36,468 nt of DNA from Acidobacteriota bacterium (GTDB lineage: Bacteria > Acidobacteriota > Holophagae > Holophagales > Holophagaceae), in assembly GCA_014189895.1 (NCBI GenBank), contig BJFQ01000012.1, forward strand, positions 1-36,468, in the 5' to 3' direction. How positions within the stretch are numbered: the stretch's first letter is position 1; every line of letters begins with the position of its first letter. Below the pieces are notes generated by a model. That model did no database searches and was not told where the DNA came from. It saw nothing but the letters and a program-made list of their open reading frames with translations. Below are positions 1 to 36,468 of the stretch, one piece after another. The position numbers and the translations under genes were made by a program.

Positions 1-34
1 ACCGGGGCCGTTAAAATTACGTTTATGTTTCTCA

Positions 35-553
35 TTAAATCTCCTGTGCTTCCAGAAAGGCCGACTTAGAAAGTTTTTCGAAAAATTCTTTATAGATTAC
101 CGGGTCCTTGATAGCTTCGATTCTAGTAATCTCATTCTTCGTATTCCAAACCGTTCGCTGGAAAGTAACTCGGAGTAAAATTGAACCACTGTCACTTGTG
201 CGAGTAATCAAAGAAGCACGAATAAGTTGAGTTTTATCAGTGGGCTGATATACACCGGTTAGAACAGCTGAAAAAACTGCGAGTGCAACTTGTCCACCGC
301 TCGTAGCGTCTCTATTTTTAGAGCCAACGACAACTCCTAATTTCGTTTCGGACTCATCAATGGCATAACCCATATCCTGCAGTACGCCCGCACCCGAAAG
401 GATGAGAGCTTTTTCATCTTTAATATCAAATTTCCGTGTCTGCAGTTGTCGGTCAGCCAAGGTATCTTTATTGAATTGAAGGGCATCCTTGGGGATGCCA
501 CCACACGCAACGAGAAACAAAACCAATACAGGAGATATGTATTTAAGCTTCAT
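35..553 (-). CDS. Putative lipoprotein of unknown function
   Basis: I do not recognise a named family. The 172-residue product starts with a short signal peptide ending in a lipobox (LVAC, Cys at about residue 17), so it is probably a lipid-anchored envelope protein. A small hydrophobic stretch (GQVALAVFSAVLTGVY, about residues 87-102) interrupts an otherwise soluble body with beta-strand-like segments. The mRNA upstream of the ATG carries a G-rich AGGGGGG Shine-Dalgarno-like stretch about 7 bases away. The gene follows the other lipoprotein gene by only 11 bases on the same strand, so the two are very likely co-transcribed. Base composition is visibly AT-richer than the rest of the window. 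Function unknown. Confidence 0.75.
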   Translation of the reverse strand: MKLKYISPVLVLFLVACGGIPKDALQFNKDTLADRQLQTRKFDIKDEKALILSGAGVLQDMGYAIDESETKLGVVVGSKNRDATSGGQVALAVFSAVLTGVYQPTDKTQLIRASLITRTSDSGSILLRVTFQRTVWNTKNEITRIEAIKDPVIYKEFFEKLSKSAFLEAQEI

Positions 554-564
554 TGAAGACCCCC

Positions 565-966
565 CTAAAATTTAGTTTGGTTATAGGCGAAATCTCTAAC
601 TTTACCGTTCTCGTCAAATTTAATAATAATGGTCAATGTTTTTTGTGTTCTTGATGAGGTGGCATTGCCAGTGTCCTGTCCAAAAAAGAAACCAGTAGAT
701 CCTGAAATAAAGTTATCCGTTGATACTTTGTCATATACCCATGACTCTCTCCTCTGATCATCTGTTGTAACCATGTTGGGAGATCCGAGTATTCCAGCTA
801 CGTCAGCACTCGACATTCCAATCTTGATGCCACGCTGCACTGAAGCAATCGTCATATTATTACCACCCCCAGATGCCTTATCCATATCAGCTCTTTGTGT
901 CTCGAGACTCACTGCCGAGCATCCGACAAGCAGAAAAGAAAATACGGCTAGAACTCCATACTTCAT
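565..966 (-). CDS. Small BamE/SmpA-like lipoprotein
   Basis: A 133-residue protein with a signal peptide and lipobox (LVGC, Cys at about residue 16). The segment after residue 45 reads IKIGMSSADVAGILGSPNM and continues to ESWVYD. This resembles the SmpA/OmlA (BamE) fold, where a helix with a 'G.s...v...lG.P' pattern precedes a beta-hairpin. A role in outer-membrane assembly is possible, but many unrelated lipoproteins share this fold, so I do not assign bamE. A strong GGAGGAATT ribosome-binding site sits directly before the ATG. It is first in a two-gene operon with the downstream lipoprotein gene, and the pair is AT-rich relative to its neighbours. Confidence 0.75.
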   Translation of the reverse strand: MKYGVLAVFSFLLVGCSAVSLETQRADMDKASGGGNNMTIASVQRGIKIGMSSADVAGILGSPNMVTTDDQRRESWVYDKVSTDNFISGSTGFFFGQDTGNATSSRTQKTLTIIIKFDENGKVRDFAYNQTKF

Positions 967-1234
967 AATTCCTCCAGTGGATTTATCCTACTCCAGATGG
1001 GTTGTATTTTGTACATCTTTAAACAAAATATAGTCTAACGTTGTGCCTCAAGTCCTTAAAACCAAGGAAAATAACAGTTAATTGAAGCCATATCCCTGAA
1101 CCAACATACCCCGATGGAGATTTGTCCTTACTTGATGGCATGGGGTATTCCGCGGAAAAGGGGAATAAGTAATTCGATATTAACCCATCCCATACTCATT
1201 CATACTAAGGAATATCATATTTGGAGATCTGTTT

Positions 1235-2404
1235 GTGGGTTCTTTTATTCGAATAGCTTTTTATATTTTTGTGTCATTTGGCCTAACAATTGCACAAACT
1301 ACTGAACCCAATAACTCAGGACTCCACCGCTGGGCAACCCAACTCGAAGCAAGAGGCATTCGGGTCACGGCAGGTATTTGGGATATTAAGACCGGAACCT
1401 TTATAGAAGGCCATCAAGAGAGTCGAGCGCTGATTCCCGCGAGCACCACCAAAGCGGTCTCGACGTATGCCTTATTGAAATCGCTGAAGCCCGAATCGAC
1501 CATTGAGACGGAGGTCTTCGGAGACTTTGATGGAGATTCTACCGTCACCAGCGACATAGTCTTCAAAGGAAGTGGCGATCCTTTCCTCGTGAGTGAACGT
1601 CTTTGGATGATGGTGCAAGAGTTAAAAGGAAAAGGCATTCGACGCATTCAGGGATCCCTGGTGTTTGACCAAAGCGCCTTTGATACCCAACGCTATAACC
1701 CCGATTGGGTAGGAACAAGCCGAGATACCACCCCCGTCATTCAACCTTTTTCTATAAATTTCAATCGAGAAGGCGGCCGACTGGTTACCGATGCAAATAA
1801 ATTAGCTCGAACCACCTTGACCCAGCTTTTTGAAGACAACGGCATCAAGATTTTGGGTGATGAGCGCGCGAAGACTCCGTCCCGCAAATTATTAACCCTC
1901 ACGTCACCGCCCTTGAGAGAACTCGTCGCTAGCATCAATAAATATTCCAATAACTTCATGGTTGAAATGCTCGTGAAACGTTGGGGGGAAGGCCGATGGC
2001 CAGCGGGCGTCCAAAAGATTCGTGATTTTTACAGCACGCAATTGAAACTGTCTCCCGATCAGATCGCGATTGCCGATGGATCCGGGCTCAGTAAAGACAA
2101 TCGGCTCTCAGCAAAAACGCTGGTCACCATTTTAAGGGCTGCTTGGTTTGATTTTGAAGTAGGACCGGAATATATTTCGAGCCTGAAGATTGAAGGGGGC
2201 GAACCTTTCAGATTGCGTCGCAACGATCCAGAACTCAGGCGGCGTCTTCGGATGAAAAGTGGCTATCTGAATCAGACGCGGAGTCTCACCGGTTATCTTC
2301 AATTGAAAAACGGCGATATTCGAGCGTTTGCGGTAATTTTAAACGGACCTTCGACGGACGATGATCTTTGGGATGTGATCGAGCGATGGGCGGACGCCTC
2401 ATGA
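1235..2404 (+). CDS. dacB: D-alanyl-D-alanine carboxypeptidase/endopeptidase, PBP4 (DacB) type
   Basis: Peptidase family S13 enzyme that trims or cleaves peptidoglycan cross-links in the periplasm. The three penicillin-binding motifs are visible. SxxK is STTK at residues 70-73 (nucleophile Ser70), SxN is SNN within INKYSNNFMVEML, and the KTG box appears as KSG in MKSGYL. An uncleaved-looking hydrophobic N-terminus (residues 4-20) serves as export signal. At 389 residues it is shorter than the roughly 480-residue E. coli protein, so part of the accessory domain between SxxK and SxN is reduced. The start is GTG with a GGAG sequence 9 bases upstream. The stop overlaps the next gene by ATGA, indicating translational coupling. 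Confidence 0.88.
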   Translation: MGSFIRIAFYIFVSFGLTIAQTTEPNNSGLHRWATQLEARGIRVTAGIWDIKTGTFIEGHQESRALIPASTTKAVSTYALLKSLKPESTIETEVFGDFDGDSTVTSDIVFKGSGDPFLVSERLWMMVQELKGKGIRRIQGSLVFDQSAFDTQRYNPDWVGTSRDTTPVIQPFSINFNREGGRLVTDANKLARTTLTQLFEDNGIKILGDERAKTPSRKLLTLTSPPLRELVASINKYSNNFMVEMLVKRWGEGRWPAGVQKIRDFYSTQLKLSPDQIAIADGSGLSKDNRLSAKTLVTILRAAWFDFEVGPEYISSLKIEGGEPFRLRRNDPELRRRLRMKSGYLNQTRSLTGYLQLKNGDIRAFAVILNGPSTDDDLWDVIERWADAS

Positions 2405-3297
2405 CGCAAGAAAAAACTTCTCTCTATGGTTTGAATGGGGTCCTCACCGGTGGCCTGCTCATTGGTTTTTCCGGTATTTTTACCAAATGGGCGGAGCAGG
2501 GAGGCGTGGGTAATCTTGGGGTGGGCTTTTATCGCATGCTGTTTGCACTCCCTTTTATTTATCTGCTCGGCCTCAAAGATCCTTATCCGGAAGTGAAAAC
2601 GTCCTATCGATGGGCCTGGCTCGCAGGCGCCATTTTTGCCGTGGACCTCTCGATTTGGCATGCGTCGTTGCACTACACCACGGCCGCTAACTCAACGCTG
2701 TTGATCGGCCTCGCGCCTTGTTGGGTTATGTTGATCGAATTCTTCTTAAAGGGGAAACGACCTCACGCCCTCGCATTCATGGGTATTGTTTTTGCCTTTA
2801 CGGGCGCCGCTTTACTGGCCTTCTCCAAGGGTGCGCGATTTGGCTTAGGCTACGGTGAAATTTTAGCTAGTGTCGCTTCCATGGCCTACGCGGTGTTTAT
2901 GCTGACCATGAATGAGACACGAAAGTTTCTCTCAGCACGACGCGCACTCTTGCATGTCTCCATAAGTTCGATGTTCGTGTTCGGAGCCATTGGCCTCTTA
3001 CTAGGTGAATCCTTTACGACGTTTACCCCGCATGCTTGGAAATCGCTCTTGGGGCTCGGGCTCGTCGTTCAATTCTTGGGCTGGTGGGCCATCAGTTGGG
3101 GGATGGGTCACATTACCTCAGCCCTGTCGTCCATCGGACTTTTGATTCAACCCTTGGCGACGATCGTGATTGGGTGGTGGCTATTGGGTGAAAACCTCAA
3201 ACCCCTTCATGCGTTGGGCGCGGTCTTTATTCTTTTAGGGATAGCCCTAGGATCGCAGGCACCTCAAAAAGATACGCCCCTTCCTACTCGTGAGTAA
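2401..3297 (+). CDS. EamA/DMT-family membrane transporter
   Basis: A 298-residue integral membrane protein with about ten hydrophobic segments arranged as two repeats of five, the hallmark of the drug/metabolite transporter superfamily (EamA domain, PF00892). The second repeat ends with the characteristic '[16 protein letters not shown]' region ([18 protein letters not shown]). These proteins usually export amino acids, nucleotides or small metabolites, and the substrate cannot be read from sequence. I chose the ATG at 2401, which overlaps the dacB stop as ATGA, over an in-frame start at 2368 inside dacB. The 3' end overlaps the convergent ABC ATPase gene by 14 bases. Confidence 0.88.
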
Positions 3298-4561
3298 GGA
3301 CGCCTCGGTCTTCACGATAGGCAAAGAGTTCTCCGAATCGTCCCCACGTCACTAAGGTATCAAACGTCTGCTCAGGATTTTCCATCGGGAGACGTTGTTG
3401 AATTTCCAAGATCAGATCCTCGCGGGTCAATTCGCCCTCGTGCATGGTGATCATGTCTCGGACCACACGGAAAAGTTTCAATTCAAGCAGTTGGGCCCGC
3501 CAAATATCTTTGCGCTCATCCATCGATGCATTAATAAAGCGTTTGCCCAGCGGTGAAAGTACCACTTGACGTTTAGGGGTATCCACAAAATCCATCATTT
3601 CAGCCGACTTCACATAAGAAAGGACTTCCTCGAAGGGAACGTGGGTGTTCGCGACCACCTGAAAGAGATCGCTGGTCCCCCCTTGGGTATCGAGATACTC
3701 CAGGAGCCCTAACACATCATTACTTTGGGCTCTCGGCAAGGGCTCGATCACATCGTTCGGGAGTTGAACTGCGGTCGTCACCTCTTCGTCGGGTAATTCG
3801 ACGCTAGTAATAATGTCGTGAAGTTGATCAACGAGTCGATTGAAGGAAGGCATTCGTGTATCCCGAGGTCGAGGAAGGGGATTATCGACAATGGTTCGGA
3901 TACGACCGGGATTAGCTGAAAGGACAACAATACGATCCGCCATAAAGGCTACTTCTTTAATATCGTGACTCACCATCAGAATTGAAGAAGGATTACGATC
4001 ACGATCTTTCCAGATATCCAGCAGTTCAGCGCGTAGCGCTTCGGCTGTTAAGGAGTCTACGTGCGAGAACGGCTCATCCATCAGGAGAATTTCAGGATTC
4101 ACAGCAAGGGCGCGAGCCATGCCGACCCGTTGCTTCATGCCTCCCGAGAGCTCTCGGGGAAAAGCTTCTTCAAATCCCTCGAGCCCTACCATTTGAATGG
4201 CACGGGACGCTTTTTCTTTCACTTGATCTTCGGAGAGACCTAGGGCGGACAGCACCACCTGAACATTTCCTTCAACGCTCATCCAGGGATAGAGCGCAAA
4301 CGACTGAAAGACAACGGCTACTCCAGGATTTAAGCCCTTGAGGGGCACGCCTCGATATTGCACTTCACCTTTATCGGCATCGAGAAGTCCGGCCCCAATA
4401 CGGATCAGGGTAGATTTACCGCAACCTGATGGTCCAATCAGGGCGACCACTTCATTTTCATAGATCTTGAGATTGAAATCTTCAATCACGCGCAAGGATT
4501 TTCCCTCACCGCGTTGAAACGATTTCTGAATACCTCGATACTCGCAAATAATCTTATTCAT
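3284..4561 (-). CDS. ABC transporter ATP-binding protein with C-terminal AAA-associated domain
   Basis: ATPase subunit of a nitrate/sulfonate/taurine-type (NitT/TauT) importer. Visible motifs are Walker [10 protein letters not shown], signature LSGGMKQR, Walker B ILLMDEP with the following D-loop, and the switch histidine in VSHD. After about residue 260 there is an additional roughly 150-residue region (from [12 protein letters not shown] to the end) matching the 'AAA-associated C-terminal' domain found in a subset of these ATPases. That domain is a winged-helix-like regulatory module of unclear ligand. The ATG at 4561 is preferred, with a GTG codon directly before it as the alternative. The gene lies 7 bases behind the permease gene, so the two form an operon. 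No solute-binding protein is present nearby. Confidence 0.9.
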
Positions 4562-4568
4562 CACAGAC

Positions 4569-6326
4569 TCACTTTATCAAGGAGTAGCGGGTTTCCGCTA
4601 ACTCATAGAGGCGTTTCCACACCAATCGATTGAAGAGCACCACGGTGGTCGCTAAAACCAAGGTGGCTGCGGCCAATTGTGAGCCGTTTCCATTGGCGCC
4701 GGCTAAACTCAGAACAGATCCGAGGCCAAAGGTAGAAATTTGCTGATTTTGGAGCGTGACGTACTCGCACACGATGCTGGCATTCCAGGCAGCGCCTGCC
4801 GCCGTCAAGCAGCCGGTCACAAGGTGGGGAAGGATCGACGGGAAATAGAGACTTTTGAACGTTTGCCAGCGATTCATGTTGAACGCCGCAGAGGCTTCTC
4901 GAAGTTCCGAAGGAATCATCGAAGCTCCGGCGATGACATTAAAAAGGATGTACCACTGAGTGGCCAAGAGCATTAATAGGATGCTTCCAATGGATAAGCT
5001 GATTTTCAGATAAGCAAAAAAGGCAATCATGATCGGAAAGAGCATCGAAGAAGGGAAGGAAGCGACAATTTGTACCACGGGTTGAAAAATCTTTAAGACT
5101 CGAGGAGAAAGACCGATCATCAAACCAACGGGGAGCGCCCAAAGGAGTCCTAAAAGGGTCGAAAGAATGACCCGACCGAGGGTCATCGCGTCCGCCTTAA
5201 GCAGGAAGAGCCAATCGTGCGACGTCAGGGGGGCCAGGAGTCGGAAAATCTTGACGCTGCCAATACCAATGATGACGACGATGGCCGTCAAAAATAAAAA
5301 ACTGAGTTTGGGACCGACCTGCTCCATAAATTTCATAAAGTTTTCATAACGGATGGAAGGAATCTTCTCGAGAGGCTGTTGCAAGAGTCGACGTAAGGAA
5401 GCTTCCTTGCGCCACTTCTCGAATTGCCGAATTAAAGAAGATTCTTTAAGAATATTTAGAAACCAATGTTGTTGAAATGTTCGATTTGAGGAAGCATCGG
5501 TATCGAAGCGCTGCGTCCAAACCACAATGGGCCGCCAAAGAATTTGATCTAAGAAAATCACCATCGCAAACGTAGCGAGGAGTCCTAAGATAATAGCGGA
5601 GCGATTGCCCTGTTCCACCGCCGCGACCATGTAAGACCCGAGCCCCGGGAGACGGTAATCATTGTTCCCTAGTCGGATCGTCTCGATCACCATCAGGAAA
5701 AACCAACCGCCGGCCATCGAGAGCATCGAATTCCAAGCCAACCCGGTGGCGCCGTAGGGGAGTTCGATCCATTTAAATCGTTGATACCAATTAAATCGGA
5801 AGACTCGACCCACTTCCCCTAAATCCGGGGGGACCGTCTTGAGAGAATAGTACAAATCAAAGGTCATGTTCCAAACTTGGGACGTAAAAATAGTAATAAT
5901 GGCCGTTAGTTCTAGCCCAATATTGTTGTTCGGAAACAGTTGGACGAACGCAATGAGCAGGGGCAATAAAAAAGACAAAGTGGGAATGCTTTGCAAAATA
6001 TCCAAGAGCGGAATGAGAAACTTTTCCGATCGTTCATCTTTTGCGACCCAGTAGGCATACACAAATGTAAATCCTAAGGAGAGCAAATAAGCGAGCAGCC
6101 CTCGGGTCATGGTGTAGAAGGTGTAGCGCGGGAGCGCCCAAGGGGATAAATCGATCTCAAACTGCGGACGCATAAACGCCGTCCATTCTTGGCCCACCTG
6201 AAGGAATCCAAACAGGAACCCAAAGATGCCAAACAGCAAAAGAATATCGAGCCAACGCCGGGAGCGGAGGGACGAAGCGAGAATCTCTACGGGTTCCCAA
6301 ACTGTATGAATCAGTCGGTTTAACAT
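4569..6326 (-). CDS. ABC transporter permease with two fused BPD_transp_1 domains
   Basis: A 585-residue membrane protein containing two importer-type permease domains in one chain. The first spans roughly residues 70-270 with an EAA-like loop in [23 protein letters not shown]. The second spans roughly 375-570 with the loop [26 protein letters not shown] single gene therefore supplies both halves of the channel, as in other transporters that use an ATPase with the AAA-associated tail. The central linker (about residues 280-345) is hydrophilic. I chose the ATG at 6326. A TTG at 6344 is in frame but has no ribosome-binding site. It is transcribed away from fadA and is first in the operon. Substrate unknown. 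Confidence 0.88.
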
Positions 6327-6557
6327 AGGGGGTCCAATGAACAAAAAAGAGGGCAGTGAAAGAAGGCTAGGGTCAGGATAAGGCTAAATTACCTAGGGCC
6401 AAGGGAAGGCTCCGCAAACACTATATCGTTAGCGGCACAATGACGGAGGTTCAGCGGATTCAGAAGATGACATCGACGCAACCCCCTTTCTTTACTGGTT
6501 CATTCTTTTTAGTGTCCCCCTCTTGAATCCTCTCGTCAACCCTCGAAATGAGTGAAT

Positions 6558-6563
6558 TATACT
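6558..6563 (+). promoter_or_regulatory. Candidate -10 box of the thiolase operon
   Basis: TATACT (five of six matches to TATAAT) lies 22 bases before the thiolase ATG, which leaves room for the GAAAGGA ribosome-binding site in the leader. No convincing -35 hexamer is visible at 16-18 bases upstream, so an activator or alternative spacing is possible. I saw no clear operator palindrome in the 259-base divergent region. Confidence 0.4.
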
Positions 6564-6585
6564 GATTAGGATTGAAAGGACCTGT

Positions 6586-7734
6586 ATGAGATCTGCTGTG
6601 ATCATCGATGCGAAAAGGACCCCGATAGGACGGGGCGTGAAGGGAACCTATGCGGCGACCCGACCCGAGACCCTAGGGTCTGTGGTGTTGGAGGCTATGA
6701 AAGCCCAACTTCAAGATTGGAAAGCTCTAGAGGATGTTTTAGTGGGTTGTGCGATGCCGGAAGGTGAACAGGGCATGAATTTTGCACGCCTCATCAGCTT
6801 CAAAGCAGGTTTGCCGATCACGGCGGGCGCTGCCACGGTCAATCGTTTCTGCGGCTCTTCTCAGCAAACGGTTCTCAATGCGCAGCATGCGATTGTAGCC
6901 GGCGCTGGAGATCTTTTCTTGGCGGGTGGCGTGGAATCCATGTCGAAAGTACCCATGGGAGGATTTAATCCGAGTCTCGATCCCGAATTGAATGAGCGTT
7001 ACCCCGAAGCTTTCTGCTCCATGGGGATTACCGCTGAAAATCTGGCTAGTGATTATCAAATCTCACGAGAAGCCCAGGACGCTTTCGCTTTTGAGAGCCA
7101 TCAAAAAGCCACTAAAGCTTGGCAAGCTGGAAAATTTAAAAAAGAAACCGTGATGTTTAAAACTAAAAATCTTCAGGGTCAAGACATGACGCTTGAGATC
7201 GATGAATGTGTTCGTCCCGATACGACGGAAGCCAAATTGGCTGAATTGAAACCAGCATTCCTTCAATCAGGGAGCGTGACGGCTGGTAATAGTTCTCCGA
7301 TTACTGACGGAGCTTCATTTTTACTCCTCGCGGAGGAGAGTTGGGCCCGTGCGGCAGGTCTCAAACCCCGAGCGCGTATTCTAATGGGCGCCGTGGCGGG
7401 ATGCACGCCGGATCGTATGGGTCTTGGACCGGTGTATTCCACACAAAAACTCCTGCAACGAGCGGGCATGACCCTCGATCAAATTGATGCTATCGAACTG
7501 AACGAAGCCTTTGCCGCGCAAAGCCTCGCCGTCATCCAAGAAGGTCGCTACGATCGAGCTAAAGTGAATGCCTGGGGAGGCGCCATTGCCATCGGTCATC
7601 CCTTAGGGGCTTCAGGCGCCCGTATTTTGACCACCCTCCTGCATCGCCTTGAAACCGATGGGGGACGTTTTGGTATTGCCACGATGTGCATTGGCGGTGG
7701 CCAAGGTATTTCGACGCTCATTGAAAAACTCTAA
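6586..7734 (+). CDS. fadA: Acetyl-CoA acyltransferase (3-ketoacyl-CoA thiolase)
   Basis: Thiolase that cleaves 3-ketoacyl-CoA with CoA to release acetyl-CoA in fatty-acid beta-oxidation. Family motifs are clear. The acylated cysteine is in NRFCGSSQQ (about residue 88), the ELNEAFAAQ segment is present, the catalytic histidine is in GGAIAIGHPLGASG, and the second active cysteine is in TMCIGGGQG near the C-terminus. The length of 382 residues is normal. The start ATG follows a GAAAGGA ribosome-binding site. The next gene begins 10 bases downstream and encodes the partner multifunctional enzyme, so the pair makes a beta-oxidation operon. A biosynthetic acetoacetyl-CoA thiolase is the main alternative, made less likely by the neighbour. 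Confidence 0.92.
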   Translation: MRSAVIIDAKRTPIGRGVKGTYAATRPETLGSVVLEAMKAQLQDWKALEDVLVGCAMPEGEQGMNFARLISFKAGLPITAGAATVNRFCGSSQQTVLNAQHAIVAGAGDLFLAGGVESMSKVPMGGFNPSLDPELNERYPEAFCSMGITAENLASDYQISREAQDAFAFESHQKATKAWQAGKFKKETVMFKTKNLQGQDMTLEIDECVRPDTTEAKLAELKPAFLQSGSVTAGNSSPITDGASFLLLAEESWARAAGLKPRARILMGAVAGCTPDRMGLGPVYSTQKLLQRAGMTLDQIDAIELNEAFAAQSLAVIQEGRYDRAKVNAWGGAIAIGHPLGASGARILTTLLHRLETDGGRFGIATMCIGGGQGISTLIEKL

Positions 7735-7744
7735 GGCTACGTTC

Positions 7745-10108
7745 ATGACCCCCATTCGAAAAGTAGGTGTGCTCGGTTCTGGCGTCATGGGCCGCGGCAT
7801 CGCAGCGCATGTGGCCAGCGCCGGGTGCACGGTGGAACTCCTCGACATCGTCCTGGAAGGTAAACCGGCGAACTTTTTAGCCGAAACTGCCCTCGAAGAA
7901 CTCAAAAAGAGTAAACCAGCCCTGATGATGCATCCGTCGTTCTTAAAAAAGATACGACCCGGAAACTTAAGGGATGATTTAGATCGCTTGAAAGAATGTG
8001 ACTGGGTCGTTGAGGTTGTCAAAGAAGATTTATCCGTGAAACAAACCCTGTACGCCCGGATTGAGCCCCATCTCAAGGTCGAGGCTTGGATCACGTCCAA
8101 CACCAGCGGTATTCCCCTCCGCCTTTTGGTCGAAGGGCGCAACGCTCAGTTCAAATCCCATTTTGCGATCACCCATTTTTTTAACCCCGTCCGCTATCTT
8201 CGTCTTTTAGAACTGGTCAAGAGTCCGGATGTGAAAGAGAGCGATCTTGAGGCTTTCTCGGATTGGCTTGAGACCACGCTTGGCAAAGAAGTTGTTCCTG
8301 CCCTCGATAGTCCGACCTTCATCGGTAACCGTATTGGGGTCCATGGCATCATGGCCACCTTCCACTACACCCTCAAGCATAAAATTCCTTTTGAAGTGGT
8401 GGATTCCGTCTTAGGTGAGACCGCCGCACGCTCGCGTTCAGCGTCTTTCCGGACGTCCGATATTGCCGGTATTGATATCATGGCGGCCACCGCTAAAAAT
8501 GTCTTTGAGCTTTGCCCACAAGACGAAGACCGGGATATTTTCAAGTTTCCTGAACTCTTGGATTGGATGTTAGCGAATAAAATACTCGGCAACAAAACAC
8601 GTCAAGGTTTTTTCAAGAAAGATAAAGGTCCTGACGGCAAAAAAAGATTCTTATCGCTCGATCCTGAAACCAAAACGTACCGTCCTCAAATTAAAAAAGA
8701 TTGGCCCCTGCTCAAGGAACTGAAAAGTATTGATGATCCCGTCGAGCGTGTACGGACGCTGTTGACGTCGTCCGAAGAAGCCGGTCATCTTGCCTGGGAA
8801 TGCATTGCTCCGAACCTGATTTATGCCGTCAACCGACTCGGGGAAGTCACCGAGATGCCTTGGGATGTCGATCGAGCCATTAAAAATGGTTTCAATTTTG
8901 ACTTGGGCCCTTTTGAACTTTGGGATGCGTTGGGGATCGAACGCGTGGTCTCACGGATGCGTTATGAGGGACGAAAAATTCCCTCACTCATTGAGCAGAT
9001 GCTCGCTCGAGGGGTATCGTCGTTCTACCAATGGGAACAAGGCGTCCCGGTGGCGCAAATCCACCCACCGACGTTCAGTTATCGTCCGATTCATCCCCCT
9101 CTAAAGCAGATCGAGTTGAAGCGATCTTTAGGAACCTCAAAGATTATTGCTGAAAACCAAGGCGCACGTCTGGTCGACCTCGGTGATGACGTGGCGTGCC
9201 TAGAATTTAAAACGAAGATGAATGCCATCGACGATCAAATTGTTCTGATGATGGAAGACGCTATTCAAAAACATGTCCCCGGAAGATTCAAAGGGCTCGT
9301 GGTGGGTAATCAGGGTAAGATGTTCAGCGCGGGTGCGAATCTGGTGTTTGTACTCAATGCGGCACGTGATAAAAACTATGACGTGATCGAAGAAGGATCC
9401 CGGCGTTTGCAATATGCCTGCCGCTTGATGACCTACGCTCCTTTTCCGGTGGTGGCAGCTCCTTTCCAAATGGTTTTAGGGGGGGGATGCGAGGTAACCC
9501 TCGCGTGTCAACGCGTGGTCGGCCAAGCGGAAACCTATATGGGTCTCGTGGAAGTCGGGGTGGGGGTGATTCCTGCGGGTGGTGGATGTCTTCAGATGCT
9601 CTTGCGCCTCGAGGATGCCCTCAACGCCAAGGGTGAAAAAGGTCCGATGCCTAAAGTCAAAGCGGCGTTCCAACTTATCGGAACCGCCCATGTGAATACC
9701 AGTTTCGATGAGGCGCAGCGCCAAGGCTATTTCCGTCGAACGGATCGCCGCGTCATGAATACGCAGCATTTGCTCTATGAAGCCAAGCAAGAAGTCTTGT
9801 CTATGGCTATTCAATTTAAGCCCGTTACCCCCCGCGTCTTGCATCTTCCAGGGCTCGGCGGTATGACGGCGCTGACCTCTGCGGTTAAAGACTTTCAGCT
9901 TCAAGGCTTAGCCAGTGACCATGATGCCCTGATCATGAGGGAACTCGCTCATGTCCTCTGCGGAGGCGACGTCAGCCCCGTTCAGGCCGTGACGGAAGAG
10001 CGCATTCTCGAACTCGAGCGACAGGCTTTCGCACGACTCTGCAGTTATGAAAAAACGCAGGCACGGATGGAAAGCATCCTAACCAAAGGCAAGCCTCTCC
10101 GTAACTAG
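7745..10108 (+). CDS. fadN: 3-hydroxyacyl-CoA dehydrogenase / enoyl-CoA hydratase, FadN type
   Basis: Multifunctional beta-oxidation protein of 787 residues that hydrates enoyl-CoA and oxidises the 3-hydroxyacyl-CoA. The N-terminal NAD-binding Rossmann motif is VGVLGSGVMGRGIA, directly after the start, followed by the HAD C-terminal domains (ITHFFNPVRYLRLLELV and TFIGNRIGVHG). The crotonase-type domain is C-terminal (about residues 480-700), with FSAGANL and GGGCEVTLACQ forming the oxyanion-hole region. This order (dehydrogenase first, hydratase last) matches Bacillus FadN rather than E. coli FadB, as does the length. I chose the ATG at 7745 with AAGG 8 bases upstream. An in-frame start at 7649 would lie inside fadA. 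No acyl-CoA dehydrogenase gene is in the window. Confidence 0.9.
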   Translation: MTPIRKVGVLGSGVMGRGIAAHVASAGCTVELLDIVLEGKPANFLAETALEELKKSKPALMMHPSFLKKIRPGNLRDDLDRLKECDWVVEVVKEDLSVKQTLYARIEPHLKVEAWITSNTSGIPLRLLVEGRNAQFKSHFAITHFFNPVRYLRLLELVKSPDVKESDLEAFSDWLETTLGKEVVPALDSPTFIGNRIGVHGIMATFHYTLKHKIPFEVVDSVLGETAARSRSASFRTSDIAGIDIMAATAKNVFELCPQDEDRDIFKFPELLDWMLANKILGNKTRQGFFKKDKGPDGKKRFLSLDPETKTYRPQIKKDWPLLKELKSIDDPVERVRTLLTSSEEAGHLAWECIAPNLIYAVNRLGEVTEMPWDVDRAIKNGFNFDLGPFELWDALGIERVVSRMRYEGRKIPSLIEQMLARGVSSFYQWEQGVPVAQIHPPTFSYRPIHPPLKQIELKRSLGTSKIIAENQGARLVDLGDDVACLEFKTKMNAIDDQIVLMMEDAIQKHVPGRFKGLVVGNQGKMFSAGANLVFVLNAARDKNYDVIEEGSRRLQYACRLMTYAPFPVVAAPFQMVLGGGCEVTLACQRVVGQAETYMGLVEVGVGVIPAGGGCLQMLLRLEDALNAKGEKGPMPKVKAAFQLIGTAHVNTSFDEAQRQGYFRRTDRRVMNTQHLLYEAKQEVLSMAIQFKPVTPRVLHLPGLGGMTALTSAVKDFQLQGLASDHDALIMRELAHVLCGGDVSPVQAVTEERILELERQAFARLCSYEKTQARMESILTKGKPLRN

Positions 10109-10129
10109 GGTGGGAGGCCTGATAAGAGG

Positions 10130-10216
10130 TGGTGGTCCCAGCCCGAATCGAACGGGCATGTCCTTACGAACGGCAGATTTTAAGTCTGCTGCGTCTACCT
10201 GTTCCGCCATGGGACC
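10130..10216 (-). tRNA. tRNA-Leu (anticodon UAA)
   Basis: An 87-base class II tRNA on the minus strand. The acceptor stem pairs GGTCCCA with TGGGACC, the discriminator is A, and CCA is encoded. The anticodon stem GCAGA/TCTGC closes the loop CTTAAAA, giving anticodon TAA (reads UUA). The T arm is GCCCG-TTCGATT-CGGGC. A long variable arm with a GTTC/GGAC stem is typical of leucine tRNAs. It is convergent to fadN and divergent from pcrA. Confidence 0.96.
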
Positions 10217-10235
10217 CACTTTCTAGATTACTTCA

Positions 10236-10265
10236 CCTATAAACAAAACTGAAAACTAAAGACAA
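10236..10265 (-). promoter_or_regulatory. Candidate tRNA-Leu promoter
   Basis: Reading the minus strand, TTGTCT and TATAGG are separated by 18 bases and lie about 20 bases before the mature tRNA 5' end. Each matches the sigma-70 consensus at four positions. The element shares the 90-base divergent gap with the pcrA promoter. Moderate support only. Confidence 0.35.
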
Positions 10266-10271
10266 TGAAAG

Positions 10272-10300
10272 TTGGTGCTTTCTTAATTTCTTGAGATGCT
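10272..10300 (+). promoter_or_regulatory. Candidate leaderless promoter of pcrA
   Basis: TTGGTG at 10272-10277 and GATGCT at 10295-10300 are separated by exactly 17 bases, and an extended -10 TG lies at 10292-10293. The -10 element ends only 6 bases before the ATG at 10307, and no Shine-Dalgarno sequence is present. The expected transcription start therefore coincides with the start codon, which suggests a leaderless mRNA. Confidence 0.45.
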
Positions 10301-10306
10301 GTCCCT

Positions 10307-12571
10307 ATGAACCTTGATTCCCCCCATCGTCTCCTTGAGGGACTGAACGAGCCTCAGCAACGGGCCGTCGTGACGACGCGCGGACCTATTTTGATCTTGG
10401 CGGGGGCGGGGTCCGGGAAAACCACCGTCATCACGCGTCGGATCGCTTGGCTCATTGAATCCGAAGGGGTCGCACCGGGCGCTATTTTAGCCATGACCTT
10501 TACCAATAAAGCGGCACAAGAAATGTCCGAACGGGTTCAGCATTTAGTCTCGATTCCTGCCTATCAGCTTTGGGTCAGTACGTTTCATAGTTTTTGTACG
10601 CGCGTGCTTCGGACCGAGGGTGATCTGACGCCGGTTGGAAAGAATTTTGTGATTTTCGACCCGAGTGATCAGAAAAGTTTAATGAAACATGTTCTTTCTG
10701 AATTAAGTCTTAGTGAAAAGCAATATCACCCCAAGCGAATGTTGGCTGAGATCTCCAATTATAAAAATCAATGTCTGTTACCGCATGAAATCGAGCACAC
10801 CCCGTCCGAGCGATCGCTTGCCACCCTCATTGACGTCTACGCTCTGTACCAAGAGGGACTCAAAACCCATCATGCTTGTGATTTTGATGACCTGTTGTTG
10901 CTCACCGAACGTCTTTTTCGGGATCCGACCATTCAAACCAAGTATCAAGATAAATTTAAGTACCTCATGGTCGACGAATACCAAGATACGAATCGAGCCC
11001 AGTACCAATTGATCCAACATTTAGTCGGTCAGGAACGAAATATTTGTGTAGTAGGGGATGAAGATCAAAGTATTTACGGTTGGCGCGGAGCCGATATTCG
11101 GAATATTCTTGATTTCCAAAAAGATTTTCCCAATACCACACAAATTAAACTCGAACAGAACTATCGAAGCACCCAATCGATTCTAGATGCTGCTTCACTG
11201 GTCATCAAAAATAACCAGGATCGGATTGGTAAAGATTTATGGACGAATCGGGGAACGGGGGAGAAAGTCACCTTCAAACTGGCTCAAGATGGACGCAGTG
11301 AGGGGAACTGGATTGCTGATCAAGCTCAGTTTGAATTGATGCGATCTTCGGATGCCCGGGTTGCGGTCCTTTATCGAGCCAATTGGCAGTCTCGTCAGAT
11401 TGAAGAAGCCCTCCGAGCTAAAAATATCCCCTACCTTTTAATTGGTGGCGTGAAATTCTACGAGCGACAAGAAATCAAAGATCTTTTAAGCTATCTTCGG
11501 CTCCTCTATAACCCCTTTGATCTCGTCAGTTTTCGTCGTGCCATCAATGCGCCGAGTCGGGGCGTGGGTCCGACCACCTTGAAAAAAATCGAAGGGGCGA
11601 TCCCCGAAGGAGGTCATCCCCTCGAAGGGGTGCTTCAAGCCCTCAAGTCAGGTGCCGTAAAAGGAAAAGCTGCTCGAGAAGTGGGACGATTTGCCGAGAT
11701 CATTCTTCAGGGACGAAAAGAGCGAGACCTTCGCGGCTTAGCGTCCTTGGTGCAATGGATGCTTCAGGAAAGTGGACTAACTCAAACTTTGGAAAAGGAA
11801 AATACCATTGAGTCCGAGAGTCGTCTTCGCAATTTAGAAGAATTCCTTAACGCGGCCGCCGATGAAGAGACGCTGGGGTCTACGTTAGAACAATTCTTGG
11901 ATCGAATCACCCTCGTGAGTGATGCCGATTCCGTGGATGTGGCCTCGAGGCTCAGTTTGATGACGATTCATTGCGCCAAGGGTCTCGAATTTAGTGCCGT
12001 ATTTCTCTCGGGCATGGAAGAAGATGTATTTCCAAATCGCAATGCCAAAGATGATGAGAACGGCCTTGAAGAAGAGCGCCGGCTATTTTATGTGGCGATT
12101 ACGCGCGCTCAGATGAAACTCTATTTAACCGGCGCGCGCCACCGACGCGTGATGGGCATGAACACCCTAGGCCTCCCCAGTCGTTTTCTAAGGGAGCTTC
12201 CGGAAGATGTCCTCGATCATCCGATTCGCTGGGGAGTGGAAGTCTATCAATCTGGAGAAGGGGACTGGACGAATACCCATGACGAATGGTCCGAAACAGC
12301 ATCGAAGCCGCCCTCACGATCGAGATCCGGTTTTAAACCGACGCGAAGTTTCTATGCCACGTCCCCCAAAGAAGAGCGACCCTCAAAACCCAAAATGTCT
12401 AAGGAGGGCTGGCCTCTCGGTACGCGTGTCACCAGTCCTCGCTTCGGTGACGGGTTGATCACCGCCTCTACTGGTAAGGGCGACATGCTGACCTATACCA
12501 TTGTGTTTCAAAGCCATGGCGAAAAACGGATTGTGGCGAAGTACGGCACCTTAGTCAAGAAAGGTTCTTGA
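10307..12571 (+). CDS. pcrA: ATP-dependent DNA helicase PcrA/UvrD
   Basis: Superfamily 1A 3'-5' helicase for nucleotide-excision and mismatch repair and for clearing replication or transcription blocks. Visible motifs are Walker A ILAGAGSGKTT (about residues 27-37), motif Ia AMTFTNKAA, motif II VDEYQDTN, motif III GDEDQSIYGWRGAD, motif IV QNYRS, motif V SLMTIHCAKGLEF and motif VI EERRLFYVAITRA. The last 60 residues (GTRVTSPRFGDG to the end) form the Tudor-like RNA-polymerase-binding domain typical of PcrA. The length of 754 residues fits the family. No Shine-Dalgarno sequence precedes the ATG (see the promoter entry). The stop overlaps the next start as TGATG. Confidence 0.96.
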   Translation: MNLDSPHRLLEGLNEPQQRAVVTTRGPILILAGAGSGKTTVITRRIAWLIESEGVAPGAILAMTFTNKAAQEMSERVQHLVSIPAYQLWVSTFHSFCTRVLRTEGDLTPVGKNFVIFDPSDQKSLMKHVLSELSLSEKQYHPKRMLAEISNYKNQCLLPHEIEHTPSERSLATLIDVYALYQEGLKTHHACDFDDLLLLTERLFRDPTIQTKYQDKFKYLMVDEYQDTNRAQYQLIQHLVGQERNICVVGDEDQSIYGWRGADIRNILDFQKDFPNTTQIKLEQNYRSTQSILDAASLVIKNNQDRIGKDLWTNRGTGEKVTFKLAQDGRSEGNWIADQAQFELMRSSDARVAVLYRANWQSRQIEEALRAKNIPYLLIGGVKFYERQEIKDLLSYLRLLYNPFDLVSFRRAINAPSRGVGPTTLKKIEGAIPEGGHPLEGVLQALKSGAVKGKAAREVGRFAEIILQGRKERDLRGLASLVQWMLQESGLTQTLEKENTIESESRLRNLEEFLNAAADEETLGSTLEQFLDRITLVSDADSVDVASRLSLMTIHCAKGLEFSAVFLSGMEEDVFPNRNAKDDENGLEEERRLFYVAITRAQMKLYLTGARHRRVMGMNTLGLPSRFLRELPEDVLDHPIRWGVEVYQSGEGDWTNTHDEWSETASKPPSRSRSGFKPTRSFYATSPKEERPSKPKMSKEGWPLGTRVTSPRFGDGLITASTGKGDMLTYTIVFQSHGEKRIVAKYGTLVKKGS

Positions 12572-13026
12572 TGAAACTACAACATTTGATCTTCACGCTG
12601 GATCTTCCCGGGGTCCCCATTCAACATTTACGAGATTTTCATGCCTCCCCAGAAGCGATTCGGATCTTGACCCCTCCGGGGACGCTCCAAAAGCTCACCG
12701 GGGACTTAGGTCCGCTTCATGAAGGACAACAACTCACACTTTATGTTAAAAAAATGGGCCTGACCCTCCCCTGGCATGCGCGTAATGAGTCGGTGAGTCC
12801 TGAGGGCTTCACCGATCGAATGATTTCAGGACCCTTTGCAGTATGGAAACACCACCATCACTTTGTGGATCTCGGTCTCTATGGATCCCAACTGGTGGAT
12901 GAGATTTATTTTCAACTACCGCTCGCTCCGCTCTCGCACGGGGTCCTTGCTTTTATTCGAGCCGACATCCGAAAACTTTTCCGCTTTCGACATCAGCAGA
13001 CCCACCAAACGCTTCAGCCCTCTTGA
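12571..13026 (+). CDS. SRPBCC-family (START-like) protein
   Basis: A 151-residue soluble protein whose pattern fits the ligand-binding SRPBCC group (polyketide cyclase/CoQ10-binding-like): an initial strand, then FHASPEAIRILTPPG, GQQLTLYVKKMGLTLPWHAR, a W-x-H-x-H segment and a final helix from HGVLAFIRADIRKLFRFR. Similar proteins are often found beside sugar-epimerase or helicase genes and have no firmly known ligand. The start ATG shares its A with the pcrA stop (TGATG) and is preceded by AAGAAAGG, indicating translational coupling. The 3' end overlaps the convergent anmK gene by 13 bases. Confidence 0.7.
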   Translation: MKLQHLIFTLDLPGVPIQHLRDFHASPEAIRILTPPGTLQKLTGDLGPLHEGQQLTLYVKKMGLTLPWHARNESVSPEGFTDRMISGPFAVWKHHHHFVDLGLYGSQLVDEIYFQLPLAPLSHGVLAFIRADIRKLFRFRHQQTHQTLQPS

Positions 13027-14147
13027 GGGAAAGTCCAACTTCCTAGAATGAGCGATTGAGAGGCTCCGGTGACGTCGGGGTGATTGCCGGCTTGACCGAC
13101 TGCGCTGGCTGCCCCTAAAAGAGCCCAACTCACCGCTTCGCGAGAACCTGGAGGCAAGGAAGTATCAAGATGCCAATGTATTTCAGGAAGGACACGCTTT
13201 AATTCTTGAAGCAGACGTGGGTGCGCGCTTCCACCCCCGCTGACCCACGCGTTAAACCCTTTGGAACATCCCTCCCGTTTCAATTCATGGGCAATGCTCT
13301 CAGCGGTGAAGGCTGCCAAAGTAGCTAAGCGATCTTCCAGAGACCAAGATTCTAAAGAAGGTCTCCGGGCGGTCAACCATGAGCTTCCAAAATATTCTCG
13401 ACCGGTTGATTTAGGCAGCGAGCGAACAAAATACGCATCCTGAAGACCTTCTTGGATCCATTCGGTATGCACGTGACCCGTGGCGTGCGCGCCTTGCGAG
13501 TCGTAAGGAGTCTCGAGCCACCAAGTCGCCGCTAAATCTAAAAGAGACATACCGGGACCGGTATCCCACGCTCGTAAATTCGATTGATCCCAAACCGTCA
13601 CGTTCGCAATGCCGCCGAGGTTAAGGGCGAGCCAGGAAGTTTCAGTGCCACGGAGCCATTGTTCGGTTTTGGGAACCAACGGCGCACCTTGTCCTCCATA
13701 GGCAAGGTCCACGCGACGAAGATCCCAAACCACCGGCACGCCTGTAGCTTTTGCCATCACGTAAGGATCGGCAAGCTGAAGGGATGCTCCGTGCTGAGGA
13801 TGATGTTGTACGGTTTGCCCATGAAGAGAAATCAAATCTACAGGTTGGTTTTGTTGCTGAAGTAATTTCTGAACACAAGCCGCTTGAAAATCCCCTAAGG
13901 CTCGTTGCAGTAGGGTGAGCTCCGATATTTTTAACGTATCCTGAGTCGCTTGAAGAATACGGGAACGCAAAGCTGCGGGATAGGCTTCGAAGTAATGCCC
14001 TTGAAACGACCGAAAAGGCTGTCCCGATTTGAATTGAGAAGGATCGACTTCGATACAGACGGCGTCTACACCATCCGCGCTCGTCCCTGACATGACCCCC
14101 ACAATACGCCAAAGATCCCCAGGAGTCATCGGGAGTCGAAAGTTCAT
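13014..14147 (-). CDS. anmK: Anhydro-N-acetylmuramic acid kinase
   Basis: Phosphorylates and opens 1,6-anhydro-MurNAc recovered from peptidoglycan turnover, giving MurNAc-6-phosphate in the cytoplasm. The diagnostic N-terminus VGVMSGTSADGVDA is present. So are the family blocks VVWDLRRVDLAYGGQGAPLVP, LNLGGIANVT, WDTGPGMSLLD and WVSGGGSAHPRLL. The length of 377 residues is typical. The start codon overlaps the gatC stop (ATGA), making this the last gene of a tsaD-gatC-anmK operon. Together with dacB it points to active murein remodelling, although murQ and the muropeptide permease are not in the window. Confidence 0.94.
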   Translation of the reverse strand: MNFRLPMTPGDLWRIVGVMSGTSADGVDAVCIEVDPSQFKSGQPFRSFQGHYFEAYPAALRSRILQATQDTLKISELTLLQRALGDFQAACVQKLLQQQNQPVDLISLHGQTVQHHPQHGASLQLADPYVMAKATGVPVVWDLRRVDLAYGGQGAPLVPKTEQWLRGTETSWLALNLGGIANVTVWDQSNLRAWDTGPGMSLLDLAATWWLETPYDSQGAHATGHVHTEWIQEGLQDAYFVRSLPKSTGREYFGSSWLTARRPSLESWSLEDRLATLAAFTAESIAHELKREGCSKGFNAWVSGGGSAHPRLLQELKRVLPEIHWHLDTSLPPGSREAVSWALLGAASAVGQAGNHPDVTGASQSLILGSWTFPQEG

Positions 14148-14428
14148 AAAACCTTAGGTACTCGAAATTGTCCTTCTAGAGAATCGGGGGCATTAGACAG
14201 GGCTTGGACTTGTGTAAACGCCCGATAAATTTCATCGGGGCGTCGACGGAGTTCCAACTTCATGGCTTCGGTGGCAGGCTGAACTTTAGTGAGATCGAGT
14301 TCACCCAGATGTTCAACGCGGGTGAGGATCGATTCCATCGATTGACGCATGGATTCAATTTCTTCCTCACGTAATTGAATATGGGTTAACTTCGCACAAT
14401 GAAGAACGTCGTCTCGAGTCACTTTCAT
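14144..14428 (-). CDS. gatC: Asp/Glu-tRNA amidotransferase subunit C
   Basis: Small 94-residue subunit that stabilises the GatA-GatB amidotransferase, which makes Gln-tRNA(Gln) and Asn-tRNA(Asn) from misacylated precursors. The characteristic start VTRDDVLHCAKLTHIQLREEE and the following helix, then VQPATEAM..LRRPDE (the 'P....lR.D' motif), identify it. gatA and gatB are not adjacent here. It is translationally coupled on both sides: its ATG overlaps the tsaD stop and its stop overlaps the anmK start. Confidence 0.92.
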   Translation of the reverse strand: MKVTRDDVLHCAKLTHIQLREEEIESMRQSMESILTRVEHLGELDLTKVQPATEAMKLELRRRPDEIYRAFTQVQALSNAPDSLEGQFRVPKVL

Positions 14429-15462
14429 GACGTGGCCTGGAGTTGAGGTAAACGGAGATCGGGATCGGCGTTCAATGAGGTGAAATCTTCTAAGATAGGC
14501 AACAGAGCGCCCGCCGAAGCAATCATGGCCCCATTATCCGTACAGTAACGGGGTTCGGGAATCGCGAGCGCGAGACCAAGTTCCGTGGCGAAGGCCTGAG
14601 ACTGCTTTCGCAGTTCACTGTTGCAGGCCACTCCGCCACTCACAATAAGACTCTTCACTTGATAGTGATGAGCGTACTCCGCGAGGGGAGCGAGTAACCA
14701 TTCGGCAATCGTGGTTTGCAGTCGATGACACAGGGCTTGGACGTTGGGATCGTCGACCCCCCCTTCCGTCAGTGCAGGTTGATCAAGAAGGCGTTGGCGA
14801 ACACCTGTTTTTAAACCGGAAAAACTCCATGACGCGCGACCATCTGAAAATTTAGGGGCGGTAAAAGTGGGAGCTAACCGTGTAGCTTTTTGTCCGCACT
14901 GATCGACAATGGGTCCACCGGGATATCCGAGGTTAAGCATGCGAGCGGTTTTATCAAAGGCCTCACCTGCAGCATCATCTCGTGTTTTCTGAATCAATTG
15001 AAGGTCGGTCCAGTGTCGAGAAAGATAGAGATGGGTATGACCCCCGCTCACAATGAGCGTCAGGGCTGGCATAGGGAGATCGGGATGGGCAATACGCGCC
15101 GCATTGAGGTGGCCTAAGATGTGATGGACGGGGACGAGGGGAATACGATGTTGCCATGCGAGCGCCTTGGCAGCCGAGAGGGTACAAAGCAAAGAACCGA
15201 CTAAGCCCGGTCCTTGAGTCACCGCAATGCGATCCATCTGAGTGATGGAAAGATTGGCTTGGCGCAAAGCTTCTTCAATGACCCCACGAATTTGGACGAG
15301 ATGCTCTCGGGCAGCGAGTTCGGGCACCACCCCCCCATAAGGAGCATGGACGTTATCTTGCCCTTTGCGGACCAAAGAGCGTACGATAGGTCCTCCCGCG
15401 GTCTCTTCTAAGACCGATGCGGAACAGTCGTCGCAGCTACTTTCGAGTCCTAAGACATACAT
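14425..15462 (-). CDS. tsaD: tRNA N6-adenosine threonylcarbamoyltransferase
   Basis: Catalytic subunit of the t6A37 tRNA modification complex (with TsaB/TsaE), which transfers threonylcarbamoyl from TC-AMP to adenosine 37. The ASKHA-fold landmarks are GLESSCDDCSASV at the N-terminus, the metal-binding HILGHLNAA, then VSGGHTHLYL, DDAAGEAFDK, GYPGGP, SGGVACNSELR and the CTDNGAMIA segment. I prefer the ATG at 15462 (MYVLGLESS), which matches the family N-terminus. An in-frame TTG at 15513 would add 17 residues and run into priA. First gene of the tsaD-gatC-anmK operon. Confidence 0.95.
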   Translation of the reverse strand: MYVLGLESSCDDCSASVLEETAGGPIVRSLVRKGQDNVHAPYGGVVPELAAREHLVQIRGVIEEALRQANLSITQMDRIAVTQGPGLVGSLLCTLSAAKALAWQHRIPLVPVHHILGHLNAARIAHPDLPMPALTLIVSGGHTHLYLSRHWTDLQLIQKTRDDAAGEAFDKTARMLNLGYPGGPIVDQCGQKATRLAPTFTAPKFSDGRASWSFSGLKTGVRQRLLDQPALTEGGVDDPNVQALCHRLQTTIAEWLLAPLAEYAHHYQVKSLIVSGGVACNSELRKQSQAFATELGLALAIPEPRYCTDNGAMIASAGALLPILEDFTSLNADPDLRLPQLQATS

Positions 15463-15487
15463 ATATTGATAGTCTATCCTTTCCGCT
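15452..15487. promoter_or_regulatory. Overlapping divergent promoters of tsaD and priA
   Basis: Only 25 bases separate the two start codons. For priA, AAGACA (15452-15457) and TATCCT (15475-15480) are spaced by 17 bases, and the -10 ends 7 bases before the ATG. For tsaD, a minus-strand TAGACT ends 8 bases before its ATG. The priA -35 lies inside tsaD codons, and the tsaD -35 would lie inside priA. Confidence 0.35.
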
Positions 15488-17761
15488 ATGATTCCAACAC
15501 GTGTCCAAATCAACCGCCCGATTCCTCCGCTAACTTACGAGGCGCCCGAGGGTCTTGAGAGCGGACTTCGCGTTCAAGTACCCTTGCGAACGGGAAGTGC
15601 GATCGGGGTCATTGAAGGTCGAGATCCGCAACCGCCCACGGTGAAATTGAAACCGATTCAAGAAATCATTGATCCCTTCCGGCTTGTTCCGGACGCAGTC
15701 TGGTCCTTGATGCAATTCGCCGCCGACTATTATGCCTGTACACCGGCTTCTCTGATGCCCTTGTGCATGTCGAATACATTACGTGCGCGTTGGGATGAAC
15801 CGATTGCCGGGGGACGCTCCCTCGCTTTGCTTCGGGATCAAGGGCATTGGTCTGAATTACAAACGTTGGGGTTGCAATGGCGATCCGGTTCTTTAAAACT
15901 CCCGACGCTTTTCCATTCTGAAGAACGTCGGGGCGTTGGGGTTAGTGAAGTCTATCGAACCGACCTTTTACCGATGGGTCGATCGACCGAACAGCAGCGA
16001 AAAGTTTTACAGTGCCTTGATGAGAACCAAGGCATTCTCTCCGAGGATGAACTCATGCTTCGTTCCGGGGTCGGAACATCGGTTTTACAGACCCTTGAAG
16101 ATAAAAATCTCATTGTTCGATTAAAAAGACGAGATACCTTGTCCCAACAGCGGGCTGAAGAGTCTTTCCCGGCCGTGACCCTCAATGCTGAACAAGAATT
16201 GGTGCGATCTCAAATCCCACTCGATGCTTTCAAGGTCCACTTGCTCTATGGCGTCACCGGATCCGGCAAAACTGAAGTGTATTTAAAATGCGCTAAGGAA
16301 GTTTTGAGTCAAGGAAAGCGAGTTTTATGGCTCGTGCCTGAAATTGGTTTGACCCCAAGACTTTTAGCGCGCTTAGAATCGACTTTTCCGGGCGTAGTCG
16401 GGGTAGGTCATGCCGGATTAAATGCATCGGAGCGTCAATCCGACATTATTCGATCGCTTCAAAAAGAAATTCAACTCTTTGTGGGGGTGCGTAACGCCGT
16501 GTTTGCCCCGATCGATGATGTGGGATTGATTATTGTCGATGAAGAACATGAATCCTCCTACAAGAGTGAAGAATATCCCCGTATTCATGCGCGTGATTTG
16601 GCCATCAAACGGGCTCAGCTCGAAGGTTGTCCTATTATCTTGGGCTCAGCCACGCCCAGTTTGGAAAGTTGGGTAGCGGCGCAGCAAGGACGGTATCGTT
16701 TACACACCCTCAAGGAGCGCCCGGCAGGATCGCAGCTCCCGACCGTGGACGTCGTTGATCTCCGAGAAGAATATCGTCAACACCGCAAGCGAACCATCTT
16801 CTCGCAACGTTTATTAACAGGTCTCCGAGCCACTTTGGATCGGGGAGAGCAGGCCATGTTGCTTTTAAACCGTCGGGGCTGGGAAAACTTTTGGATGTGT
16901 CGGTCTTGCGGAAAGACCGTCGAGTGTATTCATTGCAGTATCACCCTGACGTATCATAAAAAAGCTTTTCGACTTCGCTGTCACCTCTGTCATTACGAAG
17001 TCACGCCTCCCGAAGTCTGCCCTGCGTGTGCCGAACCTCACCTCAAAGGGGTTGGAGAAGGGACGGAACAGATTGAAGAATTGATGAAGACCCATTTCCC
17101 GGAAGCCCGGATCCTCCGCATTGATCGCGACACGACTTCCCGACGCGGTCAACTGGAGTCGAAACTGATGGCCGCCGAAAAAGGTGAGTTCAATCTGATT
17201 ATCGGAACCCAAATGATTGCCAAGGGCCATAATTTCCCCCACCTAACACTCGTAGGTATTCTCAATGCCGATATGGGACTTAAATTACCGGATTTTCGTG
17301 CCGCCGAACATACGTTCCAACTCCTGACTCAGGTCGCGGGACGAGCCGGACGAGCCGAGAACGTGGGGACCGTTATTCTCCAGACCTACTCCCCCGAACA
17401 TCACGCTATTCGAAGTGCACTCGATCAGAATTTCATTCAATTTTCTGACACTGAAATTCCTTTTCGCGAAAGTGTCGCCTATCCTCCTTTCTATGCCTTG
17501 GCCCTCTTTCGTTCCGATGCTAAAGATCCCGACGAAGCCCGCACGCTGCTCATCGACCTGAAAAAGAAGCTTGAAGCCTTTCCTGATTTAAGAATTTTAG
17601 GCCCTTTGCCGGCTCCTATTTTCCGTATGCAGGATCGTTTTCATATGCAGCTTCTCGTTCGTGCTGCGCAGCGGAGTCATTTATCGGCCGCCCTTCACCA
17701 GGTGGACATCTTATCGCTCAAAGGAATCTCCCTCGATCGAGATCCTATACACTTTGGCTGA
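15488..17761 (+). CDS. priA: Primosomal protein N' (replication restart helicase)
   Basis: Superfamily 2 helicase that loads the replisome at collapsed forks. The order of domains is an N-terminal 3'BD region (residues 1-100), a winged-helix part, and Walker A LLYGVTGSGKTEVY (about residue 255). These are followed by the DEEHESSYK box and the SATPSLES motif III. The zinc-binding insert carries paired cysteines (MCRSCGK, CIHCS, CHLCHYE, CPAC). After it come GTQMIAKGHNFPHLTLVGI and QVAGRAGRAE. The length of 757 residues is typical. No Shine-Dalgarno sequence precedes the ATG. It is divergent from tsaD with a 25-base gap and is followed 33 bases later by rsmA. Confidence 0.95.
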   Translation: MIPTRVQINRPIPPLTYEAPEGLESGLRVQVPLRTGSAIGVIEGRDPQPPTVKLKPIQEIIDPFRLVPDAVWSLMQFAADYYACTPASLMPLCMSNTLRARWDEPIAGGRSLALLRDQGHWSELQTLGLQWRSGSLKLPTLFHSEERRGVGVSEVYRTDLLPMGRSTEQQRKVLQCLDENQGILSEDELMLRSGVGTSVLQTLEDKNLIVRLKRRDTLSQQRAEESFPAVTLNAEQELVRSQIPLDAFKVHLLYGVTGSGKTEVYLKCAKEVLSQGKRVLWLVPEIGLTPRLLARLESTFPGVVGVGHAGLNASERQSDIIRSLQKEIQLFVGVRNAVFAPIDDVGLIIVDEEHESSYKSEEYPRIHARDLAIKRAQLEGCPIILGSATPSLESWVAAQQGRYRLHTLKERPAGSQLPTVDVVDLREEYRQHRKRTIFSQRLLTGLRATLDRGEQAMLLLNRRGWENFWMCRSCGKTVECIHCSITLTYHKKAFRLRCHLCHYEVTPPEVCPACAEPHLKGVGEGTEQIEELMKTHFPEARILRIDRDTTSRRGQLESKLMAAEKGEFNLIIGTQMIAKGHNFPHLTLVGILNADMGLKLPDFRAAEHTFQLLTQVAGRAGRAENVGTVILQTYSPEHHAIRSALDQNFIQFSDTEIPFRESVAYPPFYALALFRSDAKDPDEARTLLIDLKKKLEAFPDLRILGPLPAPIFRMQDRFHMQLLVRAAQRSHLSAALHQVDILSLKGISLDRDPIHFG

Positions 17762-17779
17762 GCGAACGCTCACGCTGAG

Positions 17780-17788
17780 TGTTAATCT
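17780..17788 (+). promoter_or_regulatory. Extended -10 element before rsmA
   Basis: TG-T-TAATCT forms an extended -10 motif that ends 6 bases before the rsmA ATG at 17795, in the 33-base gap after priA. No Shine-Dalgarno sequence is visible, so a leaderless rsmA transcript is possible. A TGAGCG-AA-CGCTCA inverted repeat just upstream (17759-17772) overlaps the priA stop and could be an operator or weak terminator. Confidence 0.35.
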
Positions 17789-17794
17789 GCCTTC

Positions 17795-18574
17795 ATGAAT
17801 CTTCCGTCACCCAAACGATCCTTTGGACAAAATTATTTAGTGAATCCTTCGGCGATTGAACAGATTGTCCAAGAGGCCCTTCAGAGTTCAGCCCCTGAAA
17901 TTTTAGAGATTGGTCCAGGACGCGGAGCCTTAACCCAAGCCCTCCTGCAGGATGGTCGAAGTGTTCACGCCATTGAAATGGATCCGGAGCATCGCCAGTA
18001 TCTTGAAACCACTTTTCAATCGGTAAAGCACTTTAAAGTCCACCAAGGGGATGCCTTATCGCTCCCGATCCCCTCCCGGGGACCCTTTACCGTGGTCGGC
18101 AATCTTCCTTACAATGCGGCGACCGCGATCTTGACTCGTTTTCTCCTCGAAGACATCCCTTGGGATCGTCTTGTGTTTATGTTCCAAAAAGAAGTGGGCG
18201 ATAAACTCTTGGGTGAAGCCAGTGAGAAATCCTACGGACCCCTATCGATTCTCCTGCAATTATGTGCTGATGCGCACGTCCTACTTCAGCTCAAAGCTGG
18301 ATCCTTTTGGCCCGTTCCTAAAATAGATTCAGTCGTTTTATCGATTCAGCCTCGCCGCCCATCGTTGACGTTGACAGAACGCCAACACTTACTCGATTGG
18401 CTTTATATTTCCTTTGCACATCGACGCAAAACGCTCCGCAACAATTGGCACGGCCAAAGAGACGAAGCTCTGTTCATGAAAGCCCTCGCTGCTCAGGGGC
18501 TCTCGGATCAAGTTCGGGCCGAAAGTCTGAGCCCGGGTATTTGGGCTCAGCTCGTACATCCCCGCCATCTATAA
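17795..18574 (+). CDS. rsmA: 16S rRNA dimethyladenosine transferase (KsgA/RsmA)
   Basis: Dimethylates two adjacent adenosines in the 3'-terminal helix of 16S rRNA late in 30S assembly. SAM-binding motifs are clear: FGQNYLVN at the N-terminus, motif I EIGPGRGALTQAL, the acidic EMD, and motif IV GNLPYNAAT. The C-terminal helical domain contains SFAHRRKTLRNN. The length of 259 residues is normal. The stop codon lies inside the left arm of the following terminator. Confidence 0.95.
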   Translation: MNLPSPKRSFGQNYLVNPSAIEQIVQEALQSSAPEILEIGPGRGALTQALLQDGRSVHAIEMDPEHRQYLETTFQSVKHFKVHQGDALSLPIPSRGPFTVVGNLPYNAATAILTRFLLEDIPWDRLVFMFQKEVGDKLLGEASEKSYGPLSILLQLCADAHVLLQLKAGSFWPVPKIDSVVLSIQPRRPSLTLTERQHLLDWLYISFAHRRKTLRNNWHGQRDEALFMKALAAQGLSDQVRAESLSPGIWAQLVHPRHL

Positions 18575-18606
18575 AAAACCGCGCTCTCCAGCGCGGTTTT
18601 TTATAG
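18569..18606. terminator. Perfect bidirectional intrinsic terminator
   Basis: Two perfectly complementary 17-base arms (18569-18585 and 18590-18606) flank a CTCC loop. Each has a GC-rich core CCGCGCT/AGCGCGG next to an A6/T6 tract, so it works in both directions. It closes rsmA on the plus strand and the sigma/anti-sigma/Spy operon on the minus strand. It is the only strong intrinsic terminator I found in the window. Confidence 0.95.
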
Positions 18607-18624
18607 CCGTTTTGTGCGAGGAAC

Positions 18625-19239
18625 TTATTGCTGACGAGGCCTCCAACCTTTTCCGGGGCCTTGGCTCATGCCGCCTTGATCTCGAGGGTCCATGCCTCGA
18701 CCCATACCGGGACGGCGGGGTTGCATGCGGTCTTGGAGTCGGTTCTTCAACTCATCGCGAAATTTTTGCATGCCCATGGTCACACGCATCTGCTGCATGG
18801 GATTAAGATCCGTTCGAAAACTTTGTTCAAACTTTGCTTGACTCACGATATCTCGCTCATGACGAAGGGCAAACCATTCGTCCACGAGGGGCTTTAACTT
18901 AGCATTCTTCTCTTCGATGGATCCGGAGCTCTTCATAATGTTTTCAATCTTAGGTTGGAGGGCTTGGATTTTGTCATTGAAGCCTTTCATTTCAACTTCA
19001 TGCGCCGCCATCTTTTTTTCCATGGAAGCCACTTGAGCGTCCGTCAGGTTGAGACTTTTTTGCATGCGTTTCATGAGGGCTTGACGCATTTTTCCTCGAA
19101 GATCACCCCGTCCTTGAGGGCCCATGCCTTGAGCCCTTCTTTCACGCATATTACCTAGGGCGGGTCGCGGGGGCTCGGGCGGCCGGTTGGCGTCTTGGAT
19201 CACCACGAAGGCGGCGGGTACGAGAAGAAGAGAGATCAT
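18625..19239 (-). CDS. Periplasmic Spy/CpxP/ZraP-like protein
   Basis: A 204-residue exported protein with a short hydrophobic signal (ISLLLVPAAFVVI). The long helical middle contains the LTxxQ-type motif LNLTDAQ (about residue 65), followed by charged amphipathic helices. The proline/arginine/glycine/methionine-rich tail (QPRRPGMGRGMDPR) is low complexity. Relatives (Spy, CpxP, ZraP and CnrX-like metal sensors) act as envelope chaperones or metal/stress sensors. A good AAGGAG lies 5 bases before the ATG. It is the third gene behind an ECF sigma factor and its probable anti-sigma, so it is likely both a target and a feedback component. The exact signal is unknown. Confidence 0.75.
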   Translation of the reverse strand: MISLLLVPAAFVVIQDANRPPEPPRPALGNMRERRAQGMGPQGRGDLRGKMRQALMKRMQKSLNLTDAQVASMEKKMAAHEVEMKGFNDKIQALQPKIENIMKSSGSIEEKNAKLKPLVDEWFALRHERDIVSQAKFEQSFRTDLNPMQQMRVTMGMQKFRDELKNRLQDRMQPRRPGMGRGMDPRDQGGMSQGPGKGWRPRQQ

Positions 19240-19273
19240 AAAGCTCCTTGATAGAAGAAGAAAGGATGAAAGA

Positions 19274-19849
19274 TTAAGGAAGATCGAAGTCAGTTAGGTC
19301 GGTCAAGTCGAGCTCGGCCCAAATGACTTCTACTTCCTTAGAGTCGAAATAATAAAGAAAGGTTGAAAGTTCATCCGAATGGGTTAAATCGAACTCCGTC
19401 GGGAGCCAGTCTGGGCTGAACGGATCAGAAGAAAGGCTTTCCTCAAGTAAGGTCGGCGCCTCTAGGGAGGTCGCGACCAGCGAAGCATCTTCATGACCTT
19501 GCCCTAATCCCACCGGTTCCAGTACCTGGAGTCCGAATGTCACGATCAGAAGGGCGGCGGCCGGAGCGAGCCAACTTCGCCAATCAGCCATCGGGAGCGA
19601 TCGATGAAGTTGTGGCGGTGAGGGGGGTAGTTGGCGAACGACGCGCATCGCCAATTCTTGAAAATAATGATCCGGCTTAGCAGTGTCCGCAAGATGGGCG
19701 GGCGGATCCGCTTCGGCCAGCAACAGGACGTGCGCAATACGGCAGGAGGCACAAGAGGCCCGATGAGATTGAATCTCGGTCGTCCAGCAATAGGGGTCTT
19801 GTTCCAAAAGAGTTTGGAATTGTTCACAGGTGAGGGAGATCAGCGTCAT
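19274..19849 (-). CDS. Probable anti-sigma factor with zinc-finger motif
   Basis: A 191-residue protein. The cytoplasmic N-terminus carries HRASCASC (H-x3-C-x2-C, about residues 29-36), the zinc-binding signature of ZAS-type anti-sigma factors. One membrane segment (WLAPAAALLIVTFGLQVL, about residues 92-110) follows. The periplasmic tail is strikingly acidic and rich in Leu, Asp, Thr and Ser (ends LDLTDLTDFDLP). The start overlaps the sigma-factor stop by ATGA, so the two are translationally coupled, as expected for a sigma/anti-sigma pair. The assignment rests on the motif, topology and position. Confidence 0.8.
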   Translation of the reverse strand: MTLISLTCEQFQTLLEQDPYCWTTEIQSHRASCASCRIAHVLLLAEADPPAHLADTAKPDHYFQELAMRVVRQLPPSPPQLHRSLPMADWRSWLAPAAALLIVTFGLQVLEPVGLGQGHEDASLVATSLEAPTLLEESLSSDPFSPDWLPTEFDLTHSDELSTFLYYFDSKEVEVIWAELDLTDLTDFDLP

Positions 19850-20439
19850 TTTTTGGGTTTTCCGAGGGACTGACTAAGGTGACGAATGGCATGATGGATG
19901 TGCGATTTAATACTTCCGACCGAGGTGCCCATTGCTTGAGCGATGGTTTCGTAGTTGTTACCCGTCTCAAGTCGGAGCCTTAGGGCTTCTTGTTGGCGAG
20001 GAGGGAGTTGCGCCAGGGCTTCTCGCAAAAGCATGAGTTGCTCCTCGTCTAGCGCTTGGTCGAATTGAGTTTCGGCTTGGAGAAGGGCCGGGTGTTCTCC
20101 AAGTGCTTCAGCGTGCGCATCAAGACTGGTATCCATGCTTCGTTTACGCGTCAGATGATTCAAAGATTGGCGAATCGTAACGGTAATGAGCCAGGTTCGA
20201 AAAGACGATTCAAATCGAAACCCTGAAAGACTTTTAAAGACACGTAAAAAAGTCTCTTGGACGACATCATCGGCATCGTGATGATTTTTGAGGATCGAAA
20301 AAGCTTTGCCGTAGACGTCGCGTGAGAAACGCTGAATGAGTTGAGAAAGAGCTTCTTGATCGCCGGCCTGGGCGCGACGAACCCAATCATTGATTTCGGG
20401 ACCATGATAAGACCCGGATGGGTAGGAATCAGAACTCAT
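19846..20439 (-). CDS. ECF-type RNA polymerase sigma factor (RpoE-like)
   Basis: A 197-residue sigma-70 family member with only regions 2 and 4. Region 2 is visible in DVYGKAFSILKNHHDADDVVQETFLRVFKSL, and region 4 in LPPRQQEALRLRLETGNNYETIAQAMGTSVGSIKSHIHHA. I chose the ATG at 20439 because upstream in-frame codons would add about 70 residues unrelated to the family. There is no Shine-Dalgarno sequence. A TATCTT hexamer lies 6 bases before the ATG, again suggesting a leaderless start. It is first in the operon with the anti-sigma and Spy-like genes and probably directs an envelope-stress response and its own transcription. Confidence 0.92.
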   Translation of the reverse strand: MSSDSYPSGSYHGPEINDWVRRAQAGDQEALSQLIQRFSRDVYGKAFSILKNHHDADDVVQETFLRVFKSLSGFRFESSFRTWLITVTIRQSLNHLTRKRSMDTSLDAHAEALGEHPALLQAETQFDQALDEEQLMLLREALAQLPPRQQEALRLRLETGNNYETIAQAMGTSVGSIKSHIHHAIRHLSQSLGKPKK

Positions 20440-20505
20440 AATGTGAAGATACCAAGCGGGGGCCTTCAAAAGATGGGCACTATATCCCTCATAGTCCTTA
20501 GACCC

Positions 20506-20553
20506 TATAATCTTCCTAGGGTTGAGCCCTAAGAAGGCCTCGATGTAAGGCCT
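20506..20553 (+). promoter_or_regulatory. hpt promoter -10 and structured leader
   Basis: A consensus TATAAT lies at 20506-20511, without a good -35. It is followed by two short inverted repeats: TAGGG-TTGAG-CCCTA (20517-20531) and AGGCCT-(7)-AGGCCT (20535-20553). The second ends directly before the GGAAAGGA ribosome-binding site and could hinder translation. The hairpins are short, so a regulatory role is inference. Confidence 0.4.
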
Positions 20554-20568
20554 GGAAAGGAAACACTT

Positions 20569-21090
20569 ATGGTCGCCTCGATAAAGCCCCTGATGACCGC
20601 TGAAGTTCTGCACCAGCGTGTCCAAGAACTGGGTCAGCAGTTGAGTCAAGCCTATGAAGGGCAGTTCCCTATTCTTCTCGGTTTGCTTAAAGGCGTCGTC
20701 CCTTTCTATGCGGACTTAGCCCGTGCGATGACCGTCGACCTTGAAATGCAATTCATGCAAGTGAGTAGTTACGGGACGGGCACGACTAGTTCGGGCAAAC
20801 TCAACATTCGCCAAGATCTCACGACCAACATCGAGCATCGCTCCATCATCTTAGTGGACGATATTATGGACACCGGGTTAACGCTGTTTGAAATTAAAGA
20901 ATATTTATTCAAACGGGGTGCCCAAGAGGTCAAGATCTGCACCCTCTTAGATAAACCTTCGCGACGCCAGTTCCCGATCCACCCCGACTATCTTGGCTTT
21001 GAAATCCCCGATCATTTTGTGGTGGGGTATGGATTAGATTACCAAGAACGTTTTCGTAACTTACCGTACGTAGGGATTTACACACCGTGA
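20569..21090 (+). CDS. hpt: Hypoxanthine phosphoribosyltransferase
   Basis: Purine-salvage enzyme that joins hypoxanthine or guanine to PRPP. The PRPP-binding loop is IILVDDIMDTGLTL (about residues 95-108). KICTLLDKPSRR and the base-binding VVGYGLDYQERFRNLPYVG at the C-terminus complete the family signature. The length of 173 residues is typical. The start follows a GAAAGGAAA ribosome-binding site. The stop overlaps the lptE-like gene as GTGA, so hpt heads an hpt-lptE-holA operon. Confidence 0.95.
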   Translation: MVASIKPLMTAEVLHQRVQELGQQLSQAYEGQFPILLGLLKGVVPFYADLARAMTVDLEMQFMQVSSYGTGTTSSGKLNIRQDLTTNIEHRSIILVDDIMDTGLTLFEIKEYLFKRGAQEVKICTLLDKPSRRQFPIHPDYLGFEIPDHFVVGYGLDYQERFRNLPYVGIYTP

Positions 21091-21629
21091 TTAAAAAAAT
21101 CCTCCTTCTGACCAGTCTTTTGGGAATGAGTTGTGGCTATCAGCGACTCGATCGTATGCCTCAACGCAACGACCTTATTCCTCCCGGCGATATAGTAGAG
21201 GTTGCGACCTTTACGAATGCCACCTCACGCCAAGGCATCGAGAGTCTTTTCACCGAAGCCTTACGGTACCAAATTACGAAGTCCACGCCATGGAAACTGG
21301 CCCAGAACCCCAATGAATCGCAATGGATTCTTCGAGGGAACATTGATCGCTGGGATACCCGTTCCTTGTCTATTAACTTAGGGCAGGGGCTTACGACGAG
21401 TAGCGCGGGTTCTCCTACGCGCGTGGAAGTGGTGATCGTCGCCTCACTAGATTTAGTGGATCGAAAAACGGGAACCATTGTCTTCTCACGTCGGGGTCTT
21501 ACATTTTCGAACCAATATCGTGTCGATCAGAATTTTTTGAATTTTATTAATTCCGAAGATCAAACTTTTCGATCACTCTCCAAAGACTTCTCACAAAGTT
21601 TCCTTATTCAATTTCTTGAAGCACGTTAG
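21087..21629 (+). CDS. lptE: LptE-like LPS-assembly lipoprotein
   Basis: A 180-residue lipoprotein with signal peptide and lipobox (LGMSC, Cys at about residue 16) followed by GYQ. The body has the LptE pattern: a strand around VEVATFTNATSRQGIESLFTEALRYQI, then repeated strands (WILRGNIDRW, VVIVASLDLVD, GTIVFSRRGLTFSNQYRVD) and a final helix. LptE plugs the LptD barrel that inserts lipopolysaccharide into the outer membrane. Immediate coupling to holA, as in many Gram-negatives (lptE-holA), supports the call. The GTG start overlaps the hpt stop. Confidence 0.82.
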   Translation: MIKKILLLTSLLGMSCGYQRLDRMPQRNDLIPPGDIVEVATFTNATSRQGIESLFTEALRYQITKSTPWKLAQNPNESQWILRGNIDRWDTRSLSINLGQGLTTSSAGSPTRVEVVIVASLDLVDRKTGTIVFSRRGLTFSNQYRVDQNFLNFINSEDQTFRSLSKDFSQSFLIQFLEAR

Positions 21630-21635
21630 GGCGCA

Positions 21636-22646
21636 ATGTCAACCTGGACCGAACATACCTTTGCTCTGATTCATGGTGAGGATGCTGATGAACGTCAGCG
21701 CCTCATCGCGAACTGGAAAGCGAAGCATGTGGATACCACCTGGGGTGAATTCGGACTGCGTGTATGTTCAGAACAAGCGACCTGGGCGGATATTTTTCAA
21801 GCCCTGAATGAACCTCCTCCCATGGGAGCGGATACCGTGGCCGTGATCGCACCCTCCCTAGGAGATTTGCTGCTGAAAAAAGAGATTCCGGAAGCCATGG
21901 CGCGATTGCTCCAGAATCCACCGACCCATCAACGTTTCCTAGGCGTGGCCTTTGGGACCATCACGGAAGCGAAGGGGCGTGGGCTCGGTCGGGCTCCCTG
22001 GACCCAGTGGATCAAACAAGGTCGTGTCCATAAAGTGGGTGAACTCGCTCCCAAGGACGCTCCCGGTTTCGCTCAGCAGTTAGCCCAAACACTCGGTTTG
22101 AAACTTCCTTTCGATGCCGCGCAATTCTTAATTCAACAAGTGGGTCCTCATCCCGCGCTGATCCGTCGAACCCTTGAAGTGCTCGATTTAGTCTGTACCT
22201 CCCGAGCGGTTTCAATGGTCGAAGTTCAGCACGTGACGTTTCGTCTGGAAGCTCAGAGTGGATTTGCCTGGAGTAAGGCATGGAAGTCCGGTCACCTCTC
22301 AGCCGCGCTTGAAGCCCTTCAGAAATCTTTTGACGACAAAGAAGAGCCCGTCAAACTCCTCGGACAAGCTCGCCTCGAAGTTGAACGCGTGGCCCGCTAC
22401 CTAGAAGCCCAAGAGCAACGCATTGCCCCCCAAGACCTTCCGGATTTCTTAGGCCTGAGTCCTCGCCAAGCTTTCTTGATCGAAGATATTCGTCGTGTCG
22501 GCACTCGCCTACGACTCCAAGATGTCCAATCGCTGCTCCACAAATTGTCCCAGTGTGATCGGGACATCAAAGGCCTCGCCCTTGCCGGAGCCCGGACACC
22601 GCTTTTAGATCTGACCCTCGCGCTATCCCGCGCATGGGCTCGTTAA
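21636..22646 (+). CDS. holA: DNA polymerase III delta subunit
   Basis: Clamp-loader subunit that opens the beta sliding clamp. Sequence conservation in this family is low. The 336-residue length, the N-terminal 'ALIHGEDADERQRLI' start (replacing the usual 'Y.l.G.e.fl...'), a central PPTHQRFLGVAFGTITEAKG segment and a helical C-terminal collar (EEPVKLLGQARLEVERVARYL, then LHKLSQCDRDIKG) fit HolA. The last motif corresponds to the conserved 'l...D..iK' helix. It starts 6 bases after the LptE-like gene, the usual neighbour of holA. Confidence 0.87.
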   Translation: MSTWTEHTFALIHGEDADERQRLIANWKAKHVDTTWGEFGLRVCSEQATWADIFQALNEPPPMGADTVAVIAPSLGDLLLKKEIPEAMARLLQNPPTHQRFLGVAFGTITEAKGRGLGRAPWTQWIKQGRVHKVGELAPKDAPGFAQQLAQTLGLKLPFDAAQFLIQQVGPHPALIRRTLEVLDLVCTSRAVSMVEVQHVTFRLEAQSGFAWSKAWKSGHLSAALEALQKSFDDKEEPVKLLGQARLEVERVARYLEAQEQRIAPQDLPDFLGLSPRQAFLIEDIRRVGTRLRLQDVQSLLHKLSQCDRDIKGLALAGARTPLLDLTLALSRAWAR

Positions 22647-22725
22647 GGGCACCCGGGAAACACGGTCTTGAGTCTCGCGGACGACAGGGAGACAATAGAA
22701 AAGGAAGCTCACTCAAAAGGGAATC

Positions 22726-23706
22726 ATGTCGGAATGCATTCTGCCCCATTTGACGTCTCAGCAGGTTGTTGAGGACAAATCCCTTTTACCTAAAGATTGG
22801 GCCTTCCAATTCAAGGATCCTACTTTAGCCGGTTTTCATCTCGCCGTTCTTGAATTGATTCGTCGCACCTCATCGCGTCTTCCTCAAGATGTCATTGACG
22901 CCTTGGTACGGGGTCGCGACGCAGAGTCTCCGGATTCGCGTGCCTTCAATACATTGAACGACATGGTTAAAAATATTTTATTAGCCGATGGGCATGTCAC
23001 GCCCTTGTGCCAAGATACGGGCACAATTATTTTTTACGTCAAACATCCCACGGGACTTTCTCAGCTCGCCCTTAAACACCAGATTCGTCAGGCGGTCGTC
23101 GAAGGCACAGAGCGCGTGTGGCTCCGTCCCAATTGCGTGGAGAGTCTCTCGGGAAAAAATACGGGGACGAATCTCGATCCCTTTGCCGAAGGTCACCCTG
23201 TCATTCACTTTGAGGAATGGGATCGTCCTGAGCTCGAAGTGGGTTTGATGCTGAAAGGGGGCGGATGTGAAAATGTCGGCGCCCAATATCGATTACCGGA
23301 TGTTCATCTGGGCGCCGGTCGCGATATCTCGGGGGTTCGAAAATGTATTATCGATGCCGTGATGAAAGCTCAAGGCCAGGGCTGTTCCCCGGGTATTTTA
23401 GGCGTCGCGATTGGTGGCGATCGGGTGACGGGCTATGAACACAGCAAGGCCATGCTCATGCGCACGTTGGGAGCGCCGCATCCGCACGCAGCTCTGACTC
23501 AACTAGAAGCCGATCTCACCCGGGATCTTAATACTTTAGGTATTGGGCCCATGGGGTACGGCGGCAAGACGACGGTCCTAGGACTCTTCATCGATGAACT
23601 CTACCGACATCCGGCCAGTTTCTTTGTTTCGGTTTCTTATATGTGTTGGTCCTCGCGTCGTCGCATCTTGACGTTAGACGCGCAGGGTCGTCCTCATTTC
23701 AATTAG
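22726..23706 (+). CDS. Class I fumarate hydratase, alpha (N-terminal) subunit
   Basis: Iron-sulfur subunit of a two-subunit class I fumarase or L-tartrate dehydratase-type enzyme, interconverting fumarate and malate. The cysteines that bind the [4Fe-4S] cluster are in PLCQDTGT, GGGCENVG and GQGCSPGILG. Other family blocks are PNCVESLSGKNTGTN and AIGGDRVTGYEHSKA. The length of 326 residues is slightly longer than average because of an N-terminal helix. A good AAAAGGGA precedes the ATG. The beta subunit follows after 6 bases. Which 2-hydroxy acid is the real substrate cannot be decided from sequence, but fumarate is most likely. Confidence 0.9.
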   Translation: MSECILPHLTSQQVVEDKSLLPKDWAFQFKDPTLAGFHLAVLELIRRTSSRLPQDVIDALVRGRDAESPDSRAFNTLNDMVKNILLADGHVTPLCQDTGTIIFYVKHPTGLSQLALKHQIRQAVVEGTERVWLRPNCVESLSGKNTGTNLDPFAEGHPVIHFEEWDRPELEVGLMLKGGGCENVGAQYRLPDVHLGAGRDISGVRKCIIDAVMKAQGQGCSPGILGVAIGGDRVTGYEHSKAMLMRTLGAPHPHAALTQLEADLTRDLNTLGIGPMGYGGKTTVLGLFIDELYRHPASFFVSVSYMCWSSRRRILTLDAQGRPHFN

Positions 23707-23712
23707 GCCACC

Positions 23713-24297
23713 ATGTTGCATCATCTAACGACTCCTCTCTCTGAAGCTACGGTTCGTCAACTCAAGGTGGGCGATGAAGTACTGTTGAGTGGTCGATTGG
23801 TGTTAAGTCGTGACGTAGGCCACAAGTACATGAAAGAGGAAAAGCCGGAATGGCTTAAACCCTTACTGAAAGACATGATTATTTATCATTGCGGCCCCGT
23901 GGTCCAACAACACCCCGATGGGTCGTGGACTTTTATTGCCGCTGGACCGACGACAAGTATTCGTGAAGAACCTTATCAGGCCGATGTGATTGGGCATTAC
24001 CAAGTCCGAGGAGTGATCGGTAAAGGCGGGATGGGGGCGCAAACCAGTCGCGGTCTTCAAGCTACAGGCGCCGTTTATCTTCATGCCACCGGAGGCGCCG
24101 GCACCTTATTAGCCAAGTGCGTCGAGCGGGTGGTCGAAGTGCACAAGCTGAAAGAATTCGGAAGCCCCGAAGCGTTTTGGGTCATTGAAGTCAAAGATTT
24201 TCCGGTCGTGGTCACGATGGATAGTCACGGCGCTTCTCTCCACGAGCAGGTGGCTCAGTCCAGTGCAAAGGTCGCTGAACAATTGATGCAGTCCTAA
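23713..24297 (+). CDS. Class I fumarate hydratase, beta (C-terminal) subunit
   Basis: Partner of the upstream alpha subunit. It is a 194-residue swivelling-domain protein with LLSGRLVLSRDVGHKYM at the start, the substrate-binding AAGPTTSIREEPYQADVI segment (canonical 'GPTTs.rM'), and GVIGKGGMG. In E. coli FumA these two parts are one polypeptide, whereas here they are separate genes, as in many anaerobes and thermophiles. The stop codon overlaps the prmC start as TAATG, so prmC is co-translated. Confidence 0.9.
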   Translation: MLHHLTTPLSEATVRQLKVGDEVLLSGRLVLSRDVGHKYMKEEKPEWLKPLLKDMIIYHCGPVVQQHPDGSWTFIAAGPTTSIREEPYQADVIGHYQVRGVIGKGGMGAQTSRGLQATGAVYLHATGGAGTLLAKCVERVVEVHKLKEFGSPEAFWVIEVKDFPVVVTMDSHGASLHEQVAQSSAKVAEQLMQS

Positions 24298-25142
24298 TGG
24301 ATTGGGATCATCTTCATCGACGTCTCCTCGAGACGCTGGAGGCCCTCACCTCGCCCGAGGAAGCTCGGGCCGAAGCACGGCTTTGGCTAGAAGATGGCTT
24401 CAAACGAGATCAAGCTTGGCTCACGCTTCACGGTGAAGATCCGGTCAATAGAGACGACCAGCAGCGATTCCACACGTGGCTTGAGCGAAGAAAAAGAAGA
24501 GAGCCTTGTCAGTATTTGTGGGGTTGGACCCTGTTTCGCAATCGACCGTTCCGGTGCGATCCCCGTGTTTTAATTCCACGACCGGAGACGGAACTCATCA
24601 TTGAAGAAGCCTTGGCTCGACGACCGGCCGAGACGCCGATCCGTGTATGGGATGTCGGCACAGGGAGTGGCATTATTGCTGTGACGCTCGCACTTGAGAC
24701 ACAATGGACCCTCACGGCTTCTGACGTTAGTCTCGATGCGCTGGCGTGTGCAAAAGAGAATGCCCTTCATCATCAAGTTACCCTTCAATTCGTAGAAGGA
24801 GATTTGTTGCAAGCGCATGGAGATCCGGTGGACCTGGTGATTTCTAATCTTCCCTATGTGAGTCCCCTGACGCAAGATCAGCTACAACCCGAATTGCATT
24901 TCGAGCCAGCCCTAGCGCTTTACGCACCTGAAGAGGGCTATGCTTTGGAAGAACGACTCCTGCGAGAAGGTAAGCACCGTTCGATCCCCCTCATGATTCT
25001 CGAGATCGGGGCGGGTCAGGCAGAGCGACTTAAGCACGTGGCGCGCGAGATCGGTTGGCCTCATGTTGAAACGAGTCACGATTGGAACGGCCATGATCGG
25101 GTTTTAGTGGTGGAACAACCGGTCTTTAAAATTGGTAAATAG
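24297..25142 (+). CDS. prmC: Release factor glutamine methyltransferase
   Basis: SAM-dependent enzyme that methylates the glutamine of the GGQ motif in peptide-chain release factors. The N-terminal helical domain leads to CQYLWGWTLFRNRPFRCDPRVLIPRPETE, a strong PrmC signature. Motif I is VWDVGTGSGIIAVTLAL. The catalytic motif reads SNLPYVS, whereas the family normally has NPPY, so the first proline is replaced by leucine (see finding). The length of 281 residues is typical. It starts on the fumarase beta stop and overlaps the convergent MipA-like gene by 17 bases. Confidence 0.9.
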   Translation: MDWDHLHRRLLETLEALTSPEEARAEARLWLEDGFKRDQAWLTLHGEDPVNRDDQQRFHTWLERRKRREPCQYLWGWTLFRNRPFRCDPRVLIPRPETELIIEEALARRPAETPIRVWDVGTGSGIIAVTLALETQWTLTASDVSLDALACAKENALHHQVTLQFVEGDLLQAHGDPVDLVISNLPYVSPLTQDQLQPELHFEPALALYAPEEGYALEERLLREGKHRSIPLMILEIGAGQAERLKHVAREIGWPHVETSHDWNGHDRVLVVEQPVFKIGK

Positions 25143-25830
25143 CCCCCACGACGGCCGTCATTTTGTCTGTTCGATTGACCAAGAGACTGCGTTTAGCTTC
25201 TCCTTGGAGTTGGGATAAACCCATGATTCCAATCAATGACCATCGAGGGGTCAGGGTATAAAAAGCGTTGATATTCAAACCCATACTCTTCAAGCCCGCG
25301 CCCGTCCCAAAAATATTTCGACCATAGGTTTCGTCCATCCATGCAACCACCACGGATGAGCGCAATCGAAGATCGGGGGTTTCCCATAAGGTGTAACGAA
25401 GATCACCCTCCCAAGAGAGCCCTCGGTTTTCCGTATTGCCCAAGCGTTGCTTGACCGAGAAGCCCGCATCCCATGTGCCCAAATCATAGATGGCATTGAG
25501 TTTTAATTCGGGCTGAATCGAGTCGGTCATTCGACGTTTATCAAAGCCAGCTCCGATGAACGCCCCATAAGACCATCGATCGCCGGATCGGAGACGGACG
25601 CCCAATCCTTCAATCGGGGAAAAAACAACGGGTCCGTAGCGGACCGAAAAATAAGGCACTACCCGGACTTGGGAACTGCCCGTTCCCTGGTAAGCCGAGG
25701 TCACAATGGAGGCTAAACCGGCATTGAAATTCCAAGCCCCCGTGGTGGGCGCATGGGACCAAGGATTAGTAGGTTGCCCTTGAAGCATGACGGGAAGTAT
25801 CAAGATGCCGAGAGATTTCATGAAATGCAT
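25126..25830 (-). CDS. MipA/OmpV-family outer-membrane protein
   Basis: A 234-residue beta-barrel candidate. A signal peptide (MKSLGILILPVMLQGQ) is followed by alternating amphipathic strands. The chain ends in YQF, the C-terminal aromatic signature of outer-membrane proteins. The pattern YQGTGSSQVRVVPYFSVRYG with a following GLGVRL and GAFIGAGFDKRR resembles MltA-interacting protein MipA/OmpV, which in E. coli scaffolds a murein hydrolase. AGGAG lies 5 bases before the ATG. It is transcribed alone, divergent from the nucleoside hydrolase gene. Confidence 0.72.
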   Translation of the reverse strand: MHFMKSLGILILPVMLQGQPTNPWSHAPTTGAWNFNAGLASIVTSAYQGTGSSQVRVVPYFSVRYGPVVFSPIEGLGVRLRSGDRWSYGAFIGAGFDKRRMTDSIQPELKLNAIYDLGTWDAGFSVKQRLGNTENRGLSWEGDLRYTLWETPDLRLRSSVVVAWMDETYGRNIFGTGAGLKSMGLNINAFYTLTPRWSLIGIMGLSQLQGEAKRSLLVNRTDKMTAVVGAIYQF

Positions 25831-25951
25831 AGAACTCCTAGAACGCGAAGAGCGAAAGAGTATCGGAATTTCTTATATTTAGTTTAACTGCAGAGACCGC
25901 CTCGGTTTTTTAATCGTCTTTGTGTGAAAATAGAAGATCAAGGGAGCTAGA

Positions 25952-26527
25952 GTGAATTATCTACTGGGAGCTTTCCCGCCTGAATTAGGCCCGTGGTTGA
26001 AAGATCCCCCTCGGGGATGGACAGCGCAGCTGACCGGGATCGGAGGGATGGAAGCGGGATTGACCGTCCAAGCCTTGCTACAGCATCATCCTGGCGCGCG
26101 CGTTTTATTTATAGGAACCTGCGGCGCGTTTGACCTTGAGCGGTATCCCTTGGGGACGATTGTAGAGATTCGCGAAGCAACGACTCGAAGTCTAGGAGAG
26201 GTTTCGGGAGACAGTTTCCATCCGCCTGAAGAAACCCTGCTTTGGCCTCAAAGTTGGTCCCTCGAGGTTTTTCCTCAAGTGCGGGCCGTCTGTCCTCCTG
26301 CCATCACCCACAGTGTATCGGGCGCTAAAGAGTTAGCCTCGTTCGGTGAGATCGAACATTTAGAAGCGGCAGCTATTTTTGCAGCGTGTCACCGTCTGTC
26401 GGTCCCCGTGACCGCCTGCCTGGTTGTGGCGAATGTCGTAGGACCAGAAGGTCATGAGCAATGGAAAACCTACCACCAAACCTTCATGGAAGAGCTCCGT
26501 TCAAAACTCTTGCCCCGACTGATTTAG
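25952..26527 (+). CDS. Nucleoside phosphorylase-like protein, possibly futalosine hydrolase
   Basis: A 191-residue member of the purine-nucleoside phosphorylase/UDP phosphorylase superfamily. The recognisable parts are LTGIGGMEAGLTVQAL, LFIGTCGAFD, the catalytic-glutamate region EIEHLEAAAIFAAC, and ACLVVANVVGPEGHEQW. The last segment has Asn where phosphorylases carry the 'SD' aspartate, and it is followed by a distal Trp. This resembles futalosine hydrolase (MqnB) of the alternative menaquinone pathway. No other mqn genes are present, so the specific function is tentative. GTG start with GGGAG 5 bases upstream. Its stop shares bases with the convergent rnhA stop. Confidence 0.65.
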   Translation: MNYLLGAFPPELGPWLKDPPRGWTAQLTGIGGMEAGLTVQALLQHHPGARVLFIGTCGAFDLERYPLGTIVEIREATTRSLGEVSGDSFHPPEETLLWPQSWSLEVFPQVRAVCPPAITHSVSGAKELASFGEIEHLEAAAIFAACHRLSVPVTACLVVANVVGPEGHEQWKTYHQTFMEELRSKLLPRLI

Positions 26528-26976
26528 GAAGAATGCGCCCAACGTTGCGCTTCGGTATTCGCTAAAAAGTCCACGCGTTCATTCTCGGGATGACCGGCAT
26601 GGCCTTTAACCCAATGGGTGGTGAGCTGGTGTCGGCTGGATTGACCGTCCAAACGCTGCCAGAGATCGAGATTCATCACCGTTTTACCGTCCGCTTTTTT
26701 CCATCCTTTGGCTTTCCATCCCGGCATCCACTCGCTCAACCCTTTCAGAACATACTCGCTGTCACAATAAATCGTCACTCGACTAGGCTCAGGGAGGCTC
26801 TCGAGCGCGTCAATCACCGCCAACAGTTCCATGCGATTGTTCGTGCTGGAGGGTTCGCCCCCCGTTCGAATGACGTCCGAACCGTCGCCCTCGCGAAGGA
26901 TGGAGGCCCAACCGCCTGGACCGGGATTGCCGAGACAGGCCCCGTCCGTGAAGAGTTGATAAGTGCGCGTCGTCAT
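26524..26976 (-). CDS. rnhA: Ribonuclease HI
   Basis: Degrades RNA in RNA-DNA hybrids (R-loops, Okazaki primers). The catalytic acidic residues are visible: Asp in LFTDGACLGNPGPGG, Glu in NRMELLAVIDAL, Asp in YCDSEYVLKG, and Asp in NERVDFLA. The basic protrusion GWKAKGWKKADG and the HWVKGHAGHPEN loop are typical of the bacterial type. The length of 150 residues is normal. GGTGG lies about 7 bases before the ATG. It is divergent from moaE, with 52 bases between starts. Confidence 0.96.
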   Translation of the reverse strand: MTTRTYQLFTDGACLGNPGPGGWASILREGDGSDVIRTGGEPSSTNNRMELLAVIDALESLPEPSRVTIYCDSEYVLKGLSEWMPGWKAKGWKKADGKTVMNLDLWQRLDGQSSRHQLTTHWVKGHAGHPENERVDFLANTEAQRWAHSS

Positions 26977-27028
26977 TTTGATTCCACCAGGTTCCTCTGT
27001 TCAGTGTAAGTTGATAATCGAGCCTCTC

Positions 27029-27472
27029 ATGGACTTTCCTAAAATTTTATTAACTTCCGAGCCCCTGAATGTTGACCAACTTCGGGCGGCCCTCAAGAAC
27101 CCCACCGCAGGGGCCGTGGTGATCTTTGAAGGTCGCGCGCGCAACCACCATGAAGGCCGAACCGTCATCAAATTATTCTACGAGGCCTACGAAGTTATGG
27201 CGAGCGAGATGCTCGTTACATTTCGCGAGGACGCCCTTCAGCGCTTTCAATTAACGGAGTGCATGATTCATCATCGAATGGGAGAAGTGCCGATTACCGA
27301 AACCTCCGTGGTCATCGGATGTACCAGTGCCCATCGCAAAGAATCGTTTCAAGCCACCATGTGGCTGATGGACACGATTAAATCCCAACTACCTATTTGG
27401 AAAAAAGAATTCTATACCGATCAGACTTCGGCGTGGGTCGAATGTGACCACCGACATCCCTCGAGTTCCTAA
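27029..27472 (+). CDS. moaE: Molybdopterin synthase catalytic subunit
   Basis: Large subunit of molybdopterin synthase, which adds two sulfurs to precursor Z using the thiocarboxylated MoaD. The family pattern is clear: AGAVVIFEGRARNHHEGRTV, LFYEAYEVMASEML, MIHHRMGEVPITETSVVI, the CTSAHRKESFQA segment, and IKSQLPIWKKEFY with the active-site lysines. The chosen ATG at 27029 gives 147 residues. An in-frame start at 26963 would lie inside rnhA. A GATAAT hexamer ends 10 bases before the ATG and there is no Shine-Dalgarno sequence. moaD and other moa genes are absent from the window. Confidence 0.93.
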   Translation: MDFPKILLTSEPLNVDQLRAALKNPTAGAVVIFEGRARNHHEGRTVIKLFYEAYEVMASEMLVTFREDALQRFQLTECMIHHRMGEVPITETSVVIGCTSAHRKESFQATMWLMDTIKSQLPIWKKEFYTDQTSAWVECDHRHPSSS

Positions 27473-27497
27473 GCCTGTCCGCCCTTATAAACTCTAG

Positions 27498-27528
27498 GAC
27501 TACCCAAGACTTCCCCCCTTGGATAGTC
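27498..27528 (+). repeat. Hairpin between moaE and the DUF1292 gene
   Basis: An imperfect inverted repeat: GACTA-c-CCAAG pairs with CTTGG-a-TAGTC around a 9-base loop ACTTCCCCC. It lies 26 bases after the moaE stop and 26 bases before the next ATG and has no T tract. It shares its loop sequence with a hairpin at 34751-34771. Confidence 0.45.
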
Positions 27529-27553
27529 TAAATGTTCACCTTTGGGAGTGCCC

Positions 27554-27892
27554 ATGTGCCCTATGTCGGATGACCACCAGAAGGAACCCATCGGAGACGA
27601 TGATTCTATTGAAGTGGAGGTCGTTGAGCTTGTCGACGATCAAGGCGAAAAGGAAGAATTCGTCATTCTCGAGGAAATCACCTTTGAAGGCCGACCCTTT
27701 TGCATCATGGTCCCCTTAGAAGAATTGGAAGCCCAACAGTCCGAAGCCGCAGAAGACGATTCGAGTATGAATCTCGAAATCTTTGAAGTCAAAGGTGAAA
27801 ATTATGTGGCCCTCGAAGATGAAGCATTGGCCGAACGTCTCATGGCGCATCTCGACGAGCAAGCCGATAAACTCGCGGATAACGAGGACTAA
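27554..27892 (+). CDS. DUF1292-family small acidic protein
   Basis: A 112-residue, very acidic protein. Two similar beta-rich halves are visible: VEVVELVDDQGEKEEFVILEE...FCIMVPLEE and LEIFEVKGENYVALEDEALAERLMAHLDE. This is the DUF1292 pattern (relatives are best known in Firmicutes, e.g. YrzB). No function is established. I chose the ATG at 27554, with GGGAG 5 bases upstream. A TTG at 27542 and an ATG at 27563 are alternatives. It precedes mazG by 29 bases. Confidence 0.75.
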   Translation: MCPMSDDHQKEPIGDDDSIEVEVVELVDDQGEKEEFVILEEITFEGRPFCIMVPLEELEAQQSEAAEDDSSMNLEIFEVKGENYVALEDEALAERLMAHLDEQADKLADNED

Positions 27893-27909
27893 TTTTTGGG
27901 CTTTGCCTT

Positions 27910-27915
27910 TACACT
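27910..27915 (+). promoter_or_regulatory. Candidate -10 box directly before mazG
   Basis: TACACT ends 6 bases before the mazG ATG at 27922, and there is no Shine-Dalgarno sequence. If used, the transcript would be leaderless. No good -35 is visible, so mazG may instead be read from the DUF1292 promoter. Confidence 0.3.
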
Positions 27916-27921
27916 AAAGTT

Positions 27922-28347
27922 ATGCCCCATAATTTACCCTCTGGCTTTCAAGGCTCACCCTCGAAGTCTCTCTTAGATCATATTCCTGCTGATGCTCCGG
28001 TCTTAGATCAGGCGCGCGAGATCGGTCGACGATGCGCGGACGTCGGTTTTGAGTGGGCGACCGCTGAGGACGTGATGAAGAAAGTCGAAGAGGAATTACG
28101 TGAACTTCAAAATGAAACCTCGCTAGAACGTCAAACGGCTGAACTCGGAGATGTCCTTTTTAGCCTTGTCCAATGGGCTCGGAAGCAGGGTATCGATCCC
28201 CGCGAAGCCCTTCGCTTGCAAATGATTCGCTTCAAAGCACGCTTCCGGGAAGTGGAGCGTCTCGCTGAGCCTCTAGGAGGCGTCGCGGCGTGTTCGTTAG
28301 AGCAATTAGAATCTTTTTGGCAAGCCAGTAAGCGAACCCAGCCATGA
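27922..28347 (+). CDS. mazG: MazG-type nucleotide pyrophosphohydrolase (single domain)
   Basis: Hydrolyses nucleoside triphosphates to monophosphates, sanitising the nucleotide pool. The metal-binding motif EExxE is seen in VEEELRELQNE, with the second acidic pair in TAELGDVLFSLV. The stretch GFEWATAEDVMKKVEEEL corresponds to the second (C-terminal) half of the two-domain E. coli MazG. At 141 residues only one domain is present, with a roughly 30-residue N-terminal extension. The stop overlaps the start of the AroD-AroE-RodZ fusion as ATGA, so the two are translationally coupled. Confidence 0.88.
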   Translation: MPHNLPSGFQGSPSKSLLDHIPADAPVLDQAREIGRRCADVGFEWATAEDVMKKVEEELRELQNETSLERQTAELGDVLFSLVQWARKQGIDPREALRLQMIRFKARFREVERLAEPLGGVAACSLEQLESFWQASKRTQP

Positions 28348-30470
28348 ATCCCCTGCCTTTTTATTGTGTGACCCTGACTCATGCCGATTGGTCCTCCGCG
28401 CTTCGCTATACCCACGAACTGGGTAACGACGTGTTACCCGAATTAAGACTGGATCTCTTTCCTAAAGAAAACCCTAGTCAACTCGTTCGTGATTTGCGCG
28501 GTCGTTGTGTGGTGAGTTGTCGCCGAATGAGTGAAGGGGGTCAATGGCCCGACGAGCAAGAAGTCGAACGCTTACGCTTCCTGCGCTTGGCGTACGAAGC
28601 GCACCCCCAATGGTTAGATCTCGAGTGGGATTTGGTGCTCCCGCCATGGTGGGATGCCTCAGCTTCCACGTCGCTCCTGCGCTCGGTCCACGTTCCCCTC
28701 GGGGTGATGGATCTTCGGGATCGATTTAACCATCGGCCTGAGGGCGATGCGTTTAAGTGGGTTGGGGTGGCTCAAAATCTTTCTGATAATGCGTCCGTGA
28801 AAAAGATTCTCGAACAAGCGCGAATTGAAAAAGTAACGTTCTCCGCTTTTCTACTCGGCACTAAAGGACTTCCCAGTCGTTATCTCCAACGCCATTGGGG
28901 CGGATCTTTTGTCTATGTCGCGCCGTCCGGGCAGATCCCTGCCGTGAAAAGTCAACCCTCGCTTGATCAATCGCGTATGATGGGTTGCGAGCGGATGAAT
29001 GGAGAAACGGTGGTGGCCGGTCTCATGGGCGAACCGATTTTACATTCGAAGGGCTTTCAATTTCACGCCGATCAATTTCTCCTCGAAGAAAAAAATATTG
29101 CCTACATTCCCTTTGAAACGGACGATCCCAAAGAAGCCCGAATGGCCATCGAGAGCTTAGAAATCCAAGGGCTGAGTATCACCACTCCGCTGAAGATCCC
29201 CCTTTCAGAACTCTTAGGACTCCCTACCATTGCGAATACTGTTTGGAGGCGAACCTGGGGGGATATTTGGCGCCATGCCAACACCGACCAATTGTCGTTT
29301 GAAGATGCGTTGACCCAGCTTCCGAAGGGCCCTGTTGTCGTTCTCGGGGATGGCGCTGTGGCAACGATTTGTTGTCAGTCCCTTAAAAAACTGAAACGAC
29401 GCTTCGTCCAAGTCAGTCGTCGACGTCCGTTTGCGGTCGCAGACATCAAATTACTTGCTCCCGTCGGCGTCGTTCAAGCAACGTCTCTCGGGATGAAATC
29501 GCGGGACCCGCTTCCGTTTCCCGAGCACCTCACGGCGATGACGGGGTCCCTCCAGTGGGCGATGGAATGGGTCTATAAAGAGACCACACTGTTTGAGCAA
29601 TGGGCCAAAGCCTTGCCGGTGACCGTCGTCGATGGCCAGCAGCTTTTTCAGCAGCAAGCCCATTTACAGCATCGCATGCTGTTACAAATGCAATACACCA
29701 AGCGCATCAAAATCACGTCTTTCGGTACGCTCCTTCAAGAAGCTCGACTCGCTTCCCGTTTGTCCCTCGATACGGTCTCTCAGCAACTGCATATTCCGAT
29801 GAATCTTTTAGAAGCCATGGAAGACGATCAATGGCACCTTCTCCCCACCGGCCGGGCTAAACCCTTGGCGCGTCAGGTGGCCGAATTTCTCCACTTCCGA
29901 CCCGAAGACTATGCGGACGCTTTCGAAGTCCTTCCCTCTTTTCAGGATCCTAAAGCGGTCGGCGAAATCGTTCCGATCACTCTTCGCGAAAAACTGATTC
30001 GCCTCGGCGCCCTCCTATTGACGACGGTGGTTGCGGTCTCTCTTTTTTTCCCCGGTAAATTCATTGGACAGAAGCAAAAGTCTACACCCCCCGTCCTATC
30101 ACCGCCTCCTGACCCCAAGGCCTCCTTAGTTACTCCATCTCCCACGAATGGAGACCCGTTACCTGTCCTCGGGGAATATGACGCAAAGCCGATTCAAGAC
30201 CTCACGGTCCTTCAAATTACAGCGCTGTCCACAGTTCAAATCGATTTGATTATGGACGAACTTGCGCAGCCGATCATCCTCACGCTCGCCCCGCAGCAGA
30301 CCGTGCTGAGGCGTTTTCGTTCGGGGTTTAAACTTCGAAGTACCCAACCACAAAACTTTCGCTTCACGGTGAACGGACAAAATCAAATACTGCCCAGTGT
30401 GGCTTGGCCTCCAGCGTCGATGTGGGAAGTTAGCTACGATCGGCAAGGTAAGCCCCTTCCTTTGCGCTAG
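28344..30470 (+). CDS. AroD-AroE-RodZ three-part fusion protein
   Basis: One uninterrupted 708-residue frame. Residues about 1-215 resemble type I 3-dehydroquinate dehydratase (ELRLDLF, VVSCRR, WLDLEWD, FKWVGVA with the Schiff-base-type Lys, then SGQIP). Residues about 219-455 are shikimate dehydrogenase (AGLMGEPILHSKG, TTPLKIPL with catalytic-type Lys, ANT, HANTD with the catalytic-type Asp, GDGAVA cofactor loop, QATSLGM, and a C-terminal QQQAHLQ helix). Residues about 458-525 are a RodZ-type HTH (FGTLLQEARLASRLSLDTVSQ). A membrane helix (about 553-575) and a proline-rich linker follow. A DUF4115-like beta domain (VLQITALSTVQIDLIMD) ends the chain. AroD-AroE fusions are known, but I know of none with RodZ. 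Topology implies cytosolic enzymes tethered to the inner membrane, with the tail outside. Several active-site positions are altered (see findings). Confidence 0.85.
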   Translation: MNPLPFYCVTLTHADWSSALRYTHELGNDVLPELRLDLFPKENPSQLVRDLRGRCVVSCRRMSEGGQWPDEQEVERLRFLRLAYEAHPQWLDLEWDLVLPPWWDASASTSLLRSVHVPLGVMDLRDRFNHRPEGDAFKWVGVAQNLSDNASVKKILEQARIEKVTFSAFLLGTKGLPSRYLQRHWGGSFVYVAPSGQIPAVKSQPSLDQSRMMGCERMNGETVVAGLMGEPILHSKGFQFHADQFLLEEKNIAYIPFETDDPKEARMAIESLEIQGLSITTPLKIPLSELLGLPTIANTVWRRTWGDIWRHANTDQLSFEDALTQLPKGPVVVLGDGAVATICCQSLKKLKRRFVQVSRRRPFAVADIKLLAPVGVVQATSLGMKSRDPLPFPEHLTAMTGSLQWAMEWVYKETTLFEQWAKALPVTVVDGQQLFQQQAHLQHRMLLQMQYTKRIKITSFGTLLQEARLASRLSLDTVSQQLHIPMNLLEAMEDDQWHLLPTGRAKPLARQVAEFLHFRPEDYADAFEVLPSFQDPKAVGEIVPITLREKLIRLGALLLTTVVAVSLFFPGKFIGQKQKSTPPVLSPPPDPKASLVTPSPTNGDPLPVLGEYDAKPIQDLTVLQITALSTVQIDLIMDELAQPIILTLAPQQTVLRRFRSGFKLRSTQPQNFRFTVNGQNQILPSVAWPPASMWEVSYDRQGKPLPLR

Positions 30471-31558
30471 GGTAATCGGCGAGGAAAGCGAAGCGTTTCT
30501 CCCGGTGGGATGGTGATAAAAGTCTTAGGATCTAAGCGATGCTGTTCGAGCGCGCGCTCGAGATCACGCGGGGGCTGTTGGAGTGCTTCCGAAGAAAGCC
30601 GGAAGGTTCCCCAATGGATACCGATCGAAAATTGCGAGCCCACCTCCTGATGAATACGAACGGCTTCTTCAGGATTGATGTGATGGACTTTCATGAATCC
30701 GCGGGGTTCATAGCTACCAATCGCAATGGCGGATACATCAAAGGGCCCCAGACTTGCAATCTGAGGAAAAAGGTCGGAATAGCCGGTATCTCCGGTGAAA
30801 TAGAATTTGAAATCGTCGCTGCGGACCACCCATCCTCCCCAAAGGGTTTTGTTGCGATCCCAAAGGGTACGCGTCGACCAATGATGGGCGGGGACCAGGG
30901 TGTAACGGACGCCTTGGTGAGTTTGGGTCTGCCACCAGTCGAGCTCTTCGGTGCGGGTGAGTCCCTGCGCATGCATCCAGGCTTTGAGTTCAAGGGGAAC
31001 AAGAAACAAGGGGGAGCCCCCGGATTGCTGGGCGAGTGCGTGAAGTGTCGGAAGATCTAAATGATCATAGTGAGAATGGGAAATCACCACCACATCGATA
31101 TGAGGTAGATCCTTCAGGCTGATGGGAGATGGAAAAAGGCGCCGGGGCCCCATAAAAGATACCGGCGACGCGCGCTCTGAAAAATGGGGATCGGTCAAAA
31201 GCGTTTGACCTCCCATTTGTACCAAACAGGTCGCATGACCCAACCAAGTAAAACTTGGGCGATGATGATTAGACTTTAAAAAAGATAAATCGGGCGTCAC
31301 CAATGACACAGCCTCCTCGGTCATCTCGGACTTTGGGGTAGCACCGACCCAAAGTCGACTGATTAGCATTTCAGCCTGATCCATGACTTTAGGTGCCTCT
31401 CGCCGGGTATGAGGAGTCTGACCGGTATTCACAAAGCGCCCCTCTTTCATGAGGGAGGGCCCAGGCGACGTAGGCCTAGACGCTTGCTCGGGCGCTTGTA
31501 GGGCCATCGCCGCAAGGGGGATGAATCCCAGGAGGAGCGCGTATTTAAAGCGTCGCAT
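30467..31558 (-). CDS. Exported metallo-beta-lactamase-fold hydrolase, NAPE-PLD/UlaG-like
   Basis: A 363-residue protein with an N-terminal signal-like segment (YALLLGFIPLAAMALQ) and a metallo-beta-lactamase fold. The metal motif HxHxDH is SHSHYDHLD, preceded by WLGHATCLVQMGG and LLTDPHFSERASP. Later ligands are in FTGDTGYSD and GIHWGTF. The order FTWLGHA...LTDP...VHHINPEEA resembles N-acyl-phosphatidylethanolamine phospholipase D-like enzymes, so a membrane-lipid substrate is possible but unproven. AAGGA precedes the ATG. The start overlaps the upstream SDR gene by 14 bases. The stop shares the palindrome CTAG with the stop of the convergent fusion gene. Confidence 0.85.
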   Translation of the reverse strand: MRRFKYALLLGFIPLAAMALQAPEQASRPTSPGPSLMKEGRFVNTGQTPHTRREAPKVMDQAEMLISRLWVGATPKSEMTEEAVSLVTPDLSFLKSNHHRPSFTWLGHATCLVQMGGQTLLTDPHFSERASPVSFMGPRRLFPSPISLKDLPHIDVVVISHSHYDHLDLPTLHALAQQSGGSPLFLVPLELKAWMHAQGLTRTEELDWWQTQTHQGVRYTLVPAHHWSTRTLWDRNKTLWGGWVVRSDDFKFYFTGDTGYSDLFPQIASLGPFDVSAIAIGSYEPRGFMKVHHINPEEAVRIHQEVGSQFSIGIHWGTFRLSSEALQQPPRDLERALEQHRLDPKTFITIPPGETLRFPRRLP

Positions 31559-32186
31559 GGAGATCCTTCGAGGGAATGCGATGGATACCGGGACTCGACT
31601 GAAGACAGGTCCTCAGGAGAGCCCGACTTACCTGAAGCACCGAAATGGGTCGCCAGGTTTGTGGGATCAGGGAGGCAAAAGGAGCTAGCGCCGCCAAGAG
31701 AAGAAACTCTCCTAAGCGAAAAGATGGACGTGAGCCTCCTCGCAAAAAAGAAGGTTGTATCAGAGTGAGAGAATTTAAATGGAGACCGACCAGATAGTTC
31801 TCCATTTCGCCTTTGGTGCGAAGGTAAAGATGAGTGGACTGTGAGGAAGCCTTAAAAGAAGAGACAACCGAAAAACTTTTCACATGGTGGACCTTAGCTA
31901 AGTCACCCAGTCGGCAAACCCAATCCAAATCAACCCGCCGAAAGGCTTCCGGTGATCCCGCGGCGCGAAGGGTCGTTCCCAAGCAACAAACGTAGGCCTC
32001 AGCGGCCCACCAAGGGGCTTGAAGATCCCAAGCTGTGAAATCCATAACGGGATTTATTAACTTGGGATGGACGGGAAGGGGGCGACGGGTCGGGGCGACC
32101 ACCTCAGTGATGTCGGGGTGCGCGAGAGCCAAGGCTAAAAAACTTTGACCGGTCAGTCCCGTGGCACCCATGAGTAGAATTTTCAT
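31545..32186 (-). CDS. NAD(P)H-binding SDR-type oxidoreductase (HTATIP2-like)
   Basis: A 213-residue atypical short-chain dehydrogenase. The Rossmann motif is LLMGATGLTGQSF at the N-terminus. CCLGTTLRAAGSPEAFRRVDLDW and a YxxxK-type pair in YLRTKGEME follow, then LIQPSFLRGG. This order is typical of the NAD(P)H-binding/HTATIP2-like group, whose substrates are mostly unknown. There is no Shine-Dalgarno sequence. A TAAAAT hexamer (32196-32201) ends 9 bases before the ATG, so the mRNA may have almost no leader. It is co-transcribed with, and overlaps, the metallo-hydrolase gene. Confidence 0.82.
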   Translation of the reverse strand: MKILLMGATGLTGQSFLALALAHPDITEVVAPTRRPLPVHPKLINPVMDFTAWDLQAPWWAAEAYVCCLGTTLRAAGSPEAFRRVDLDWVCRLGDLAKVHHVKSFSVVSSFKASSQSTHLYLRTKGEMENYLVGLHLNSLTLIQPSFLRGGSRPSFRLGEFLLLAALAPFASLIPQTWRPISVLQVSRALLRTCLQSSPGIHRIPSKDLHATL

Positions 32187-32233
32187 GGTAATTTCATTTT
32201 ACTTAAAAAAAAGACTTTGCCCGGAGCGCTTCT

Positions 32234-32791
32234 TTGAAAAAACAATCCTATTGTCAATTGGTGGCTACGCTCCCCCTCCGTCATGTCCATCGTCGCTATC
32301 ACGATCACCACTATGGACGTCCCGTGCGCACGGATCGAGCCCTGTTGGAGCGGCTGGTCCTTGAAATTAATCAAGCGGGACTGAGTTGGGAAATTATTCT
32401 GCGAAAGCAAACTGGATTTCGCAGAGCCTTTGATGGTTTTCGTCTTGAACGCGTGGCGGCGTACCAATCTAAAGACCGGGCAAGACTGCTCCAAGACCCT
32501 GCTATTATTCGCCATCGTCTTAAAATTGATGCCGCCATCTATAACGCTCGTCAGATACTTAAACTCAAAGCCACCTACGGTTCCTTTCATGCCTGGCTTG
32601 ATCACCATCGTGGATCAAGGTTCACCACTTGGCTTCGTCTCTTTAAAAGCACCTTCCACTTTATGGGTCCGGAGATCGTGCGCGAATTTCTCATGAGCCT
32701 CGGGTTGATACCGGGAGCCCATGATCGAAACTGCCCACAATATGCAGACTGGAAGAATGAAAAAAGAATCACGCCATCGAAAAAGACTTAA
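32234..32791 (+). CDS. tag: DNA-3-methyladenine glycosylase I
   Basis: Base-excision repair enzyme that removes 3-methyladenine from alkylated DNA. The family block EINQAGLSWEIILRKQTGFRRAF includes the base-recognition Glu. RHRLKIDAAIYNARQIL and FMGPEIVREFLMSLGLIPGAH....C follow. Zinc ligands equivalent to the E. coli Cys/His...His/Cys set appear present (Cys7, His in RYHDHHYG, then GAHDRNC). The usual YHDxEWG motif reads YHDHHYG. Start is TTG with GGAG 7 bases upstream. Divergent from the SDR gene. Confidence 0.9.
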   Translation: MKKQSYCQLVATLPLRHVHRRYHDHHYGRPVRTDRALLERLVLEINQAGLSWEIILRKQTGFRRAFDGFRLERVAAYQSKDRARLLQDPAIIRHRLKIDAAIYNARQILKLKATYGSFHAWLDHHRGSRFTTWLRLFKSTFHFMGPEIVREFLMSLGLIPGAHDRNCPQYADWKNEKRITPSKKT

Positions 32792-32816
32792 GATGATAGG
32801 TAATGGAGGCTCAAAG

Positions 32817-33149
32817 ATGTCCATCGTGCGCACAAGTCTGATCTCTTTTATGTTGGGTGGGGTCCCGGTACTCGTCGGCCAAAACCCAACCCCGGTCCTT
32901 AAAAACCAAGTCGTCGAGGCCAGCTGTGGAACCTGTCAGTTCGGCATGAAAGGGGATACCTGCGCCTTGGCCATTCGACAGCCGGAAGGAAAGACCTACT
33001 GGGTTTCTGGATTTTCAATCGATCAATTTGGCGATGCCCATGCGGCGAATGGATTTTGTCAAGCCATTCGAAAAGCCACGGTTAGTGGCACCCTCGTAGG
33101 GGATCAATTGATCGCTAAAACATTTGTCCTCAATAAAGAAGTTCAATGA
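32817..33149 (+). CDS. DUF6370-like exported small protein
   Basis: A 110-residue protein with a signal peptide (SLISFMLGGVPVLVGQ). A compact cysteine-containing domain follows: VVEASCGTCQFGMKGDTCALAI, then YWVSGFSIDQFGDAHAANGFCQAIRKATVSG. The pattern of three N-terminal cysteines, 'GDAHA.nGFC' and the strand after it matches my recollection of DUF6370, of unknown function. The cysteines could bind metal or form disulfides in the periplasm. GGAGG lies 8 bases before the ATG. It is coupled by ATGA to the asparaginase gene. Confidence 0.65.
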   Translation: MSIVRTSLISFMLGGVPVLVGQNPTPVLKNQVVEASCGTCQFGMKGDTCALAIRQPEGKTYWVSGFSIDQFGDAHAANGFCQAIRKATVSGTLVGDQLIAKTFVLNKEVQ

Positions 33150-34135
33150 CGACCTCTCGACGCACCTTTATTTCTGGAGCCTTAGCTTCAACGGCCGCCG
33201 TAGCGACAGGTACTTCCCTGAATGCTTTCAACCTTTCTCGAACTCCGGTCGTTCTTTCGACCTGGGATACCGGGATGCGTGCAAATGAAAAAGCCTGGGA
33301 AATTCTTTCCTATGGGGGCAGAGCCCTTGATGCCGTGGAGCAGGGTGTTCGCACCATCGAAGATGAAATTAATTGCTGCGTGGGACTCGGGGCACTGCCT
33401 GATCGTGAAGGTCGCGTCACCCTCGATGCTTCGATTATGGACGATCACTTCAATTGCGGAAGTGTGATGTTTCTCGAGCGCATCAAACACCCTATCAGCG
33501 TGGCGAGACGGGTCATGGAAAAGACCCCCCATGTGATGCTCGCGGGTGAAGGCGCCCAGCGATTTGCCCTCGATGAAGGATTTCCCTTGGAATCGGGAGC
33601 ATTGTCACCGGATTCCGCCCGAGGCTATGAAGCATGGCTTAAAAAGACAGGTTATCAACCGCGTTCGCGCTCCTCGGCCGCCCTACCGCCTGTGAGTCCC
33701 AATAATCACGACACGATTGGCATGATTGCCATTGATCAATCCGGTAATCTGAGTGGTTCGTGTACCACGAGTGGACTCGCTTACAAGATGCGTGGACGCG
33801 TTGGTGACTCTCCGATTATTGGCGCAGGGCTTTATGTCGATAATGATATTGGCGCCGCTGTGGCTACCGGGCAGGGGGAAGATATTATTCGCGTCGCCGG
33901 TGCGAGCTCAATTGTGGAAGCGATGCGTCGGGGACTTTCTCCCGAAAAAGCCTGCCGATCCGTAGTAGAAAAACTAGCGCGCGTTCGAAAAGATAATTTG
34001 AAAGATGTACAGGTGTGCTTTCTTGCGTTGAATAAAAAAGGAGAGTATGGAGGGTTCGCACTCCGCTCCGGATTCAGTTTCGCGGTTCGCACAGGGAAGC
34101 AAAACGTCTTAGCTTCCAGCTCTTATCTTTGGTAA
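33146..34135 (+). CDS. Tat-exported glycosylasparaginase (N4-(beta-N-acetylglucosaminyl)-L-asparaginase)
   Basis: N-terminal-nucleophile hydrolase of 329 residues that cleaves the GlcNAc-Asn bond of glycoproteins, or related beta-aspartyl substrates. A twin-arginine signal (TSRRTFISGALASTAAVA) directs folded export. Self-cleavage is expected between Asp189 and Thr190 in NNHDTIGM, making Thr190 the nucleophile. WDTGMRANEKAWEIL, VEQGVRTIEDEINCCVGLGALPD, AGLYVDNDIGAAVATGQGEDIIR and the GGFAL segment are typical. Its start overlaps the DUF6370 stop by ATGA. Confidence 0.9.
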   Translation: MTTSRRTFISGALASTAAVATGTSLNAFNLSRTPVVLSTWDTGMRANEKAWEILSYGGRALDAVEQGVRTIEDEINCCVGLGALPDREGRVTLDASIMDDHFNCGSVMFLERIKHPISVARRVMEKTPHVMLAGEGAQRFALDEGFPLESGALSPDSARGYEAWLKKTGYQPRSRSSAALPPVSPNNHDTIGMIAIDQSGNLSGSCTTSGLAYKMRGRVGDSPIIGAGLYVDNDIGAAVATGQGEDIIRVAGASSIVEAMRRGLSPEKACRSVVEKLARVRKDNLKDVQVCFLALNKKGEYGGFALRSGFSFAVRTGKQNVLASSSYLW

Positions 34136-34280
34136 ATCTTAGTGAACTTTAGTCACGTTTAATTCGATTCGTCCATGAATGAGCAGACTTATATCAATAC
34201 TGACGCGCCTTTGATCGGGTAATGAGATGGTTCAACATTGAAAAGTATTTGTGACACAGGTTGTGGCAAGGTTTTAAGTA

Positions 34281-34311
34281 TTGACGGACTACCTCTTAGA
34301 TGAAATATATA
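34281..34311 (+). promoter_or_regulatory. Candidate promoter of the EPS-type MarR gene
   Basis: TTGACG at 34281-34286 is a good -35. AATATA (17-base spacing) or TATATA (19-base spacing) within an (AT)6 tract can serve as -10. Transcription would begin near 34317, leaving a leader of about 80 bases. Confidence 0.5.
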
Positions 34312-34340
34312 TATATGCTAAGAAACCTTTCTTACGCATT

Positions 34341-34373
34341 AAGGGCCTAACTACATAAGAGATCCCTTTTTTT
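34341..34373 (+). terminator. Possible attenuator in the MarR gene leader
   Basis: AAGGG (34341-34345) can pair with CCCTT (34364-34368), and a run of seven T begins at 34367. This terminator-like element lies between the promoter and the gene it precedes. The stem is only 5 bases with a long loop, so it is weak on its own. A second small inverted repeat (AAGAAA-CC-TTTCTT) lies upstream at 34320-34333. Confidence 0.3.
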
Positions 34374-34395
34374 CCTAAATATTGAGGAACAATCC

Positions 34396-34740
34396 GTGTC
34401 GAGTCGCCAAGCTAAATTACAATTCGAAGTTGACTGCAAAGTTTTGCTTGAAATTCACGCGAATCCAGAAACTACCCAGCGTCATTTATCTGGAAAAGTC
34501 GGGATTAGCTTGGGTGCCGTCAACTATTGCTTGGCAGCCCTTGTCGACAAAGGTTTATTGAAAGTTCAGAATTTTAAAAAGAGCAAAAATAAATTGGGAT
34601 ATATCTATACCCTGACCCCCAAGGGAATCGCCAAGAAAACAGTCATGACCAAAGAGTTTCTCAAACTTAAACTCGCTGAATACGAAGCCTTAAAAATTGA
34701 AATTGAAGTACTTAAGCGAATGGTGGCTGAAAATAGTTAG
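34396..34740 (+). CDS. MarR-family EPS-associated transcriptional regulator
   Basis: A 114-residue winged-helix protein of the small group found at exopolysaccharide/exosortase loci. The HTH is TTQRHLSGKVGISLGAVNYCLAALVDKGLLKVQNFK, followed by the wing (NKLGYIYTLTPKGIAKK) and a C-terminal coiled-coil helix (KEFLKLKLAEYEALKIEIEVLKRMV) for dimerisation. GTG start with GAGGA upstream. In other genomes this family opens polysaccharide biosynthesis clusters, but here a photolyase follows. The region to its left is AT-rich, which may mark a locus boundary. Confidence 0.85.
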   Translation: MSSRQAKLQFEVDCKVLLEIHANPETTQRHLSGKVGISLGAVNYCLAALVDKGLLKVQNFKKSKNKLGYIYTLTPKGIAKKTVMTKEFLKLKLAEYEALKIEIEVLKRMVAENS

Positions 34741-34750
34741 CAACGATCCC

Positions 34751-34774
34751 ACCTAAGACTTCCCCCTAGGTTTT
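34751..34774 (+). terminator. Weak terminator-like hairpin after the MarR gene
   Basis: ACCTA pairs with TAGGT around the loop AGACTTCCCCC, followed by a T4 run, 10 bases after the MarR stop. The stem is short. The 12 bases AAGACTTCCCCC also occur in the hairpin at 27498-27528. Confidence 0.35.
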
Positions 34775-34817
34775 AAGACACACAATTGTAATAATCAAGA
34801 CTCGGGCAAGTACTCCT

Positions 34818-34877
34818 GTGAAATACCCCCAAGAACCGGAAGAGTTGGTTAAGCTGATGAATCTATGCGTCCTCTAA
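34818..34877 (+). other. Short upstream ORF overlapping the photolyase start
   Basis: A GTG-initiated 19-codon frame (VKYPQEPEELVKLMNLCVL, GTG read as Met if used) runs into the photolyase gene and stops 13 bases inside it in another frame. The photolyase ATG has no Shine-Dalgarno sequence of its own, so re-initiation after this ORF is conceivable. Its real use is unproven. Confidence 0.25.
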
Positions 34878-36436
34878 GGCACTTAGTCCTAGTACTAGGC
34901 GATCAACTTGACCTCGAAGCTTCAGCCTTTGATGGGTTTGATGACCAACGCGACGCCGTATGGATGGCGGAAGCCGACGAGGAATCTAACCACGTTTGGT
35001 CGAGCAAGCAACGAATTGCTGTTTTTCTATGTGCTATGAGGCACTTTGCTGAATCCCTGAAGAAAGCAAACCGACCACTTCACTACCACCGCCTTGACGA
35101 CAAGAGTGCCACCGCTCACTTAATGAGCCTTGGAGCTAAACTTCACGCCGATCTCCTCGTGCTGAAACCCCAGCGCGTCATAATGACGAGGCCGGGTGAC
35201 TGGCGCGTGCTTCAGCAATTGAAAACGGTGGTCGAAGAACAAGCGCTCACCTTAGAGATTCGCGAGGACCGGCATTTCTTTTCAACGGTGGAGGAGTTCA
35301 TCACGTATGCCAAAGGACGCAAGTCCCTGAGGCTCGAGTACTTTTACCGAGAACAACGTCTACGCCACCATATTCTGATGAAGAACGGCGAGCCTGAAGG
35401 CGGTCGATGGAACTTCGATGAGGATAATCGGAAAACATTTGGGGCAAAAGGCCCTGGAAAACTTCCCACTCGGACTACCTTCGAGCCAGATCCTCTTTCA
35501 CGCGAGGTCCTCACGCTGGTTAACACGCGTTTTAAGGATCACCCCGGTACGCTCGATAGCTTCGCATGGCCCGTCACCCGGTCTCAGGCGCTTAAGGCCC
35601 TACGGATTTTCGTGAAGGAACGTTTGGGACTATTTGGATCTTATGAAGATGCTATGTGGCCCGGTGAGCCTTGGCTCTATCACTCGCAACTATCATCGGC
35701 GTTGAATCTCAAACTCATCAGTGCACGCGAAGTTGTTGAAGCTGTAGAGGGAGCTTACCGATCGGGGCTTGTTTCGATCCAAAGTGCGGAAGGCTTCATT
35801 CGGCAGGTGCTAGGGTGGCGAGAATATGTTCGGGGCATTTATTGGATGAATATGCCTGACTACGCACACCTCAACGCCTTGGACGCCCAAGCAAATCTCC
35901 CCGAGTGGTTCTGGACGGGTCAGACGGATATGGCCTGTCTTCGTGAGGCCCTGACGCAAACACTGGCTCACGGTTACGCGCATCACATTCAGCGCTTAAT
36001 GGTCACGGGACTCTACGCGCTCTTGTTAGGGGTTCAGCCTCAACAAGTTCACACATGGTACCTAGCCGTTTATGTGGATGCTGTCGAGTGGGTCGAGTTA
36101 CCAAATACGCTGGGCATGAGTCAATATGGCGATGGGGGACTCATGGCAAGTAAACCCTATGTAGCAACGGGGAAGTATATTCAGCGTATGGGAGGCCCCT
36201 GCAAAGGCTGTCGCTATGACCCCGAGTTAAAAGTGGGCGAACGGGCCTGTCCTTACACGACGCTTTATTGGGATTTCTTAATGCGTCATGAGTCGTTACT
36301 CAGCAAGAACCCGCGCATGGGCCTTCAGGTCAAAAATTTAGCACGCATGACCGATAGTCAAAAAACAGCCGTTATTATGCGGGCGGATGAGATACGTCAA
36401 GGGAAAGTAGGAATCATTGAGACTAAGAAGAGTTAA
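34865..36436 (+). CDS. Iron-sulfur bacterial cryptochrome/(6-4) photolyase (PhrB/CryB group)
   Basis: Photolyase-related flavoprotein of 523 residues, expected to repair UV (6-4) lesions with FAD, an antenna chromophore and a [4Fe-4S] cluster. The N-terminus RHLVLVLGDQLD and the C-terminal segment WVELPNTLGMSQYGDGG are family signatures. Four cysteines (about 358, 446, 449, 462) in DMAC, GPCKGC and RACPY have exactly the spacing of the cluster ligands in Agrobacterium PhrB (87, 2 and 12 residues between). The FAD-binding QVLGWREYVRGIYW and the HAHHIQRLMV-like GYAHHIQRLMVTG are also present. Promoter not obvious. The window ends 32 bases after its stop. Confidence 0.93.
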   Translation: MRPLRHLVLVLGDQLDLEASAFDGFDDQRDAVWMAEADEESNHVWSSKQRIAVFLCAMRHFAESLKKANRPLHYHRLDDKSATAHLMSLGAKLHADLLVLKPQRVIMTRPGDWRVLQQLKTVVEEQALTLEIREDRHFFSTVEEFITYAKGRKSLRLEYFYREQRLRHHILMKNGEPEGGRWNFDEDNRKTFGAKGPGKLPTRTTFEPDPLSREVLTLVNTRFKDHPGTLDSFAWPVTRSQALKALRIFVKERLGLFGSYEDAMWPGEPWLYHSQLSSALNLKLISAREVVEAVEGAYRSGLVSIQSAEGFIRQVLGWREYVRGIYWMNMPDYAHLNALDAQANLPEWFWTGQTDMACLREALTQTLAHGYAHHIQRLMVTGLYALLLGVQPQQVHTWYLAVYVDAVEWVELPNTLGMSQYGDGGLMASKPYVATGKYIQRMGGPCKGCRYDPELKVGERACPYTTLYWDFLMRHESLLSKNPRMGLQVKNLARMTDSQKTAVIMRADEIRQGKVGIIETKKS

Positions 36437-36468
36437 AAGTAATTTCCCTTTAATACAAAGAGTGAGGG

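Follow-up and report, generated by a model that had tools for sequence, protein, structure and literature searches.

In a window of 36,468 nucleotides (the whole stretch of DNA analysed, contig BJFQ01000012.1 of the Acidobacteriota assembly GCA_014189895.1) we find a gene that joins the shikimate-pathway enzymes AroD and AroE to the cytoskeletal membrane anchor RodZ in one uninterrupted reading frame. The fusion is genuine and genus-wide, and we consider it likely that it was made by deletion and consists of two ordinary proteins working in one chain. The frame opens with an ATG that overlaps the stop codon of mazG by 4 bases and runs for 708 aa with no internal stop, as the original prediction had read it, and it resolves into the following segments:

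28344..30470, + strand: aroDE-rodZ fusion gene, 708 aa, with the same fusion in genomes G001 and G002
28344..28988, + strand: AroD domain, type I 3-dehydroquinate dehydratase, residues 1-215 (Pfam DHquinase_I, motifs, PDB matches)
28989..29687, + strand: AroE domain, shikimate dehydrogenase, residues 216-448 (Pfam Shikimate_dh_N, NCBIfam aroE, alignment with 15 relatives)
29688..29717, + strand: fusion linker MQYTKRIKIT, residues 449-458, 10 residues
29718..29918, + strand: RodZ-type HTH_25 cytoplasmic domain, residues 459-525 (Pfam HTH_25, PDB profile matches)
29994..30050, + strand: single transmembrane helix, residues 551-569 (hydropathy 2.2 over 19 residues)
30054..30158, + strand: Pro-rich periplasmic linker, residues 571-605 (sequence)
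30159..30467, + strand: diverged RodZ C-terminal periplasmic domain, residues 606-708 (alignment with standalone RodZ)
27922..28347, + strand: mazG, C-terminal half only, 141 aa, aligning to relatives' MazG residues about 129-261

The dehydroquinase, shikimate dehydrogenase and HTH domains named in the original prediction are all matched above Pfam's curated cut-offs: DHquinase_I over residues 8-209 (1.1e-15, 58.8 bits vs. 22.2), Shikimate_dh_N over residues 227-287 (3.2e-6, 27.7 bits vs. 27, with 35.8 bits in the G001 fusion) and HTH_25 over residues 463-520 (9.7e-11, 41.8 bits vs. 24.6). NCBIfam aroE models extend the AroE assignment to residues about 218 to 454, a match over 225-446 included; the best E-value is 1e-12 when the whole protein is searched and 9e-14 when the AroE part is searched by itself, with scores well below their equivalog cut-offs. 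Among structures, the AroDE part matches AROM (6hqv) and the plant DHQ-SDH (2gpt), on which the AroE lysine was aligned. Using residue roles that we presume from S. enterica AroD equivalences and from the AROM alignment, we identify E33, R35, R60, E64, H116, K138 and R179, together with Q197 or Q204, as candidate AroD catalytic residues present in all three species of the genus; the putative Schiff-base lysine K138 (in FKWVG) and H116 (in RSVHV) are found in those species and in 15 aligned relatives. The AroE pair K284/D315, which we take to be catalytic from established knowledge of the E. coli enzyme, is likewise kept in all three species, as is the nucleotide loop G335-x-G-x-x-A340 (G335/G337/A340); S358-R359-R360 and Q438 complete the recognizable AroE motifs, and the seven unambiguous AroD positions as well as K284 and D315 are present in nearly all relatives too. 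Alignment with relatives indicates that AroE has lost at most about 5 residues from its C-terminus. Enzymatic activity of this half is an expectation drawn from residue conservation, and neither a second shikimate dehydrogenase (SDH_N) nor any DHquinase_II was found in the three fusion genomes.

The original prediction had further recognized a full RodZ architecture, and this holds for the HTH_25 domain, the single helix and the Pro-rich linker; the DUF4115-like part, a family now named RodZ_C (PF13464), has no Pfam match in the fusion, though it can be aligned to relatives. Of the 12 proteins in the RodZ alignment, 4 give a RodZ_C signal and do so weakly, one standalone relative reaching 20.0 bits, below the cut-off of 23.9, and the C-terminus of the fusion aligns over its full length to standalone RodZ while being diverged and devoid of the 'LDNAGVV.VEVAG' stretch. 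The HTH is retained whole in the same alignment. Searched alone against the PDB with phmmer it gave no useful match, and a RodZ-family profile retrieved 3fym, 4gqm and 2wus, of which 2wus is RodZ from T. maritima, as found in its complex with MreB, and 4gqm is Chlamydia CT009. Orthology is also supported by position, as the order mazG-aroDE-response regulator-moxR-rodZ recurs in several genera, and no HTH_25 protein besides the fusion was found in the three genomes. Separate copies of aroD, aroE or rodZ, about which the original prediction had asked, were therefore not detected in them, leaving the fused gene as the only detected copy.

Residues F60 and Y64 of E. coli RodZ are critical for binding MreB (PMC4047632), and by alignment the corresponding positions in the fusion are R504 and L508. 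This replacement weakens any claim of MreB binding and leaves RodZ homology standing. In standalone Holophagaceae RodZ proteins (L034-L049) the first site is occupied by R, G or L and the second, in most cases, by L; because the R/L replacement is thus shared by most of them, MreB binding cannot be argued from the fusion. One genus of the family, g6, is the sole one whose standalone RodZ has a tyrosine at the second contact site. MreB itself (PF06723) is encoded in all three fusion genomes (1e-114 to 3e-116).

Known RodZ proteins have a cytoplasmic N-terminus, and it follows from this topology that AroDE would be held at the inner membrane on its cytoplasmic side. An AlphaFold2 model built from two sequences had a mean pLDDT of 34 and a low-confidence helix at 547-568. 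In E. coli, RodZ tagged with GFP at the N-terminal end works when no other copy is present, and the cells can largely do without the periplasmic domain (PMC6946637, PMC7089770); since that fusion works and that domain can be spared, an N-terminal enzyme and a diverged C-terminus are compatible with RodZ function. Membrane insertion of the chain and a working RodZ half are, on these grounds, what its sequence leads us to expect.

To place the gene, 77 Holophagaceae genomes (three of the fusion genus and 74 others) and a wider set of 396 Acidobacteriota were searched. The three, all draft assemblies, are the source genome G000 (1.17 Mb, 97% complete), G001 (84% complete) and G002; all of them carry the fusion free of stops, the two others at 90% and 73% identity to the G000 reference, and the closest named record is a Holophagaceae MAG with 90% identity across the whole protein. 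The search for the same architecture in related genomes, as originally suggested, thus gave three of three within the genus and none in the 74 other Holophagaceae. Among the 396 Acidobacteriota AroDE-type chains are common, and no match spanning both AroDE and RodZ was found outside the genus, with the proviso that RodZ proteins of distant families would often be too diverged to match. Long open frames around AroDE in G158, G146, G364, G279, G057 and G143 proved to be AroDE without RodZ, and two further genomes, G312 and G173, contained no qualifying frame. One of these chains, L060 (G364), comes from a different family of Acidobacteriota and has at its end a long Lys/Ala/Pro-rich extension resembling a histone tail. 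An apparent MoxR-RodZ fusion (a 607-aa frame, L040) was also rejected, its N-terminal part being an out-of-frame high-GC extension with moxR overlapping in another frame.

The genomes are draft assemblies, a metagenomic source among them, which could speak for an assembly or binning artefact; we regard its probability here as negligible. A stop or frameshift at the AroE-HTH junction in close relatives, which was to count against the fusion, is seen in neither G001 nor G002. Assembly error and chance are excluded because these two genomes carry the same stop-free fusion with the same junction. The synonymous divergence of G000 from G001 has reached saturation, so that their copies are old, separately assembled descendants of one ancestral fusion. 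No published description of RodZ joined to a shikimate dehydrogenase was found in the literature searched, nor any paper combining RodZ, shikimate dehydrogenase and fusion, in line with the original expectation of novelty; the joining is apparently undescribed, a new deletion-born arrangement of known families.

The origin of this arrangement can be read from the relatives. In the rest of the Holophagaceae, distinct genes encode AroDE (about 450 aa) and RodZ (about 275 aa), and in about 50 of the 74 genomes outside the genus, a count taken from coordinates, they lie on the same strand 2.2-2.5 kb apart. In the examined loci of that spacing two genes intervene, one for a response regulator of about 400-417 aa (Response_reg plus a sigma-54-type AAA domain) and one for a MoxR ATPase of about 315-327 aa (AAA_3); most of these loci also have mazG upstream of aroDE. 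Both intervening genes are missing at the fusion locus in the streamlined genus. No MoxR (AAA_3) scores above cut-off anywhere in the G000 or G002 genome, and in G001 a single 352-aa frame gives a borderline match, 28.9 bits in sum. The fusion-genus genomes searched contain no ortholog of the response regulator, only paralogs of about 30% identity. In all three genomes mazG, too, has shrunk, and what remains is the C-terminal half, 141 aa vs. about 265 aa in relatives. Because aroDE and rodZ flank the response regulator and moxR in most relatives and both of these genes are missing in the genus, we attribute the fusion to an in-operon deletion during genome reduction. Genus g2 shows the cluster broken in a different way: G013 (94% complete) has response regulator, moxR and rodZ with no detectable AroDE, and G003 has AroDE with no adjacent rodZ.

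We therefore propose that the ancestral Holophagaceae order would have been mazG - aroDE - response regulator - moxR - rodZ, and that in a streamlined lineage (about 1.2 Mb) the two middle genes would have been deleted and the aroDE stop codon lost, such that a nearly complete AroDE would have come to read straight into a nearly complete RodZ. The AroDE part would go on making shikimate from 3-dehydroquinate in the cytoplasm, and the RodZ part would insert one helix into the inner membrane, with the enzyme attached at its N-terminal, cytoplasmic end. AroD and AroE, of which no other copy was detected in the cell, would thereby be placed at the membrane, and they would neighbour the elongation machinery only if the RodZ part still joins the elongasome. 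A frame-preserving deletion is enough to explain the protein, and its retention may reflect only that both halves are needed.

The junction and the linker length are identical in G000, G001 and G002. In-frame ATGs at residues 445 and 449 are common to all three species, and M449, which aligns with the rodZ start of relatives, may be the former rodZ start codon. The full-length chain could accordingly be cleaved, or RodZ could also be started at M449, and one gene would then yield free RodZ besides or instead of the fusion, by proteolysis or by internal initiation at M445 or M449. We hold this to be unlikely: no Shine-Dalgarno match was found upstream of either ATG, in a window where only some genes have a clear one, and the conserved methionines are perhaps merely inherited.

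Between G000 and G002, AroD and the C-terminal domain each have a dN/dS of about 0.09, AroE one of about 0.08 and the HTH one of about 0.03, and these low values place the domains of the fusion under purifying selection; the fastest-changing parts are the juxtamembrane stretch, the membrane helix, the Pro-rich linker and the periplasmic part. The same comparison contains a tract of about 1.8 kb (28150-29940), extending from the end of mazG across the fusion junction to the end of the HTH, in which the DNA is 89-99% identical vs. 51-84% in the surroundings and synonymous divergence is about 0.2 vs. over 1.4 just downstream. This looks like a recent homologous recombination between the G000 and G002 species, and it cannot explain the fusion in G001.

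One half might nonetheless be decaying, with AroE or the periplasmic part of RodZ losing function and carried along. The RodZ C-terminus has diverged past Pfam recognition, and the AroE part, close above its Pfam cut-off (27.7 vs. 27 bits) and far under the equivalog ones, may have lost or changed its activity. We judge such decay to be quite improbable, considering the low dN/dS of the domains, the presence of K284/D315 and the AroD residues in all three species, the fact that this is the only detected copy, and the occurrence of chorismate synthase in G000 and G002, the third genome, G001, being 84% complete. Together, the lack of any other detected aroD, aroE or rodZ, the kept catalytic residues and the low dN/dS make both halves probably functional.

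Whether the joined halves also cooperate is a separate matter. The original prediction saw in the protein a metabolic sensor or enzyme tethered to the elongation machinery, perhaps coupling aromatic or quinone supply to cell shape or envelope growth. The evidence does not bear out a dedicated sensor or such a coupling: the sister genera show how the fusion came about as a by-product of genome reduction in which two genes were lost, no ligand-sensing or regulatory feature was found, and the MreB-contact residues of E. coli are not retained. In a broader form, AroDE tethered near MreB/RodZ would couple shikimate-chorismate-menaquinone supply to envelope growth or channel product to membrane enzymes, and we grant this some weight while regarding it as unlikely. 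That three species have kept the fusion, with 73-90% identity and signs of purifying selection, speaks for it, and retention in several species could mean that the fusion is useful in itself. So does the metabolic setting, in which the chorismate made downstream of the fusion plausibly serves the membrane quinone, menaquinone. The genome encodes two VitK2_biosynth (MqnA/MqnD-type) proteins, and 1.8 kb upstream lies a futalosine-hydrolase-like (MqnB) gene (25952-26527; 191 aa vs. 228 in the model, 57 bits, below the equivalog cut-off). Judged by family and genome size, the genus is probably UBA12189 (Acidiparvus), a streamlined Holophagaceae genus reported to have complete menaquinone synthesis and to be auxotrophic for most amino acids (PMC11561045), with the reservation that local G+C in G000 (51%) and G002 (54%) exceeds its published 44-49%, which G001 (45%) fits. 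Set against this, a neutral deletion accounts for the architecture alone, the fusion contains no sensor or ligand domain that we could find, its MreB-contact residues are not conserved, and no relative outside the genus has the same joining. The specific version in which the sole AroD-AroE, sitting at the RodZ/MreB complex, ties chorismate and hence menaquinone to the place and time of envelope growth strikes us as very unlikely. We infer instead that tethering is a by-product of the deletion and not a regulatory device.

The locus offers an example, readable by synteny, of how streamlining can create a new multidomain protein: a cell-shape protein became welded to a housekeeping enzyme, and the weld has persisted genus-wide even though no other copy of the three functions was detected. 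It opens to experiment the question whether fusions of this kind are simply tolerated or shift the site of metabolism, and it cautions that in reduced genomes a fusion can be a misleading sign that its parts work together.

With known bifunctional AroDE proteins (plant DHQ-SDH, 2gpt and 6bmb; the C-terminal part of AROM, 6hqv and 5swv) the fusion shares the AroD-then-AroE order and the catalytic motifs, but no known member with a C-terminal RodZ module was found, whereas here the chain continues into an HTH, a helix and a periplasmic part. With RodZ (E. coli b2516, T. maritima 2wus, Chlamydia CT009 4gqm) it has in common HTH_25, one helix, a Pro-rich linker and a periplasmic part, and it differs in its N-terminal enzyme, in R504/L508 for F60/Y64 and in an unrecognizable RodZ_C; the Chlamydia protein lacks the periplasmic domain altogether (PMC4047632). 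Other deletion-born fusions in reduced genomes likewise join operon neighbours once the intervening genes are lost; no described case of this pair was found among them, and here the joining, which is fixed genus-wide, unites a pair of enzymes with a cytoskeletal membrane anchor.
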